Shown piece after piece: positions 1 through 64,000 of a stretch of DNA of 64,000 bases. Source of the stretch: Verrucomicrobiaceae bacterium. Its GTDB lineage: Bacteria > Verrucomicrobiota > Verrucomicrobiia > Verrucomicrobiales > Verrucomicrobiaceae. The number at the start of each line of letters is the position of its first letter. Position 1 is the stretch's first letter. The notes beneath the pieces are model-generated. The model was given only the letters and a program-made list of their open reading frames with translations. It was not told the DNA's origin and made no database searches. A program made the translations under genes and the position numbers. Location of the stretch: positions 1-64,000 of the forward strand of contig JAIXOU010000091.1 of NCBI GenBank assembly GCA_027486585.1, given 5' to 3'.

Positions 1-102
1 GACACCTCCCATTACGATCACGATCAGATTCCTGGAGTGCCGGAAGGCCGACTTTCCAAATGGTGGAGTGCAGGTAATGCAACGCTCACCAAAGAGTTCT
101 GA
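1..102 (+). CDS. 3' end of an unidentified gene (5' part outside window)
   Basis: Frame 1 is open from the first base to a TGA at 100-102 and gives 33 residues ending in ...SKWWSAGNATLTKEF. The composition (paired Trp, acidic and polar residues) looks like a real protein tail rather than noise, and it stops 83 bases before the next start on the same strand. Too little is visible to name a family. Confidence 0.45.
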   Translation, partial: DTSHYDHDQIPGVPEGRLSKWWSAGNATLTKEF

Positions 103-185
103 TACTCAGCAGTGCTGGATCAGCTGCCTATTTTCCTACTTGTTTGTAAAACTTCGATAGACGAAGATCGGTGCTCCAACTTCTG

Positions 186-551
186 ATGAAAATCCTTCTC
201 TCTCTTGCTACTTTTATCCTTTTTATGACCACTGCACCTGCTGCTGACGCACCTTACCGCCACGTTGTTTTGTTTAAATTCAAAGACTCCGCCACTCCTG
301 AACAAGTGCAGGGCGTAGAAAAGGCCTTCATTGAGCTGGCCAAGAAGGTGGAAACAGTCAAAGGCTTCGAATGGGGTAACAATGTGAGCCCCGAAGGCAA
401 GAATGATGGCTTCACTCACTGCTTCCTGGTGACCTTTGCCGACAAAGCCGGACTGGATGTGTATCTACCACATCCAGCCCATGCCGAATTCGTGAGCACT
501 CTGAAGCCGACTCTAGATAAGGTTTGCGTCTTCGACTACGTGGCGAAATAA
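186..551 (+). CDS. Exported Dabb-family (stress-responsive alpha/beta barrel) protein
   Basis: A 121-residue protein. An N-terminal hydrophobic segment (MKILLSLATFILFMTTAPAA) reads as a signal peptide, so it probably acts outside the cytoplasm. The rest matches the Dabb ferredoxin-like fold: the opening strand YRHVVLFKFKD, a helix after TPEQ, then GFEWGNNVSPEG, FTHCFLVTFAD and the closing HPAHAEFV segment. Dabb proteins usually dimerise; their substrates are mostly unknown and none can be inferred here. The ATG at 186 is preferred over the in-frame GTG at 171 because it begins the signal peptide directly. The gene converges on the aminotransferase gene with four bases between the stop codons. 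Confidence 0.85.
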   Translation: MKILLSLATFILFMTTAPAADAPYRHVVLFKFKDSATPEQVQGVEKAFIELAKKVETVKGFEWGNNVSPEGKNDGFTHCFLVTFADKAGLDVYLPHPAHAEFVSTLKPTLDKVCVFDYVAK

Positions 552-555
552 GGGA

Positions 556-1728
556 TCACTTCCTCACCTCGTTGACGAACTCTTCCATGAGGTCCATGGC
601 CTTGACGATCAGGTCAGGAGCCGTGGCATAACAACAACGCACAAAGCCTTCCCCGGCCGCGCCAAAGGCGTTTCCGGGGACAACGGCGACGCTCTTTTTC
701 TCTAGCAGACCGAAGGCGAATTCTTTGCTGGTGAGGCCCGTGCTACGGATATCTGGGAAGGCATAGAAAGCGCCCCCCGGATTGAAGCAGGGCAGTCCCA
801 TGCCATTGAGACGACTGACAATGATGTTTCGCCGCATTTCATAGCTTTGGCGCATCTCTTCATAAGCCGAAGCCCCCATTTTCAGGGCTTCAATTCCGGC
901 GATCTGACTCATGATCGGGGCGCAGAGCATGCAGTATTGATGCACTTTCATCATGGCCTCGCGGAGCGGAGCTGGGGCACAGGCATAACCAAGACGCCAG
1001 CCGGTCATGGCAAAGGCCTTGCTGAAACCATGCAGCAACACAGTGCGCTCCCTCATGCCAGGATACTCGACGATGCTTTTGTGCTGGCGATTGTCGTAAA
1101 GCAACTCGCAGTAAATTTCATCCGTGAAGACAAACAAATCATGCTTCACAGCGAGTGCTGCGATCTTTTCCAGTTCCTCCGGCGGCATAATGCCACCGGT
1201 AGGATTGGTGGGAAAATTCAGCGCGATGATCTTGGTCTTTGGCGTGATGGCTTTCTCCACATCGGCTGCCATGAGGGCAAACTGATTCTCCTCACGCGTC
1301 TCCACGACCACCGGCACGCCGTAAGCCATTTTGATGCTGGGTGAATAGGAGACGTAACAGGGCTCGTGATAGATGACTTCGTCCCCAGGATTCAAGACGG
1401 CGCGGAAGGCGATGTCGAGAGCTTCAGAGACACCGACGGTGACGAGAATCTCCGTTTTAGGATCATAGGTGACGCGGAATTGCTTTTCCACATACTCACT
1501 GATGAGCACGCGCAGCGGCTCAAGACCAAGGTTAGAGGTGTAGCTGGTCTGACCTTTTTCCAGCGAGCGAATGACCGCTTCACGGATGGGCCAAGGGGTT
1601 GATTTATCCGGTTCGCCGACACCGAGCGAAATGACGTCGCTACGGCCGATGACGAGTTCAAAGAAATCGCGAATACCAGACCGAGGAAGGTCGCGGATCT
1701 GGGTGCAAAGTTTATTATGGTAGTCCAT
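556..1728 (-). CDS. PLP-dependent class I/II aminotransferase
   Basis: A 390-residue fold-type I aminotransferase of typical length. Visible family features are the substrate-side segment SLGVGEPD (about 34-41), NFPTNPTGG (171-179), the cofactor-contacting Asp in FTDEIYCEL (D203) and the Schiff-base lysine in GFSKAFAMTGWRLGY (K237). It resembles the aspartate/aromatic aminotransferase (AspC/PatA/AlaC-like) branch; the amino-acid substrate cannot be read from sequence. The start lies 29 bases downstream of the Lrp/AsnC regulator stop on the same strand, so the two probably share a transcript, and the regulator may respond to the same amino acid. Confidence 0.93.
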   Translation of the reverse strand: MDYHNKLCTQIRDLPRSGIRDFFELVIGRSDVISLGVGEPDKSTPWPIREAVIRSLEKGQTSYTSNLGLEPLRVLISEYVEKQFRVTYDPKTEILVTVGVSEALDIAFRAVLNPGDEVIYHEPCYVSYSPSIKMAYGVPVVVETREENQFALMAADVEKAITPKTKIIALNFPTNPTGGIMPPEELEKIAALAVKHDLFVFTDEIYCELLYDNRQHKSIVEYPGMRERTVLLHGFSKAFAMTGWRLGYACAPAPLREAMMKVHQYCMLCAPIMSQIAGIEALKMGASAYEEMRQSYEMRRNIIVSRLNGMGLPCFNPGGAFYAFPDIRSTGLTSKEFAFGLLEKKSVAVVPGNAFGAAGEGFVRCCYATAPDLIVKAMDLMEEFVNEVRK

Positions 1729-1757
1729 GTGGTTGGGCAGAGACAGTGACTCAAAGA

Positions 1758-2237
1758 CTAGGGACTCACAGGCAGACGTTCTTCGTCAGCAGCTGCATTG
1801 ACGAGAAAACCAGCTTGCTTGTAAGCTTTAAGCTGGAAATGCGTGGCTGTGGAAAGCACGCCGCCGAGAGTGCTGAGTTTTTCAGCGATGAAATTTGCCA
1901 CATCGAGCAGGTCTTTGCCCTCCACCAAAATAGCAAGGTCATAACCACCGCTCATGAGGAAGCACTCACGCACTTGGTCAAATTTAGCGATCCGCTTGGC
2001 TAGGCGATCAAAGCCACCTTCGCGTTCGGGAGTGATACGGACTTCGACAAGGGCTGTGACGCCACTTTGACCTGCTTTTTGACGATCCACGACAGCGTTG
2101 TATCCCAAGATCGTGCCATCCGCCTCCGCCGCGGCGATGCGATGACGAACTTCGTCTTCCGAAAGGCTAAGGATGCCAGCCAGCTCAGCCGTAGAGCGGT
2201 TGGAATTAAGGGTGAGGAGTTGAATCAGTGGATCCAT
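1758..2237 (-). CDS. Lrp/AsnC-family transcriptional regulator
   Basis: A 159-residue protein of normal Lrp/AsnC size. The N-terminal helix-turn-helix covers about residues 1-50 (STAELAGILSLSEDEVRHRI) and is followed by GTILGYNAVVD, the usual hinge. A RAM ligand-binding and oligomerisation domain covers about 60-140, including VRECFLMSGGYDLAILVEG. The family senses amino acids and often autoregulates. The ATG at 2237 has AGGA six bases upstream, one of the better ribosome-binding sites in the window. A 16-bp perfect palindrome lies 28 bases upstream of the start. The aminotransferase gene follows directly. Confidence 0.93.
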   Translation of the reverse strand: MDPLIQLLTLNSNRSTAELAGILSLSEDEVRHRIAAAEADGTILGYNAVVDRQKAGQSGVTALVEVRITPEREGGFDRLAKRIAKFDQVRECFLMSGGYDLAILVEGKDLLDVANFIAEKLSTLGGVLSTATHFQLKAYKQAGFLVNAAADEERLPVSP

Positions 2238-2264
2238 GGGGATCCTAGTTTACGCACAGTTCTG

Positions 2265-2280
2265 AAAACGTGCACGTTTT
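2265..2280. promoter_or_regulatory. Perfect 16-bp palindrome, probable operator of the Lrp/AsnC gene
   Basis: AAAACGTGCACGTTTT is a perfect palindrome centred about 36 bases upstream of the regulator start. Lrp/AsnC proteins commonly bind short, imperfect palindromes near their own promoters, so an autoregulatory site is the simplest reading. This is an inference. The arms are not followed by a T run suited to a terminator, which argues against that alternative. Confidence 0.5.
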
Positions 2281-2375
2281 TGTTCAGCAGCACGATAAGC
2301 TTTAACCGAAAGCGCCCAGATGAGCAATCATGCTACAACGGGCACGAGTTCCTCATGAACGCAGTTCTAAGCCCC

Positions 2376-2789
2376 TCAAGAAACAAAACGCGCTTTCCAT
2401 TCTGGACGTGGTAGCCAGCACTGGTCTTTTTTGCCAAAGAAACGGTAGCGATTCGTTGCAATAAACGTGTAGGCCATGTCACGCAGCTGACGCGGAATGA
2501 CTCTCAGAAAGCTCAGCCAAGACACAGGGCCACCCATGACTTCAGCAAGCTTGAGTGCTGCGTCGCTTTTAAAACAGACCCCTTGTGGAGTGATCAAGAG
2601 CATGGACTGCGGCTTAGAAGGATCTAAACCCTGCTCCCGATACAGTTTAGAACCAAGTTCTGACTGTATGGAGCAGAAGTGAATGAGGCCACTCTGATCA
2701 TGCCGCAGCACAAACTGAACGGAACCTGCACATAAATGACAGACACCGTCAAAGAGCAGCAGATAAGGGCTGCTAGGCTCGGTCAACAT
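2376..2789 (-). CDS. DCC-family (DUF393) thiol-disulfide oxidoreductase-like protein
   Basis: A 137-residue protein with the DCC motif near its N-terminus: LLLFDGVCHLCAGSVQFV, the DxxCxxC signature of the DUF393 family, which is predicted to have a thioredoxin-like fold. The two cysteines are the likely redox pair. The segment YTFIATNRYRFFGKK is also typical. The ATG at 2789 is chosen because it places the motif about 14 residues in; a start at 2843 would add a hydrophobic stretch read from the upstream gene. The gene overlaps the end of the DUF1361 gene by 17 bases, indicating translational coupling. Confidence 0.85.
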   Translation of the reverse strand: MLTEPSSPYLLLFDGVCHLCAGSVQFVLRHDQSGLIHFCSIQSELGSKLYREQGLDPSKPQSMLLITPQGVCFKSDAALKLAEVMGGPVSWLSFLRVIPRQLRDMAYTFIATNRYRFFGKKDQCWLPRPEWKARFVS

Positions 2790-3432
2790 GTGTACGGAAA
2801 TCACGAGAGCTAGAGACCGAAAACATCCAGAAAAGATAAGCAATCAAGAGTAATCCACCAAAACCAAGTGTCACCCCCCAGGTGCGCTCATGGGCCAGCG
2901 GATCGGCAAAACGCACCCAGATATCATTCATAAGAGCTCCGGGGCGGCGGATGATATCCCAACTATTCCAACGGAGAAAGCGCCCAAGATAAATACCAAA
3001 GCCTGAGAGAAGCAGACTCGCACCCACAAAGGCCCAGGCCGTGAGGGTGGATGTCTTCTCCGTGATCCACATCTGAACCAGGTGCAATGACTGAAAGCCC
3101 AACCAAAGAGAGACAAGCGCAAAGGAAAGCAGCATCAGCAGATCAAACCAAAGCGGCATGTCACCGCGCTCCTTCAGATGCAAAAGATCTGTCAGGACGT
3201 AAGGAGCATTTGGGAAAAAGAGAAGCCAACCAGCAATCAGCGGCGTGGCGAGACGCCAGCGGTCGATCTTGATCAAAATCACGGCGAACCCCAGCGGGAT
3301 GCTCGCCAAGAAGAGATTCCAAGCCATAAAGCTGAACCACGTTTGCCCAGACCATTGAAAGCGCAGCCCCAGCAAAGCAAGGCACCAAGAGCTGGACAAC
3401 ATTGCGATTAAAAGCAGGCGGAAGATCGGCAT
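2773..3432 (-). CDS. DUF1361 multi-pass membrane protein
   Basis: A 219-residue protein with about six hydrophobic segments. It carries the conserved DUF1361 blocks: FMAWNLFLASIPLGFA, LLFFPNAPYVLTDLLHL, a short WFD segment, and GRFLRWNSWDI. DUF1361 proteins are integral membrane proteins of unknown function. The gene overlaps the downstream DCC gene by 17 bases, so the two are probably co-translated. The 18-bp palindrome at 3461-3478 lies between this start and the stop of the giant upstream gene. Confidence 0.9.
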   Translation of the reverse strand: MPIFRLLLIAMLSSSWCLALLGLRFQWSGQTWFSFMAWNLFLASIPLGFAVILIKIDRWRLATPLIAGWLLFFPNAPYVLTDLLHLKERGDMPLWFDLLMLLSFALVSLWLGFQSLHLVQMWITEKTSTLTAWAFVGASLLLSGFGIYLGRFLRWNSWDIIRRPGALMNDIWVRFADPLAHERTWGVTLGFGGLLLIAYLFWMFSVSSSRDFRTHVDRA

Positions 3433-3460
3433 AGGAAGGAATAGACAATTACCGCAGAAG

Positions 3461-3478
3461 AAGGTTTGATCAAACCTT
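3461..3478. promoter_or_regulatory. 18-bp perfect palindrome between the giant gene and DUF1361
   Basis: AAGGTTTGATCAAACCTT is perfectly self-complementary. As RNA it gives a 7-bp stem with a GATC loop. It sits 8 bases past the stop of the 2176-residue gene and 28 bases before the DUF1361 start. It could be a weak terminator (followed on the minus strand by CTTCTTC, not a clean T run) or an operator for the DUF1361-DCC pair; the sequence does not decide. Confidence 0.4.
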
Positions 3479-3486
3479 GTTCATGA

Positions 3487-6400
3487 TCATGGCAGCTTCC
3501 TGAAAATCATCTTACCAGATAGAATCGGTGTCGTCGTGACCAAGGTAGCATTGTCCACCGTAGGGAGTTGAGGCAGAATAAAGTAACCCACTCCTTCGTG
3601 GGTATCGTCCTCGTTATTTGGGACAATGACCCCCTGGAAGGACACTGCACGCAGAATTGGGTTGGGGGTGAGCGGCGCGGCGGTCCTCACATTAGCATCT
3701 GAGAGCGAGAACCTGCCTGAAATGGCCCCAGTCCTACTGTTGGGTGTGATGCTCGTCTTTGCCGGATTATCGCCGACGACCACGGTCGTGTTGGTAGCTG
3801 TTACAGCAACGTTTAGATCAGGAACACGTGATGCCCCTGTTCCACTTGGGAAATTAGAGGCCAGACCACCCTGTGTGAAGACCACTTCAGCATTTGCCGT
3901 GGTTGGCGTCGGCTTCGCAGCGGGTGCACCACTGATTTTCAAAAGTGTCGTTGGAGCTACGTAACGCCCCCCAAAGGCCTTCAATTCTACTGGCGTTAAA
4001 ACGGGTGTACCAGGCAAGCCAAAACCCGCACGATAGGTCCGTGTGCTAGCCGTTCCTGAGACCGCCGCAAGATTTGCAGGGCGCACCCAATCCAGTCCTG
4101 TGCTGGTCAAGGTATTGTCTCTCGTATCATCAAGGGGGCCAAGCCCTAACTGAAGCTGCCCACGAATGGAGCCCCTACGGGAGGTCGCATAAAGAGTTTG
4201 GAAGAAGAGCACTTGTCCTGTTGGACCAACAAAAGTGCCACCGATGAGAGTCTCGCCATCAGGCGTGCGGCCAGCCATCGTCAGTGTTCCTGCCGCTGCA
4301 ACGGTAAAGCTACCGAAGCCGTTGCCTTGCGGAACACTCAGGTTGGTGAGGTTCGGATTGACTGCTGAATTGATTTGGTCTGGCAACCTAATGCCAAAAT
4401 TGTAAAGTCCAGCATAGGCAATTGCTGATTCAGTTGGTGGCGTCGCTTTTCGAATCTGCTTCCAACCGCTCACTGGCACGGTCAGTGGACCAGTAGACGT
4501 AACCATGCTCACCTGCCCAGAGAACTGATTCTTGGTAGTGTCATCAATCGTAAACGTGAGCGTGAGAGGAGCCAAAACAGGCCCTCGAGATACGGTGACA
4601 GTGGCCGTATAAGGAGGAACAGCAGTAAGTGGTTGCGATGAACTGATGCCAAAACCAAGCCAGCCTGTAAACCTATGGTTAAGGACACCCATGGTTAGAG
4701 AACCGGAGAAAGCCCCCGTCGCCTTGGTCACGGTCAGATCGATACGCCCGCCCAAATTTTCATTCATATTAGGTTCACGATCGATGAGCCCCGTGTAGAC
4801 ACCATCCAAACCAGTTGGCACATCGACAATTTTCATACTCACGGAAACAGCAGCGGGATTCGGCAAGACACCATTTGTAGCAGCGATCTGAACAGTGGTT
4901 TCACCTGCCTTGGTCGGGACACCACTAATAATCCCAGTCTTGGCATCGATCCGCAGACCAGCTGGCAAAGTTTTGGCGGAGAAGCTTGTAGGTGCCTTAG
5001 TTGGGGCAGGATCCACTGTGATCTGATAAAAGTAATTCACCCCGACAACGCCAACGGGCAGGGTTTGTAGAGCTGTCACAACTGGAGAAGCCGTGAACAC
5101 CCTCAATTCCGTTGTTCCACCAATCAGAACTCGATCATTAATCGGGTTACGATCAAAGTCGAACTCAGTCACTTCACAGAAATAGTATCTATCATCCTCT
5201 GGGGTGGCTCCCGTAATGGTAAGCTTTGATGTCGTCACATTTTTGAATTTCGAGCTGTTTAGAAGCAACTCGGGGCTCGTGAGATTGCTGTTCGCAGATC
5301 TTTTCCATTGATAGCGCAGAGGCAGCGTTGTGGCACTGCTTGCCGCTTTCACCTCAATAGTCGTTGTGCTTGTGGCCGTACCAAGACGGATGGCTTGGAT
5401 GCGCGCAGGTGAAAAATCTTCTACTACAGCAAGATGAGCAGGATCACTTGTGCCTGTGCCCGGCAAGGTTGCCGGAGTCGAATTGACAAATTGAGCGGTA
5501 TAGATTCCAGCATTTGTTAATGCAGCATTAAGAAGCAAAGGACTGGTCACCGCACCTGCCACGGCTGTTCCATTTCTGCGCCATTGAAGAACCAGAGGCC
5601 TGGTTGGTGTATTCACAGCATTGGTAGAAAGGGTTACAGGAGTTCCGACTTTCACAAAGTGCGCAAATTCAGGCTGAGTCGTTACCGTCGTTTCTTTTCT
5701 GCAATCAGCAGAAAGGCCGATGACAAAAGAAGGGATTAAAGGATCGGAACTCAGTACCGTCAATTTGGCCACACGCTCACCGCCTTCCCTTGGCTTGAAG
5801 GTCACCACCACGTTGGAGAAATCCCCCTTTGCGATAACAACCGCTGGCTTTGTAGTGATCGTGAATTCCGCTGCATGAAGACCACTGATACTAGCCGTTA
5901 TGTTCCTTAAATTGTTATTGCCACTATTCTTGATCGTTAAAGTCAGGGTAGAACTCTGACCAAAAGCCACGAAAGCTGGATTTGGCGTGAAATCGACTTC
6001 AGCGTTTCCATTGCTTGGCAATGGAACTGCCTCTTGATACTCAATGGAAATGACCGGGGCTGTAAATGCAAATCGGGGTTCATTTCCGAAAGCAGAATCT
6101 GCCGCTGAAAAAATCAGATTGCTGTTAAAAGCAAATAGATTGGATGGGTTGGATGAATTACCTCCTGGCAAAAAGTCAGCTAGATTGTAGGTCCCGCTGG
6201 TTGTACCATTCGAGATCCAGACTTCACGTCCGAATGATTCATCGTTTGCAGCGAAAGCGACGACATCATTTACGACCGTCAAATATTGAATATTGGCTGA
6301 ACCAGGTCCAGTGACCAAACCCGTTCGCGTTCCAGTGCTAACCATGACCGGACCTGTTGTGCCAAGGGTCCAAAGTTCTCGACCATTAACTCCGTCATCA

Positions 6401-9400
6401 GCCAGGAAGAACAATTTTCCATTCACATTCCGCAGGTCAGTCGGATCCGAGCCCTCAGTAGAGCCTTCATTACCATCAATAGGTCGCACAATATTGATAT
6501 CTTTGACCATTTTGGTTCCAGCCTCTGTACCACTGGACTGCCACAGCTCCTTGCCGTGGATCCCATCATTAGCGACAAAATACAGCAGATTGCCCACAAC
6601 CGTGAGATAAGCTTTCGGCGTTAAATCCGTAAAAGCGTCATCATCAATAGCATCAGCATTACCGCCGTTAATGTTTTTAACGGCCTTTGTACCTGAAGCC
6701 GTCCCATCACTCATCCAGAGTTCTCGACCCGTATTTGTAAGCGGATCGTTCGACCTACCAGTGGCTACGAAAAACAATTTATTACCAGGTCCTACCACCA
6801 GTTCCTTGGGGTTTGAAGAGCTAGACCCACCCTCGTTAATATCCTTCACCTGAACCGTTCCTGTAAAGGTACCATTCGTTTTATAAAGTTCACGTCCTTG
6901 ACTAGGACCCGTAGCTGCAAAATACACGGTCGTGCCGATTGCCTTGAAACCATTTGGATCGGACGAACTGTCCTGATTTGTGTTGATTTCTCTGACCTTA
7001 ACCGCATTTCCAGTGGCACCGCTAGATTTCCATAACTCTTTGTTTGCTGTGAATGACGAACTAGAATCGCTTGCGGAAAAATAGAGTGTCGGATCAACGG
7101 TGGGACTCGTCGTTGAAGACGAATTGGGATTCCAGTATAAGTCCGAAACGTCGGAGTCTCCTGATTCATTGATTTTTTTCAGCATTTCTACAGTATTTCC
7201 ATTCACAACATACAACTCACTTGTTGAGTCTGCCGGACTGGCTGTGAAAAAGAAGCGCCCGCCACTTCCAGACGTAAAGTTTTTCGGATTCGAACTATTG
7301 CCGTCTGAGGCGATATTCATGAGTATCGTCGTTCCATCCCCCGTGCCATCGGTAACCCATGGCTCTCGACCGTGGGTGCCCGTAAAGGCAGAAAACACAA
7401 TCCGACCATCTTCTAACTGAGTGAAATCCTGACTTTCAGAACCTGCAGTTCCCTGACGAAATTTTTGCACTCGAACAGTGGCTGCATCACTTGCCCCAGT
7501 CGTTTTCCAGAGTTGGTCATCTCCGAGCATGAAGTAGAGAGTATTGCCAATGACCGTAGGCTTTCTAAACGCAACCGCAGTCGTATTCGGCTCATCAAGC
7601 CGACCAGGTTCAGAAACAAAATCTTCGATCTCGAAAGTGCCGTTCAATGTACCGTCCGTGCGCCAGAGAATTAATTGCCCACTGACCTCTTGGGTGAAAA
7701 CAACCAAGTTCGGACCAAGGTTGACGAAATTGGACAATACAGAATCACCGCCATTCGTGATATCTTTGAGTAGCTCAGTGCCGTCCGTTGTACCGTCACT
7801 TTGCCATAACTCTGTTCCAATGGCTGATCCATCATTTGCTGTAAAAACGACGCGATTAGAAGCTACCGTGCCATTCAACACGACGATGGGAGTCAGATTT
7901 TGAATATTGGATGATTCTGTGCCTGATTTAATATCTTTTACCAAGCTGGTATTGACTTCATCAAGTTCTGTCGTCGTTGACCATAATTCTGGGCCAAAAT
8001 CATTACTTGTTGCCACAAAAAAGAGTCTGCCTGATGTGGGTGATCCTGATATGGTTAGCTGGGCAGGATCCGAACTAAACGTCTCTGCCACGATGTCCTC
8101 AACCAAAGACAATTGGTTAGAATTAACGTCCACATTGAACAGCTCTGTTCCTGCGCCATTACCGCTAATGGGATCAATACCAGTAGCGACAAAACAAATC
8201 TTTCCACCGAACACTCTCAGATCACGAAAGCCCCATGAAGCCCCATCAAAATCAGATGGTGGCACATTGAGCCCCGGGTCCGTTGGGATTGGTCCTGTGG
8301 TAGGGATTTTAAACAACTCGCTCCCGAATAAAGCTCCTTTATTTGCAGTTAAGATGAGCGTATTCGCATCAAAGGAAATCAGATTGTCTATTTCACCGCC
8401 GAGACCACCAGGCCGACTATCAAAAACCAGTTCAGCTCCAGTCAGAGCCCCTCCACTCGTCCTTTTTGTCCGCCACAATTCTTTACCGTTGTTAAGATCA
8501 AAACCTTCGAAATAGAGATTGCCATTTACGCTGGTTAATTTTTCAGGCCCTTCAAAAAGATTATATGGAATGTCCTGCACCATCTTTGTGCCACTGGCTG
8601 TCCCATCACTGTTCCAGAGGTCGATATTACCATCCACATCTTCGGCCGTAAAAAAGAGAGAACCAGGAATGACGACTGAAGAAACGGTTGCTGTAGGCAC
8701 AACCGTAAGTTTTTTTGGCTTCGACCCCTGGCTTCCCGGCAAGATGTCTTTGACAACAGACGGCGTCAAAGCAAGTCCAGCGCTATTAGCGACTCCATCA
8801 TCAGAACCCAAATTGTTTGGAACGCCAGCAATGATCGTTGTCACGCCGGTAGAGGTTACTTTGCGAAGCACCTGATTTTGGGTATCTGCCACATAAACAT
8901 TGTCCAAACCATCAGCCGCAATACCTGCGGGGGCATTAAACCTAGCTGCGGTTCCTGTCCCATTTTGATACCCTGAAGTTCCTGCAGAACCCGCCAGAGT
9001 CGTTACAGCAGCTGTCGTAGTCACTATTTGTCGGATCGTGTGGTTCCCAGTGTCTGCGACAAAAAGGTTGCTACCGCTGCCAAGGGCAATTGCCGCAGGG
9101 CTAGAAAACCTTGCCACAGCCCCCGTGCCGTCTGCTGAACCACCAGAACCCGCAGTACCAGCCAGGGTAGTCACGACTCCACCACCCGAAATTCGGCGAA
9201 TGGTGTGATTACCCGTATCGGCAACAAAGACCTCCCCTGATCCAGACTTGCTGACAGCAATTCCGCGTGGTGAAGAAAACCGAGCTGCAGTACCAGTAGC
9301 ATTCGTCGATCCAACAATTCCCGCTCCGCCCGCAAAAGTTGAGACCACTCCTAAGCTTGTGATCTGTCGAATCACATGGTTGCCAGTATCTGCCACAAAA

Positions 9401-10017
9401 ATGTTACCGGCATTATCAATGCCAATCCCTTCAGGGGAATTAAATCGTGTATTAGAACTACCATCATTCGAACCTGCTTGTCCTGACGTGCCCGCAAAGA
9501 CGGTTACTACGCCTGCTGGCGTGACCTTACGAATCACGTGATTGGCCGTATCCGCCACATAATAGGTTCCTGGTGGATTGTTAGCTGAGGTATCAAACGC
9601 AACGGCCTTGGGTGAAGAAAGAACCGTCGCTAAACCAATACGATTAGCAAAGCCTGATCGGCCGGCCTGACCCAACCGCGTCGTTATGGACCCTGTAGCT
9701 ACGTTGAATTCTCGAACCGTATGATTCCCAGCATCTGCGATAAAAACATTGCCCGCTGAATTGAGAAACAATCCTTGGGGTAAATTCAATTTCCCAGCCA
9801 CATTCAAGCTCCACAATTCAGAACCGACAGTCTCATCATCCGTAGCAAGGAAGAGTCGGTTTCCGACCGCAGCCATATCGTCATTATCAGTCGGGCTTGG
9901 TACAAGGGCTGTGGTGTTAACATCCTTGATGGTTAGGACCTCTTGGCTCCAAGCACAGGTCTTACCCAGCACTAAGCTGAGGCAGATGATCTGAATGAAG
10001 GGGGGATATATTTTCAT
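3487..10017 (-). CDS. Giant secreted NHL/ELW-repeat, Ig-like and He_PIG protein
   Basis: A 2176-residue exported protein with a signal peptide (about 1-24, ending ...TCAWS). Domains in order: one ELW-type repeat (26-75); at least six NHL-type propeller repeats with the core VADTGNHTIRxI...AG (about 79-412); a long run of repeats built on ELWxSDGTxxGTxxVKDI followed by LFFxA (about 419-1309); a choice-of-anchor-D/ASPM-like beta domain (about 1320-1440); two Ig-like domains (about 1442-1640); a He_PIG putative Ig domain containing LPAGLRIDAKTGIISGVPTKAG (about 1645-1737); and a C-terminal module (about 1740-2176) shared with the second giant protein at 28454-32572. No transmembrane anchor or LPXTG motif is visible. 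Its role is probably at the cell surface or in adhesion or binding, but this is unproven. It is transcribed away from leuB. Confidence 0.88.
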   Translation of the reverse strand: MKIYPPFIQIICLSLVLGKTCAWSQEVLTIKDVNTTALVPSPTDNDDMAAVGNRLFLATDDETVGSELWSLNVAGKLNLPQGLFLNSAGNVFIADAGNHTVREFNVATGSITTRLGQAGRSGFANRIGLATVLSSPKAVAFDTSANNPPGTYYVADTANHVIRKVTPAGVVTVFAGTSGQAGSNDGSSNTRFNSPEGIGIDNAGNIFVADTGNHVIRQITSLGVVSTFAGGAGIVGSTNATGTAARFSSPRGIAVSKSGSGEVFVADTGNHTIRRISGGGVVTTLAGTAGSGGSADGTGAVARFSSPAAIALGSGSNLFVADTGNHTIRQIVTTTAAVTTLAGSAGTSGYQNGTGTAARFNAPAGIAADGLDNVYVADTQNQVLRKVTSTGVTTIIAGVPNNLGSDDGVANSAGLALTPSVVKDILPGSQGSKPKKLTVVPTATVSSVVIPGSLFFTAEDVDGNIDLWNSDGTASGTKMVQDIPYNLFEGPEKLTSVNGNLYFEGFDLNNGKELWRTKRTSGGALTGAELVFDSRPGGLGGEIDNLISFDANTLILTANKGALFGSELFKIPTTGPIPTDPGLNVPPSDFDGASWGFRDLRVFGGKICFVATGIDPISGNGAGTELFNVDVNSNQLSLVEDIVAETFSSDPAQLTISGSPTSGRLFFVATSNDFGPELWSTTTELDEVNTSLVKDIKSGTESSNIQNLTPIVVLNGTVASNRVVFTANDGSAIGTELWQSDGTTDGTELLKDITNGGDSVLSNFVNLGPNLVVFTQEVSGQLILWRTDGTLNGTFEIEDFVSEPGRLDEPNTTAVAFRKPTVIGNTLYFMLGDDQLWKTTGASDAATVRVQKFRQGTAGSESQDFTQLEDGRIVFSAFTGTHGREPWVTDGTGDGTTILMNIASDGNSSNPKNFTSGSGGRFFFTASPADSTSELYVVNGNTVEMLKKINESGDSDVSDLYWNPNSSSTTSPTVDPTLYFSASDSSSSFTANKELWKSSGATGNAVKVREINTNQDSSSDPNGFKAIGTTVYFAATGPSQGRELYKTNGTFTGTVQVKDINEGGSSSSNPKELVVGPGNKLFFVATGRSNDPLTNTGRELWMSDGTASGTKAVKNINGGNADAIDDDAFTDLTPKAYLTVVGNLLYFVANDGIHGKELWQSSGTEAGTKMVKDINIVRPIDGNEGSTEGSDPTDLRNVNGKLFFLADDGVNGRELWTLGTTGPVMVSTGTRTGLVTGPGSANIQYLTVVNDVVAFAANDESFGREVWISNGTTSGTYNLADFLPGGNSSNPSNLFAFNSNLIFSAADSAFGNEPRFAFTAPVISIEYQEAVPLPSNGNAEVDFTPNPAFVAFGQSSTLTLTIKNSGNNNLRNITASISGLHAAEFTITTKPAVVIAKGDFSNVVVTFKPREGGERVAKLTVLSSDPLIPSFVIGLSADCRKETTVTTQPEFAHFVKVGTPVTLSTNAVNTPTRPLVLQWRRNGTAVAGAVTSPLLLNAALTNAGIYTAQFVNSTPATLPGTGTSDPAHLAVVEDFSPARIQAIRLGTATSTTTIEVKAASSATTLPLRYQWKRSANSNLTSPELLLNSSKFKNVTTSKLTITGATPEDDRYYFCEVTEFDFDRNPINDRVLIGGTTELRVFTASPVVTALQTLPVGVVGVNYFYQITVDPAPTKAPTSFSAKTLPAGLRIDAKTGIISGVPTKAGETTVQIAATNGVLPNPAAVSVSMKIVDVPTGLDGVYTGLIDREPNMNENLGGRIDLTVTKATGAFSGSLTMGVLNHRFTGWLGFGISSSQPLTAVPPYTATVTVSRGPVLAPLTLTFTIDDTTKNQFSGQVSMVTSTGPLTVPVSGWKQIRKATPPTESAIAYAGLYNFGIRLPDQINSAVNPNLTNLSVPQGNGFGSFTVAAAGTLTMAGRTPDGETLIGGTFVGPTGQVLFFQTLYATSRRGSIRGQLQLGLGPLDDTRDNTLTSTGLDWVRPANLAAVSGTASTRTYRAGFGLPGTPVLTPVELKAFGGRYVAPTTLLKISGAPAAKPTPTTANAEVVFTQGGLASNFPSGTGASRVPDLNVAVTATNTTVVVGDNPAKTSITPNSRTGAISGRFSLSDANVRTAAPLTPNPILRAVSFQGVIVPNNEDDTHEGVGYFILPQLPTVDNATLVTTTPILSGKMIFRKLP
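6090..8760 (-). repeat. Tandem ELW/DGT repeat array inside the giant gene
   Basis: About 20 degenerate copies of roughly 45-60 residues, each with ELW, a D/SGT..GT turn, VKDI and a following LFF/YF.A strand. The copies are diverged at DNA level, so they are protein repeats rather than recent DNA duplications. The periodic WxxxGT pattern suggests blades of one or more beta-propellers. Confidence 0.75.
8780..9790 (-). repeat. NHL/SMP-30-like propeller repeats in the giant gene
   Basis: At least six consecutive repeats of about 55-60 residues, each containing ADTxNHxIRxIT, a VTTxAG strand, a GxxDGxGxxARFxxP segment and GIAxxxxGNxxVAD. Six NHL repeats are the usual number for one closed beta-propeller, so this block probably folds as a single propeller. 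Confidence 0.8.
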
Positions 10018-11308
<1,291 letters not shown>

Positions 11309-11334
11309 GGGCTTTGCCGCTAGCATCCCATCCA

Positions 11335-11364
11335 ATCGGCGGCCGTCCATGATCGGCCGTCGAT
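11335..11364 (+). terminator. Stem-loop after leuB
   Basis: An 11-bp stem (ATCGGCGGCCG pairing with CGGCCGTCGAT, one G-U pair) around an 8-base loop, 26 bases past the leuB stop, followed by ATCTTT. The short T run makes it a modest intrinsic-terminator candidate. Confidence 0.5.
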
Positions 11365-11432
11365 ATCTTTGTGCATCGTGCTTGCCAAGCGCTTGGATAG
11401 GCGCGAAAAAGGGCTAGTTCCCCCTATTGCTC

Positions 11433-12818
11433 ATGTCTGAAATGCACTCGTCTGCCTTCCCCTCTGCCGAAGAGCTAGGGAATAGTCTGCTTCAATACGA
11501 CATTCTGGAGCAGATCCAGGTCGAAAATGAAAGTGCCATTTATCGCGCACGGCAGCCGGCCCTAGAGCGCCAGGTCATGATTCGGGTGCTTGCGGAGCCT
11601 CCAGTAGAAGCAGCCACCCGCCTCATGGAGCGCCTCAGATCCAGAGCACGTCTGGTTCATCCGCGAATTGTTGCGGTGTACGATTTTGGCCGCACGCATT
11701 CAGGCCATTTGTATCTGATCACCGAGCATGTGGACGGACGCCTCCTGTGTGACCTCATCCGCGAACGTCAGATCACCCCAAAACTAGCCTACACCTTAGC
11801 GCTCCAGCTTTGTGATGCGTTAAGCTTAATCCATGAAAACAACACCCTTCATGGAGCGCTGAACACGCGCACTCTTCTTGTCGATCGTGACTGGCAGATC
11901 AAGCTCACGGGTATCGGCATGGCTGAGAATGAAACAGGGGAGCTTTCTTGGCTGCATGAAGCCCAATCATCTGTGGGAAATGATCTCTATGCGCTTGGTG
12001 CGGTGCTTCATGAAATGTTTGGCAAAGAACCACTGCCAGCGGATGGTCGCATATCACGGAATCTACCACCCACTTTTGCAGCGGTCATCCGCCGCTGTGT
12101 GCACGCTGAAATGGCACGTCGCTTTACCAGTGGAACCGAAATCAAAGAGGCTTTAATCAGCGCCTTACGTTCTGAAAAACAAAAGGTCGTTCAAGCAGAG
12201 GTTACCGCGCCACCGGTCATTCCAGCTATATCACCTGCACCAGTCGCCAAAGTTCCAGAACAGCCTTCGCTAGGCTCAAGCGCGCCCCCGCGCTATGCTC
12301 CAGGTCGTCCACCAGCGCCCGTTCAGCGTGCCCAGCCAAGCTTTGCTAAAAAGTTAGACGACTTCCTTTGGTCCTGCCTGCGCGCTAGCTTACACCTCAT
12401 GATTTTTGGCGTGGCGGCAGGCATCCTCTTTGTTTCATACCTGCTCAAAGATAAAATCATCATCGGTGATCGAGAGACGGCGACTGAAGAACCCGCTTTT
12501 CCAGCAGAGGTCTTAGGCAAGCTGCCCGATGCCCCCATGCTGCCTGAAAGAACCAGCACACAGATATCAAAGCCCATTGAGCTGCCTGTAGCCGACCCTT
12601 TTGCAAAGCTCAACGCTGAATACCAGAATGCGGTGCAGAACGAGGCCAGTGCAGCTTTGGAAAAAGTCCGACTCGATGATCTACCCTTCATCCAAAAAGA
12701 ACTGCAACGCATTCAAAGTGGCGAGCCCCTACCAACGACAGACGAAGCGGTTTTACCAGCCTCATTAAAACGCCTGCGGGACGACTACCGCCGTCAACGC
12801 GCCGCGATAGAAAAGTAA
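11433..12818 (+). CDS. Membrane-anchored degenerate Ser/Thr protein kinase (pseudokinase)
   Basis: A 461-residue protein (start ATG 11433; an in-frame TTG at 11427 would add two residues). The first 240 residues align with the bacterial Hanks-type kinase fold: YDILEQI opening, RARLVHPRIVAVYDFGR, LYLITEHVDGRLLCDLI hinge, a catalytic-loop equivalent, then GNDLYALGAVLHEMF and a final RCVHAEMARRFTSG. The catalytic signature is gone: the glycine loop lacks glycines (VENESAIYRA), the VAIK lysine is Arg (VMIRVL), HRDxxxxN reads HGALNTRT, and DFG reads TGIG. A Pro-rich linker, one transmembrane helix (about 320-342) and an extracytoplasmic tail follow. It is probably a non-catalytic scaffold or sensor. 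The exported PQQ-like propeller gene follows 22 bases later. Confidence 0.82.
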   Translation: MSEMHSSAFPSAEELGNSLLQYDILEQIQVENESAIYRARQPALERQVMIRVLAEPPVEAATRLMERLRSRARLVHPRIVAVYDFGRTHSGHLYLITEHVDGRLLCDLIRERQITPKLAYTLALQLCDALSLIHENNTLHGALNTRTLLVDRDWQIKLTGIGMAENETGELSWLHEAQSSVGNDLYALGAVLHEMFGKEPLPADGRISRNLPPTFAAVIRRCVHAEMARRFTSGTEIKEALISALRSEKQKVVQAEVTAPPVIPAISPAPVAKVPEQPSLGSSAPPRYAPGRPPAPVQRAQPSFAKKLDDFLWSCLRASLHLMIFGVAAGILFVSYLLKDKIIIGDRETATEEPAFPAEVLGKLPDAPMLPERTSTQISKPIELPVADPFAKLNAEYQNAVQNEASAALEKVRLDDLPFIQKELQRIQSGEPLPTTDEAVLPASLKRLRDDYRRQRAAIEK

Positions 12819-12840
12819 AGACGCGAGAATCATCACGACC

Positions 12841-14139
12841 ATGAAGTGCCTATATTTCACACTACTCTTCGCCACCACTCAGATCTCCCGAGCCCAGGAC
12901 TGGCCTGAATGGCGCGGCATCGGTGCGCAGGGAATCAGCACAGCCAAAGGACTACCTGAAACCTGGAGTGAAACCAGCAACGTCCGCTGGAAAAAAGAAC
13001 TCCCAGGTCGTGGACACTCCACCCCCATCGTCGTCGGAGATCATCTGTGGCTCACCACCGCCATCGAAAAAGCTGCCAGTGCAGATCAGGCTAAAACCAA
13101 ACTTGCCAGCAACACGGGTGACCAACCACTAACCGTACTCGACTCTGTCAGCCTACGGGTACTCTGTGTGGACAAAGTGAGTGGCACAATCCTGCACGAC
13201 ATCGAAGTGCTGAATGTCAAAGATCCTCAATGGGCACATACCCTGAACAGCTATGCCTCACCCAGCCCCATCTTTGCAGCAGGCCGACTCTACGCGCATT
13301 TTGGCAGCTTTGGTACTATCTGCATGGACACAACCAATCAGGCCATCTTGTGGAAAAATGAGGAGCTGCATATTATGCATGAAAACGGTCCCGGCTCCAC
13401 GCCTATCCTGCATGGTAAACACCTCATCGTCCACTTTGATGGCAGCGATCAGCAGTTCATCGCCGCCTTTGATATCGATACAGGAAAGGTCGCCTGGAAG
13501 ACAGCCCGCAGCGGAATCATGGACCCACGTCCGCAACAGCGAAAAGCCTATGGCACGCCACTCATCGTCACCATGAATGAGCAGCCAGTCGTTGTCAGTC
13601 CTGCGGCAGATTGGGTTTATGGCTACGATTCAGAGACAGGCAAAGAACTCTGGAAATTAGCCTATGAGGGCCTCGGCTTCTCCATGAGCGTCTGCCCAGT
13701 AGCAGATACTGAACGCATCTACATCAGCACTAGCTTTGGGAAGTCACAAGTCATCGCCCTAAACTATGCAGGAGTAAAATCACCTGAGATCGCTTGGCGA
13801 AACAACAAGAACGCCCCCAAGATGTGCTCACCAGTTCTAACCAACAATTTGCTTTTTTACATCGACGACGGAGGCATCGTCAGCTGCATTGATCCTAAAA
13901 CAGGAGAGGCCCACTATCGCGAGAGACTCGGAGGAAAGTTTAGTGCCTCGCCCATCATCGCAGAGGGAAAAATCTACTTTGCCAGTCGTGAAGGAGTCGT
14001 CACCGTCATCGCTGCTGAAAAGACCTTTAAAATCCTTTCCCAAAATACCCTGGATGGAGCTCTCATGGCTAGTCCCGTAGCCGTCGATCACACCCTTTAT
14101 TTGAGGACTGATAAAGCACTCTATCGGATTGAAAAGTAA
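12841..14139 (+). CDS. Exported PQQ-binding-like beta-propeller protein
   Basis: A 432-residue protein with a short signal peptide (MKCLYFTLLFATTQISRAQ) followed at once by DWPEWRG, the typical opening of verrucomicrobial and planctomycete outer-membrane-assembly/PQQ-like repeat proteins. Propeller strands recur as ...VLCVDKVSGTILHDIEV, FGTICMDTTNQAILWKNE, IAAFDIDTGKVAWKT, VYGYDSETGKELWKL, VSCIDPKTGEAHYRE, each with the Dxx(T/S)G(x)xxW pattern of PQQ_2/BamB repeats. Enzymatic activity is not evident; these proteins often act as scaffolds or have unknown roles. It lies just downstream of the pseudokinase gene and may be co-transcribed. Confidence 0.88.
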   Translation: MKCLYFTLLFATTQISRAQDWPEWRGIGAQGISTAKGLPETWSETSNVRWKKELPGRGHSTPIVVGDHLWLTTAIEKAASADQAKTKLASNTGDQPLTVLDSVSLRVLCVDKVSGTILHDIEVLNVKDPQWAHTLNSYASPSPIFAAGRLYAHFGSFGTICMDTTNQAILWKNEELHIMHENGPGSTPILHGKHLIVHFDGSDQQFIAAFDIDTGKVAWKTARSGIMDPRPQQRKAYGTPLIVTMNEQPVVVSPAADWVYGYDSETGKELWKLAYEGLGFSMSVCPVADTERIYISTSFGKSQVIALNYAGVKSPEIAWRNNKNAPKMCSPVLTNNLLFYIDDGGIVSCIDPKTGEAHYRERLGGKFSASPIIAEGKIYFASREGVVTVIAAEKTFKILSQNTLDGALMASPVAVDHTLYLRTDKALYRIEK

Positions 14140-14163
14140 CCCATCTGCGCCACCTCACCGACC

Positions 14164-14971
14164 GTGACTCCAGCTTGCAAAAAATTACTTTTTGATCTCC
14201 TCTCTACACCAAGCCCGACCGGCTTTGAATTCAGCGGTGAACGTAAGTGGATGGATTACACACGCCAATTCCCGGACCCAGTCGAAAGTGATTCCTACGG
14301 CACGGCCTGGGCCACCCAGGAAGGCGCCAGCAAAAAGCCCAAACATCTCATGTTTGAAGCTCATGCAGATGAGATTGGCTACATGGTAAAGTACATTTCC
14401 AAAGACGGATTCCTCAGCGTCGATCGGGTCGGTGGCGGTGATGCCACGACAGCGTGCGGACGCAGCGTGGATATCCTCGGTGACAAAGGCACCGTGCGTG
14501 GCATTATCGGAAATCGCGACATTCACACCCACGAAGATCGTAAAAATGGAAAGGCCCCAAAGGTGCATGAACTCTGGATCGACATCGGAGCCACCAGTGA
14601 CAAAGAAGTTGCTAAGGCTGGCGTCCGCATCGGGCATCCGGCCGTTTATTCCGACACCGTCGAAGAATTCGGGCAACATCGTTTGTTTGGCCGCGCCTTG
14701 GACAATCGAGTCGGCGGCTTCATCATCCCGAAGTCATGGCAGGACTTAGCAAAGGCAAGAAACGCCTCCCCCCACCCTCATCGCTGTGAATGCGGTAAAG
14801 GAAGAGATCGGCGGCCATGGAGCCAAAATGGCTACTCATCGCCTGATGCCAGTTGCAGCCATTGTCCTGGATGTCACTCTTGCCACCAATAGACCGACAG
14901 TGAACATGAAACGCTATGGTGAAGTGACACTTGGTGGAGGTCCCAGTCATGAATTCAAAGTGCGACTCTAG
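14164..14971 (+). pseudogene. Broken M42-family metallopeptidase gene
   Basis: Starts at GTG 14164 (TPACKKLLFDLLSTPSPTGFE) and carries the family's first metal ligands HADEIGYMV and the bridging Asp in ALDNRVGG. The reading frame is then lost twice. After GGFII the expected PEVMAGLSKGKKRLPP continues one base out of frame (C run 14727-14729), and TLIAVNAVKEEIGGHGAKMATHRLMP continues in yet another frame (C run 14768-14773). Each shift is restored by adding one C. The catalytic EE and the LDVT ligand are thus out of frame. Even when repaired, the protein stops after GGGPSHEFKVRL at about 270 residues; M42 enzymes have about 350, and the last metal-binding His region is missing. The uncorrected product would be 242 residues and inactive. 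Confidence 0.85.
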
Positions 14972-14977
14972 CATTTT

Positions 14978-16372
14978 TTAGACGCCCTGCGGTAGTCTGA
15001 TCCAAAAACTGGCACCGCCGCCCTCACGATTGTTGACGCCTACCGTTCCACCATGCGCTGTTGCAATAGCCCGAACAAGACTGAGTCCCAGACCAATGCC
15101 TGGATGCCTTGAATTAGCAGCACTACCGCGATTGTAACGCTCCCAGATCATGTGCACCTCCTCAGGGTGAACCCCAGGGCCGCTGTCATCCACACAAATC
15201 ACAGCACCCGTGCCTTCACCATGCCAATGCACGATGATGACACCTCCTTTTGGTGTGTAAGCCAGCGCATTATCCAAAATATTGGCCACCGCTTGGGTCA
15301 GCAACTCACGATCCACGTTGAGCATCAGATCCAGACCCGGGACAACACTCAGTTTTAATCCTCGGTCTTCAGCCGCTGGAGTAAAAAGGTCCACTAACTT
15401 TTCCAAAAGATCACTCACCGGCGTCGCCTGCCGATGCAACCGCAGCGCCCCATGATCACCACCTCGAATCGTGAGAATGGACTGCACCAACTGCGCAGCC
15501 CGATCAATCTCCTCCAAACTACGTGCAGCTGCATCTTCAGCCAAAGGGCTGTCAGTGTGATTGTGCAAAGCCTCTAAGTTTCCGCGAATACGAGCCAGAG
15601 GTGTGCGTAGTTCATGGGCCAATTGATCATTCGTGGACTGAAGCTCACGCGTCAGACTGAGGATTTGATCCAAACCCGCATTGATCACCGAAGCCAAGGT
15701 CTTTAACTCAGGAATTGCCGTTGGCGCGATGAGGCGCACCACTCCTTCTGGCAAATGCAGGCGTTTGGCACTGGCGGTGAACGCTTTGATCGGATTGATC
15801 ACGTCATAGGAATACCAAAGCACTGGCAGCATAGCCACCAATCCAGCCATGATACCGGCTAACCATAAATGATTCTGAATATTGCTAAGGTAACGCTCCG
15901 CTTCGACACTGGAACGACCAAACCAAAGGATGTTCCCATCGTGCAATCGAATGGCTCCCAGAGTGAAATGGTAAGGCGCTTCATTTAGCGTCACTTCAGA
16001 CTGGTGCGTATCTCCCCGTTTGTGCAACTCTACAGGTGACTTTTGCGGCCATGGATAATGTTGCATCGCTTCTGGAATCAACTCATACAGGATCGCACTA
16101 TTGCCATCCAAAATCCGCATCCCGTTGCTTTCGGCATGTTGCCCAGCGGGGAAAACATCCTGCACGCCATCTACCCCGGAGTGCGTATAAATGGCCGCAT
16201 ACTCCACCAAATCGTCCAAGATGATGGCCTGATCTGCCCGCCGCAGATCCTGATTCACTGCAGCTCGCACAAAAAAGATCGTCAAAGCGATACTGCTTCC
16301 AACAATCAGCCCCATGAGCAGCGACAAGCGCCACTGAGACGGCATTTTTTCAGGCCAGAGATTTAAAAACAT
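14978..16372 (-). CDS. Two-component sensor histidine kinase
   Basis: A 464-residue membrane kinase. The N-terminal transmembrane helix (LSLLMGLIVGSSIALTIFFV), a periplasmic sensor loop, a second helix (LAGIMAGLVAMLPVLWY) and a HAMP segment precede a HisKA domain with the phospho-acceptor in AHELRTPLARIRGN. The HATPase domain has the N box (AVANILDNALAYTP), G1 (DDSGPGV) and G2 (GIGLGLSLV). The ATG at 16372 is chosen because GAGGGAAGGG lies just upstream; it overlaps the response-regulator gene by 23 bases, implying coupled translation. The stop is 6 bases from the broken M42 gene on the other strand. The signal sensed is unknown. Confidence 0.93.
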   Translation of the reverse strand: MFLNLWPEKMPSQWRLSLLMGLIVGSSIALTIFFVRAAVNQDLRRADQAIILDDLVEYAAIYTHSGVDGVQDVFPAGQHAESNGMRILDGNSAILYELIPEAMQHYPWPQKSPVELHKRGDTHQSEVTLNEAPYHFTLGAIRLHDGNILWFGRSSVEAERYLSNIQNHLWLAGIMAGLVAMLPVLWYSYDVINPIKAFTASAKRLHLPEGVVRLIAPTAIPELKTLASVINAGLDQILSLTRELQSTNDQLAHELRTPLARIRGNLEALHNHTDSPLAEDAAARSLEEIDRAAQLVQSILTIRGGDHGALRLHRQATPVSDLLEKLVDLFTPAAEDRGLKLSVVPGLDLMLNVDRELLTQAVANILDNALAYTPKGGVIIVHWHGEGTGAVICVDDSGPGVHPEEVHMIWERYNRGSAANSRHPGIGLGLSLVRAIATAHGGTVGVNNREGGGASFWIRLPQGV

Positions 16373-17024
16373 AGCCCTTCCCTCGGATGGTTTCGATATG
16401 GATATCGCAGCCTGGAATTTCAAGCTTCCGGCGCAATCGGCAGATCATCGCATCCACCACATTCGTGCCGGGATCAAAGCGGATATCCCAGACCTGCTCC
16501 AAAAGGAACTGCTTCGGCATGATCCGGCCCTCATGATTCATCAGCACCTCAAGAAGCGTCCACTCACGAGGCTGCAGCTCGACCGTATCCGTGTCACTGC
16601 TGATGCGGCGCTTCACTGGATCGAGCCGGCAATGACCGATCTTCCTTTGCGTGGGTTGAGCATGCGTCGCACGCCGATGCAGTGCATCCAGGCGCGCTAG
16701 AAGCTCTTCGGCAGCGAATGGCTTCGTCAAATAGTCGTCGCCACCTGCCGCTAAGCCACGCACTCGGTCCGCAACACTGGCGCGGGCCGTCAAGAAAAGC
16801 ACAGGCATCATGAGCCCCTCGGCACGCAGATGCTCCACCAGAGAAAAGCCATCCATATCTGGCAAGCCCACATCCAAGATCGCCGCATCACACTCATGAT
16901 CCTTGAGCCATTTAATGGCCGATTTCCCTCTCTCCTCCCATTGCAAGTCATGCCCCGCATCCGCCATCCACCCGACCATCTGGCGGCCAAGTTCAGGATC
17001 ATCTTCAACGAGAAGTAGGTTCAT
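16350..17024 (-). CDS. OmpR/PhoB-family response regulator
   Basis: A 224-residue regulator. The receiver domain has acidic EDD near residue 7, the phosphorylation site in AAILDVGLPDMDG (D51), the Thr in LFLTARA and the Lys in DYLTKPFAAEEL. A C-terminal winged helix contains LQPREWTLLEVLMNHEGRI and VVDAMICRLRRKLE. It probably receives phosphate from the kinase encoded immediately downstream with an overlapping start, and acts as a DNA-binding regulator in the cytoplasm. Confidence 0.95.
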   Translation of the reverse strand: MNLLLVEDDPELGRQMVGWMADAGHDLQWEERGKSAIKWLKDHECDAAILDVGLPDMDGFSLVEHLRAEGLMMPVLFLTARASVADRVRGLAAGGDDYLTKPFAAEELLARLDALHRRATHAQPTQRKIGHCRLDPVKRRISSDTDTVELQPREWTLLEVLMNHEGRIMPKQFLLEQVWDIRFDPGTNVVDAMICRLRRKLEIPGCDIHIETIRGKGYVFKSLA

Positions 17025-17120
17025 AACATGTCACTCTAACGCAAACGGATGAGTTTAGTGAACATAAAACGTACTCGTTCCAAGCATAGAGGAACGTGCT
17101 TTAAGCGGGAAAACGAATCT

Positions 17121-18482
17121 CTAAGCCTTCACGCCCTCTTGGCGGAGGAAGTTTTCCACCCAGGTGATGTCATAGTTGCCGTTTTGGAAGTCGCCAGTGG
17201 TGAGGATTTTGCTTTGAAGAGGGATGGTGGTCTTGATGCCTTCGACCACAAACTCGCCAAGGGCACGTCGCATACGACTGATGGCGATTTCACGTGTGGC
17301 TCCTGTGACGATGAGTTTGGCGATCATCGAGTCATAGTAAGGCGGGACTTCGTAGCCTGAATAGACATGGCTATCCACGCGGACACCGCGTCCACCGGAG
17401 GTGTACCAGAGATTGATCTTCCCTGGGCTGGGGGCGAAATTACGGGCGGGGTCTTCGGCGTTGATTCGGCACTCGATGCTATGTCCGCGGGCTTGGGCCT
17501 TCAAGACGTGCTCACTGAGAGGCAGGCCAGCAGCGATGCGGATCTGCTCTTTGATGAGGTCACAGCCGTAAACTTCTTCAGTGATCGGATGCTCCACTTG
17601 GATACGGGTGTTCATCTCCATGAAGTAGAAATCCTTGCGGTTATTATCGACAAGGAACTCAATGGTGCCGCAGTTCTCATAACCGATTTCTTTGCAAAGG
17701 GCCACAGCTGCATCACCCATTTTCTTGCGCAGTTCAGGGCTCATTTTCGGACTAGGGCACTCTTCGATGATCTTCTGATTACGACGCTGCATGGAGCAGT
17801 CGCGCTCACCGAGATGGACGACATTGCCGAGGCTATCTGCCACGAGTTGAAACTCGATGTGATGCGGCTTATCGACGAGTTTTTCCATATACATGGAGCC
17901 GTCACCAAAACATTTCAGAGCTTCCATGGAAGCAGCCTGGAAACTGGAGATGAGAGTGGCCTCATTGAGCACGGGCCTCATGCCACGACCACCACCACCA
18001 GCGGTAGCCTTGATGATAACCGGGTAACCAATTTTGCGCGCCCAGTGAAGGGCCTCTTCTTCTGTATGAATGATGCCGTCTGATCCTGGTGTGATCGGCA
18101 CACCGGCCGCTAGGGCTGTGGCGCGGGCTGAGTTCTTGTCACCCATGCGGGCGATGACCGCCGAGCTCGGGCCAATGAATTTGATTTTGCACTGCTCGCA
18201 CACATCTGCGAACTCAGCTTTTTCAGAGAGGAAACCATAGCCAGGATGAATGGCGTCCACGTTAGCAATCTCAGCAGCGCTGATGATGCGGCTGATCTTC
18301 AGATAGCTCTCACTACTCGGCCCAGGTCCAATGCAGATAGCCTCGTCGGCGAGGTGAACGTGCATGGAGTCCACATCAGCCTCAGAATAAACGGCGACTG
18401 TTTTGACATCGAGTTCTTTGCAGGCTCGGATGATGCGGACGGCGATTTCACCACGATTAGCGACGAGGATTTTTTTAAACAT
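17121..18482 (-). CDS. accC: Acetyl-CoA carboxylase, biotin carboxylase subunit
   Basis: A 453-residue ATP-grasp enzyme of standard AccC length. It carboxylates biotin on AccB using bicarbonate and ATP, the first half-reaction of malonyl-CoA formation. Visible family segments: [19 protein letters not shown] at the N-terminus, [15 protein letters not shown], the ATP-binding loop [35 protein letters not shown], and [17 protein letters not shown]. It is the second gene of the accB-accC pair, with a 115-base gap holding a strong stem-loop. Confidence 0.98.
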
Positions 18483-18552
18483 GGAACGAGAGCGAGAGGA
18501 CTGAAAGCTGAGTGAATGAGGAGAGGATATGCTGACTAAAACTGGACGAATG

Positions 18553-18580
18553 GGAGAACCTGAAAAGCTTCGGGCTCTCC
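18553..18580 (-). promoter_or_regulatory. Stem-loop in the accB-accC gap
   Basis: GGAGA and TCTCC form the outer stem. After one mismatch CCTGAA pairs with TTCGGG (one G-U pair) around a 4-base loop. It lies 17 bases past the accB stop with no T run on the minus strand, so it is more likely an mRNA processing, stability or attenuation element than a terminator. Confidence 0.4.
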
Positions 18581-18597
18581 ACCTTCAAGGGTCAGTT

Positions 18598-19128
18598 CTA
18601 AGCCTTGAGCTCGAAGAGAGGCTGGCCGTATTGCACGGGCTTACCGTCTTCGACAAGCACACGGGCAATGGTGCCACGTAATTCGGCCTTGATCTCATTC
18701 ATGACCTTCATGGCCTCAATGATGCAAACATTGCTATTTTCGTCCACCGAGTCACCGATGCTAATGAATGGCTTATCAGTTGGGCTGGCGGCGCGATAGA
18801 AAGTACCCACCATCGGACTGTTGATGGTTGGACCCACTGGTTCAGCAGCAGCGGCAGGGGCCGTTGAAGCTGCTGAGGCAGCACTTGCAGGAACTGCGGC
18901 TGGTGCAGCATATGAGATCTGAGCAGGTGCGCTGGAACCCATGGGGAGGTGCTTCAGCAATTCTTTAGCAGCCTGGAAGTCGGATCCGCGGCGGAGTTCG
19001 ACTTTAGAGCTGTCGGTTTCAAAATTAAAATACGTGAGGTCGTTCTCTGCCATCAGGGTAACGATTTGTTTGATCTGCTTTAGGTCCAAAGCTGTGGCCT
19101 CCTTTTCGTTAGTTTTGTTGTCTTCCAT
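18598..19128 (-). CDS. accB: Acetyl-CoA carboxylase, biotin carboxyl carrier protein
   Basis: A 176-residue protein. It begins with a helical N-terminal region (LDLKQIKQIVTLMAENDLTYFNFET), has the usual Ala/Pro-rich linker (about 75-95), and ends with the biotinyl domain: INSPMVGTFYRAASP, the thumb region, and the biotinylation motif EAMKVMNEI with lysine at about 141. It carries biotin between AccC and the transcarboxylase AccAD, whose genes are not in this window. First gene of accBC; the 145-base AT-rich region upstream should contain its promoter. Confidence 0.97.
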   Translation of the reverse strand: MEDNKTNEKEATALDLKQIKQIVTLMAENDLTYFNFETDSSKVELRRGSDFQAAKELLKHLPMGSSAPAQISYAAPAAVPASAASAASTAPAAAAEPVGPTINSPMVGTFYRAASPTDKPFISIGDSVDENSNVCIIEAMKVMNEIKAELRGTIARVLVEDGKPVQYGQPLFELKA

Positions 19129-19273
19129 GCTGGGTCTGTGGGTGCATTTAGCACCTCCAGCCTAGCGGCTCTGCTTTGGCTGGCAAGGCCAAATACCGCC
19201 CCAAAAAGTGCTCAAATGAACAAAAAAACAGCAAAAGTCCGTTCAATTCAATCAAACCACTGTTCTTTTCAAA

Positions 19274-19957
19274 TTATTCAAACCGATACCCTGCTCCGTG
19301 CACAGTGCGAATAATGCAGGGATTGGCGGCATCTTTTTCGATCCTTTTTCGGAGTTGGGAAATATGCTGATCCAAAGCGCGACTCTCTGGGAAGTAGTCC
19401 ACGCCCCAGACTTCGTCCGCTAACATGTTACGATCCACGACCTTACCCCGGCGCTCATAAAGAAGACGTAGCACCTTTAAATCACGGGGGCTGAGGGGTA
19501 ACTCAACCGAGTCACGATAGGCGCGTAACTCGGCTGGAACGATGCGGAGATCGTCCATGAAGAAGTCTGCTTCTGTCGGTTTAGCACCAGGTCGGGCGGC
19601 CGTGCGGCGCATGATGGCCCGGATGCGCGCCGTGATCTCTTTGACCCCGAAAGGCTTGGTCATGTAATCGTCAGCTCCCAGTTCCAAGCCAAGGACAGCA
19701 TCTATCTCCTCAGCTTTGGCCGTGAGAAACAGAATTGGCACATACTCATCGAGACGCCGAATCTGTTTGCAGGCCTCGTAGCCGTTTTGGCCAGGCATCA
19801 TGACATCTAGGCAGACAAAGTCGGGCTTTGAAACACGGAAAAAGTCCACGGCTTGCAGTCCATCACTGGCTGTCATGACCTCGTAACCCTCCATGCTCAG
19901 GACTTCACGCAGGGCTTCACGAGTATGGTCGTCGTCTTCAGCTATGAGGATTTTCAT
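19274..19957 (-). CDS. OmpR/PhoB-family response regulator
   Basis: A 227-residue regulator with a receiver domain (acidic EDDD near 7-10, phospho-acceptor D51 in FVCLDVMMPGQNGYE, ILFLTAKAEEID, DDYMTKPFGVKEI) and a winged-helix DNA-binding domain (LSPRDLKVLRLLYERRGKVV, RALDQHISQLRKRIE). It overlaps the stop of the upstream histidine kinase gene by 4 bases (ATGA), so the two are translationally coupled partners. Confidence 0.95.
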   Translation of the reverse strand: MKILIAEDDDHTREALREVLSMEGYEVMTASDGLQAVDFFRVSKPDFVCLDVMMPGQNGYEACKQIRRLDEYVPILFLTAKAEEIDAVLGLELGADDYMTKPFGVKEITARIRAIMRRTAARPGAKPTEADFFMDDLRIVPAELRAYRDSVELPLSPRDLKVLRLLYERRGKVVDRNMLADEVWGVDYFPESRALDQHISQLRKRIEKDAANPCIIRTVHGAGYRFE

Positions 19958-21624
19958 GATAATGGGGTTAGGTTAAGTGGAAGTATGAGGATGAAACGTG
20001 CGCCTTCTTTAAACTGCGAACAAACTGCAAGACTGCCGCCGTGCAAGTTAGCCAGTTCACGGGAAATGGTTAAACCAATGCCTGTGCCACTGACACCCTC
20101 ATTAAGGTCAGAACGCAGCCGCTCAAAAGGTTCAAAGACACTGTGGCGCTTTGCCGCAGGGATGCCAGGACCATGATCCTCGACGATGATTCGGGCCTCT
20201 TTATCAGAGGTCTCGGTGCGGATACTGACCCACTTGCCGTAGGCGGCATATTTATCCACGTTGCTTAGCAGATTCCCAAGAATTTGTTCCACCGCATCCG
20301 AGTCTGCTTTCATCTCGGCAGGCCCTTTAAATAAAGCTTCGACCGTGTAGTCCTTGCCTTCTAAAATAGGGCGCCAATTACTCACCACACGACCAACTAG
20401 CTCATCTAGATCTAGCGGACGTGGCTGCACGCTGAGCTTATCGCGCTGCTGACGTGCGTAATTCAGCACGTTCTGAATCAGGCGATCTAAGCGCGCTGTT
20501 TCTGTCTCCACCACACCGAGGTGACGCAGGGTAATGGCATCCCCGGTCTGCTCAATTCGGTGACTGGCCATTTCTGCATACAGGCGAATGTTTGTCAGCG
20601 GTGTCTTCAGCTCATGCGAGATCTGATTGACGAAACTGACACGCTGCTCTGCCACACGGATCTCACGCGCATTTTCTCGGAAGAATGTCCAAGCCAAGGC
20701 TAAAACAAGAATACAGCCGGAACCAACACCCAACATGATTGGGAAAAGGAACGGTTCTGGAAACTCAGTATCTGCTGGAGTGTAAGAGATCACCCATTGA
20801 GAGAGAGGCGCTGAGCACAACTGAGACGCTGTGTACTGGGAAGTTAAGGCAGACTGTTGATTGCCCCATTGATGCAAAGGAATGCCTGACACACTGCTCA
20901 ATGACAGACGCCCGGGATAGGATCTCATACCCTCAATAGGAACGCGCTTGAAAATGGCTTCGCAGAGAGCCGTGCCATCAATGCGTGCACAGATGAGATC
21001 CTCATCCATTTTCCTCCAATAGATGAAATCTCCATCCGTCACGTGCCAGCCACTCGGAAACATGGCATTTCCACCGGGCGTACCATCACTCTCCAAATGA
21101 TAGTTATCTGACTTCACAACCGTCAGCCATTTAGTCTTTCGAGTCTGGCCGGGGACACTGGCGGGAGGACTCCCCAGTAAAACAAAGGGTTGCGGTGTAA
21201 TAGATGCAAAGGGCTCATGGATTCCGCTCAACTGTAAAATCTCACGAATGGCAGCCGATCTTGTTTGTGCGCTTGCTGATTCGGTCGGGGAGACGAGTTT
21301 CTTATCCTTCAGATTGGCCACCTCGCCATTGGCATTCACGGTCCAGCTTTCGGTGACCCAAGGATGCTGTGAGAGCTTCTCTGCCATGCCTGCACCTGCG
21401 GTCTCCTCAGCAGCCCGAATCATATCTAACTCGTCCGTAAACTGACGTAAATCGTTGGTTAGCTGGTGATCTGCCACCAACAATCTTTCTTCCAAAACAG
21501 ATTCTCTTGCTTGCTCAGTGCTGCGGGCAGCGTCTCGGATCAAATACGTTCCCAACCACGTCAGAAGCGCCACTGGCGTGACGACTAGCAGAAGGAGAAG
21601 AAGGTTGGATCGGCGAGGTTTCAT
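19954..21624 (-). CDS. Two-component sensor histidine kinase with large periplasmic domain
   Basis: A 556-residue membrane kinase. One N-terminal helix (NLLLLLLVVTPVALLTWLG), a periplasmic region of about 260 residues with no family I recognise, a second helix (FLFPIMLGVGSGCILVLALAW), then HisKA with the acceptor in QISHELKTPLTNIRLYAEM and HATPase with the N box (ILGNLLSNVDKYA), VEDHGPGIP and GTGIGLTISREL. It is transcribed ahead of its regulator, the reverse order of the other two-component pair in this window. Two inverted repeats precede the start (21629-21651 and 21667-21687). Confidence 0.93.
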   Translation of the reverse strand: MKPRRSNLLLLLLVVTPVALLTWLGTYLIRDAARSTEQARESVLEERLLVADHQLTNDLRQFTDELDMIRAAEETAGAGMAEKLSQHPWVTESWTVNANGEVANLKDKKLVSPTESASAQTRSAAIREILQLSGIHEPFASITPQPFVLLGSPPASVPGQTRKTKWLTVVKSDNYHLESDGTPGGNAMFPSGWHVTDGDFIYWRKMDEDLICARIDGTALCEAIFKRVPIEGMRSYPGRLSLSSVSGIPLHQWGNQQSALTSQYTASQLCSAPLSQWVISYTPADTEFPEPFLFPIMLGVGSGCILVLALAWTFFRENAREIRVAEQRVSFVNQISHELKTPLTNIRLYAEMASHRIEQTGDAITLRHLGVVETETARLDRLIQNVLNYARQQRDKLSVQPRPLDLDELVGRVVSNWRPILEGKDYTVEALFKGPAEMKADSDAVEQILGNLLSNVDKYAAYGKWVSIRTETSDKEARIIVEDHGPGIPAAKRHSVFEPFERLRSDLNEGVSGTGIGLTISRELANLHGGSLAVCSQFKEGARFILILPLNLTPLS

Positions 21625-21628
21625 TTAA

Positions 21629-21651
21629 ATGAGGTCCTAAAATAACCTCAT
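21629..21651. promoter_or_regulatory. 7-bp inverted repeat just upstream of the kinase start
   Basis: ATGAGGT and ACCTCAT flank a 9-base spacer, 4 bases upstream of the histidine kinase ATG. On the minus strand the second arm runs into the only purine-rich stretch (AGGACC), so the hairpin could hide the ribosome-binding site, or the repeat could be an operator. Confidence 0.35.
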
Positions 21652-21666
21652 CAATGGGACTTAGCA

Positions 21667-21687
21667 TTAAAATTATCATAATTTTAA
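21667..21687. promoter_or_regulatory. AT-rich perfect inverted repeat (10+1+10) upstream of the kinase-regulator operon
   Basis: TTAAAATTAT and ATAATTTTAA are perfect complements separated by a single C, centred about 53 bases upstream of the kinase start. The position suits an operator overlapping the promoter. OmpR-family regulators usually use direct repeats, so a different regulator is possible. Confidence 0.45.
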
Positions 21688-21742
21688 GGATTGCGTGAAT
21701 ATTTTGGGGGCGAAAGTCGCTCCTTTCCCACCTCAAATAGAA

Positions 21743-21774
21743 AAAGGGCCTCGCTGGTGAAAGCGAGACCCTTT
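21743..21774 (-). terminator. Rho-independent terminator of the tgt-yajC-secDF operon
   Basis: AAAGGG and CTCGCT pair with AGCGAG and CCCTTT around a 6-base loop with one internal mismatch. Read on the minus strand the stem is followed by TTTTTCTATTT. It sits 26 bases past the secDF stop. Confidence 0.85.
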
Positions 21775-21799
21775 GGAATCTTAAAACTGGACTTGCAGA

Positions 21800-24196
21800 T
21801 TAAACAGTCTTGGCAGCAGCCACGGCTGCAGCGGCTTTTTGAGCCTGCTCGTGGGTGTCCAACACTTTGCGCTTAAGGCTCTGACCAGTCTTCGTGGCAT
21901 ACCAGAGGACGAGAGGGCTGGCGATGAAGATGGAGGAATAAGTCCCCAAAATCACCCCAATCGTGATCGGCACGGCAAACTCAAGCATGGCTGGATTACC
22001 CAGGAAGAGAAGGACAATCATCGGAGCCAGAGCGGTCGGACCGGTGAGGAGCGTACGGCTAAGGGTCTTGCAGATAGCCTCATTCATCAAATCACGGATC
22101 GATCCAGAACCACCACGCTGGATGGTTTCACGAATACGGTCAAAAACGACGATGGTGTCATTGATGGAGTAACCAGCAATGGTCAGCATGGCACCCACGT
22201 GAATGAGGCTCAGTTCCTGACCAAAGAGGACGCAAAGTCCAGGAACCATGAGCACGTCATGTCCGAGAGCGACAACAGCACCGAGAGCAAAGGCAAATTC
22301 GTAACGGATGAGGAGGTAGAAGAAGATGAAGACAAGGGCGACGGCGAGAGCGATGAGGGAAGTCTTTGCGGATTCTGTCCCAATGACGGCACCGACACGT
22401 TCAGTCTGACTGCCTTGGATAGCGTCAGCGAATTTGCCTTTGATGGCTTGTTCGATGGTTGGCCCCGCATCGAATTCCGTGCGGATGGCGATCACGTCAC
22501 CACCTGTTGCATTGCCTTTACGCTGTGGGTAGTAGCTGCCGATTGGCTGGCCATTGTCGAGCTTCAAACCCTTGAGGAGTGCATCCAGATCAGCATCGGC
22601 GATGTTCTTACCCTCTTTTAATTCGACATGGACGAGACCACCACCACGGAAGTCGATGCCAAAGCTTGCGCCACCTTTGTAGGCGAGTGTGGCAAAGGAG
22701 ATCGCCGTGACGACGAGTGAGGCAATGATGAAGGTCGGGGCTTTAGCAAGAATATCAAAGATTCGGTCCGAGATGATCTTGGTGCTGCTGACTTTAGTGA
22801 GGATGCCTTTGTCGATCACCCACATGAAGATGACACGTGTCACGATCAGCGCGCCAATCATGGAGGAGACCAGACCCATCATCAGTGTGATGGCAAAGCC
22901 CTTTACCAGACCACCAGAGATGACGAAGAGGATGATGGCTGAAATAAGCGTCGTGATGTTAGAGTCAGCGATGGCGGAAAAAGCCTTATCGTAAGCAGCT
23001 TCTAGAGCACCAGCGAGAGTGCGGCCAGCTTCCATTTCCTCACGCAGACGTTCGTAGATCAGCACGTTCGCATCCACAGCCATACCGATGGTGAGCACGA
23101 TACCGGCAATACCAGGCATGGTAAGTGTGAACTGGAAGAGTGCCATGCCACCAAAGAGAATGGCTAAGTTGATCACCAGACCGACGATGGCGATGAGGCC
23201 TGCTAGACGGTAGATAGCAAGCATGAAGAGTGTAGTCATGGCCAGACCAGCGATGCCGACCCACTTACCCTGATTGATGGAGGACTCACCGTAGGAAGCT
23301 GACACGGAGCTTTCCGAAAGGATCTTCATGGGGTTTTCCAGTGGATTTTCCAGGAGAGTAGCCAACTGGAACGCGCTCTGCTGATTGAAGTTACCGGAGA
23401 TCACGGCAGTGCCGCCGAAGTGGTCAGTCTGAAGTGTCGGAGCAGAAATGATCTCGCCATCGACGATGACCGCCAACTGACGGCCTTTATTGACAGAGGC
23501 GATGTCATCAAAAAGCTTGGAACCTTCGCTATCGAGATTGAGGTAAACCTTCCAGCCTTCAGCATCGGTATTGGCAAAAGCGCTGGCCACATACTTGCCT
23601 TCCATGTCTGGGCGATTGCGAGCCAGCTCACTGCCACGATTTGGGAGTTCCTTGCCTTCTTTGTCTTTTTCAGCTTTGTATTTGAATTCTTCCCAACCTG
23701 GCTCCTTCACTCCGCCATTGGCTTTGATTTCAGCAAGCTTGGATTGGCTGCTTTCATGCACAATGCGGAATTCAAGATGAGCGACTTGTTGAATCTTGGT
23801 GCGAACTTCAGCGAACTCTTCGGCCTTCACACCTGGCATCTGAACTAGGATACGGTCAGTTCCCTGTGGCTGCATGGTCAGGTCCTTCGTGCCTTCTGGG
23901 TTGAGACGCTTTTCAAGAATGCCTATGGCTTGCTGGACAGACTCTGTGGTCACGTCCTTCACCGCACCTTCAGAGGTTTTACCCTTTTGAAGTTCCACGA
24001 CGAACTCACTGCCACCCTTCAAGTCAATTCCCAGTGGAATCCCCATATTCCTAAAGGTGATCACCGCAAAGGCGGTCATCAGGAAGATAAGAGCTGTGCC
24101 GATGAGGCGCTTGCTCTTATGCACCACGGTGCCGATGTAAAACAGAAGCATCAGCAGGATGGCTGAGCCGATCAGGAAGGTGACGATTGGGGACAT
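21800..24196 (-). CDS. secDF: Protein translocase subunit SecDF (fused SecD and SecF)
   Basis: A 798-residue fusion, as found in several phyla in place of separate SecD and SecF. The SecD half has the first membrane helix, then GIDLKGGSEFVVEL, the large periplasmic P1 region, a helix bundle with PGIAGIVLTIGMAVDANVLIYERLREE, and LVKGFAITLMMGLVSSM. The SecF half begins with FGIDFRGGGLVHVEL and contains TIAGYSINDTIVVFDRIRE and LTGPTALAPMIVLLFLG. SecDF uses the proton-motive force to help pull secreted proteins across the inner membrane. It ends with an Ala-rich tail. Third gene of tgt-yajC-secDF, followed by a clear terminator. Confidence 0.97.
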   Translation of the reverse strand: MSPIVTFLIGSAILLMLLFYIGTVVHKSKRLIGTALIFLMTAFAVITFRNMGIPLGIDLKGGSEFVVELQKGKTSEGAVKDVTTESVQQAIGILEKRLNPEGTKDLTMQPQGTDRILVQMPGVKAEEFAEVRTKIQQVAHLEFRIVHESSQSKLAEIKANGGVKEPGWEEFKYKAEKDKEGKELPNRGSELARNRPDMEGKYVASAFANTDAEGWKVYLNLDSEGSKLFDDIASVNKGRQLAVIVDGEIISAPTLQTDHFGGTAVISGNFNQQSAFQLATLLENPLENPMKILSESSVSASYGESSINQGKWVGIAGLAMTTLFMLAIYRLAGLIAIVGLVINLAILFGGMALFQFTLTMPGIAGIVLTIGMAVDANVLIYERLREEMEAGRTLAGALEAAYDKAFSAIADSNITTLISAIILFVISGGLVKGFAITLMMGLVSSMIGALIVTRVIFMWVIDKGILTKVSSTKIISDRIFDILAKAPTFIIASLVVTAISFATLAYKGGASFGIDFRGGGLVHVELKEGKNIADADLDALLKGLKLDNGQPIGSYYPQRKGNATGGDVIAIRTEFDAGPTIEQAIKGKFADAIQGSQTERVGAVIGTESAKTSLIALAVALVFIFFYLLIRYEFAFALGAVVALGHDVLMVPGLCVLFGQELSLIHVGAMLTIAGYSINDTIVVFDRIRETIQRGGSGSIRDLMNEAICKTLSRTLLTGPTALAPMIVLLFLGNPAMLEFAVPITIGVILGTYSSIFIASPLVLWYATKTGQSLKRKVLDTHEQAQKAAAAVAAAKTV

Positions 24197-24288
24197 GAGG
24201 TGGGGTTGGTTTTTGGAAAGTTTAAAAGATAGCGGCGGATCATCACCACAGAAGCGGTATCAAGAGAAGCTTTTTCGATCGTGAAATT

Positions 24289-24642
24289 TTAGGCAGTAGC
24301 AGCTTCGACGACATCAGATTTCTTGCTGACTGAGCCGATGGCGCTGCGCTCATACTCGATCTTGACGTTGTCAGCCACTTTAACCATGACGGTCTTATCT
24401 TTGACACTGGTGATGATTCCATGCTCTCCACCATTCATGATGACGTGATCACCGACCTTCACGCTGCTGATGAGTTTTTCGATCTCTTTCTGGCGTTGGC
24501 GCTGCGGGCGGATGAGTAGGAAATACATCATCACAAACATCAGGCCCATGAACCATAAAGGATTGCCCAGACCCGCTGGAGGTGCGCCACCAGCAGGAGC
24601 TGCGGCTTGAGCGAGGACGGAGGAGAGAGAAAGAAGCATCAT
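24289..24642 (-). CDS. yajC: Preprotein translocase subunit YajC
   Basis: A 117-residue protein. One hydrophobic helix (GNPLWFMGLMFVMMYFLLIRPQ) is followed by the family hallmark RPQRQRQKEIEKLISSVKVGDHVIMNGGEHGIITSVKDKTVMVKV. YajC associates with SecDF at the inner membrane. An Ala/Pro/Gly-rich extension precedes the helix. The start overlaps the tgt stop by four bases (ATGA). Confidence 0.95.
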   Translation of the reverse strand: MMLLSLSSVLAQAAAPAGGAPPAGLGNPLWFMGLMFVMMYFLLIRPQRQRQKEIEKLISSVKVGDHVIMNGGEHGIITSVKDKTVMVKVADNVKIEYERSAIGSVSKKSDVVEAATA

Positions 24643-25778
24643 GATTCAGGGGTTTCGGAACGGGACTTGTAACGGGAAATGACCTCTGCCCGGAATTCGG
24701 CAAAGCAACCTTGTTCGATCGCTAAACGTGCCCTGGACGTGAGGGACGCGTAGAAATGCAGATTGTGAAGGGAAATCAACCTTAAACCCAGCACCTCTTG
24801 TGTGTTTACGAGATGGCGGATGTAGGCGCGGGAAAAGCCCAGACACATCGGATGCGTGTCTTCAGCGATGGGCCGGAAGTCTTTGGCATACTGCGCATTC
24901 CGCAGATTCATCAGTCCTTCGTGGGTAAAAGCGGTGCCATTCCGCGCAAGTCGGGTCGGGATCACGCAGTCAAACATATCGATCCCACGGGCGATTAATT
25001 CGACGATCTGCGGGGGTGTACCCAGGCCCATGGCATAGCGCGGTTTATTTTCCGGCAGAATCGGGCAGGTCCACTCAGCGATCCGCATCATGTCCTCTTC
25101 AGGCTCACCGACACTGAGACCGCCGACCGCGTAACCGGGGAAATCCATGGCCACCAGCTCACGGGCACAACGCTCACGCAGATCCTGAAACGTGCTGCCT
25201 TGGACGATGGGGAAGTGTAACTGAGCTCCACCACCAGTCTGCGGCCGATTTTGATCCACCCACTCGCGACAGCGCTGAGCCCAGCGGAGGGTGAGTTCCA
25301 TGCTCTTTTTGGCCTCGTCATGCGTGCAGGGCCAGGGCGTGCATTCATCAAACAGCATCGCGATATCACTGCCGAGCGTTGCCTGGATCTCCATGGCAGT
25401 TTCAGGCCCGAGAAACATCGGTGTGCCATCGACATGATTCTGAAAGTAGCAGCCCTCTTCTTTAATCTTGCGCAGTTTTGCCAAGGAGAAGACCTGAAAC
25501 CCGCCGCTGTCTGTGAGGATGGGCCGATCCCAGTTCATGAACGAGTGAAGCCCACCGGCCTCACGGATGATATCCATGCCGGGGCGAACCCAGAGATGAT
25601 ATGTGTTCCCTAAAATGATCTGCGAGTTCAGCGCGCGCAGCTCATCAGGATGCATCGCCTTCACCGTGCCCTGCGTGCCGACGGGCATGAAGACCGGCGT
25701 CTCGATCACGCCATGAGGCGTCGTCAACCGTCCGCGACGTGCGGAGGAATTCGGATCGGTGGCGAGGAGGTCAAACAT
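24639..25778 (-). CDS. tgt: tRNA-guanine (queuine) transglycosylase
   Basis: A 379-residue protein of normal bacterial Tgt length. It exchanges guanine-34 for preQ1 in tRNAs with GUN anticodons. Visible: catalytic Asp in LTDSGGFQVFSL (D90), GGLSVGEPEEDM, YAMGLGTPPQIVELIARGIDMFDCVIPTR with the nucleophile D270, and RNGTAFTHEG. The zinc site is unusual. The family's CxCxxC...H (Cys302, 304, 307 and His333 in E. coli) reads D307-x-H309-x-x-C312...H338 here, with the final spacing of 26 conserved. First gene of the tgt-yajC-secDF operon, the classical arrangement. No preQ1 synthesis gene is in the window. Confidence 0.97.
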   Translation of the reverse strand: MFDLLATDPNSSARRGRLTTPHGVIETPVFMPVGTQGTVKAMHPDELRALNSQIILGNTYHLWVRPGMDIIREAGGLHSFMNWDRPILTDSGGFQVFSLAKLRKIKEEGCYFQNHVDGTPMFLGPETAMEIQATLGSDIAMLFDECTPWPCTHDEAKKSMELTLRWAQRCREWVDQNRPQTGGGAQLHFPIVQGSTFQDLRERCARELVAMDFPGYAVGGLSVGEPEEDMMRIAEWTCPILPENKPRYAMGLGTPPQIVELIARGIDMFDCVIPTRLARNGTAFTHEGLMNLRNAQYAKDFRPIAEDTHPMCLGFSRAYIRHLVNTQEVLGLRLISLHNLHFYASLTSRARLAIEQGCFAEFRAEVISRYKSRSETPES

Positions 25779-25864
25779 CTAACTAGGGCAGAAACGGGCG
25801 CGGACTCTGGAGGCGATGCCCGCATCTGTCAAAAGACACTTCCACTTAGGAACCAAGACCTGCG

Positions 25865-26962
25865 CTAAACTTTAATCCATATTCCCCGCTTAAAGAGCCA
25901 GCGGGCCAGCAGCAGCATGAGTCCAAATGTCACACAGGCCGTCATCCAGGCCCAATCTTTCCCAGGATGTCCCACCAGCCTTTCAGAGACGAGTCGGAAC
26001 AAGCCAAAACCGCTCAACAGATACAGGATGATCGGATTAGCTCCGACCCAGACAAAGGGCGATGTCCAGCTCCGCCAACCACGCACATCCACAATCCAAT
26101 AAAACAATCCCAGCAGCAAAGCGCTCCAACCACCTGCGACGAGCACAAAGCTCGAAGACCAGATCTTTTTGATGATCGGAAAAAACGGATGCCACGCCCA
26201 ACCCAGCCCGATCATCACCACACCAGTCACCACTAGCCCCATCACCTTTCGGCTAGCCACCCGCCCACTTGTAAGCCATTGACCCGCCAAAAGCCCTAGA
26301 AGCGCCGTCGCAATCGCAGGCAGTGTGCTCAGAAGTCCTTCTGGATCATGGTTGCCATCATACTTCCGCCCAGGCAGCCAGATCGAGTCCAGGTAATTCG
26401 TCAAATTCCGCCCTTCGGCAAAATCCCCTGCCCCGATGCCCGGCACAGGCACCAGGCCAAGCAACAGGCAATAGCCAACCAAAAGCGTGATCACACACAT
26501 TAGCAGTCCACGCCAGCCCAGGATCAGGGACAACAGGCCTGCGGCGGCTGAGGCGATGCCTATGCGCTGTAAAACACCCAGCCACCGTATTTCCGCCCAA
26601 CCATCGTTCAACCCACCTGAAACCAGCACACCAAGCGCCACCAAAATCACCGCCCGTGCCAGCAAATGAAGCACCGTTTTCCACCAACCCTCGCGCGCCA
26701 ACCGCCGAGGCAAAGCAATCGACATCGACACTCCAGCGATGAACAAAAAGAGCGGGAAAATCAGATCATAAAAGCGAAAGCCCGCCCAATCGACATGATC
26801 CAGTTGCGTGGTCACCACTGAAGTCAGCGCTGAGTTCGGCGCCATCTGCTTTAAAATAGCGCCTAGAGCACCGCCCATCCCAAGAATCCAACACATGTCA
26901 AAACCTCGAAGAGCATCGAGCGAAACCAGACGTGGAGGAGAAGAAGCTTCAGGCATGAGCAT
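25865..26962 (-). CDS. Heparan-alpha-glucosaminide N-acetyltransferase-like (DUF5009-type) membrane protein
   Basis: A 365-residue multi-pass protein. The N-terminal signature LVSLDALRGFDMCWIL is shared by the HGSNAT/YeiB/DUF1624-type acyltransferase superfamily. FYDLIFPLFLFIAGVSMSIALPRR then follows, with about ten hydrophobic segments to the C-terminus, including WVGANPIILYLLSGF. Family members acetylate sugars across membranes; the substrate is not determinable here. Start 26962 (or 26956) is preferred because upstream in-frame codons give a Cys-rich, non-conserved extension. It is divergent from the DUF1501 gene. Confidence 0.83.
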   Translation of the reverse strand: MLMPEASSPPRLVSLDALRGFDMCWILGMGGALGAILKQMAPNSALTSVVTTQLDHVDWAGFRFYDLIFPLFLFIAGVSMSIALPRRLAREGWWKTVLHLLARAVILVALGVLVSGGLNDGWAEIRWLGVLQRIGIASAAAGLLSLILGWRGLLMCVITLLVGYCLLLGLVPVPGIGAGDFAEGRNLTNYLDSIWLPGRKYDGNHDPEGLLSTLPAIATALLGLLAGQWLTSGRVASRKVMGLVVTGVVMIGLGWAWHPFFPIIKKIWSSSFVLVAGGWSALLLGLFYWIVDVRGWRSWTSPFVWVGANPIILYLLSGFGLFRLVSERLVGHPGKDWAWMTACVTFGLMLLLARWLFKRGIWIKV

Positions 26963-27105
26963 GAAGACGTTTCCAAACCTGCTGTTCTCGCAGCCGCATT
27001 CCTCAATTGCGCAACTCTGCGCCTGCATTGTCATCCTAGGCTGCCAGCGCAACACTCGGATTCAGAGCCCGTAGTTCGCTATGAAAATAGAACTCCGTTT
27101 CCATC

Positions 27106-28443
27106 ATGAAAATGCACCCCCTCTGCAGTGGCAATCACAGCCAACTCTTCAGCAATCAACAAGGTCGTCGTGACTTCCTCCAGGTCGGGGCCATGGCAGG
27201 ACTGGGCATCACTCTGCCCCAATTGCTGAAGCTTCAGGCCGCAGCCGTCAACATGCCAACGGTGGAGACTTACAAAGCAGTCGCTACCTCCATCATCCAT
27301 ATCTATCTGCCCGGCGGCATGGCCCAGCATGAATCCTGGGACCCCAAGCCATACGCATCCCCAGACTACCGCGGTCCCTTCAGTCCAATCAAAGGTGTGA
27401 CTGGCGAATACGTCGGTGAGAAGTTTGCCCATATCTCCAAGATCCTCGATAAAATCAGCATCATTCGATCCATGACCCATGGTGAGGCTGCGCATGAGCG
27501 AGGCACTCATAACATGCTCACTGGCTACCGCCCCAGCCCAGCCGTGAAGTTTCCCAGCTTCGGCAGCATCATTTCTCATGAGCAAGGTTCACGAAACAAC
27601 TTGCCACCCTATGTCGCCATTCCCAGCGTCTTTGCCCCAGAACAGGGCAGCGGCTACATGAGCAGCGCCTACGGTCCCTTTGCCCTCGGCAGTGATCCCG
27701 CAGATAAAAATTTCACCGTTCGTGATCTCGCTTCACCCAAGGACATCGACGAAAAACGCTTTGACCGTCGTCGCAGCCTTCTGGCCGCGGTGGATGAGCA
27801 TTTCCGCGCCACGGAAAAATCAGACGGACTCAGCGCCATGGACAGCTTTTACCATGCAGCTTACGATCTCATGAGTTCCACCCAAGCTCGTGAAGCCTTT
27901 AATCTGAATGCAGAACCCGCTAAGCTTCGGGACGAATACGGGCGCACCCCAGCGGGTCAGCGCTTTTTGTTAGCACGCCGTCTGGTCGAGGCTGGCACCC
28001 GCATGGTTTCCGTGAACTATGGCAGCTGGGATCATCACTCAAACATCAAAGGTTCCTTTGAAAGTCAGGCCCCACAGTTTGACATGGCCTTTGCCAGACT
28101 CATTCGAGATCTCGATGAACGCGGCATGCTCGACAGCACGCTCGTTCTCGTCAGCTCCGAGTTCGGGCGCACTCCCAAGATCAACTCCACCAATGGCCGC
28201 GATCACTACCCACGTGTCTTTTCCGTAGCCATGGCCGGAGGCGGAGTGAAGAAAGGCTTTGTCTATGGCAAATCAGATGCCCTTGGAGCCGAACCTGATG
28301 AAAACCCCGTTGGCCCAGAGGACCTCGCCCGGACCATGTATCGCCTACTCGGCATCAACGCCTCCAAACGCCTCGTCCTCGAAGGCGTCCGCCCCATCGA
28401 CATCGTCAATGGCGGACGCCTGATCCAGGAATTGATCGCTTAA
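27106..28443 (+). CDS. DUF1501 Tat-exported protein
   Basis: A 445-residue protein. The N-terminus carries a twin-arginine signal: GRRDFLQVGAMAGLGITLPQLL (Arg21-Arg22). The body has the DUF1501 blocks IHIYLPGGMAQHESWDPKP, HISKILDKISIIRSMTHGEAAHERGTHNMLTG, NNLPPYVAIP, MVSVNYGSWDHHSN, STLVLVSSEFGRTPKINSTNGRDHYPRVFSVAMAGGGVKKG and VGPEDLARTMYRLLGI, which resemble the alkaline phosphatase/sulfatase fold. Such genes are very common in Planctomycetes and Verrucomicrobia, usually next to a DUF1549/DUF1553 gene; that partner is absent here. The gene converges on the second giant gene with 10 bases between stops. Confidence 0.92.
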   Translation: MKMHPLCSGNHSQLFSNQQGRRDFLQVGAMAGLGITLPQLLKLQAAAVNMPTVETYKAVATSIIHIYLPGGMAQHESWDPKPYASPDYRGPFSPIKGVTGEYVGEKFAHISKILDKISIIRSMTHGEAAHERGTHNMLTGYRPSPAVKFPSFGSIISHEQGSRNNLPPYVAIPSVFAPEQGSGYMSSAYGPFALGSDPADKNFTVRDLASPKDIDEKRFDRRRSLLAAVDEHFRATEKSDGLSAMDSFYHAAYDLMSSTQAREAFNLNAEPAKLRDEYGRTPAGQRFLLARRLVEAGTRMVSVNYGSWDHHSNIKGSFESQAPQFDMAFARLIRDLDERGMLDSTLVLVSSEFGRTPKINSTNGRDHYPRVFSVAMAGGGVKKGFVYGKSDALGAEPDENPVGPEDLARTMYRLLGINASKRLVLEGVRPIDIVNGGRLIQELIA

Positions 28444-28453
28444 TCGGCGCAGC

Positions 28454-31400
28454 TTATGGCGTGGCATCCGTGGCACGAAGGCGACCCGAAAGGACCTGTG
28501 ATGTGGCGCTACCAGGAGATTGCAGCAGGTTAAAATGACCATAGCCAACACCGCCCCCAGTCACAATGTTTCTAACGACGATTCCCGCGCCTTTCGCGGT
28601 GCGTCGGACGATTTTAACACCTGAGCCAGGGTCCGTGTCTTCAGTGACAACGAAGGATGTCGTTAGAATACCGGTTGAAGCCGCGATCGAAATAGCCGTT
28701 GTCGCTGGATTGGTTCCACTGGCAAAGGTAGGGACTACAAAGGCATTTCGATCCGTCAACCGCACGGCAATGCTTGGATTTTCAGGCTCAGCCTCAACAT
28801 TGGCACCGGAGTATGTCAATTGCACGTCATCGCTTAAAACATCAAGGCCTAGAACATTGATACCTGCTGCCGAAGTTGTGGCATAGCGTGCCCCAGTGGC
28901 ATTCAGATTCAATGGCCCAAACCCATCAATGTAAGTAAACCCTTTGGTTTGAATACGCTTGGTCCACTTCAATGAACCACTCACAGTGCTTTCCAGATAG
29001 CCTGGGGCAATTCCCGCAGAGGTAATGGTCACACCATCACTCCAAAGAGAGCCACCCGTCGCAGCATAAAGACCGTTATACACAGCGACCTGCCCAGTTG
29101 GTCCGACAAAGCCCGTGCTCGTGGTGAAGGACGTACCATCTGCCAGCTTACCCGCCACCGTCAAAGTGCCAAGATCCGCCACCGTGAAGGCCGCATAGCT
29201 GTCACCGAGGGGATAGCTCAGATCACCTGGAACTGCCGCAGGGACTTCCAGAGCCATGGTGTAGTAACCTCTGTAAAGCAGCGCTTTGTTAGTCGCAGAC
29301 CATTGGTTCTTCCATCCGCTAAAGTTTGACGTCGTCGTGCCATCAGTGATTTGACCATTTTCCAGCAGGAGCGACGAAATGTTTAGATCAAACTCAACCG
29401 TAAGCGTTGGCAACCCACGGCGAGGGATCGAGATCGAATTACGATTGTTAAAGTCAGCACCACCTGAAATCCCCACATTAAGCGTCCCACCTTTGAAAGA
29501 TAGAATTGTACTGCCAAGGGTCAGCTTGCCACTGTAGGCCCCGCCAGTTGTAGTCGTCAGGTCGATACGCCCGCCGTCATGGAAAGCCGTATCCAGGGCG
29601 CTGGATTGAATCACTCCAATGTAGGTCCCCACCAAAGCTCCAACCCCAGTGATCGGCCTGACTTCAAGATTGGCTGTGGCACTCAGCAATGCCTTACCCG
29701 ATCCATTGGAGGCGGTAATCGTGACAGGATAAATAACGACCACTGACTTAGCCAAGCTCGGCCGTCCCGTAATTCGACCCGAAAAGGCATCAATTTTGAG
29801 TCCTGCCGGCAATCCTTTCGCTTCAAACTTGTTGGGCGTTATCTCAGCCGGACCATTTACAGGCACCGTGTAATCATACCAATCACCGACCATGCCAATC
29901 GGTAACACCAATGGATCCGTGATCACCGGAGGCCCCGTCGTGACCGAGACTTTCTGCACCGCTGATTCTAACATGCCACCCGGAGCCGAAACCTCACAGG
30001 TATATTCCGTCGTATCGGCGGTTTGCAGACCTTTGATCGTCAGTGTTTTTGTTAAACTGCCAGCCACGGAGGGGGTCACACCGGGCAGTGTATTCACCAT
30101 GTCAACCTCACTGACTCCAATGACTTTTTTCCATTTGTAAGTCAGCCCATTGCCAGCGGCGATGGCCGTCATGGACACAGTGCCATTTTGAGCAATGACA
30201 AAATGCTTGGTTGAAGCTTGGTCAACAACGGCGACTTCAGCGTCTTGCGTGCTAGTTTGACTCCCCGCTGGATTGGTCGTTCTAATCGTGTACTTCCCAG
30301 CATCTGTCAGCTTGATGGAAGGAATTGTGAACGGCACGCTTGTGCCACCTTTGACAGGAGCTTTATTCTTCAGCCACTGATTCACCGGTGGCGACTCAGA
30401 GGCGACGGAAGCAGTCAAAGTAGCTGCGCTATTCATCGCAAAAATAGCATGAGTTGGTGGGGTGGTCACTGTTGCCCCAGCAGTCACTTCATAAAGCTTC
30501 ACCAAATCACTCCGCACCATGCCGGCAAAGTTCGTGATCTCTACCCAGTAATCATTTTCATCCCCAGTCACGGTGGCAGGTATCTTGAAAGTTGGCACAT
30601 TCGTCCCAATAGCAATTGGAGAGGCCAGAGATCCCTTAAACCACTGATACCGCGGACTTGTTCCCGTCACCGTTACCGCAAAGGATGCTGATTTACCTGG
30701 CAGGACCGCCTGGAAAACAGGCTGCTTGGTAATGGTAATCGGAGTCACCACCGTCAACAGAGCACCAGGGGCTACAGCACCAGGGGTTGTGACTAAACCT
30801 GCGGTAACAGAGCCTGCGGTACTTGTCACCGTGCAGGTGTAAGTGCCAGCTTGAGCCGTCGTGACGCCTCTAGAAATCGTGTAGCTAGGGCTTGTCGCCC
30901 CAGGAATGGCCACGTTGTTTCTTTTCCACTGATACGTGATCGACGCCGCGCTCGTGGCCGTGATGGCGAAAGTAATTCCTGTATCTCCCACAACGACCGT
31001 CTGCGGCACCAATGGCGCTGAGGTAATCACAGGCAGCGGTCTGATTATTCCAGTCAAAGTAGTGCTCATGACACTGGTTGAACTATTGTACAAACCACCT
31101 CGGCTAAGACCCTTGGCCTGAATATCAAAAGTCTTATTTCCAGGTAACTTCAGCTTGTCTAACTTCCATCCAGTAGCAGTCCGGGTGCCTTTCCCTAGCA
31201 GCGTAGAGAATGTCGTTGCCGGAGGAATGCGCATCCGGAATTCCGCATTTTCAATTTCTGGAGCCGACCCACTTCGCGTCCACTCAATCAAGGAGCCGTT
31301 ATCGTCAGTAGTAAGAGTGTTTACAGCTGCAATATCCGGTGTTAGCCGCGCGAGATACTCTCTGGAGGCACTGCCTATTGCCGCAAATGGACCACCAAGC

Positions 31401-32572
31401 ACTATTTTCCCGTCATTTTGAAGTGCAATTCCATAAACTGCAGAACTGGCACTTAGAGAAGAATAATCGTCTGCCAAAGTTCCATTATTATTTAGTACCG
31501 CATAACCTATACGATTAGCGCTGTTTACTTGTGAGAACGACCCAGCAATAACAATTTTGCCATCGACTCGGCATTGCATACTGTAAATGCTACCATTGAC
31601 GCTGGCAACAAAGCTACTATCCCAGGTACCATTATTATGTAGCCTGGCAATGCCGCTGAGTCCTGCGGTACCTCCGATAGAATTAAAGTCCCCCGCCACC
31701 AAATATTTACCATCAGCCTGGGCTGCAATCACCTCGCAACCGTTATTCGGGGATGGATTAAACGTATTATCAAGAACTCCAGTGGCAGTGATACGAACCA
31801 AATGCTTTTTATCTGTATCATTGTCATAACTTTCAAAATCCCCGGCCACTATCAATTTTCCATCAGCCTGAGGGAAGACACAGCGGACATCATGATAAAA
31901 GGAATTTGAGAAGTTAGGTATGGTATAGAAGCCAGTCTTTGGTAGAAAACTGGAGACTAAAGCACCTGATGTAGTTAGTCTGGCTATTCCAGCACGCTTA
32001 TCAGTCGTGCCGAGCCCGTTAAACTCTCCATACATATAGGCTTCATTATTTGATAACGAGACAAGAAAAGGTGCCTCTCTATTGAAGAATCTAGTTCCGA
32101 GATCCCAACAGGATAACGGAGCATTATATGCAACGAAATCTCCTAACTCATTAAGCTTCAAAATCTTTGAAACACTGTAAAAAGTGCCATTTTTTTGAGC
32201 ACTGTCGAAGTAACCCGAGAGCGCTACGCTCCCATCTAAAAAACAACTAACCGATCTCACTCCAGTGTATTTAAACAATGAACCCGATAAGTTACTCACT
32301 AGAAGGGCATTACCTGAGAAACTGAAAGACGAGTCAGCGGATCCGTTTTCATTAAAGCGAAACATCGCAGTGGTATCAAAAGACGAGGAATAGCCGTGAC
32401 CAGTAACCAACTTACCATCAGCTTGGAGACCTAAACTGTAAGGCGGATAACTTAATTCCTCATCATAGCTGGGGTCCAACCCCTGTGCTGAGGCATTATT
32501 GATGAAAATCAATAAACAAGCGCTTCCAAAAAAGCATTTCAATAAATGTGGAGAGTCAGTTATTAGTTTCAT
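28454..32572 (-). CDS. Giant secreted delta-60-repeat, Ig-like and He_PIG protein
   Basis: A 1372-residue exported protein. The ATG at 32572 starts a signal peptide (LLKCFFGSACLLIFINNASA). Domains in order: delta-60 repeats (about 35-420) with the pattern LQADGKLVxGxF and RLxxxGxxDxSF; a spacer; four Ig-like domains (about 525-880) with YQWKRN...AGTYTCTV-type cores; a He_PIG domain (about 880-965) containing LPAGLKIDAFSGRITGRPS; and a C-terminal module (about 978-1372) homologous to the end of the 2176-residue protein at 3487-10017. Shared features include GGRIDLT, FVGPTGQV, the LYA strand and a final LSG tail. No anchor motif is visible. It is probably extracellular or surface-associated, with unknown ligand. 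Confidence 0.87.
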   Translation of the reverse strand: MKLITDSPHLLKCFFGSACLLIFINNASAQGLDPSYDEELSYPPYSLGLQADGKLVTGHGYSSSFDTTAMFRFNENGSADSSFSFSGNALLVSNLSGSLFKYTGVRSVSCFLDGSVALSGYFDSAQKNGTFYSVSKILKLNELGDFVAYNAPLSCWDLGTRFFNREAPFLVSLSNNEAYMYGEFNGLGTTDKRAGIARLTTSGALVSSFLPKTGFYTIPNFSNSFYHDVRCVFPQADGKLIVAGDFESYDNDTDKKHLVRITATGVLDNTFNPSPNNGCEVIAAQADGKYLVAGDFNSIGGTAGLSGIARLHNNGTWDSSFVASVNGSIYSMQCRVDGKIVIAGSFSQVNSANRIGYAVLNNNGTLADDYSSLSASSAVYGIALQNDGKIVLGGPFAAIGSASREYLARLTPDIAAVNTLTTDDNGSLIEWTRSGSAPEIENAEFRMRIPPATTFSTLLGKGTRTATGWKLDKLKLPGNKTFDIQAKGLSRGGLYNSSTSVMSTTLTGIIRPLPVITSAPLVPQTVVVGDTGITFAITATSAASITYQWKRNNVAIPGATSPSYTISRGVTTAQAGTYTCTVTSTAGSVTAGLVTTPGAVAPGALLTVVTPITITKQPVFQAVLPGKSASFAVTVTGTSPRYQWFKGSLASPIAIGTNVPTFKIPATVTGDENDYWVEITNFAGMVRSDLVKLYEVTAGATVTTPPTHAIFAMNSAATLTASVASESPPVNQWLKNKAPVKGGTSVPFTIPSIKLTDAGKYTIRTTNPAGSQTSTQDAEVAVVDQASTKHFVIAQNGTVSMTAIAAGNGLTYKWKKVIGVSEVDMVNTLPGVTPSVAGSLTKTLTIKGLQTADTTEYTCEVSAPGGMLESAVQKVSVTTGPPVITDPLVLPIGMVGDWYDYTVPVNGPAEITPNKFEAKGLPAGLKIDAFSGRITGRPSLAKSVVVIYPVTITASNGSGKALLSATANLEVRPITGVGALVGTYIGVIQSSALDTAFHDGGRIDLTTTTGGAYSGKLTLGSTILSFKGGTLNVGISGGADFNNRNSISIPRRGLPTLTVEFDLNISSLLLENGQITDGTTTSNFSGWKNQWSATNKALLYRGYYTMALEVPAAVPGDLSYPLGDSYAAFTVADLGTLTVAGKLADGTSFTTSTGFVGPTGQVAVYNGLYAATGGSLWSDGVTITSAGIAPGYLESTVSGSLKWTKRIQTKGFTYIDGFGPLNLNATGARYATTSAAGINVLGLDVLSDDVQLTYSGANVEAEPENPSIAVRLTDRNAFVVPTFASGTNPATTAISIAASTGILTTSFVVTEDTDPGSGVKIVRRTAKGAGIVVRNIVTGGGVGYGHFNLLQSPGSATSQVLSGRLRATDATP

Positions 32573-32958
32573 TTGAGAAATCACCATTTTAAAAAAGATG
32601 TTACCATTGTGTGTTATCTCACGGCTAAAAAAAGATAAATCTTAAGTGATTACAAAATGAGTCCGTTTTGAGAACATATCTGCCACTCACTTCAAGTTAG
32701 ACAATTGGCATCAATCCCCTAAAATACTAATTATTCAACTTAAGATTAAGCTTATCTAAACAGTCACAAGGGCCCAATTTCAATGTCTGCACGAATGCGC
32801 AATCACATTGAGTCTCTCAAACCTCTCAGACTTTTCATTCTAGCGAACGAGCCTACTTCCAAGCGTTTAGAGGCATCCCTCAGAATCCAGAGTGCAGCTG
32901 CTAAAGGAGGGACATTACAGGAGAATCGCCCAGTTAATGACAATCCCATTTTTTTCCA
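32573..32958. other. AT-rich 386-bp gap without a recognisable gene
   Basis: The gap separates the giant gene (start 32572) from tyrS (stop 32959), both on the minus strand, and presumably holds the giant gene's promoter. ATCTTAAGT (32639-32647) and ACTTAAGAT (32738-32746) are inverted copies about 90 bases apart. No tRNA, terminator or convincing small gene was found; a plus-strand open frame from 32783 runs into tyrS antisense and has no family features. Confidence 0.5.
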
Positions 32959-34131
32959 TCACCCAAGCCTCACGCTGCGCTTCTTATCCAGCTTCAGAAC
33001 GGCACCAGCCCCCCAGGCGGGTTCGGCTTTAGGGTCGGTGAGTTTTTCGCCATTAAGTTGGATGCTACCGCCTTGAATGAGGCGGCGGACATCGCCGCCG
33101 GACAGGGTTTGATCAAAGACGGAGAGGTAGGCATGCTGGACGACACCTAGGACGTCGCGGCGATCACTCACAGTGAAAAGAGGCAGCTCTACATTAGCTA
33201 AGTCACGCTTGCTGAAACGCAGATCCCAATCTTCACGGCAATCCTGGGCGGCAGCTTCACTGTGATAGGTGATGACGCATTTGGCGGCGAGCTGCTTCTT
33301 CGCTTCCATGGGATGCATGCTTGTATCCAGCACCTCGCCTAGCACTAATAGGTAGTACTTAGCCATGAGTTCATCAGGAATGCTCATGAGTTTCCCAAAC
33401 ATCTCTTTTGGCGCATCCGTGAGGCCGACGTAATTCCCAAGAGACTTGGACATTTTTTTCACACCATCCAAACCCTCCAGCAAAGGCAGGGTCATGCAGA
33501 CTTGCGGCTCCATACCTTCCTCTTTTTGCAGGTCACGTCCGACGAGGATGTTAAAGAGCTGATCGCTACCGCCGATCTCCACATCACTGCGCACCACGAC
33601 GCTGTCCCAGCCTTGCATGATGGGATATTGCAACTCGTGCAGACGGACCTCGGTGCCATTGGCCACGCGATTTTTGAAATCCTCACGCTGAAGCATTTGC
33701 TGAAGGGTCACGCGGGCATTGAGCCGAATCACCTCCATGAACGGCATCTCCTTGAACCAAGAGCCATTAAATACGACCTCCGTCTTATCCCGATCCAAAA
33801 CAAGAAAAGCCTGCTCGGTGTAAGTCTTAGCATTGGCCAGCACGTCCTCATAAGTTAGAGCAGGGCGTGTGGTGGAGCGACCACTCGGATCTCCGATCAT
33901 AGCGGTGAAATCACCAATGATGAGCACGATGTGATGACCCAGCTCTTGAAACTGCCTCAGCTTCCGTAAACCAACCGCATGGCCTAGATGGATATCTGGC
34001 GAGGTCGGATCGACGCCCAGCTTGATGCGCAGAGGCTTCCCGCGAGCCAACTTTTCGGTGAGTTCTTTCTCACTGTGAATGGTGACGGTGCCGCGTTTGA
34101 GGATGTCGAGTTGTTCGGGAACGGAAAGCAT
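32959..34131 (-). CDS. tyrS: Tyrosyl-tRNA synthetase
   Basis: A 390-residue class I synthetase that attaches tyrosine to tRNA-Tyr. The HIGH-type motif is HLGH (48-51) in LGVDPTSPDIHLGHAVGL, KMSKS is at about 226-230, and a C-terminal S4-like RNA-binding region contains GGDVRRLIQGGSIQLNGEKL. The DVEIGGSDQLFNILVGRDLQ segment is typical of the TyrZ-type group with KMSKS rather than KFGKT. The ATG at 34131 begins MLSVPEQLDIL, matching the family N-terminus; the 64 extra in-frame codons upstream are non-conserved and overlap the divergent transporter start region. Confidence 0.96.
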   Translation of the reverse strand: MLSVPEQLDILKRGTVTIHSEKELTEKLARGKPLRIKLGVDPTSPDIHLGHAVGLRKLRQFQELGHHIVLIIGDFTAMIGDPSGRSTTRPALTYEDVLANAKTYTEQAFLVLDRDKTEVVFNGSWFKEMPFMEVIRLNARVTLQQMLQREDFKNRVANGTEVRLHELQYPIMQGWDSVVVRSDVEIGGSDQLFNILVGRDLQKEEGMEPQVCMTLPLLEGLDGVKKMSKSLGNYVGLTDAPKEMFGKLMSIPDELMAKYYLLVLGEVLDTSMHPMEAKKQLAAKCVITYHSEAAAQDCREDWDLRFSKRDLANVELPLFTVSDRRDVLGVVQHAYLSVFDQTLSGGDVRRLIQGGSIQLNGEKLTDPKAEPAWGAGAVLKLDKKRSVRLG

Positions 34132-34225
34132 GGGAAATGAAAATGACGGATGACAGACGCACGAATGACGAAAGAATGAGTAAACACAACCCCGCGCCTC
34201 GTTTATTCCTGCCTTTTTCAATTCT

Positions 34226-35530
34226 ATGTCCGACTCTACTCCCACACCTGCCCCAGCCACCACACGACTTTCCTGGTGGCAAAATGAAGACTGGCTGGCC
34301 GTCATCGCGGCAGCACCACTCATCGCAGCCGTGGTTTATGGCTGGAAATTCAAGCTACCAGGCCTCACTTGGACCAGTGCCGCGGACATCAGTAAAGTCT
34401 TTTCCAGTGAAAATCTGCTCGCCATGGGCGGGACCTCAGGCCTGCTCATTTTATTGGCTGGCGTCATCCTCTTCGCCTCCCTCGGCAAACGCGTGATCGC
34501 CTTTTTAGGCGGAGCCTGCGTCGTTTTTGCCTTAGCTTGGCTGGCACAAACGATGGCGGCGAATGCCCAAGTGAAGGCGCTGGGACTGGAGTATGTTGTC
34601 TTTGCCCTAGGCCTGGGATTACTCTGGAGCCACCTGCTTCCCACGCCCGGCTGGCTGATGTCGGCCGTGCGCACTGAGTTTTTCATCAAGATCGGCATCG
34701 TCATTCTAGGCGCCAACATCCTCTTCCCCGAACTTATGAAAGCAGGCTTTCCAGGTCTGATTCAGGCGGCTCTTGTCATCCCCGTCATCTGGCACATCAC
34801 CTTCCGCTTAGCCCGCTGGCTAAAAGTGGACGACGAGTTCGGCGTCATGCTTTCCACCGCTGTTTCGATTTGTGGCGTGTCTGCTGCCATCGCTGCTTGT
34901 GGGGCGATTCAGGGGGATAAAAAGAAGCTTTCTTATGTCACCTCCGTGGTCCTTCTCTGCGCCGTGCCCATGATGATCCTCATGCCCTGGCTGGTCAAAT
35001 GGATGGGCCTGAATGAAGCCGTAGCGGGCGCGTGGCTCGGTGGCACCTTGGATACCAGCGGTTCTGTCTTAGCAGCGACCGAGATGGTGGGCGAGATCGC
35101 CTCAAAAACTGGCGCAGTAGTCAAACTCTCTCAAAATGTGCTTATCGGTGTCGCCGCCTTTTTTATCTCCATCTGGTGGACTCTGCGTGAACGCGACAGC
35201 AATCCAAATGCCCCGCGTCCTAGCGCTGGAATCATCTGGGAGCGCTTCCCGAAGTTTGTTATCGGCTTCATTGCCACCTCACTTGTATTTTCATTCCTAC
35301 TCACACCAGAGACGGTCAAAGCGGTGGAAAAGCCCCTCAAAAGCCTGCGTGAAATTTGGTTCGCCGCCGCCTTTGTCTGCATCGGGCTGGAAACCAGACT
35401 CAGTGACCTTTTCAAACTCGGCGGGGGCCGCCCCGCACTGGCCTTCCTTGGCGGTCAATTTGTGAACATTTTATGGACGCTGCTGCTCGCTTGGCTGCTG
35501 TTTGGAAATATTCTCTTCCCCGCCAAATAA
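34226..35530 (+). CDS. YeiH-family putative sulfate exporter (UPF0324)
   Basis: A 434-residue protein with about eleven hydrophobic segments. The conserved blocks of the YeiH/Cons_hypoth698 family are present: FFIKIGIVILGANILFPE, VMLSTAVSICGVSAAIAACGAIQGDKKKLSYVTSVVLLCAVPMMILMPWL, AGAWLGGTLDTSGSVLAATEMVGE, VKLSQNVLIGVAAFF, and IWFAAAFVCIGLETRL near the end. Some relatives are annotated as sulfate or sulfite exporters; the substrate here is unproven. The SDR gene follows after 4 bases, suggesting an operon. Confidence 0.9.
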   Translation: MSDSTPTPAPATTRLSWWQNEDWLAVIAAAPLIAAVVYGWKFKLPGLTWTSAADISKVFSSENLLAMGGTSGLLILLAGVILFASLGKRVIAFLGGACVVFALAWLAQTMAANAQVKALGLEYVVFALGLGLLWSHLLPTPGWLMSAVRTEFFIKIGIVILGANILFPELMKAGFPGLIQAALVIPVIWHITFRLARWLKVDDEFGVMLSTAVSICGVSAAIAACGAIQGDKKKLSYVTSVVLLCAVPMMILMPWLVKWMGLNEAVAGAWLGGTLDTSGSVLAATEMVGEIASKTGAVVKLSQNVLIGVAAFFISIWWTLRERDSNPNAPRPSAGIIWERFPKFVIGFIATSLVFSFLLTPETVKAVEKPLKSLREIWFAAAFVCIGLETRLSDLFKLGGGRPALAFLGGQFVNILWTLLLAWLLFGNILFPAK

Positions 35531-35534
35531 CGGC

Positions 35535-36197
35535 ATGAAGCCCGTGGCACTCATCACTGGCGGATCGGGCGACCTCGCACAGGCCATTCGCGCCGAACTC
35601 GAAAGCCAGGGCTGGCTTGTCCATGCACCCTCGCGGCAGGAAATGGACGTCACAGATAAAGCCCAAGTGCAGCGTGTCATCGGTGCCTTGGGTCAGCTGG
35701 ATTTACTCATTCACAATGCAGGCATCACTCGCGATTCCCTGGTCCTGAAGATGTCCGAGACCGACTTCAGCGACGTTCTCAACGTGCATCTTAAAGGTGC
35801 CTTTCTCTGCTCCCAGGCAGCTTTGAAAATCATGATCAAACAGCGGCAAGGTCACCTGATCCAGATCGGCTCCTATAGCGCGCTCTGCGGCCCAACAGGC
35901 CAAGCCAACTACGCTGCCGCCAAAGCAGGTCTCATCGCCCTCACGCAGAGTCTAGCCGCTGAATATGGCCCGCGCGGCATCCGCGCCAATGTGATCCTGC
36001 CAGGCTTTCTCGACACGAAGATGACGCGTCATCTCCTCAATGACGAAGCCCAGCACCAGCGCATCCTAAACAGCCACACTCTTGGGGAATTAACCACCCC
36101 ACAAGACACGGCACGCTTCATCGCCTTTCTACACACGCTGCCAGCCATCAGCGGCCAAGTTTTCCAGCTCGACAGCCGGATCTCACGCTGGACGTGA
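35535..36197 (+). CDS. Short-chain dehydrogenase/reductase (FabG-like)
   Basis: A 220-residue SDR. The nucleotide-binding turn is ITGGSGDLAQAIRAEL, followed by the HNAGI motif, the catalytic Ser in QIGSYSALCGPTGQ and YxxxK in NYAAAKAG. The C-terminus VILPGFLDTKM and SGQVFQLDSR matches classical 3-oxoacyl reductase-type SDRs. The TGxxxGIG motif is altered (TGGSGDLA), so coenzyme preference is hard to predict. The ATG at 35535 lies 4 bases after the transporter stop. Its 3' end overlaps the convergent BatA-like gene by 15 bases. Confidence 0.9.
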   Translation: MKPVALITGGSGDLAQAIRAELESQGWLVHAPSRQEMDVTDKAQVQRVIGALGQLDLLIHNAGITRDSLVLKMSETDFSDVLNVHLKGAFLCSQAALKIMIKQRQGHLIQIGSYSALCGPTGQANYAAAKAGLIALTQSLAAEYGPRGIRANVILPGFLDTKMTRHLLNDEAQHQRILNSHTLGELTTPQDTARFIAFLHTLPAISGQVFQLDSRISRWT

Positions 36198-37988
36198 GAC
36201 TTCCGTGGGCCGCAGATCGGGCGTAGCTACCCGGCCCCACCACCAGCTGGCCAGCAGAGCCGCTAGTAAGACAAGTAACCACAGACGCCAGCGTGGATCA
36301 GACTCCATAACCGTGTCTGCTTGCGCTGTTTTCAGGCTGGCTAAATCTTGAAATGACTTCGCCATTTTGAAATCCGCCTCACGGGTATCGGCAAAGTGGG
36401 CGCTGCCTCGCAGCAATAGCGTTCCCGCTTGCTCCACCTCAAAGAAACCTGGCTGCGACGGGGCCCGCAGTAGATGCGCCTGAGCCAGTGGCACTTCCAC
36501 GCGGCTCATTGGAGTCTGTGTGATGATGGTCAATGGCGCAGCCTTTTCACCTGCGTGATGAGCCACGATCAGACGCTGTCGAACATCAAAATTCTCCGCT
36601 TCGAACGCCACCTTTTCCTGCCGCCTTTGCTCCAGAAAGCGATGCAGCAAAACCGCCAACGCTGGAAGTTTTCGAGCATTACTACTAATCAGGTCAAAGT
36701 GACAAAAAAGCTGCTGTGCCCCCAACTCTGTCCGACGCAGACTAATCAAAGGGCGCTCTCCCTGCCAAAGCAGTACGCGATCCCGCTCATCACGCGGGAC
36801 CACCATGCCATCATGGACGAGCAGTGATTGCCAATTGAGCCCATCAATCAAAGAATGCGCCTCACCGACAATGGCTCCACGCAGCAAGGCCACGCGCTCG
36901 ACTTTACTGGGAGAGGAAAACACACAGGCATTTTCATCACCACCAAGTGCCGTGCTCGGCGGCCACACAATCACGCGCAGATCTGCCTCACTCGCTGCCA
37001 TCGTTTGGATATGCTCAAACTTTTCAAACAGCTCGCGCACCTCCTCTGCGCCATCCTTTTGACCATTTGGCAATTGCAGCCCTAGCACCTTCGGCTTAGG
37101 CAGCAAAACTGGCAATTGATCATCCAAAGTAAACGCATCGGGCGTCAGTTGCAGCATCAGCCCCTTTTCCGCTGCCCCTTCTAAAAAAGGACCCGATAAA
37201 GTGCGTGTCTCTCCCACCGCCAGAGTGAGCTTTGTCCAGCCTGAGAACTTATCTCCGCTACCTGCCCGCCATTCCCGATCCTGTGTCGTGCGACTGTGAT
37301 TGCAGAGCAGCGCACGCCAGATGGTCTGACCGTCTTTTTCCTCCACCGTCACGCCGGCCCAACCGACATTGGCCTTGTCGCTTCCCACCGATAACAAAGC
37401 AGCCTCAAACGGCAGCTTCGATTCCGATACATGATCACTGATGAAAAGCACGCTGCCCGTCTCCCCCACCAACCGCCGTGCCGAGCGCAGACTTGACGTG
37501 AAATCATGCACCCCAAGCAAGGGCTGCCAGGCCTTTAAACCAGCCTGCAACTCCAGCGCAGAGCTCCCATGATACAAGGTCGGCTCAGCAGGATCAGAAG
37601 AAAGCAGCGTCAACTCAGCCCGCTGTAAAGGTCCCGCCAAAGTCCCTAAAGCCAACTTCAAAGCCGATTCAGCTTCTGGGCGAAACGCCTGCATCGAAGC
37701 CGAGCTATCCATGACAATCGCCATGCGCTGCACGACTTCTTTTTTCATCCAGCGCGGACCCGCCAGCAGCCACGTCAAAAGCAGCACCATCAGGAGCTGT
37801 AACCAAAGCGGAATGGAAGGCCTGAGCCTCTCTATCCGATTCCCCGTCTCTGATTCTCGGCGCAATTGCTGGAGCAGGAAAAGTGTCGTGATCACCTCAC
37901 GCTGACTACGCCTTTGTAAAAAATGAATGGCCAACACCACAGGGATGCCAAGCAGGCACCAAATAGCAGTAGGTGAGAAAAAGGTCAT
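36183..37988 (-). CDS. BatA-type membrane protein with VWA-like domain
   Basis: A 601-residue protein. The N-terminal BatA segment has a helix (AIWCLLGIPVVLAIHFLQRRSQ) then IPLWLQLLMVLLLTWLLAGPRW, followed by a VWA-like domain whose metal-site motif reads AIVMDSSASMQAF (DxSxS) and TGSVLFISDH. The long middle part lacks a family I recognise. It ends with a membrane helix (WRLWLLVLLAALLASWWWG). Planctomycetes and Verrucomicrobia often carry such proteins near MoxR ATPase and DUF58 genes; neither is in this window. A second VWA-like membrane protein lies immediately upstream on the same strand. Confidence 0.85.
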   Translation of the reverse strand: MTFFSPTAIWCLLGIPVVLAIHFLQRRSQREVITTLFLLQQLRRESETGNRIERLRPSIPLWLQLLMVLLLTWLLAGPRWMKKEVVQRMAIVMDSSASMQAFRPEAESALKLALGTLAGPLQRAELTLLSSDPAEPTLYHGSSALELQAGLKAWQPLLGVHDFTSSLRSARRLVGETGSVLFISDHVSESKLPFEAALLSVGSDKANVGWAGVTVEEKDGQTIWRALLCNHSRTTQDREWRAGSGDKFSGWTKLTLAVGETRTLSGPFLEGAAEKGLMLQLTPDAFTLDDQLPVLLPKPKVLGLQLPNGQKDGAEEVRELFEKFEHIQTMAASEADLRVIVWPPSTALGGDENACVFSSPSKVERVALLRGAIVGEAHSLIDGLNWQSLLVHDGMVVPRDERDRVLLWQGERPLISLRRTELGAQQLFCHFDLISSNARKLPALAVLLHRFLEQRRQEKVAFEAENFDVRQRLIVAHHAGEKAAPLTIITQTPMSRVEVPLAQAHLLRAPSQPGFFEVEQAGTLLLRGSAHFADTREADFKMAKSFQDLASLKTAQADTVMESDPRWRLWLLVLLAALLASWWWGRVATPDLRPTEVSRPA

Positions 37989-38052
37989 GGCGCTGAATGA
38001 GGGATACAGAAGGCCAAATGTCGAACTCAGAAATCACTGATTGCTCATGGTT

Positions 38053-38868
38053 TCAGTATTTCAACTTTTCATGGTCACTCCGCTTTTGTTTGCGGTTTTT
38101 AAGCTTCGGGTAATCGACCCGCAGTGCCTTCATATCGCCTTTCCCTTCCCAGTATTGCCAGAACTTGTTGAAGCGCTCGTCGCTGACCTTCCGCACCTTG
38201 TCCTCCAAGCCTTTGGGGGGCGACTTCAGTCCACATCCAAAATAAAGCACCAGGGGACTGCCTCGCGCGACCTTATCCAGCTCTTTGGCCACAACGGGCA
38301 GATACTTGGTCATCGACCGAGAGACGTCCATGACTACAGCCATTTTGCGCGTGTCTTTCAGCTCGATTCCAAACATCATCAGCGGCTTGAACGTGATGCC
38401 AGACATCCCGCCCATGCCAGAGCCTGTGCTAAAACCACCACCCGATCCAGCTTTACCAAAACCGCCGCTGATGGATCCTCCCCCAATTAAGCTGGAGACA
38501 TCTGGCACGTCTAGCGCATCCAAAGGAGCATCCGGAAGCGATATCTCCGTATGGAGGCTCGTCGAAACCAGCTTCTTCATCGGGATCGACTTGCTGATCG
38601 ATTTACGTTTCTTTTCCTGAACTTTGTGGGCTAACTCCGTGCTGGCAACCGCCCCTGCTTGCGTGCCACCGCCAGGCAAAAAATCCACCTGCTTCTCTGG
38701 AAGCTGAGTCACAAACACAACAAAGCCAGCCACCATCAGCATACCTGCATGAATAAGCAGACTCAGCGTCAGCGACCTACCGCCGATGCTCCGCCAGACT
38801 CGCACAAAGCGGTTAGGCCTTTTAGAGACAGGGATTTCGTTGGTTGTCATAGAAGTAGCGCTAGGCAT
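38053..38868 (-). CDS. Membrane protein with short VWA-like C-terminal domain
   Basis: A 271-residue protein. A single N-terminal helix (SLTLSLLIHAGMLMVAGFVVFVT) is followed by a Gly-rich low-complexity stretch (GGGSISGGFGKAGSGGGFSTGSGMGGMSG) and a partial VWA domain with the metal-site motif MAVVMDVSRSM. Only about 95 residues follow this motif, less than a full VWA domain of about 180, so the fold is either truncated or unusual. It ends in a Lys/Arg-rich tail. It lies upstream of the BatA-like gene and is probably co-transcribed. The start could be 38868 or 38850. No confident function. Confidence 0.72.
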   Translation of the reverse strand: MPSATSMTTNEIPVSKRPNRFVRVWRSIGGRSLTLSLLIHAGMLMVAGFVVFVTQLPEKQVDFLPGGGTQAGAVASTELAHKVQEKKRKSISKSIPMKKLVSTSLHTEISLPDAPLDALDVPDVSSLIGGGSISGGFGKAGSGGGFSTGSGMGGMSGITFKPLMMFGIELKDTRKMAVVMDVSRSMTKYLPVVAKELDKVARGSPLVLYFGCGLKSPPKGLEDKVRKVSDERFNKFWQYWEGKGDMKALRVDYPKLKNRKQKRSDHEKLKY

Positions 38869-38986
38869 AACGCTGAAGTCTAAATTCGCCGATTTTTGTT
38901 TTTCACAGTCGATTGTGAACAAGATTTTGGCATCTACCGTTGATCGTTGCGGGATACTCGCCGACTCTCTTTGACTCTTCTAGTGA

Positions 38987-39888
38987 ATGGAAACGCCAGC
39001 ACTCAATCCAACTTCGACTTCAGGACAGGGCGCGAGACAGCCATCGCGACGGCCCTCGTCTCAGAAGGAGATCGCGCAGCTTGCTCTGCCCTTAACCGAC
39101 AGCGAGCGAAAGGAATCCAGGAAGCAGCTCGACAAGCTCCATCCCGGCAATCGTTTACGCCTGATGTTTGGGCAGCCCTTGTTGCCAAAAGGTCCCGAGA
39201 GTGGGGAGTCCCCCTAATTCGGCTCGATGGCCTGGGTCTCGGCAGAGATCCTGACGATCATTTAATCTCCGAGTACATGCAGCCCCTGAAAACAGGCGCT
39301 GAAGCCAGCCCTTTTGCCGATGGTGACTGGCAGGTGGTTTATAAGCTCTTTCCTCTTCATTCCAGCGGTGGCTTGGGAAAGACTTTTGAGATTGACCGAT
39401 ACCCTGACGATCAAGGCTTTGAAATGACCGTGCGCGACGCCGTGCTGATCGAGACCATGGAGAAACTCATCGTCCTGCACGACGCGGGTGCCCATCCTAC
39501 AGAACTCGTCGGCATTGATGACCAAGGTGACTATCTGGTGGTGAAGCAGCCCTTGGCCTATCCGTATAAAAATTTAGAGGAAGATCGTCTCATAGCCTTG
39601 GAACGCATCCGTGCCGTTCCCTGCCGTGCACGTTTTCGCCGTGTCGTGTGGATCCTCTGGGAGCATGATCAGGCCTGGGTTTTGAGCGATTTGCACCCTG
39701 GAAATATCATGCGAGACGCGCGCGACCAGCCGACGATCATTGATGCACTTCTTTCTCCCCTGCCCCCAGCTCTGATTCAAAGTGACCGCCTGCTGGCAGA
39801 GGACGTCGAAGACGCCAAAGCTCTGCGCGAAGGTCGCCCAAGACCTTCACGAGACGTTTTTGCTGAGATATCGGATGATGAGTTATAG
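38987..39888 (+). CDS. Kinase-fold-like protein with a probable frameshift
   Basis: Two overlapping frames make up this gene. From 38987 one frame encodes a natural-looking 76-residue start (METPALNPTSTS...DKLHPGNRLRLMFGQPLLPKG) that ends at a TAA at 39215-39217. The next frame then carries the rest, from PLIRLDGLG to the stop at 39888. Adding one C to the five-C run at 39210-39214 fuses them. The second part has kinase-like features: a Lys strand WQVVYKLF, the loop SDLHPGNIM (like the HxDxxxxN catalytic loop) and IIDALL at the metal-Asp position. It resembles small phage-type 'polyvalent' or APH-like kinases. If no frameshift exists, the second frame alone could start at TTG 38947, but that stretch has a shadow-like composition. 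Confidence 0.6.
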
Positions 39889-39937
39889 CAATTCCCTATT
39901 GGCACCGCGCCGCTTTCGTTCATACTCGCTCACCCAA

Positions 39938-40576
39938 ATGAAACTCCATCGCCTCCTATCCGCCCTCCTTATTCTTTCCATCCTGCCAGCCTCTGCAGCT
40001 GATGATGGCTTCACACCGCTCTTTGATGGCAAAACCATGACTGGCTGGAAAAATGCCTATGACTGGGGTAAGATCGAAGTCGTGAATGGTGAGGTGCATC
40101 TCACAGGTGAGAAGAAATTCTTCGTCGTGACTGAGAAGACCTACAGCGACTTCATCTTTGAGGGCGATATCTTACTCCCGGAAGGCCAAGCCAACAGCGG
40201 CTTCATGTTCCGCGCTCATGTTCAACCCAATAAAGTCTTTGGCTATCAAGCGGAAGTCGATGGCGACGCCAAGCGCAAGTGGTCCGGTGGTCTCTATGAC
40301 GAAGGCCGCCGCATGTGGTTCATCAGTCCGATCAAAGGCAATAAAGAGAGCGAAGACGCCTTCCGTGCCCGGGCTGGAGACGCCTTCAAGCGCAATGACT
40401 GGAACACCTACCGCATCACCTGCAAGGGCAACAAATTGAAGATCGAAGTCAATGGTGTGGTCACCACGGAAGTCGAAGACAGCACTGATGCCAGCGGCGT
40501 CATCGCCATCCAGCATCACGGCGAAAAAGGTGCCACTTATAAGTTCCGCAATCTAAGGATTAAAGAGCTGAAGTAA
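39938..40576 (+). CDS. Exported DUF1080 (3-keto-disaccharide hydrolase-like) protein
   Basis: A 212-residue protein. The signal peptide RLLSALLILSILPASAAD is followed by the DUF1080 opening GFTPLFDGKTMTGWKN, and the conserved EGDILLPEGQANSGFMFRA, GYQAEVDG, GGLYDEGRR, WNTYRITCKGNKLKIEVNG and GVIAIQHHG blocks, a concanavalin-like jelly roll. Some DUF1080 proteins hydrolyse 3-keto-disaccharides; activity here is inferred. It lies between the kinase-like gene and the HerA-like gene on the same strand. The ATG at 39938 is chosen as the start of the signal peptide. Confidence 0.92.
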   Translation: MKLHRLLSALLILSILPASAADDGFTPLFDGKTMTGWKNAYDWGKIEVVNGEVHLTGEKKFFVVTEKTYSDFIFEGDILLPEGQANSGFMFRAHVQPNKVFGYQAEVDGDAKRKWSGGLYDEGRRMWFISPIKGNKESEDAFRARAGDAFKRNDWNTYRITCKGNKLKIEVNGVVTTEVEDSTDASGVIAIQHHGEKGATYKFRNLRIKELK

Positions 40577-40613
40577 TCTCACTCTCTCAAACGCAACTCA
40601 CCCGTTCGCCCTT

Positions 40614-43073
40614 ATGACCATCACCCCAGACCAATACGAAAAGCTTGGTGCCTTTTACCTCGGACGCGGTTATGACCTGGAGAAAAAAGAACTCCAGGAA
40701 GACCTCATCATGTATGACTCAAAGGACTTGGTCACGCATGGGGTGGTGCTTGGTATGACGGGTTCCGGTAAGACGGGCCTTTGCCTCGCCTTGTTAGAAG
40801 AGGCGGCCATGGACGGTATTCCACTCATCGCCATCGATCCGAAGGGTGACATCGGCAATGCGCTGCTCACCTTCCCCAATCTAAGTCCTGAGGAGTTCAA
40901 ACCATGGGTCAATACAGACGATGCCCGCCGTAAAGCCATCAGTGTGGACGAATTCGCCACTCAGCAGTCAGACCTTTGGAAAAAGGGGCTCGGCGACTGG
41001 GGGCAAAGCGCTGATCGCATCAAAAAGCTGCGTGAAACAGTGGACATGGCCATCTACACACCAGGCAGCAATGCAGGTCTGCCGGTTTCCATACTTAGCT
41101 CGCTCGATTGCCCACCGTCTGAGGTGATGGACGATGCCGAGACTCTCGGAGATCGGATCGAAAGCACGGTTTCCTCCATGCTCGGCCTCATGGACATTGA
41201 GGCTGATCCAGTGCAGTCACCCGAGCACATCCTGCTCTCCAACATCATCTCTCACTGCTGGAAAAAGGGCCAAAACGTCTCGCTGGAAAATCTTGTTCGT
41301 CATATCCAACAGCCACCGATTCGGAAAGTCGGTGTCGTGGATATCGACACCTTCATGCCTGAGGCTAAGCGCACGGCTCTGGCGATGAAGATGAACAACC
41401 TCATCGCCTCCCCAGGTTTTGCCTCATGGCTTGAAGGTGAGCCGCTGAATATCCAACGCATGTATTACACCGCTGAGGGTAAGCCGCGCATCACCATCTT
41501 TAACATCGCCCATCTCAATGATAGCGAGCGCATGTTTTTCGTCTCTCTCCTGATGAACCAATTGTTAGGCTGGATGCGAACTCAACAAGGCACCACATCT
41601 CTCCGCGCCATGTTTTACATGGACGAAATCTACGGCTATCTACCACCGACAGCGATGCCGCCGTCGAAGAAGCCGATGATGATCCTGCTCAAGCAGGCCC
41701 GTGCCTTTGGTCTCGGCATCCTCCTCGCCACACAGAATCCTGTGGACCTTGATTACAAAGCGCTGGCTAACATCGGCACATGGTGGATCGGGCGTCTGCA
41801 AACCGAACGTGACAAAGCTCGTCTCCTAGACGGGCTCGAAGGCGCTGTCAGTGGCAGTGGCGGTAAGTTTGACCGCAGGGAAATGGAGGTCGCCATCTCG
41901 GGTCTCGGCAATCGTGTCTTCCTGATGAACAACGTGCATGAAGACGGCCCCGCCATCTTCCATGTCCGATGGATTATGAGCTACCTCAGTGGCCCGCTGG
42001 CCAAGGATCAAATCAAGCGTTTGATGGATCCGATCCGCCCAGCCAAAAAAGTCGCTGCTGCGGGTGAAGATGACGGTTTCCTACCACCTGGAGCCACTTC
42101 CGCACCCGCCGCAGATCGCAATACGATCAAGCCAAAGCTGCCGGAAGGCACCGCTGAGTACTTTCTGCCCAGTGATGTCAGCGCAGATTCTCTCTGCTAC
42201 GTTCCCGCCATTTTACGGAATGCCATCGTCAATTTTGATGACGCTAAACGCAAGATCACAGGTCGCAGCAGTGTCACCCTGGTGAATCCAATCGACATCA
42301 ACAATCAGCGTGTCACTTGGGATAAATTCGTCGAAATCCCACGTGATGTGGATCTCTCCAAGTGGAGCACTGATGCCACTGAAGGGGCCGAGTTCACCGA
42401 TCTGCCTGGCGCAGCGATGAAGTCCAGCACTTACACCAGCATCAAGAAGGACTACACCGACTGGGTCTATGCTAATCACACCCTGGACGTCAACTACAGC
42501 CCCGTGCTGGAAGCCTACTCAAATCCTGGAGAAAAGGTCGATGAATTCAAAGCTCGTATCGCTCAGACAGCCCGTGAACTGCGTGACAAAGCCATCGAAG
42601 AGCTGCGTGAAAAGACCACCAAGACCCTGAAGTCCATTGAAGACAAAGCCATCAAGGCTCAGGTGAAAGTGGACGCGCAAAAAGCTCAGGCAAACAGCGC
42701 CAAACTTTCCGCTGCAGTGAGCATCGGCACCAGCATCCTTGGAGCTTTCCTTGGCCGTAAAAGCGGAATTGGAGCCATTGGCTCTATGATGAAAGGCAGC
42801 ACCATAACCAGTGCCTCCCGCGTTATGCGTGAAGGTCAGGAAGCCGCCGCGGCTGAAGCAGAGCTCACTCGCTTCCAGCAAGACATGGCTGATCTGAATA
42901 AAACCCTGGAAGACGAGACTCAAAAGATTCGTGATCAGTTTGATCCGACAACTCTGGCTCTGGAAACTTTCAAGCTTACTCCCACCAAAAACAAGATTCA
43001 GCCCGACGCCATCGGCATCCTCTGGCTGCCGCATGAACGCGCAGGTGGAGAACTGAAGAAAGCATGGAGTTGA
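40614..43073 (+). CDS. HerA/VirB4-like ATPase
   Basis: An 819-residue P-loop protein. Walker A is GMTGSGKTG (47-55) and Walker B is MFYMDEIYGYLPP (333-345), both typical of the HerA/FtsK-like helicase superfamily; LLATQNPVDLDYKALANIGTWWIGRLQT follows. The C-terminal third holds a charged coiled-coil stretch (about 665-705), a Gly/Ala-rich hydrophobic segment with glycine-zipper spacing (SIGTSILGAFLGRKSGIGAIG) and a second coiled coil. Such proteins are often annotated only as ATP-binding proteins; DNA or protein pumping is possible. No NurA nuclease gene is nearby. The start has no strong ribosome-binding site. Downstream is rlmN. Confidence 0.85.
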   Translation: MTITPDQYEKLGAFYLGRGYDLEKKELQEDLIMYDSKDLVTHGVVLGMTGSGKTGLCLALLEEAAMDGIPLIAIDPKGDIGNALLTFPNLSPEEFKPWVNTDDARRKAISVDEFATQQSDLWKKGLGDWGQSADRIKKLRETVDMAIYTPGSNAGLPVSILSSLDCPPSEVMDDAETLGDRIESTVSSMLGLMDIEADPVQSPEHILLSNIISHCWKKGQNVSLENLVRHIQQPPIRKVGVVDIDTFMPEAKRTALAMKMNNLIASPGFASWLEGEPLNIQRMYYTAEGKPRITIFNIAHLNDSERMFFVSLLMNQLLGWMRTQQGTTSLRAMFYMDEIYGYLPPTAMPPSKKPMMILLKQARAFGLGILLATQNPVDLDYKALANIGTWWIGRLQTERDKARLLDGLEGAVSGSGGKFDRREMEVAISGLGNRVFLMNNVHEDGPAIFHVRWIMSYLSGPLAKDQIKRLMDPIRPAKKVAAAGEDDGFLPPGATSAPAADRNTIKPKLPEGTAEYFLPSDVSADSLCYVPAILRNAIVNFDDAKRKITGRSSVTLVNPIDINNQRVTWDKFVEIPRDVDLSKWSTDATEGAEFTDLPGAAMKSSTYTSIKKDYTDWVYANHTLDVNYSPVLEAYSNPGEKVDEFKARIAQTARELRDKAIEELREKTTKTLKSIEDKAIKAQVKVDAQKAQANSAKLSAAVSIGTSILGAFLGRKSGIGAIGSMMKGSTITSASRVMREGQEAAAAEAELTRFQQDMADLNKTLEDETQKIRDQFDPTTLALETFKLTPTKNKIQPDAIGILWLPHERAGGELKKAWS

Positions 43074-43087
43074 TGAGCCAAGGTTGA

Positions 43088-44188
43088 GTGAGGCGACTTC
43101 ACTCGCCATATTCAAGCCAAGTGCCCACCTCTCTCCATGACCTGACCTTTGATGAACTGCGCGAGCTGATCGTGCAGGATGGGTTGCGTCCGTCTCACTC
43201 GGCTACGCTGTGGAATGCGCTGCATTTCAAAGCGGATGAGGACCTCAATAAGCGCACCGATTTCCTGCCACCGCTGCGGAAGTGGCTGGAAGCAAAGATG
43301 AAGACCGACTTTCATACGGATGTGTTACCCATCGCCTCAGAGATCCTCAGTGCTGATGATCTGACACGGAAATATCTGCTCAAACTTCAGGATAGGCAGG
43401 AGATCGAGACTGTAGTGATGGGCTACACGGGTCGCCACACTGCTTGTATCAGCACGCAGGCAGGCTGTGCCATGGGCTGCGTTTTTTGTGCGACTGGACA
43501 GATGGGTTTTGTCCGGCATCTGCGGCCTGGAGAAATCGTGGCGCAGGTGCATCACGCCCGCCGTATTTTACGAGAGAAGGGCGAGAGGCTACGCAACCTC
43601 GTGCTCATGGGCATGGGCGAGCCTCTGCATAATTATGACAACGTCATGAAGGCGCTGGGGATCATCAGCGATACTCGCGGCGCCAATATCGGCCCAAGTA
43701 AAATCAGCATCAGCACCGTAGGCGTCGTGCCAGGAATCCTGCGCATGGCGGAAGAAGGCAGTCGCTACAATCTCGCCGTCAGTCTGCATGGCAGCACAGA
43801 GGCCGAGCGTGCCGCTCTGATCCCGGCCAATCAACGCTGGCCATTGAGCGATCTCATCGCTGCCTGCCGCACTTATTGCGAAAAGACAGATCGAAAGATC
43901 TTCTTCGCTTGGACTCTCATTGCAGGCGTCAATGATACCGCTGAACACGCCCAGAGAGTCGCCGCACTCCTTCAAGGCATCAAAGCGCATGTGAATCTGA
44001 TCCCGCTGAATGAGACCGCGGGGTATGACGGACGTGAAAGCATTGAAACCGCAGGGACAGTTTTCCATCGCATCATCCAGGACGCCGGCATTCCTTGCAC
44101 CGTCAGGCAAAGACGTGGAATCGACGTCGCGGCAGGCTGTGGACAGCTCAAAGCAGAGCGCAGAAAACGAGAGAAAGTCACTCTCTGA
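43088..44188 (+). CDS. rlmN: 23S rRNA (adenine-2503-C2)-methyltransferase, radical SAM
   Basis: A 366-residue radical SAM enzyme. Its CxxxCxxC cluster motif is GCAMGCVFCATGQMGF (C127, C131, C134). Other RlmN landmarks are YTGRHTACISTQAGC, LMGMGEPLHNYDNVMKAL, ISTVGVVPGI, LAVSLHGSTEAERAALIPAN, the methyl-carrying Cys near the C-terminus in GIDVAAGCGQL (about C351), and VNLIPLNE. It methylates A2503 of 23S rRNA and in many bacteria tRNA. The GTG at 43088 is chosen for AAGG just upstream; a GTG at 43121 is also possible. Confidence 0.95.
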   Translation: MRRLHSPYSSQVPTSLHDLTFDELRELIVQDGLRPSHSATLWNALHFKADEDLNKRTDFLPPLRKWLEAKMKTDFHTDVLPIASEILSADDLTRKYLLKLQDRQEIETVVMGYTGRHTACISTQAGCAMGCVFCATGQMGFVRHLRPGEIVAQVHHARRILREKGERLRNLVLMGMGEPLHNYDNVMKALGIISDTRGANIGPSKISISTVGVVPGILRMAEEGSRYNLAVSLHGSTEAERAALIPANQRWPLSDLIAACRTYCEKTDRKIFFAWTLIAGVNDTAEHAQRVAALLQGIKAHVNLIPLNETAGYDGRESIETAGTVFHRIIQDAGIPCTVRQRRGIDVAAGCGQLKAERRKREKVTL

Positions 44189-44235
44189 TTGTCTCCAGCC
44201 ATCAGCTTATCATAGTTAGCCAATCTTTACCTCTC

Positions 44236-45090
44236 ATGCTCGACACTGCTACTCTCCTTATTCATTGCCCTGACCGCCCTGGGTTGGTCCACGATGTCAC
44301 TGGTTTCATTTCCTCTCACAAAGGCAACATCATTGATCTTCAACAGCACATCGATCCAGATCAGGATACATTTTTTATGCGCTTGGAGTGGAGTCTGGAA
44401 AACTTCACGTTGGAGAAATCAGAAATTTTTGATCGCCTGCAACCCATGGCACGCCGTCATGAAATGCAAATGCGCCTTCATTTTGCGAGCGTGAAAAAGC
44501 GCATCGCTTTGTTTGTGACCAAAGAAAACCACTGCCTCTACGATTTGCTAGCTCGTCATGAGGCCGGAGATCTGCCGGTGGAGATTCCGCTGATCATCGC
44601 CAATCACGACACACTGCGTCCGGCCGCAGACCGCTTCGGCATCCCGTTTCATCATTTCCCAATTACCAAGGATAACAAGCTCGAGCAGGAGGCCGCACAG
44701 ATCGCCCTGCTGAAAAAGGAGCGGATCGACACCGTGGTGCTAGCCCGATACATGCAGATCATCAGTCCGGCCATGATCGCCGCTTTTCCCAATCAGATAC
44801 TGAACATCCATCACAGCTTCCTGCCAGCGTTTGTCGGTGCCAAGCCCTACCATCAAGCCCATGCTCGCGGCGTAAAGATCATTGGAGCTACCAGTCACTA
44901 CGTCACCGCCGACCTTGATGAGGGGCCCATTATTCATCAAGATGTCATGCGGGTAAGCCATGAAGACACCGTCCAAGACCTTGTGCGTCTCGGTCGCGAC
45001 CTGGAGAAAACCGTGCTGGCCAAAGCCCTCTGGTGGCATGCCCGTGATCAGGTGCTGGTTTTCAAAAACAAAACGGTCGTCTTTGAGTGA
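44236..45090 (+). CDS. purU: Formyltetrahydrofolate deformylase
   Basis: A 284-residue protein of normal PurU length. It hydrolyses 10-formyl-THF to THF and formate. An N-terminal ACT domain (ATLLIHCPDRPGLVHDVTGFIS...) precedes the formyltransferase fold: RIALFVTKENHCLYDLL, IPLIIANH, and the active-site block LNIHHSFLPAFVGAKPYHQAHARGVKIIGATSHYVT with DEGPIIHQDVMRVSH. The ATG at 44236 begins the ACT domain; the upstream in-frame stretch overlaps rlmN. Confidence 0.95.
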   Translation: MLDTATLLIHCPDRPGLVHDVTGFISSHKGNIIDLQQHIDPDQDTFFMRLEWSLENFTLEKSEIFDRLQPMARRHEMQMRLHFASVKKRIALFVTKENHCLYDLLARHEAGDLPVEIPLIIANHDTLRPAADRFGIPFHHFPITKDNKLEQEAAQIALLKKERIDTVVLARYMQIISPAMIAAFPNQILNIHHSFLPAFVGAKPYHQAHARGVKIIGATSHYVTADLDEGPIIHQDVMRVSHEDTVQDLVRLGRDLEKTVLAKALWWHARDQVLVFKNKTVVFE

Positions 45091-45102
45091 CCTATTTTCT
45101 GT

Positions 45103-45169
45103 GTTGGACCAATAAAAATGCTGCCAAACGGTTAGTGAACCGTCAGCATGAGCGTTTCATTGGTCCAAC
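45103..45169. promoter_or_regulatory. Nested inverted repeats upstream of the CehA/McbA-like gene
   Basis: GTTGGACCAAT (45103-45113) and ATTGGTCCAAC (45159-45169) are perfect 11-bp inverted copies. Inside them ATGCTG (45118-45123) pairs with CAGCAT (45144-45149), and ACGGTT (45128-45133) pairs with AACCGT (45138-45143) around AGTG. The whole nested structure ends three bases before the preferred start ATG 45172 and could be a purU terminator, an mRNA structure controlling translation, or an operator. No T run follows. Confidence 0.6.
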
Positions 45170-45171
45170 CC

Positions 45172-47670
45172 ATGAAAAAGTTCCTCATTCTTCTCTGTTT
45201 TTACGTGACCTCGGCCTGGAGTGCAGAGGTTTTTGAAGCGGCTCTTGGCAGAGAGCAAGAACTGCCAAAGGGCAAAGAAGCAGATGGTATCCGAGGCGAC
45301 TTTGTTTTGCGGAACGATAAAGTTGAAGCCGTGATTTCCCAGAACGCGCCACTGCGTCGGGCCAACATGAGCACTTTCTATGGCGCTGATGGCGTGACGC
45401 CCGGCTGCCTCTACGATCTCACGCTGCGTGGGGCAGCCAATGATCAACTCGTGGTCTATGGGCCCTGTGGGCATGGTGAGGTCTCTTATGTCAAAGCCGT
45501 GAATGTTAAAGAAGAGGGGGCCGCTGCTGTGGAATCTGTCACGACCGCCGCCAAGAATGCAGGCGTCTTTAAGCGTCATGAATACCGCGTGAAAGATGGG
45601 GCTCAGGGCATCTTCATCACGACGATTCTGCGCAATGAATCAGAGTCCGCTCAGAAGGTAACGACAAAGTCTGACTTCACGCGCTTTGAATCGACAGGCA
45701 CAACGTCCGATGAAATCTACTGGGTGGGGGCGATCAATCCTGCTCACAAATGTGGTTATGCCCTCATTACATTAAGTCTCACTGGCATTGAGAAACTAAG
45801 CGATACGATCGAACTGAAACCCAAGCAGGAAGTCGTGATTCAGCGATTTTTTGCCGTTGGCACCTCACCTGCACAGGCCGTGGGAGAAGCTCGCGCTCAG
45901 AAAAACCCAAAGTTCGGAACTGTAACCGGCATCATCGCAGGTGCTGACGGTGAAGGCATTTCCACAGCCGTCATTTCCGTGCCTGACGCCAAAGAGACTG
46001 TTCCTGGTTATCCAGATGGCCAAGGTAACTACAGTTTTAAGCTTCCCCATGGGCCAACAGAGTTAATCATCAATGATCTAGGTCGCCCTCAGGCCAAAAT
46101 AGCCTTCACTGTGGCTGAAGGCAGCACGCAACCGCCAAAGATCAGTCTGCCAGCAGCTTCGCGTATCCGCTTTGACATCAGCAGCGAAACCGAAAAATCA
46201 ATTCCCTGCAAAGTTCACTTTGAACCACTGGACAAAGGCGCTCCTGCACTAAATCTCGGACCAAAGCACCGTGCGCATGGTTGTGTGGATCAGTATCACA
46301 GCGAGAAAGGGCAATTCACCGTGCAGCTTCCGGTTGGTAAGTATCGCGTCATTGTGGTTAGGGGGCCTGAATATGGGCATCTAGCGAAGGAGGTGACCTT
46401 GGCACCGGGCGCTGAGTTTATTTTCAAAGGCACCCTCAAACGTCTTGTCGATACAAAGGGCTGGATCAGTGCTGACTTCCACAATCACAGCACGCCAAGT
46501 GGAGACAATGTCTGTGACACGGACGGACGCCTCATCAATATCGCCGCTGAGCATCTGGAATTCACACCGACCACTGAGCATAACCGACTCTATGATTGGG
46601 AGCCGACGATCAAAGCGCTCGGTCTAGATACTCATATCAAAACGGTGAAGGGCATGGAGCTAACGGGTAGCCGCCAGCACTTCAATGCCTTTCCCTTTGA
46701 GCCTGATCCACTCATCCAAGATGGCGGAGCACCTGTGTGGAACGATGATCCGCGCATTACGGCTCTGACCCTGCGGCGCTGGCAGAGTGAGCGCTCGGAC
46801 CGCTGGATTCAGTTCAATCACCCTGACTTGTCGAACATGTTCATCGACCGAGATGGCGATGGCACTGCCGATGGCGGCTTTGTGGGAGTTGGTGACATGA
46901 TTGACGGGACCGAGACTGAAAATGGACCAGGCACCGACATTCTGTATGACTCGCCCTACAAAGTCAGCCGCGCGCCCGGTGCCTTAGCAGCTAAGGCCAG
47001 CAGCGTGCGCGAGTTCGTTTGGCGTCAGCTGTTAAACCAGGGAAAACGCCTCGTCGCGGTTGGTGTGGCAGATGCTCATGCAGTGTATGGCAATGGGGTC
47101 GGATGCTGGCGCTGTTATCTGCCTAGCAACACGGATGAGCCTGCCAAGATTGATTGGGCTGAGCTGGCACCTCGTGCGAAACAAGGCAACATGGTTTTGA
47201 CTACAGGTCCTTTCCTGGAAGTCACCACGCAGAATGGCAAGATCGCTGGAGACGATGACCGCGCCACGGGCGGCATTGATCTCAAGGTAAAAGTACAGTG
47301 CACGGACTGGATCGACATCAATCGCGTTCAGGTCCTAGTCAATAGTCGCCCAGATCCAAAGCTCAATTTCACCCGCGAGACGCATCCCAAGATGTTTAAA
47401 GATGGGGTCGTGAAATTTGAAGAAAAGATTCACGTGCCACTTCAACAAGATGCGCATCTCATCGTCGTCGCTATCAATGAAAAGGGTGATTCAAAAATCT
47501 GCTACGGCACCAGTGATTACGCCAAAATGCGTCCCTGCGCCTACAATAATCCTATCTATGTGGATGTTGATGGTCATGGATTCAAAGCCAACGGAGACAC
47601 GCTTGGTTTTGATCTTCCTGCCATGGGCATGACGGCTGATAAGGCCAAATTGCTGCTCGATAAGAAGTGA
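45172..47670 (+). CDS. Exported CehA/McbA-like metallohydrolase
   Basis: An 832-residue protein with a signal peptide (MKKFLILLCFYVTSAWSA). The N-terminal half contains carboxypeptidase-regulatory-like beta domains (about residues 240-420). From about 430 it has a PHP-type metal-dependent hydrolase domain with DFHNHSTPSGDN and LEFTPTTEHNRLYDW, resembling the CehA/McbA group, named from carbaryl hydrolases; GVADAHAVYGNGVG and LVTTGPFLEV-like segments follow. The substrate is unknown; sugar or ester hydrolysis is possible. The alternative in-frame ATG at 45148 lies inside the nested inverted repeat and would delay the signal peptide, so 45172 is preferred. The gene converges on the addA-like gene. 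Confidence 0.82.
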   Translation: MKKFLILLCFYVTSAWSAEVFEAALGREQELPKGKEADGIRGDFVLRNDKVEAVISQNAPLRRANMSTFYGADGVTPGCLYDLTLRGAANDQLVVYGPCGHGEVSYVKAVNVKEEGAAAVESVTTAAKNAGVFKRHEYRVKDGAQGIFITTILRNESESAQKVTTKSDFTRFESTGTTSDEIYWVGAINPAHKCGYALITLSLTGIEKLSDTIELKPKQEVVIQRFFAVGTSPAQAVGEARAQKNPKFGTVTGIIAGADGEGISTAVISVPDAKETVPGYPDGQGNYSFKLPHGPTELIINDLGRPQAKIAFTVAEGSTQPPKISLPAASRIRFDISSETEKSIPCKVHFEPLDKGAPALNLGPKHRAHGCVDQYHSEKGQFTVQLPVGKYRVIVVRGPEYGHLAKEVTLAPGAEFIFKGTLKRLVDTKGWISADFHNHSTPSGDNVCDTDGRLINIAAEHLEFTPTTEHNRLYDWEPTIKALGLDTHIKTVKGMELTGSRQHFNAFPFEPDPLIQDGGAPVWNDDPRITALTLRRWQSERSDRWIQFNHPDLSNMFIDRDGDGTADGGFVGVGDMIDGTETENGPGTDILYDSPYKVSRAPGALAAKASSVREFVWRQLLNQGKRLVAVGVADAHAVYGNGVGCWRCYLPSNTDEPAKIDWAELAPRAKQGNMVLTTGPFLEVTTQNGKIAGDDDRATGGIDLKVKVQCTDWIDINRVQVLVNSRPDPKLNFTRETHPKMFKDGVVKFEEKIHVPLQQDAHLIVVAINEKGDSKICYGTSDYAKMRPCAYNNPIYVDVDGHGFKANGDTLGFDLPAMGMTADKAKLLLDKK

Positions 47671-47675
47671 CCTGT

Positions 47676-50600
47676 TTAGACATCCACCACTTCGCAGCGA
47701 TGGGTGAATAACAACTGACAGCGAATGACCGATGTCGGCAATCCAATCATACGGGAAAGGACTTCCCGATAAGTATGTAGCTGCGGCGTGTAGCCATCCA
47801 CACGTGCGGCCAGGGCTTCGGCGCTTTCCACCTTATCGGTTTTAAAGTCCTGGATGGTAGCGCGGTCCGGCTCGATAACGACACGATCAAAGGTGCCGGA
47901 GAGCCATTCTTCATTCAGCAGGATCTCAAAGCGTTTTTCCCGCCAGCATTCAGCATCGGATGAGGGCCGGTTAAGCGCACTGACAATCGTTGGAGCAGCC
48001 AGACAACGGCGCACTTCATCGAGCGCCTTGCTGCGAGTGCTGTCATCTAGGCATGGCACAGCTGCCCAGAGTTCTTGCAGTGTTGAGGCTGCCATTTCAT
48101 CCAACCAGAGAATCTGCTCAAAAAAAGCATGAACCAAAGTGCCGTATGAGCGGGCCGAGCGGCCACTGCGTGAGAAGAGCTGCTTGGCTGTGACGATGCT
48201 AGTCTCAGAACCACTCGGTGTGCGGCGCTGCGGGCGCAGGCGGCCTTCACCCATGATCGTGATTCGTTCCTGTTCAGGCTTTGCCTCTGCTGCCTTGACT
48301 GGCAGAGATTCAAACCAGCGTCGATCCGTGGTAGGGGTCTGGCTTTGATAAATGACCTCGGCTGAAACACCTCCAAAGCTGTCAGTGATGGGCTCTTTTT
48401 CATCTCCAAGCGTTATCGATAGCAGCTTGATAAAATTGTTCGACTTGGAGTTATCCGAGCGCGGCGTGGAAATCAGATAGTTGGCATGTTTAGCGCGCGT
48501 CAGTGCCACGTAAAATTTACACAGCTCCTCGTAGGCAGCTTCGGCTTCAAGGTCATCGCGATATTCAGACAGCACCGGATCAGCTTTAACGATGTCGCTA
48601 GGCGGAAGATCCATGACCCACTCGACGAGACGCTTTTCCCCGTGCTTGACGCCCATGCCGCGCCGAACCGTAGTCATGGCGGTGCCTTCTAAATCTGGCA
48701 GCAGCACGCAATCAAAGGTCAGCCCTTTGGATTTATGCACCGTCATGACCTGCACCGCATGGCGGGTATCGGCTTCACGCGTTGTATAGCCTTCTGCATA
48801 GAGTAAAAATTCATCGATATCGCGGCTGCCACTTTGATCGAAAAGCCGCGCGGCCAGAGCAAAGTCTTCTGTCCGTCTGTGACTGAAGGCATCTAAAGTC
48901 AGACCGTTTTCTGCCAGCAGATACAGCCAGTGGCGGAGGCAGCTTTCAAAGCCATCATCAAAGATTTGCCGAAGAACCTCTGCGGCCAACTTGCCAGGAT
49001 TCATGCTAGCCTTTTCAAACACCGAACGGAAAGGGGTCATCATCAAATGCTGCCAGGCCAAGCTGTCAGCAGGATGAGCCGCACAACGCATGAGACTGAG
49101 AAGCGCAAGCGTGACAGGATTGTCCGTAGCCACCGCAATTTCAGACTCACACATGACTGGAATACGTGAGGGTGAATGTGCTCTGAGATAGTCCACTAAG
49201 CTGCGTGCAGTGCGATTGGATTGCACGAGGATGGCGCAGCTTAAGCCATGGGCCACCGGCTGAATCTCTTCCAGCAGGCCTGAGACAAGGGCAAAACGAT
49301 CTTCTTCCTGGACTTTTTCACCTACTGCAGGAACGGGATGTAGCATGACGGCATAGCCTGGCATTTTTTGATGAATGCCTGCCACTTGATGATTCTGCCA
49401 GGGCCAGCGTTCCCGAGCCTGCGTAGGCAGATTCATTTCAGCCAGAGCTGCGTCATCTCCAAAGACACGGTTGACTAGGCTGATGACATCGTGACCCGAG
49501 CGCCAAGAGACATTCAGTGGCCGCTTATGTATGCGTGTTTTCACACCTGAATTATAGCGTTTGGCGATGTCTTCAAACAATCGCGTATCCCCGCCACGCC
49601 AGGCATAGATGGCTTGCTTGACATCGCCCACTTGAAAGAGCGTTCGCTCATCAGAAGTGTCTTGCACGGCTTCATCGATCAGGTTTTCAATGACCGACCA
49701 TTGAGTGTAGTTCGTGTCCTGAAACTCATCCAGCAACCAGTGATCATAGCGTGCATCTAGTCGGTAATCGATGCGTAGCCGCTCGTCTTCTCCAGGCACT
49801 TGAGAGAGCATCGGACGCGGCAGATCTTTGGTGAACTCATGCCCAGCCAGGATAAGCTCCATATCCTGAAACGTAAGTCGTCCACGCCTGCGCACCTGCT
49901 GAGACCAACTCTTTTCAAACAAACTCAACACCTGCCAGGCACCCTGCGTACGCTCCAGTCTAACCATGAGTTCAGCTCCAACGAGGTGAGTGATGATGTC
50001 TCTCAAGGCATCACAACTGCGACCTGTGATCTTTTGCTTGTGGCGATTGACGGTGATCACACAGTTCTTAGCTTGAATATCAGCCCAGCAATCCAGAGCT
50101 TTGCCGATGAAAAATTTCACACGCCCAGGCATGGTGCTGCCAGGGATGTGTGAGATAGCCTGTTCCTGGAATTCATGCCAAAAATCCCAGGCCTTTTCAC
50201 TCACGTCATCGCTTTCTAAAAGCTTGAATAGATGCTGAAAAGCTTCCTCTAAATTCAGCTTCGACCCCAACCAGAGGCAGCCTTTGGGCCAGATGACTGA
50301 TGCATCGCCCCAAAGCTCCTGACCCGCTGCATGAAGAAGGATTCCATGCTGACTTTCCACAAACTGATCCAAGACTGTGCGGATGTTCGCCTCTTCCTTC
50401 CCAAAGGTAGCCCGGCGGAAAGCTTCAAGAAAATCCTTCTGCGCACTGATGCCTTCTGTTCTAGCTTTCAGCCCAGGCAGCGTGCGCTGGAAGACGAGCC
50501 GATAAACGCGCTCACGCTCCACACTGCCTTGATGATCGCTGAGAATTTCGAAGTCGCCAGCCAATCCAAACTCGGCCGGAAAGCTGCGCAAGATAGCTGA

Positions 50601-50984
50601 GAAAAAACTATCCAGTGTGCCCAGAAACAGGCGTGGCATTCTGGTGATGAAGCAGCGCAAAAGCTGACGAAAATCTGCTTGAGTGAGCTGGCTCATGATC
50701 GGCCGCAGCGGATCATTCAATACTTCGGGATCGATAGACTCATCTCCGACCAGTGACATGGCAAACTTCGGATCCGAAGAAGCTTTGGCCAACTTGATGA
50801 GGATCGAGTCAAAGAATTCTCCTGCCGCTTTGCGCGTGAAAGTGACAGCAACGATGCGCTCCGGCGTGACCTCTTGACCCGCCAGCAATTGCTGGCCCAT
50901 CAGCGCGATGAAGCGATTTGTCAGTTGCCAGGTTTTACCTGAACCCGCAGAGGCCAGGATCATTTCATTGGGGATGGCGTTCAT
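47676..50984 (-). CDS. AddA/RecB-like UvrD-family helicase-nuclease
   Basis: An 1102-residue SF1 helicase with a C-terminal nuclease. Motif I is ILASAGSGKTWQLTNRFI (10-27), motif II HWLLDEFQDTNYTQW (about 415), motif III LFQVGDVKQAIYAWRGGDTRLF, motif V VQVMTVHKSKGLTFDCVLLPD and motif VI FYVALTRAKHANYL. The nuclease domain has GTFDRVVIEPDRATIQDFKTDK (about 1030-1050) and a QLHTY-type end. Such proteins resect double-strand breaks together with the partner encoded directly upstream, whose stop overlaps this start by 4 bases. Assigned as AddA-like by domain order rather than by identity. Confidence 0.88.
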   Translation of the reverse strand: MNAIPNEMILASAGSGKTWQLTNRFIALMGQQLLAGQEVTPERIVAVTFTRKAAGEFFDSILIKLAKASSDPKFAMSLVGDESIDPEVLNDPLRPIMSQLTQADFRQLLRCFITRMPRLFLGTLDSFFSAILRSFPAEFGLAGDFEILSDHQGSVERERVYRLVFQRTLPGLKARTEGISAQKDFLEAFRRATFGKEEANIRTVLDQFVESQHGILLHAAGQELWGDASVIWPKGCLWLGSKLNLEEAFQHLFKLLESDDVSEKAWDFWHEFQEQAISHIPGSTMPGRVKFFIGKALDCWADIQAKNCVITVNRHKQKITGRSCDALRDIITHLVGAELMVRLERTQGAWQVLSLFEKSWSQQVRRRGRLTFQDMELILAGHEFTKDLPRPMLSQVPGEDERLRIDYRLDARYDHWLLDEFQDTNYTQWSVIENLIDEAVQDTSDERTLFQVGDVKQAIYAWRGGDTRLFEDIAKRYNSGVKTRIHKRPLNVSWRSGHDVISLVNRVFGDDAALAEMNLPTQARERWPWQNHQVAGIHQKMPGYAVMLHPVPAVGEKVQEEDRFALVSGLLEEIQPVAHGLSCAILVQSNRTARSLVDYLRAHSPSRIPVMCESEIAVATDNPVTLALLSLMRCAAHPADSLAWQHLMMTPFRSVFEKASMNPGKLAAEVLRQIFDDGFESCLRHWLYLLAENGLTLDAFSHRRTEDFALAARLFDQSGSRDIDEFLLYAEGYTTREADTRHAVQVMTVHKSKGLTFDCVLLPDLEGTAMTTVRRGMGVKHGEKRLVEWVMDLPPSDIVKADPVLSEYRDDLEAEAAYEELCKFYVALTRAKHANYLISTPRSDNSKSNNFIKLLSITLGDEKEPITDSFGGVSAEVIYQSQTPTTDRRWFESLPVKAAEAKPEQERITIMGEGRLRPQRRTPSGSETSIVTAKQLFSRSGRSARSYGTLVHAFFEQILWLDEMAASTLQELWAAVPCLDDSTRSKALDEVRRCLAAPTIVSALNRPSSDAECWREKRFEILLNEEWLSGTFDRVVIEPDRATIQDFKTDKVESAEALAARVDGYTPQLHTYREVLSRMIGLPTSVIRCQLLFTHRCEVVDV

Positions 50985-53974
50985 CGGTTTGAGGCGACCT
51001 CCAGGTTAGAGATCAAACTGGCATCCACCGCTTTCAGAGGATCACCAAAGAACAGCGGATCAAAGTCATCCGCGAAAGGCACCTTTTCCGCAGGTGGCCA
51101 AAAGTGGCGACTGAGAACAGCACTGATGATGCCCTCAGCACAGGCTTTAGCGCTTTCGAGTTGGCAGCCTTCGAGATCAGGCCAGGCATCGATTCCGACA
51201 TCCCCTTTGGTCTTTCCCAGAGTGGCATAAGCCGTATGAATTTTCTCATTCGGATACCTCTGCTGCATGGCGAGATGGTAGAGTGGTAATTGCAGATCTG
51301 ACCAGCGTACTGCATGCCCTTGACTGCTTGTCGTAAGCGACCATGGCGCAAGTAGGGCTGGATCTTCAGTGCGTTTGAGTTTGGTCAGGTGGTAGTCTTC
51401 CACACCTTTGCTCTCACCTTTTTGCGCGGTGCTAGGAGAATAGGTTTTAAAGTCGATCAAACGGATACCCAACTGCGGATGCCGCTCCACTCGATCAACG
51501 ATTCCACTAACGATCATCGCCCCGATTTGCCAGGGATTCCCTTCAGGACTGATGCGCGTTTCAGCAGCGACTATATGCCAACCTTTGGCACGCTCTTCGG
51601 CTTCTGTCTCTGCCCACCAGGATAGGCGCTGACGTGCCGATTCACACTGAATCATCACAGGCACCGTCAGTCGCTGCCCAAAGGTGGCGTGCAGTTTTGC
51701 TTCCAGTAGTCGATGAAATTCACTGCGAATAACATTCACATCGGTGGACGTAGCCGCAGGGCTTTCAGTGGCAAATTTTTCCAGCACGTGATGCAGCAGA
51801 CTTCCAAAGCTCATGGCATCCATTTCAGTGCCGGAGGCATCGGCAGCTCTCATCTTCAGGCCATGCTTCAAATAAAAGCGGAAGGGGCAAGTCAGGTAAT
51901 CACGAAACTGCGTCACACTAAGCTTACGGAAGATCGGTGCATCATCGGCCAATGGCTGCGGACGCAATTGCCAGGCGAGCTGCCAAGGCATGGGCTCCAC
52001 ATGAGTTTCCGGCTTCTTGAAGAATTGCAGCGTTCGTTCAGCGAGGTCAGCGTCAGGGCATTGGAATAACAAACGGGATGGCCGCAAAGGCTCTTCTCCA
52101 GAACCGATTCGGCCAAAGATAAAATCGACACGTCCGCCAGTGCGTTTGCGCAGCTCGATAATGCTGGTCATGAGACAAGCATCACGGGCAAAGCGGGTGT
52201 CGTTGTTTCTGAGCCCCAGCGCACGACGCGCGGAGTCTGGAAGGAACTGATGACTGAGGATGGACTCTGGCACCTTGCCATCATTCATGCCGGCAATGAC
52301 AAGATGAGGCGCGTCTTCCCAGAGCAGTTCCAACCAGCCCTGAATATCAATATCATGAGCAGCGCGTTCAGGATAGAAGACCTGATCATCCATCACTCTC
52401 AAGAGCAGCTCCAAGCGACTGCCAGCGCTTAAGGGCGGCTGGAATAATTGAGCAGATGGGCCTTCCAGCGCATCGAGCACTTGCGCGATCTGATCGGCGA
52501 TGGCAGCAAATACGGCATCCTTTGGACGATCCAGTCGGAAAGAGCGCAACGAAAAAACCTCGGCCAGGAAGTCGGTTAGTGCGCTGCCAAAATTGGGGCC
52601 AGAAAGGTTTTTCAGCGTCGCATCCAGCCAGGCAAGTCCGATAATGATCGGGCTCACGACGTTGTCATCCAACGTGCGCGGAGCTAGCTCGATAGCGTCG
52701 TCCAGCGTGTCCGGCAGAGCTTCGACGGACAGATCATCCAGATCATTGAGCAGACGGGTGAGACTTGGACGGACGCCTGTTTGATCGATGGTTTTTTGCC
52801 GCACAGTCTCAGCAATGTCTGGACAACGCAGAAGTTGCGCCGCGCTACCAAAAGCGCGAGAGGCAGAGAGTTGACTTAAAAGACGCAACAAATGAAACAC
52901 GCCGTGAGTGCCCATGCTTTTACCGGCTGGATCGTAGGCACCGATGCCATGTTCGACCAAAGCTTTTTCCAAAGGCGCGGCGATCTCCACATCCGCCACA
53001 CCGATTGCGGCCACTTTCCCAGGAAGCGGATGCACCGCGATCAGCGCGATGGCTTCACTGGCCTGAGCGGCGGGCGTGCTGCCTTGATGGATCGTGAAGT
53101 CGGGCCGATCTATTTGGATCGGCTCAGTCAGCCAGCTCTGGGCAAGGGGGCGACCCCAGAGGTCAAAATAGCTGCTGTGCGAGGCTGCTGGAGCAAACAC
53201 CAGCACCTCCACGGGCACCTGACGTGAATGACGATCCAGCGCCTGAATGGCTAGGGCTGAAGGGTCTAAGACGCCAACGATCATGATTCGACGCACCGTG
53301 CTTGGCAACAAACCTTCAGTCGCAGCGAGTCGGCGAACGACCTGCCAGTCAGTCAAGCCGTGGGCCTGAGTGGCCTCCAGACAGAGCTGCTCCAGCTTAG
53401 CTAAATCGCGCCAGCGCTCAGGCTCCATCTCTGATTTCTCCAGCAAATTGGCTGCATCGCGTAAGCTTAATCCATTTTCATTGAGGGTTTCACGCACTTG
53501 CAGCAAATCGGCAGCCGTCTTCAGCGCCCATGTAAAAGTGCGCTCAACCGGATCGATGGGAAAAACGTGTCGATGCGTCTCTAGGTCCAGACGCAGCATC
53601 TCGGCGGTCCAAAGTAGGAGCGTTTCCACCTGCCCCGCCGCATTGACCTCCAGTAAGCGATCTGGCGACGTCAGGAAATCAGGCGTGACTGTCAGCGGTG
53701 GTAAAACAGCAGCGTCCTTCGTGGCAGCAAACACAGCCAGAGCTTCACGCAATCGGCGGCTGGCATGACGAGTCGGCACCACGATCAACCAATCACTTAA
53801 ATCCAGAGCCCCTTTACCATCCCAGCCAGTTGCCAAATGCTCCGTCACCGACTGAACCAGCGGCTTTTCCCAACCTAGAAACAGGCGCTTGATCCCAGAA
53901 TGCATTGGCAGTGAAGAATCAATGAACAGGTCATCTTCCGATTTGGGTTTGTGCGGCTTACTGAGCATGAACAC
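50981..53974 (-). CDS. AddB-like PD-(D/E)XK nuclease with helicase-like N-terminus
   Basis: A 997-residue protein. The N-terminal half has weak helicase-like features (LIVVPTRHASRRLREAL, LVIAGMNDGKVPESI) as in AddB, which lacks a working helicase. The C-terminal half carries SVTQFRDYLTCPFRFYLKHGLKM and the nuclease core GIVDRVERHPQLGIRLIDFKTYS followed by DLQLPLYHLAMQQ. The Fe-S cysteine cluster common in AddB near the C-terminus was not found; only the CPF cysteine is obvious. Start 53974 (or 53968). ATCGTA and TACGAT repeats lie just upstream (53977-53993). Confidence 0.83.
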   Translation of the reverse strand: MFMLSKPHKPKSEDDLFIDSSLPMHSGIKRLFLGWEKPLVQSVTEHLATGWDGKGALDLSDWLIVVPTRHASRRLREALAVFAATKDAAVLPPLTVTPDFLTSPDRLLEVNAAGQVETLLLWTAEMLRLDLETHRHVFPIDPVERTFTWALKTAADLLQVRETLNENGLSLRDAANLLEKSEMEPERWRDLAKLEQLCLEATQAHGLTDWQVVRRLAATEGLLPSTVRRIMIVGVLDPSALAIQALDRHSRQVPVEVLVFAPAASHSSYFDLWGRPLAQSWLTEPIQIDRPDFTIHQGSTPAAQASEAIALIAVHPLPGKVAAIGVADVEIAAPLEKALVEHGIGAYDPAGKSMGTHGVFHLLRLLSQLSASRAFGSAAQLLRCPDIAETVRQKTIDQTGVRPSLTRLLNDLDDLSVEALPDTLDDAIELAPRTLDDNVVSPIIIGLAWLDATLKNLSGPNFGSALTDFLAEVFSLRSFRLDRPKDAVFAAIADQIAQVLDALEGPSAQLFQPPLSAGSRLELLLRVMDDQVFYPERAAHDIDIQGWLELLWEDAPHLVIAGMNDGKVPESILSHQFLPDSARRALGLRNNDTRFARDACLMTSIIELRKRTGGRVDFIFGRIGSGEEPLRPSRLLFQCPDADLAERTLQFFKKPETHVEPMPWQLAWQLRPQPLADDAPIFRKLSVTQFRDYLTCPFRFYLKHGLKMRAADASGTEMDAMSFGSLLHHVLEKFATESPAATSTDVNVIRSEFHRLLEAKLHATFGQRLTVPVMIQCESARQRLSWWAETEAEERAKGWHIVAAETRISPEGNPWQIGAMIVSGIVDRVERHPQLGIRLIDFKTYSPSTAQKGESKGVEDYHLTKLKRTEDPALLAPWSLTTSSQGHAVRWSDLQLPLYHLAMQQRYPNEKIHTAYATLGKTKGDVGIDAWPDLEGCQLESAKACAEGIISAVLSRHFWPPAEKVPFADDFDPLFFGDPLKAVDASLISNLEVASNR

Positions 53975-54043
53975 TGATCGTAGAAGATACGATTCAAATG
54001 TCGAATGGACGTTCAGGCAAGAAATAACAGGCCGTGGTCCAAC

Positions 54044-54793
54044 TCAACGTTCTTCCGTCTTCGTTTTGACTTTTAACTTAGCCACTTCATGCGGCGCTAG
54101 GTGACGCCAAGCGCCTTTGTTCAGGGTGCCTAGTTTTAGGCCGCCAATGGCGACACGGATGAGGCGCAGGACTTCGATGCCGTGGGCTTCTAAAACACGG
54201 CGGATGTGTCGATTCCGGCCTTCATCCAGGACAATCTCTAACCAGGCATTTTTATCCCCCTGACGGATGGCACTAACGGAAAGCAAGGTCAGCACTTCGC
54301 CCTCATCCTCGATGCCTGCTTTTAACTTGGCCAGTAAATCGGCATCGACCAAACAACCAATCTGCACGTGGTAGGTCTTCTCCACATGGGTCGATGGATC
54401 AGTGATGCCATTGGCCCAGCGGTTGTCGTTGGTGAAAAGCAGCAGACCTTCGCTGGCCTTATCCAATCGGCCCACGGGTGAAAGATGTGTGAAGTTTTGG
54501 CCCTCAAAGCAGCTATAGACCGTGGCGCGACCATGCTCATCACTAGCGGTGGTGACAATGCCGCGAGGTTTGTTGAGCAGGATGTAGAGTTGCTTAGCCT
54601 CCTGCACGGAAACATGATCCACGACGACCTGATCCCGGCCGAGCTGCACGGGCTTTTCGGGATCACGACAAACGACGCCATTAAGCCTCACTCGTCCCAA
54701 TTTGATGAGCTGTGTCCCCTGACTGCGGGAGCAATGACCAAGTTTAGAAAGGGCGCGGGCGAGTCCGGTGCGGGAGATAGGTTCAGCAGGCAT
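54044..54793 (-). CDS. RsuA/RluB-family pseudouridine synthase
   Basis: A 249-residue protein. An N-terminal S4 RNA-binding domain (about 8-60: ALSKLGHCSRSQGTQLIKLGRVRLNGVV) is followed by a PSI domain with LLNKPRGIVTT and the catalytic Asp in SPVGRLDKASEGLLLFTND. VEKTYHVQIG, WLEIVLDEGRNRHIRRVLEAHGIEVLRLIRVAIGGL and GAWRHLAP are typical of the RsuA/RluB/RluE/RluF branch. Whether it modifies 16S or 23S rRNA cannot be told. It lies downstream of rpmA, separated by that gene's terminator. Confidence 0.93.
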   Translation of the reverse strand: MPAEPISRTGLARALSKLGHCSRSQGTQLIKLGRVRLNGVVCRDPEKPVQLGRDQVVVDHVSVQEAKQLYILLNKPRGIVTTASDEHGRATVYSCFEGQNFTHLSPVGRLDKASEGLLLFTNDNRWANGITDPSTHVEKTYHVQIGCLVDADLLAKLKAGIEDEGEVLTLLSVSAIRQGDKNAWLEIVLDEGRNRHIRRVLEAHGIEVLRLIRVAIGGLKLGTLNKGAWRHLAPHEVAKLKVKTKTEER

Positions 54794-54811
54794 GACGATT
54801 TAAAACATAAA

Positions 54812-54841
54812 ATGGGCGGATCCATGAAGGAATCCGCCCAT
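54812..54841 (-). terminator. Rho-independent terminator after rpmA
   Basis: ATGGGCGGAT pairs perfectly with ATCCGCCCAT around a 10-base loop. On the minus strand the stem is followed by TTTATGTTTT. It lies 28 bases past the rpmA stop and should end the rplU-rpmA transcript. Confidence 0.8.
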
Positions 54842-54869
54842 GATTAAATTGAATGTTGGAAAGTGCTGA

Positions 54870-55130
54870 TTAGGCAGTCAAAGCGGCTGCTTCATCCACA
54901 TTCACGCGACGACCATCTTTGTCGAAGCGAACACGTCCAGCCACGAGGGCGAAGAGTGTGTGATCCTTGCCCATGCCAATATTTTGGCCGGGGGTCCACT
55001 TAGTTCCGCGTTGACGGATGATGATGTTACCTGGGATGACAGCTTCGCCGCCATACTTTTTCACACCGAGACGCTTGCTGTTGCTATCGCGTCCGTTTTT
55101 AACACTTCCTTGACCTTTCTTATGCGCCAT
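54870..55130 (-). CDS. rpmA: Ribosomal protein L27
   Basis: An 86-residue protein starting [31 protein letters not shown], the conserved L27 N-terminus near the peptidyl-transferase centre, followed by [31 protein letters not shown]. It begins immediately with AHKKG and lacks the extra N-terminal cleavable extension seen in Firmicutes. Second gene of the usual rplU-rpmA pair. Confidence 0.98.
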
Positions 55131-55173
55131 GACTCAGATCTCCTGGGGGATGTTTGGGATTAAATTGAAAAGA

Positions 55174-55488
55174 TTAGGCGTTGATCGCCGTGACTTGGAC
55201 ACGCGTCAGAGGCTGACGATGACCGGTGGTTTTGTGATAGCCTTTACGCTTCTTGAATTTGAAGGCGGTGACTTTCGGAGCTTTGAATTGCTTCACCACG
55301 GTGGCAACGACGGTAGCGCCGGAGACGGTTGGTGCGCCGATCTTGATGTCAGCACCTTCACCAGCGGCGAGGACTTGGTCAAAAGTGGCGTTTTCGCCTT
55401 CAGCGACCTCGAGCTTTTCGACGTCGAGCTTGTCGCCCACGGATACTTTGTACTGTTTGCCGCCTGTTTTGATGATTGCGTATGCCAT
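55174..55488 (-). CDS. rplU: Ribosomal protein L21
   Basis: A 104-residue protein starting MAYAIIKTGGKQYKVSVGDKLDVEKL, the standard L21 opening, with FKFKKRKGYHKTTGHRQPLTRVQVTAI at the end. The ATG at 55488 is chosen because the 29 extra codons upstream are not conserved. First gene of rplU-rpmA; the roughly 160-base gap upstream should hold its promoter and possibly an autogenous leader, which I could not identify. Confidence 0.97.
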   Translation of the reverse strand: MAYAIIKTGGKQYKVSVGDKLDVEKLEVAEGENATFDQVLAAGEGADIKIGAPTVSGATVVATVVKQFKAPKVTAFKFKKRKGYHKTTGHRQPLTRVQVTAINA

Positions 55489-55647
55489 AACTGTGTCTGC
55501 TGAAGGATAAATCCGCATCGGCCAAGCCTCCAAAGGCAATGTGTCCGGTCTGCGGGGGTGTGGATAGTGCCACAACTCAGGACTCCGGCAACCAAATTTT
55601 TACACCCATTTTGCTTTGGTGGCTTCTTTTGCCGAAAAAGAGCCTTT

Positions 55648-56082
55648 TTAACCCCGAATCGGTGGACCGAACCAGACGTAGCACATCATGTAGATGATGA
55701 TTCCAGTGACACTGACGTACAGCCAAACCGGCACGGTCCACTTGGCCATGCGCTTATGTTTGTCAAAACGCTGACGTAAGGCAGGAAGCACGGTCATGAT
55801 GATCAGAGGCAGACTCAATACAGCCAGAGGAATGTGGCTAAAGAGAATGGTGAAGTAAACCGGACGCGTCCATCCCTGCCCTGCAAATCTGACGTGACCT
55901 GCATGATAGTGGTAATAGAGATAACAGCCCAGAAACGCCGTCGAAAAAAGTAAAGCGATCACCATGCTGGCAATATGGGCCTTTTTTTGGCCCATCTTGA
56001 TCATCGTCAGACCAAGGATGATGTGCAGCAGGGCACAAGCGTTAAAGATCGTGTAAAGAGTGGGGAGTTCTGTGACGGTCAT
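55648..56082 (-). CDS. DUF420 membrane protein
   Basis: A 144-residue protein with four hydrophobic segments (LYTIFNACALLHIILGLTMI, ASMVIALLFSTAFLGCYLYYH, PVYFTILFSHIPLAVLSLPLIIMTV, WTVPVWLYVSVTGIIIYMMCYVWF). YYHYHAGHVRFAGQGWTRPVYFTILFSHIPLA is the DUF420 signature. In Bacillus and others DUF420 proteins (YozB/CtaM-like) occur in cytochrome oxidase gene clusters and are linked to aa3 oxidase assembly. The start overlaps the SCO gene stop by 4 bases. Confidence 0.9.
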   Translation of the reverse strand: MTVTELPTLYTIFNACALLHIILGLTMIKMGQKKAHIASMVIALLFSTAFLGCYLYYHYHAGHVRFAGQGWTRPVYFTILFSHIPLAVLSLPLIIMTVLPALRQRFDKHKRMAKWTVPVWLYVSVTGIIIYMMCYVWFGPPIRG

Positions 56083-56831
56083 GGGGTCTTGTCTTGGGCT
56101 TTCTTTTGTTCTTCGAGCAGGTAGTTCAGATCGGTGCGGATTTGTTTATCCCAGTATTCCTGGAATTGGGGATCAGCATTCATGATGTCATGCAGCCCGC
56201 GCACGTGCCCAGCATGATCAACTAAGGCCACGCGTAAATCGTGGATGTATTTGTCATCCGGTGTCAGGCGATCCTCAACCGGCAGGTCCTGAACTGGACG
56301 GAACTGAAAAGAAAAGGTCATGTACTTGCGCACATCATCCTTCGGACCATTGAGAAACCACCAATGGTCCGTGTCCTTGATGCCGACACCAGTGGCCCAG
56401 GCTTTCATCATCTCTGGCGTGTCTTCTGGATCAAGAGTGAAGGAGATAAACTGCACGTTCGGATTGTCACCCAGTTCAGCGTATAGCTTTTTCAGTTTGG
56501 CGATTACACCAGCGCAACCGCGTGGGCAGCGAGTGAAGACCCAAGAGGCGATGATGATTTTCCCGCGCAGATCAGCCAAATGAACCGTCTTGTCGCTGCG
56601 CTCAACCAACTCCAGATCTTTTTCTAACCGTCCCAGATAAGCCGGCCTCTCATTGCTGCGTGTGGTGCCCTGAGCATCCGTCTGGGTTTCCTTGTTCTTC
56701 TTGGCCTCCATGGAGGTGTAGATGAGATAATTGTAAAAAACCACCACCCCAAGAACAATGAAGATGATCGGCACCCACAAGGTTAAAGGATTGATGCGGC
56801 GCGTAGCTTCTGGAGTTGGATCTGTGGACAT
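56079..56831 (-). CDS. SCO1/SenC copper chaperone for cytochrome oxidase
   Basis: A 250-residue, membrane-anchored thioredoxin-fold protein. One N-terminal helix (LWVPIIFIVLGVVVFYNYLIY) is followed by the copper motif FTRCPRGCAGV (C102 and C106). The third copper ligand is probably H197 in DDKYIHDLRVALVDHAGHVRGLHD. SCO proteins deliver copper to the CuA site of subunit II. It lies between the heme synthesis gene ctaB and DUF420. Confidence 0.93.
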   Translation of the reverse strand: MSTDPTPEATRRINPLTLWVPIIFIVLGVVVFYNYLIYTSMEAKKNKETQTDAQGTTRSNERPAYLGRLEKDLELVERSDKTVHLADLRGKIIIASWVFTRCPRGCAGVIAKLKKLYAELGDNPNVQFISFTLDPEDTPEMMKAWATGVGIKDTDHWWFLNGPKDDVRKYMTFSFQFRPVQDLPVEDRLTPDDKYIHDLRVALVDHAGHVRGLHDIMNADPQFQEYWDKQIRTDLNYLLEEQKKAQDKTP

Positions 56832-56866
56832 AGGTCAAAAAGGAATTGGTAAAAATCGATCAGCGA

Positions 56867-57835
56867 TCACTTCCAGGCCACGGCCGTGATCAATAAAATG
56901 ATGGGTAGATAAATCAGCGTGCCAAAAAAGAGCCGACGTGCCGTGGCACGCTCAGGATTCTTTTGAAACACCAAGGCCCGTTGGCAAAGCCATGCATTCA
57001 ACAGCAGGGCCACAGGCAGAAAGAGCCATAGCTTCACCAGTCCATAGGCAACAGGATAAAACATCAGCAACAGCATGGCCACAGCCCAAGCCAGAGCATG
57101 ACGAGAAGTGCGGGCACCTAGTTCGTCATCATTGGCCAGCATGACAAATCCACCTCGGCGATATTCGTCGCGATACATCCAATTGATCGCCAGGAAATGC
57201 GGCAACTGCCAGAGGAACAAAAGCATGAAGAGGTAAATGGCCCCAGGCTCCCAGAGCAAGCTCCAGCGGAAGTAAGCCTCAGGTTTATCAGAAAGCCCAG
57301 CGGCGCCAGCCCAACCAATGAGTGGAGGCAAAGCCCCTGAAACAGCACCAACTAGCGTATTCACAGCAGACTGTTTTTTCAGAGGTGTGTAGATGAAAAG
57401 ATACGTCGCCAGAGTCAGCGCAGTCAATGCAGCTGCCTCCATATTGACTCGGTGCACGAGATGAATCAGTCCCATGGAACTGAGCAACCAACCCAGGCCA
57501 AAAGCCACCGAGGGGCTGATGCGACCAGCAGGAAGCGGACGATCTGCCGTGCGCGTCATTCGGGAATCTGGCTCGATCTCCATAAGCTGATTGAACACGG
57601 CTGCACCAAAAGCTGCCAGAGTGCTTCCAATGATGGTGTGCAGGAGCAGCCAAAAATTCATCTGTGTCCCGGCTCTCAACCAGAAGGCCACAAAGGTCGT
57701 CACGATCACCAGAGCACTGAGACGAAACTTCGTCAGCGTGAGCAAATCATTGAGGGTGAAAGCCATGGAGTCCTCCCCAGCAGTCGGTGGCAATGAGGGA
57801 ACAGTACCCGGCGCAGTGGAATCATCTTTGGTCAT
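56867..57835 (-). CDS. ctaB: Protoheme IX farnesyltransferase (heme O synthase)
   Basis: A 322-residue UbiA-family membrane enzyme. The Asp-rich substrate motif reads MEIEPDSRMTRTADRPLPAGRIS, and the second loop has FLAINWMYRDEYRRGGFVMLAND. About nine hydrophobic segments follow the family layout. It converts heme B to heme O; CtaA then makes heme A. It follows ctaA by 9 bases, so they are co-transcribed. Confidence 0.95.
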   Translation of the reverse strand: MTKDDSTAPGTVPSLPPTAGEDSMAFTLNDLLTLTKFRLSALVIVTTFVAFWLRAGTQMNFWLLLHTIIGSTLAAFGAAVFNQLMEIEPDSRMTRTADRPLPAGRISPSVAFGLGWLLSSMGLIHLVHRVNMEAAALTALTLATYLFIYTPLKKQSAVNTLVGAVSGALPPLIGWAGAAGLSDKPEAYFRWSLLWEPGAIYLFMLLFLWQLPHFLAINWMYRDEYRRGGFVMLANDDELGARTSRHALAWAVAMLLLMFYPVAYGLVKLWLFLPVALLLNAWLCQRALVFQKNPERATARRLFFGTLIYLPIILLITAVAWK

Positions 57836-57844
57836 GAGGCGAGA

Positions 57845-58933
57845 CTAGGCGTGGGACAGGGGTTTGTCAGCCTTTGTCTGGCCATTCAGTCCGAGTCCAG
57901 CGGTGGAAGCCCAGACGCTGACAGCCAATAAAAAAGTCAAGACCAGCAAACCAAGCCCATTCAGTACATGCAGATTGGTGACCCAAAAGCTTTTGCCAGT
58001 CAGAACCACATAAATCCCCAGAACGACTTGGTTAATCGGCATGATCATCAGCGCAGGTGAGATCCAACGCAAATGTGGCACTCGTCCGAGCCACAAACGA
58101 GATTTCCAAGCCACTACAACGACAAGTAGCGCGACGGAGAAACCCCAATACTTGTGCAAATGCAGCACAAAGACATCCGCCGGATCCATCGGTGGGAAAA
58201 GTTGACCCTTTGTCGTCAAAATATCATTCGCGGCCAAATACATGCGCTGCGTGTGCCTTAACGTGGCTCCAATGATGAGTTGCCCAAAAACGGCCAACAA
58301 TAGAATCAAACTCCAAGCTCGCGCAGACACGCGATCTTTCAGAATCACCAACGATTCTGAATGCCACGTTCTGGACGAGGCAAAAGCAATGAAGACCAGC
58401 AGACAAAAAAACAGCTGACCTAAAGTGCCATGACTGATGCCGTACGGATCAGACATTTTTAAAACACGCAGGCCGCCGAGAGATGCCTGAATAATCACCA
58501 TAAAGAGGGCAAGCGTCGTAAGGCCGCGCAGCAGAGTCCAACGCTGGCCAATCCAAGTCATAATCAGCCAGGCCATGCCCATCACAACAATGACACCAGC
58601 TGCACCGAGAACACCTTTGAAAATCAAAAACAAATAACCACTACCGATCAAAACGATACCCGCAGCCTCAACGAATCTTGGTTTGAACTTTGCAAACTGC
58701 CAAAAATACATGGCAAGTACGAGGAACCCAATCGACGTGGCGATCCAGCGATGACCATGCTCCAGAAACAAAGCTGGCACTTTCATCCAGCCTTCAGGAT
58801 TCACCTTTCCAAATGCTAGCGGCCAGTCAGGAACAGCCAATCCGACATCTTCAGTCGTCACCGCAGCGCCCCACCAAATGAGCACAAGACCCACAAAAAG
58901 GGTGAAACGGGAAAACCAATGGAAAAGCTGCAT
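57845..58933 (-). CDS. ctaA: Heme A synthase (COX15/CtaA)
   Basis: A 362-residue membrane protein of the COX15/CtaA family that oxidises heme O to heme A. Eight hydrophobic helices are visible. Conserved ligand His region in ALFLEHGHRWIATSIGFLVLAMYF, further HGTLGQLFFCLLVF, LRHTQRM and LHLHKYWGFSVALLV supply the heme-ligating histidines. Start 58933 lies just downstream of the strong terminator; an earlier in-frame start at 58966 would sit inside that hairpin. It leads the ctaA-ctaB-SCO-DUF420 operon. Confidence 0.93.
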   Translation of the reverse strand: MQLFHWFSRFTLFVGLVLIWWGAAVTTEDVGLAVPDWPLAFGKVNPEGWMKVPALFLEHGHRWIATSIGFLVLAMYFWQFAKFKPRFVEAAGIVLIGSGYLFLIFKGVLGAAGVIVVMGMAWLIMTWIGQRWTLLRGLTTLALFMVIIQASLGGLRVLKMSDPYGISHGTLGQLFFCLLVFIAFASSRTWHSESLVILKDRVSARAWSLILLLAVFGQLIIGATLRHTQRMYLAANDILTTKGQLFPPMDPADVFVLHLHKYWGFSVALLVVVVAWKSRLWLGRVPHLRWISPALMIMPINQVVLGIYVVLTGKSFWVTNLHVLNGLGLLVLTFLLAVSVWASTAGLGLNGQTKADKPLSHA

Positions 58934-58952
58934 GGTGGGTAAAGAAGAAACG

Positions 58953-58981
58953 AAAAGTGCGGACACTAGGTCCGCACTTTT
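58953..58981 (-). terminator. Rho-independent terminator between coxB and ctaA
   Basis: A 12-bp perfect stem (AAAAGTGCGGAC with GTCCGCACTTTT) and a 5-base loop, read on the minus strand into TTTTCGTTTCTTCTTT. It sits 39 bases past the coxB stop and 20 bases before the ctaA start, separating the structural cox genes from the assembly genes. Confidence 0.85.
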
Positions 58982-59020
58982 GTCAAAAAATTAGCGGATC
59001 AAGAACACCCGCAAGAGACA

Positions 59021-59812
59021 TTAGCGAGCTGCCAGAGGAGCAGGCGCTGCACTCTTGGCTGCGGCACTGTTAGATTGTTCCTTAGACCATTCGTCAAATT
59101 CAGCGGTCTCAACGACTTCAAGCACGGCCTTCATCTGCGCATGACCTGGACCGCAAAGCTGACCACAAATGATGTCCCAACTACCTGTCTTCACCGGCTT
59201 AAACCACATATGAGCTTTGACGCCAGGGCAGGCATCCTGAGCGGCACGCATAGGCACCAGAGCCAGGTTATGAATCACGTCCTTGCTAGTGACATCAATG
59301 ATGACAGGACGACCAAGTGGCAACTTCATCGTCCCAGGATTCACAAAATCATCTTTACCATTAGGGTCTGTGAGTTCACGCCCCGTTTGATTGGCTTGAG
59401 AGATCGCCCTCGGATCCCAAGTGCTGAGCATCTTATCGTTGCCCGAGTATTGGAAGTTCCAGAGAAACTTCTCACCCATGGCACGAATCTTTACGGTATC
59501 AGGACCGGTTGGGAATTCATCAGCTTGATGATGCCAAAGAGGGAAAGCGAAACCAAGAAGCAAAATGGCTTCCACAATACAAACACCGATTTCGATGTGC
59601 GTCGTGGCATGACCACGAACACCGTGGTAGTCGGCTTTAGCATTCTTAGAGGCACGGAACTTATAAAAAGCGATAGCCAAGAAAGTGGACCAACCGATAA
59701 AAAGAACCAGCATGAACCAATGAACAAAACCAAGCATGTGGTCCACAAGACCTCCATGCTCTGAAGCGTTCTGCGTCATGCCAAGCCAAACGTTGATGTC
59801 TGAAATACTCAT
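59021..59812 (-). CDS. coxB: Cytochrome c oxidase subunit II (CuA subunit)
   Basis: A 263-residue protein with two transmembrane helices (GFVHWFMLVLFIGWSTFLAIAFY and HIEIGVCIVEAILLLGFAFPLW) and a periplasmic cupredoxin domain. CuA ligands are visible: H181 in SKDVIHNLALVPM, then C216, C220, H224 and M227 in ICGQLCGPGHAQM. The residue between the cysteines that usually reads Glu (CxELC) is Gln here (Q218). An Ala/Pro-rich tail ends the protein. The ATG at 59812 is chosen because it leaves a 34-base gap to the small gene upstream; the start at 59860 would overlap it. It is the last gene of the cox transcript, not the first as is more common. Confidence 0.94.
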   Translation of the reverse strand: MSISDINVWLGMTQNASEHGGLVDHMLGFVHWFMLVLFIGWSTFLAIAFYKFRASKNAKADYHGVRGHATTHIEIGVCIVEAILLLGFAFPLWHHQADEFPTGPDTVKIRAMGEKFLWNFQYSGNDKMLSTWDPRAISQANQTGRELTDPNGKDDFVNPGTMKLPLGRPVIIDVTSKDVIHNLALVPMRAAQDACPGVKAHMWFKPVKTGSWDIICGQLCGPGHAQMKAVLEVVETAEFDEWSKEQSNSAAAKSAAPAPLAAR

Positions 59813-59846
59813 GGGTAAATAAGGAGGGGGCGGAGGATAAAAAAAG

Positions 59847-60020
59847 TTAAGCGGTAACAACAGCTCTTTGTTGTTTGCGGACGAAGTTCCAGACGATCAA
59901 TCCGACGAAGCTCATGCCAAGCGCTAGAAACGCGAGCATCACCAAGACGGCAATGTCTTGCGCCTGAGCGATGACACTGTTTGGATCAGCTTTGCAAGTT
60001 GCGCAGGCGAGAGTCAGCAT
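59847..60020 (-). CDS. 57-residue single-helix membrane protein in the cox cluster
   Basis: A short open frame (ATG 60020, TAA 59847) that encodes MLTLACATCKADPNSVI... followed by one hydrophobic helix (AVLVMLAFLALGMSFVGLIVW) and a basic tail (NFVRKQQR). It fits exactly between the neighbouring genes on the same strand without overlap. The N-terminal CATC pair might bind metal or be oxidised. No family is recognised; a small oxidase subunit or assembly factor is plausible from location. Confidence 0.65.
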   Translation of the reverse strand: MLTLACATCKADPNSVIAQAQDIAVLVMLAFLALGMSFVGLIVWNFVRKQQRAVVTA

Positions 60021-60056
60021 GGTGTAAAAATGAAACGATTGAAAAGTGAAAATGGC

Positions 60057-60263
60057 TCAGACAATGATAGTGCTCGATTTTCTCGAGAAATACCAAGCGC
60101 TGTAGGCAATGAGGACAAGACTAGTCCAACCAGCAATCGAACCCAAAATGCCAATGCCGAGTTCAGCAGTGACAGCCGGTTGAAGACGCGTCCACAACCA
60201 GAAACCGCCATCACAAAGAACTGCGAAGAAGAGAAAGATATAGTGGAAGTGTTTCAGTGACAT
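60057..60263 (-). CDS. 68-residue two-helix membrane protein in the cox cluster
   Basis: Encodes MSLKHFHYIFLFFAVLCDGGFWLWTRL and a second hydrophobic segment (LGSIAGWTSLVLIAYSAWYF) with a short basic tail (SRKSS). It lies between subunit IV and the 57-residue gene on the same strand, with 24-36 base gaps. The position and two-helix form resemble the accessory small proteins of bacterial oxidase clusters; no family is recognised. Confidence 0.7.
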   Translation of the reverse strand: MSLKHFHYIFLFFAVLCDGGFWLWTRLQPAVTAELGIGILGSIAGWTSLVLIAYSAWYFSRKSSTIIV

Positions 60264-60287
60264 GTTGGATTTAGGGCAAGCTGACGA

Positions 60288-60632
60288 CTATTCCTGAACC
60301 TCAACAACAGCAGTTGGATTCTCAAAGCCTTCATCAATGAGGCCTTCAGAATTGCTGAGGTAGAAGAGAACAAACAAAGCAATGGCAAACGCAGCCGTAA
60401 AAGCGAGCACCTTGTAAACCAGAGCTTTCTCGTGATTTAAATGCATGAAAATTAAAGCAACCAAGGCTGCCTTAATCGTCGCCAAAAACATGCCGACCAT
60501 CATATTCAAACTATGCGTCGGAAGCTCCACATACGAGAGACCTACAGTAAGAACGGTGAAAACAGCGAGCACCAAGCCGATCAACTTGATCTTCCGGATG
60601 GATTTGTAAATTTCTTCAGGGCTATCAGCCAT
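60288..60632 (-). CDS. Cytochrome c oxidase subunit IV (prokaryotic type)
   Basis: A 114-residue protein with three hydrophobic helices (IGLVLAVFTVLTVGLSYVELP, LNMMVGMFLATIKAALVALIFMHLNHEK, VLAFTAAFAIALFVLFYLS). The second-helix segment MFLATIKAALVALIFMHLNHEK is the hallmark of the COX4_pro/CyoD-like family. It lies directly after subunit III in the operon. It is a small structural subunit of the oxidase. Confidence 0.9.
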   Translation of the reverse strand: MADSPEEIYKSIRKIKLIGLVLAVFTVLTVGLSYVELPTHSLNMMVGMFLATIKAALVALIFMHLNHEKALVYKVLAFTAAFAIALFVLFYLSNSEGLIDEGFENPTAVVEVQE

Positions 60633-60656
60633 AATTAGAGACGGTAGAGGGTGCGA

Positions 60657-62048
60657 TTAAAGGAGATACAAGAGAGGGAAAAGGAAGATCCAGACCAGAT
60701 CCACGAAATGCCAGAAGAGGCCACCGACTTCGACGCGGTTAGCCATATGTTCAGGGTCCTCCCGTAAGCGGCGACCATCGCAGACGAGGAAATAAGTGAG
60801 CACCAGTGCGCCTGCGATAACATGCAGACCATGCAGACCAGTGAGGGTGAAATAGATAGCGTAGTAGCTATTCAACTTCGGCGTGAAGTTAGAGAAGAAC
60901 TGTACGTCCTTACGCTCCAGTTTCACTTCAGGATGATGACCTGCATGAGTTGCGCCATGGTCTTCAGCAGGTGCATGAGCTTCAGATTTGTGAGCGCCGC
61001 CTTCTTCGGCATGAGCTTCCGGTGTGGCAGAGTGGATGTGAACGTAGAAGAGTTTCTTCTGCTGGGTTGCGCTCTTTTTAGGATCACGAGAAGTGCCACC
61101 TTTACCGTCATCAAACTCTTTTTTGAATTCAGCAATGGCTTCGTCGCGCTGATGGATGAAAGCATTCTTCCAAGCCGTGCCAAGGTAATGCTCGTTAAAG
61201 GCCAATGACTTCTCTTTGTCAGGCGTGCCTCGAACATCCAAACCATCAACTTCGAGGGTCATCTTATCGTTGATGATTTTGCCTTCGACTGAAGTTCCAT
61301 CACGGAAGGTGAACGATTTGGCGTCAAGGGCGGGACGAGCTAAGAACTTGGACATTGGAACCGAGAAGGTCATCGGTGTCGCAGCAACGAGCTTAATCGT
61401 GGTGGAAGGCAGTTCTTTAGGATTGCTGGCCTTAGCTTTTGCGGCAGTGAGCACTTCTGCTTTAAGGGCAGCAAAGCTCTCTTTGTTCAATTCGATCTCA
61501 GCACCCGCTTCCGTTTTGAACTTCGGTGCCGTTCCTTTGAGGTAAGGCAGCACGTATCCAACAGGATCAGCATCCACAGCGGATGTCTTACCAGAGATCG
61601 TCATGCTGAGTTCTTTGACATCACCAAATTCAATCTCAAAACCGTGCGGCAAGTGACCTGTGAGAATCGTGCCGTCCGTGAGAGTCACCGAGTAATGCTC
61701 AAATTTGGCTTTATACTCAAAGCTCTTGATGACCATGAAGGTCATGGCACAAGCGATGGTGATGGCCATATAAACTTTGTAGGCTCCGAATTTACGCAGC
61801 TTGATGGAGGCCCAAGCAAGTAACACAGTGACGGAAGAACCAATGAGAACCAGTGTATTGATAAATCCAAGGGTCACATTCAATTCATGAACTGGCCATG
61901 GATAGTCCGCACCGACGCGCAGGAAAATGTAGGAAGAGAAAAGGCCACCGAAGAGCATGACCTCAGAGGCGAGGAAAAGCCAGATGCCGACCTTGGCGTT
62001 GTACAAGCCCGTATCGGGGCGGGCGGAGACTGTATAAGGAATGTCCAT
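60657..62048 (-). CDS. coxC: Cytochrome c oxidase subunit III with a large soluble insertion
   Basis: A 463-residue protein; five-helix bacterial subunit III is usually about 200 residues. Normal parts: helix 1 (KVGIWLFLASEVMLFGGLFSSYIFLR), helices 2-3 up to IKSFEYK (113), then helices 4-5 beginning NSYYAIYFTLTGLHGLHVIAGALV (393) and FWHFVDLVWIFLFPLLYLL. Between residues about 118 and 390 an inserted soluble region carries two similar strands (LTDGTILTGHLPHGFEI and FRDGTSVEGKIINDKMTL) and ends in a His-rich stretch (nine His between 337 and 372). The insertion lies in one inter-helix loop and cannot be assigned a known fold. It follows subunit I by 41 bases. Confidence 0.9.
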   Translation of the reverse strand: MDIPYTVSARPDTGLYNAKVGIWLFLASEVMLFGGLFSSYIFLRVGADYPWPVHELNVTLGFINTLVLIGSSVTVLLAWASIKLRKFGAYKVYMAITIACAMTFMVIKSFEYKAKFEHYSVTLTDGTILTGHLPHGFEIEFGDVKELSMTISGKTSAVDADPVGYVLPYLKGTAPKFKTEAGAEIELNKESFAALKAEVLTAAKAKASNPKELPSTTIKLVAATPMTFSVPMSKFLARPALDAKSFTFRDGTSVEGKIINDKMTLEVDGLDVRGTPDKEKSLAFNEHYLGTAWKNAFIHQRDEAIAEFKKEFDDGKGGTSRDPKKSATQQKKLFYVHIHSATPEAHAEEGGAHKSEAHAPAEDHGATHAGHHPEVKLERKDVQFFSNFTPKLNSYYAIYFTLTGLHGLHVIAGALVLTYFLVCDGRRLREDPEHMANRVEVGGLFWHFVDLVWIFLFPLLYLL

Positions 62049-62089
62049 GTGGAAAAGTGACGGTTAGCTCAGTTCTCTGGGTTTAAATC

Positions 62090-64000
62090 TCAATGATGAG
62101 CGGCAACAACGGGTGCTGGTGCTGCCGACGGCTCTGCGCGCTTGCCGGGCTCAGATTCCCACTGCGGGAAGAAGTCCTGGTCCATGCCTGGAACGCTATA
62201 CTCGTAGGGTCCACGAACGACAACTGGCTCAAAGTCAAAGTTGCCGTGTGGAGGTGGCGTCGGAGCGGCCCACTCCAGAGTCGTTGCGCCCCAAGGATTG
62301 TCGTTTTCGACCTTCTTACCACCTTTGATGCTGAGGAAGAAATTCAAAATGAAAGGAACCTGACCCAGAGCCAGAACGAATGCCCCAACAGACATGAGAA
62401 CATTGAGACCCAAAAGGTTGTTCGGGACATCCATGCCAAAAAGACCAAAGAAGCCTGAGTTCAGTTCAGTAAACCAGTTGGAGGCACTCGAAGTCTGCTC
62501 AAAGTATTTACCACCATCATACCAACGGCGATGGAAGCCGCCCATGCCCTGAATGAACATCGGCGCAAAGATCATGTTCATGCCAAGCAATGAAGGCCAG
62601 AAATGAAGTTTACCCAGGAAGTCATTCATGATGCGACCAGTTGCTTTTGGATACCAATGATAAACACCAGCAAACAGACCAAAGATCGTACCAGGAGCCA
62701 CCACATAATGGAAGTGACCAATCACGTAGTAGGTATCATGCAGAGCAAGGTCGATGAAAGTGAAGGCCAAAGGTAAACCCGTGAGACCACCAATCCCAAA
62801 CATCGGCAAGAATGCAGAAGCGAACAACATCTGAGGCGTAAACCGGATGGAACCACCCCAGAGAGAAATCATCAAACCCGTAAGTAGAATCACGGAAGGA
62901 ACCGAGATCAGAACGGTGGTGATCTGGAAATAAGTGGACATCATGGTGCCCATGCCAGTCAGATACATATGATGAGCCCAGACGAGGAAGCTGAGGAAAC
63001 CGAGAGTCAATGCAGCATAAACCATGGCTTTGTAGCCCCACAGAGGACGGCGCGTATTGGCAGGAATGACTTCTGTCAGGATGGCGAAGGCTGGAAGGAT
63101 CAAAACATACACCTCAGGGTGAGCCAAGAACCAGAACAAGTGCTGATAAAGTAGCGGACTACCACCACCAGCAATATCGAGATGCTGGCCACCTTCCATC
63201 AGGCCAGTCGGCAAGAAGAAGCTAGCACCAAACACACGATCCATAAGCTGCAACAAGGCCGCGACTTCAAGAGGAGGGAAAGCCAAGAGAAGCAAGAAAG
63301 AAACAATAAACATCGCCCAGCAGAAAAATGGCATGCGCATCCAGGTCATCCCCTTGGCCCGAAGATTGATGACGGTCGTAATGACGTTCACCGAGCCTAG
63401 AAGCGAGGCAGAAATATTGAAGACCATGGCGAGCAACCACCAAGTGTGCCCGTGCATCCATACATTGGTCACAGCCAGACCTGTCGTTGAAGCCAGCGGC
63501 GAATACATCGTCCAACCGGTTTGAACGGAACCTGTTCCGAGGAAGAAACTAGCGAACATCATGACGCCGCTGATAAAGAAAAGCCAGTAACTCCACATGT
63601 TGAGACGCGGGAAAGCCATATCAATGGTGCCTATTTGAAGCGGCATGACAAAATTCACAAATCCAGCAAAACCAAGTGGCACGATACCCAGGAACACCAT
63701 GATCGTTCCGTGCATAGCGCCGAGCATGTTGTAAAGCTCACCATTGACGACACCACCAGGAGCCCAGCGCCCAATCATTTCCTGGAACAAATCACCAATG
63801 ATAGGAAGGCTGGTGACAAAACCGAATCCTGGAATTGGCTGACCTGGGTAAGCGATACTCCAGCGCATGAGCATCATCAGGAAAAAGCCGAGAAGAAGGA
63901 AAAGCAGACCACTGACTGCGTACTGAATACCGATGACCTTGTGATCGGTGGACCAAATATACTTCTTTATGAAGCTCAGTTCATGGTGGTCATGGCCGTG
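62090..64000 (-). CDS. coxA: Cytochrome c oxidase subunit I (5' end outside window)
   Basis: At least 636 residues. The frame continues without a stop from the ATG at 63877 to the window edge and includes HHELSFIKKYIWSTDHKVIGIQYAV, the conserved subunit I N-terminus, so the true start lies beyond 64000. Twelve transmembrane helices are expected and visible in outline. Key segments are MHGTIMVFLG, the heme-a ligand region, HPEVYVLILPAF (CuB His and Tyr cross-link region), SHHMY-like WAHHMYLTGM, and HDTYYVIGHFHYVVAPG with heme a3 ligands. It forms the heme a/a3-CuB reaction centre and is first of the visible cox genes, followed by III, IV, two small genes and II. Confidence 0.97.
   Translation of the reverse strand, partial: HGHDHHELSFIKKYIWSTDHKVIGIQYAVSGLLFLLLGFFLMMLMRWSIAYPGQPIPGFGFVTSLPIIGDLFQEMIGRWAPGGVVNGELYNMLGAMHGTIMVFLGIVPLGFAGFVNFVMPLQIGTIDMAFPRLNMWSYWLFFISGVMMFASFFLGTGSVQTGWTMYSPLASTTGLAVTNVWMHGHTWWLLAMVFNISASLLGSVNVITTVINLRAKGMTWMRMPFFCWAMFIVSFLLLLAFPPLEVAALLQLMDRVFGASFFLPTGLMEGGQHLDIAGGGSPLLYQHLFWFLAHPEVYVLILPAFAILTEVIPANTRRPLWGYKAMVYAALTLGFLSFLVWAHHMYLTGMGTMMSTYFQITTVLISVPSVILLTGLMISLWGGSIRFTPQMLFASAFLPMFGIGGLTGLPLAFTFIDLALHDTYYVIGHFHYVVAPGTIFGLFAGVYHWYPKATGRIMNDFLGKLHFWPSLLGMNMIFAPMFIQGMGGFHRRWYDGGKYFEQTSSASNWFTELNSGFFGLFGMDVPNNLLGLNVLMSVGAFVLALGQVPFILNFFLSIKGGKKVENDNPWGATTLEWAAPTPPPHGNFDFEPVVVRGPYEYSVPGMDQDFFPQWESEPGKRAEPSAAPAPVVAAHH

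Follow-up and report, generated by a model that had tools for sequence, protein, structure and literature searches.

The window, a stretch of 64,000 nucleotides from a Verrucomicrobiaceae bacterium, carries the whole gene of a five-helix (CtaE/CoxC type) cytochrome c oxidase subunit III (COX3) of 463 amino acids (aa) at 60657-62048 on the minus strand, and the coordinates, strand and length given for it in a preliminary description of this DNA were correct. The gene is encoded with COX1 (62090-64000, extending beyond the window end), COX4, the prokaryotic subunit IV (60288-60632), and COX2, the CuA subunit (59021-59860), which matched subunit-II-type models only and no cytochrome c model; these genes and the parts of COX3 described below lie on the minus strand. 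The COX3 protein matched the PF00510 COX3 family with 61.5 bits (curated cut-off 23.8) in two stretches, the best at residues 387-461, and the best PDB match was the mycobacterial chain 6adq_G for the single sequence and the Thermus I+III fusion 2yev_A for the profile of the order. The AlphaFold2 model contained five long helices that aligned to helices III-VII of seven-helix COX3, as in actinobacterial and Flavobacterium oxidases, whose five-helix COX3 (CtaE/CoxC) likewise has helices III-VII only. Transmembrane helices 1-3 (III-V) occupy residues 15-117 (61698-62006), and helices 4-5 (VI-VII) occupy residues 394-463 (60660-60869).

Between helices 3 and 4 lies an inserted domain of residues 118-393 (60870-61697). 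The helix V-VI loop is short in usual COX3 (a feature that does not define the family) and has about 275 extra residues here. The best stretches shared with PDB COX3 chains covered residues 9-119 or 384-463 of the window protein and positions 7-120 or 397-472 of the order profile, always flanking the insertion and never inside it, so about 275 residues of the protein are extra. None of the listed PDB COX3 chains (184-382 aa, the I+III fusion aside) had a match in the inserted region, and the earlier suggestion of a soluble insertion foreign to usual subunit III therefore held.

The insertion is supported as a domain predicted to fold within the helix 3-4 loop, with a mean pLDDT of 82.4 for the AlphaFold2 model of the full-length protein and of 89.8 (pTM 0.82) for the insertion modelled alone. 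It begins with repeat 1 (residues 118-151; 61596-61697), which carries a DGT...GH motif and is modelled as three strands at 119-123, 128-132 and 138-151. Residues 152-242 (61323-61595) follow, with a pair of helices and, at 216-231, a long strand. Repeat 2 (residues 243-275; 61224-61322) carries a DGT...GK motif and again three modelled strands (245-248, 253-260 and 262-271). Helices separate these groups of strands; residues 290-334 (61047-61181) contain predicted helices at 291-312 and 327-334, followed by a nine-histidine stretch (residues 337-372; 60933-61040), and the closing strands, modelled at 374-378 and 382-387, complete the domain (residues 374-387; 60888-60929).

The two DGT...G-type repeats noticed at first sight are homologous, as judged by hhalign profile comparison, which matched repeat 1 (113-160) to repeat 2 (236-283) at 93.8-94.8%, with E 5e-8 to 1.7e-7 for one comparison, and longer pieces at 81% (E 1e-5), against 0.5% for a control of repeat 1 with the middle segment. 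Duplication of a complete five-strand barrel was unsupported, with strands 208-240 and 365-393 matching at only 4.8%, and the repeated unit comprises about 30 residues, nothing larger being claimed. Across 70 sequences of the order, H118, D125 and P390 of the insertion were invariant, and L123, G131, G182, D250, G256, D271 and F384 were kept in at least 90%. A CxxCH motif was absent from 70/70 of these proteins, which speaks against a c-type cytochrome fusion, and the two Cys residues of the window protein lie outside the insertion.

The sample comprised 56 genomes near the window genome, its own included. A match was found in 48, with 47 complete copies and one ending at a contig end; the eight genomes lacking a subunit III match included every sampled genome of one genus (six). 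The complete copies had open frames of 453-568 aa and proteins of 435-550 aa. All counts on order loci given below rest on 80 named loci, the best of 573 and hence a biased set, whose 79 uncut proteins measured 422-552 aa, the one at L099 being 100% identical to the window protein. Their records are titled, for example, Verrucomicrobiaceae, Prosthecobacter, Verrucomicrobium, Haloferula, Luteolibacter and Persicirhabdus (metagenome titles may err), and the genera named belong to Verrucomicrobiales, so from the record titles we infer that the coded order of the genome searches, the window's own, is Verrucomicrobiales.

A frame error had been named as one case that would undo the insertion, and it was ruled out by the 47 complete copies, every one with the insertion, among the 56 genomes, together with low dN/dS. 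In the three least diverged pairs, with dS <1 in the insertion (L110-L111, L113-L134 and L106-L107), dN/dS was 0.040-0.058 for the folded insertion, 0.00-0.02 for the helices and 0.085-0.12 for the His-rich stretch. For the insertion it reached 0.25 in L108-L110 (dS 1.1) and 0.15 in L115-L112 (dS 1.6), and several other pairs were saturated. The insertion thus evolves faster than the helices, with a mean column identity of 21%. This fast evolution, the wide variation in length and two mid-size expansions elsewhere in the class would suit a tolerated, drifting loop expansion with no partner; such drift is nevertheless the least credible of the explanations considered, given the low dN/dS in the three unsaturated pairs, the retention in 47/47 complete copies and the confident fold prediction.

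Loops between helices 3 and 4 differed widely in size among relatives. In a 72-row tree, they measured 16 residues (4 rows), 30-52 (8 rows, from other classes), 73-121 (23 rows), 141-209 (5 rows) and 256-410 (32 rows), and seven rows read later had loops of 16 (four), 65, 71 and 101. The 32 large-loop rows, all from the window's order, formed one group with SH-aLRT 94, and ten large-loop rows received 99/95 support in a 53-row tree. The mid-size expansions L082/L083 and L084/L085 fell apart from the large-loop group in the 72-row tree. Insert-free rows were basal in this quick tree, and the base was unresolved in the careful 53-row tree. Most class relatives extracted had a loop of 65-121 aa, and among the measured rows the 256-410 aa form was restricted to the window's order. 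A survey of other carriers, proposed at the outset, thus found the large form in this order only and a smaller form common in the class.

What the smaller domain shares with the insertion is repeat 1 together with the closing strands. A profile built from 30 small loops, taken from 33 proteins of 240-300 aa (three were missed by the pattern), matched repeat 1 at 97% (E 1e-10) and the closing strands at 95% (E 2e-8), gave a weak match to repeat 2 (16%) and had no match to residues 152-242. The small loop domain of class relatives has one DG-type motif in 65-121 aa, with no repeat 2 or helical part seen. On the strength of the profile matches, it is supported that the order insertion incorporates, in sequence, the smaller beta domain (repeat 1 and closing strands) common in the class. 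It is likewise supported that in the window's order the domain gained another DGT repeat, helices and a His-rich linker predicted to be mostly disordered, making the loop about 135-340 residues longer than the small loops. The other subunits were nearly alike in length, with median COX1, COX2 and COX4 of 638, 263 and 113 aa in the order loci and 610, 255.5 and 114 aa in 15 small-loop class loci (some genes were not found in every locus), and they therefore lack growth comparable to the insertion.

Searches with the insertion alone, as had been advised, revealed no relative in PDB, Pfam or Foldseek, and no solved structure or profile was found for it in the searches made. The single sequence had no relative among PDB sequences at E up to 10; its profile gave ten rows at E >=0.12, ribosomal L30/L7 and ClpB, which were judged chance, and in Pfam DUF6982 (insertion, E 0.15) and ROF (one small loop, E 0.19) were both below the cut-offs. 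Neither the insertion nor the full model had a Foldseek row at E 0.001 or better; for the full model the first 39 rows, at E 0.005-0.6, belonged to COX3 chains or to the I+III fusion. In the structural comparison, a possible likeness to Sm/SH3-like small beta barrels came from the two best rows, 5zwn_b, an Sm protein (model range 1-276; Z 4.4, 74 aligned, 3.3 A), and 6j6g_z (model range 4-279; Z 4.0, 78 aligned, 3.6 A); at Z <8 this likeness may be merely a common arrangement, and no sequence relation to such barrels was found in the PDB sequence and Pfam searches. When 19 order genomes were searched for copies of the insertion elsewhere, the only extra rows lay at E 0.003-0.013, one each in ten genomes, and were set aside as ClpB-like, a likeness judged from three of the ten. 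Viral contigs contained no relative. Among plasmid records, 128 matched, none covering 80% of the query, and the planctomycete check comprised three plasmid records only, with COX3 matches of 621-642 bases that are too short for the insertion. A search of open-licence papers found none describing this insertion, an absence that is no proof. PMC3444138 describes a 2-aa insert in cbb3 subunit 1, and also a 1-aa deletion, neither of which is the COX3 insertion.

In COX3 topology, the loop between these helices lies on the periplasmic side. From the alignment with helices III-VII, the insertion would accordingly face the periplasm. Three K/R residues are present in each of the helix 2-3 and 4-5 loops and none in the helix 1-2 loop, a distribution that fits the positive-inside rule; the insertion itself holds 35 K/R and 39 D/E and is too long for this rule.

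The grouping of nine histidines ahead of helix 4 was confirmed at residues 337-372, and the metal binding that had been proposed for the insertion was weakened. If the segment bound Cu or Zn, it could store metal or act as a chaperone in the assembly of CuA/CuB, in keeping with nine histidines within 36 residues, with the presence of at least six in 42/70 order sequences (aligned stretch 335-393) and with SCO, CtaA-like and UbiA-family genes close by. However, pLDDT fell below 50 at residues 347-369, most of the stretch, in the full model and nearly the same in the insertion-alone model. The best-kept histidine of 337-372 was present in only 34/70 sequences, 13/70 had two or fewer in the aligned stretch, and the COX1 start and the CcoN-like end are His-rich as well. 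With the stretch mostly predicted disordered and its histidines poorly conserved, metal binding is unlikely as the main role of the insertion, and a store or chaperone function is very improbable. H118 (61695-61697) was kept in 70/70 order sequences and H132 (61653-61655) in 53/70, and in 12 aligned small loops the H118 equivalent was invariant and the H132 equivalent was kept in at least 90%. If a metal site exists, the putative H118/H132 pair would be a better candidate than the His-rich linker. The start of COX1 (L079 91-2040), beyond the window end, is a His-Asp-rich stretch that reads HDHSHDHGHDHH.

The order of the whole cluster is ActE-ActF-CcoN/O/P-like-COX1-COX3-COX4-COX2. Past COX1 the contig continues with genes for a cupredoxin-like protein and for CcoP-, CcoO- and CcoN-like proteins, then a 129-aa open reading frame, ActF and ActE, and COX4-COX2 are followed by CtaA-like, UbiA-family (CtaB-like), SCO and DUF420 genes. 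ActE and ActF belong to alternative complex III (ACIII). The ACIII genes are divided between contigs of the draft genome: C1 holds ActABCD (L204, about 16030-22206), and C7 holds ActE-ActF together with the oxidase. ActB matched the PDB chains 6f0k_B at 8e-214 and 6btm_B at 7e-135, and ActE and ActF also matched ACIII subunits in the PDB; ActA (five CxxCH), ActC and ActD were named from sequence and gene order alone. Of the 80 named order loci, 61 have 7 kb or more of sequence ahead of COX3, and ActE, ActF and the CcoN-like gene were upstream in 61/61 of these; the remaining 19 contigs begin within 5.6 kb of COX3. Outside the order, ActE/F were near COX3 in four of the first 20 loci (L181, L182, L197 and L199), a set that includes L184, with too little upstream sequence, and L200, with another COX3 type, and in 5/9 further loci.

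The CcoN-like protein (495 aa; contig C7 66328-67815, minus strand; L079 4329-5816) is encoded between ActF and COX1, and its gene was matched in 69/80 order loci. The CcoN-like protein of the window genome has FTNAWYGFQIVSVYG in place of the HYTDWTIGHVHAG of the best PDB CcoN chain. Since haem ligands are thereby missing, the CcoN-like protein is probably not a working oxidase.

The Flavobacterium johnsoniae ACIII-aa3 supercomplex (6BTM) is a close point of comparison. Its ActB, ActE and ActF also occur here, and ActE/ActF are clustered with the oxidase; unlike that system, the putative supercomplex here has ActABCD on another contig, a CcoN/O/P-like set in between and an extra subunit III domain. 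According to the review PMC8361435, subunit III contacts complex III or ACIII in the mycobacterial and Flavobacterium supercomplexes, and in the F. johnsoniae ACIII-oxidase structure these contacts run via the five-helix subunit III. A second review, PMC8498564, places ACIII genes immediately next to cbb3 genes in verrucomicrobial methanotrophs. Docking or clamping towards ACIII or its cytochromes is therefore the best reading of the domain, and we tentatively favour, at somewhat under an even chance, a docking or clamping module for an ACIII-aa3 supercomplex. The domain would mediate protein-protein docking where the aa3 oxidase meets ACIII. It would keep ACIII or its c-type cytochromes (ActE, ActA), and perhaps also the cluster's CcoO/CcoP-like cytochromes, close to the CuA of subunit II, and electrons would then pass within a supercomplex. 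Donor docking and supercomplex stabilisation had both been suggested earlier; the ActE-ActF neighbourhood, the role of subunit III in the review and the co-occurrence with ACIII favour them, and none of these proves them. The frequent separation of ActE/F from COX3 outside the order and the fast evolution of the insertion count against ACIII docking.

The domain could instead dock a soluble periplasmic donor, either cytochrome c or the cluster's cupredoxin-like protein, rather than ACIII. This is rather improbable. It would agree with the periplasmic side assigned above, with a COX2 that matched no cytochrome c model, and with CcoP-like genes in 70/80 and a cupredoxin-like gene in 15/80 named order loci (tblastn). 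CuA and the usual donor site, however, sit on subunit II, whose length is hardly altered.

Co-occurrence with ActF was compared over 49 rows with a measured loop and a known ActF state. ActF was present in 38/41 insert-bearing and 1/8 insert-free rows; the rows are not random, seven having been added for lacking ActF or the insertion, and G104, whose ActF match was weak (1.4e-7), was counted as lacking it. With just three changes of the insert trait across the tree, an independent-pairs test is unable to reach significance, and the co-occurrence is a lead and no proof. In a class sample, 12/12 order genomes with this COX3 had ActF (E 4e-118 or better), and among the 20 genomes listed for genus g2, all without this COX3, no ActF match was better than 7e-21. 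ActF was not found in three insert-bearing genomes (94, 89 and 74% complete), and one insert-free genome has it. Genome G030 carries a second oxidase cluster (L205, contig C26) with ActE/ActF relatives and a COX3 frame of 218 aa without the insertion, so ACIII linkage does not require the domain.

These exceptions bear on an internal clamp, by which the domain would pack on the periplasmic faces of subunits I/II and stabilise or assemble aa3 with no outside partner. The three insert-bearing genomes in which ActF was not found point this way, as do the small form in clusters without ActE/F nearby and the few insertion residues kept in at least 90% of the 70 sequences, as expected for a scaffold without an active site. 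Against them, two insert-free loci of the same lineage (L189 and L190) retain the COX1-COX3-COX4-COX2 order, so the enzyme needs no clamp in general, and ActF is absent from seven of the eight insert-free rows. On balance a purely internal clamp seems unlikely, though it deserves serious consideration.

Docking towards ACIII, the preferred reading, can be extended. The domain might form the hub of a three-part assembly encoded in one cluster, comprising ACIII, a degenerate CcoN with CcoO/CcoP-like cytochromes that serve as an electron relay rather than an oxidase, and aa3. The growth of the domain in Verrucomicrobiales would then show when the assembly became obligate. This extension is speculative and unlikely.

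Haem-copper oxidases have a conserved core to which subunit III belongs, and an insertion this large was absent from the solved chains searched. Among living relatives of the enzyme the loop measures 16, 65-121 or 256-410 residues. If it is true that the domain ties the oxidase to ACIII, its presence in a genome would mark direct coupling of the two complexes, and it would offer a way to test how such supercomplexes evolve without cytochrome bc1.

Insert state was taken from rows with measured loops, and genome G064 shows that open-frame length misleads. Its COX3 (L232) has no helix 3-4 insertion and carries an extra stretch between helices 4 and 5 instead.
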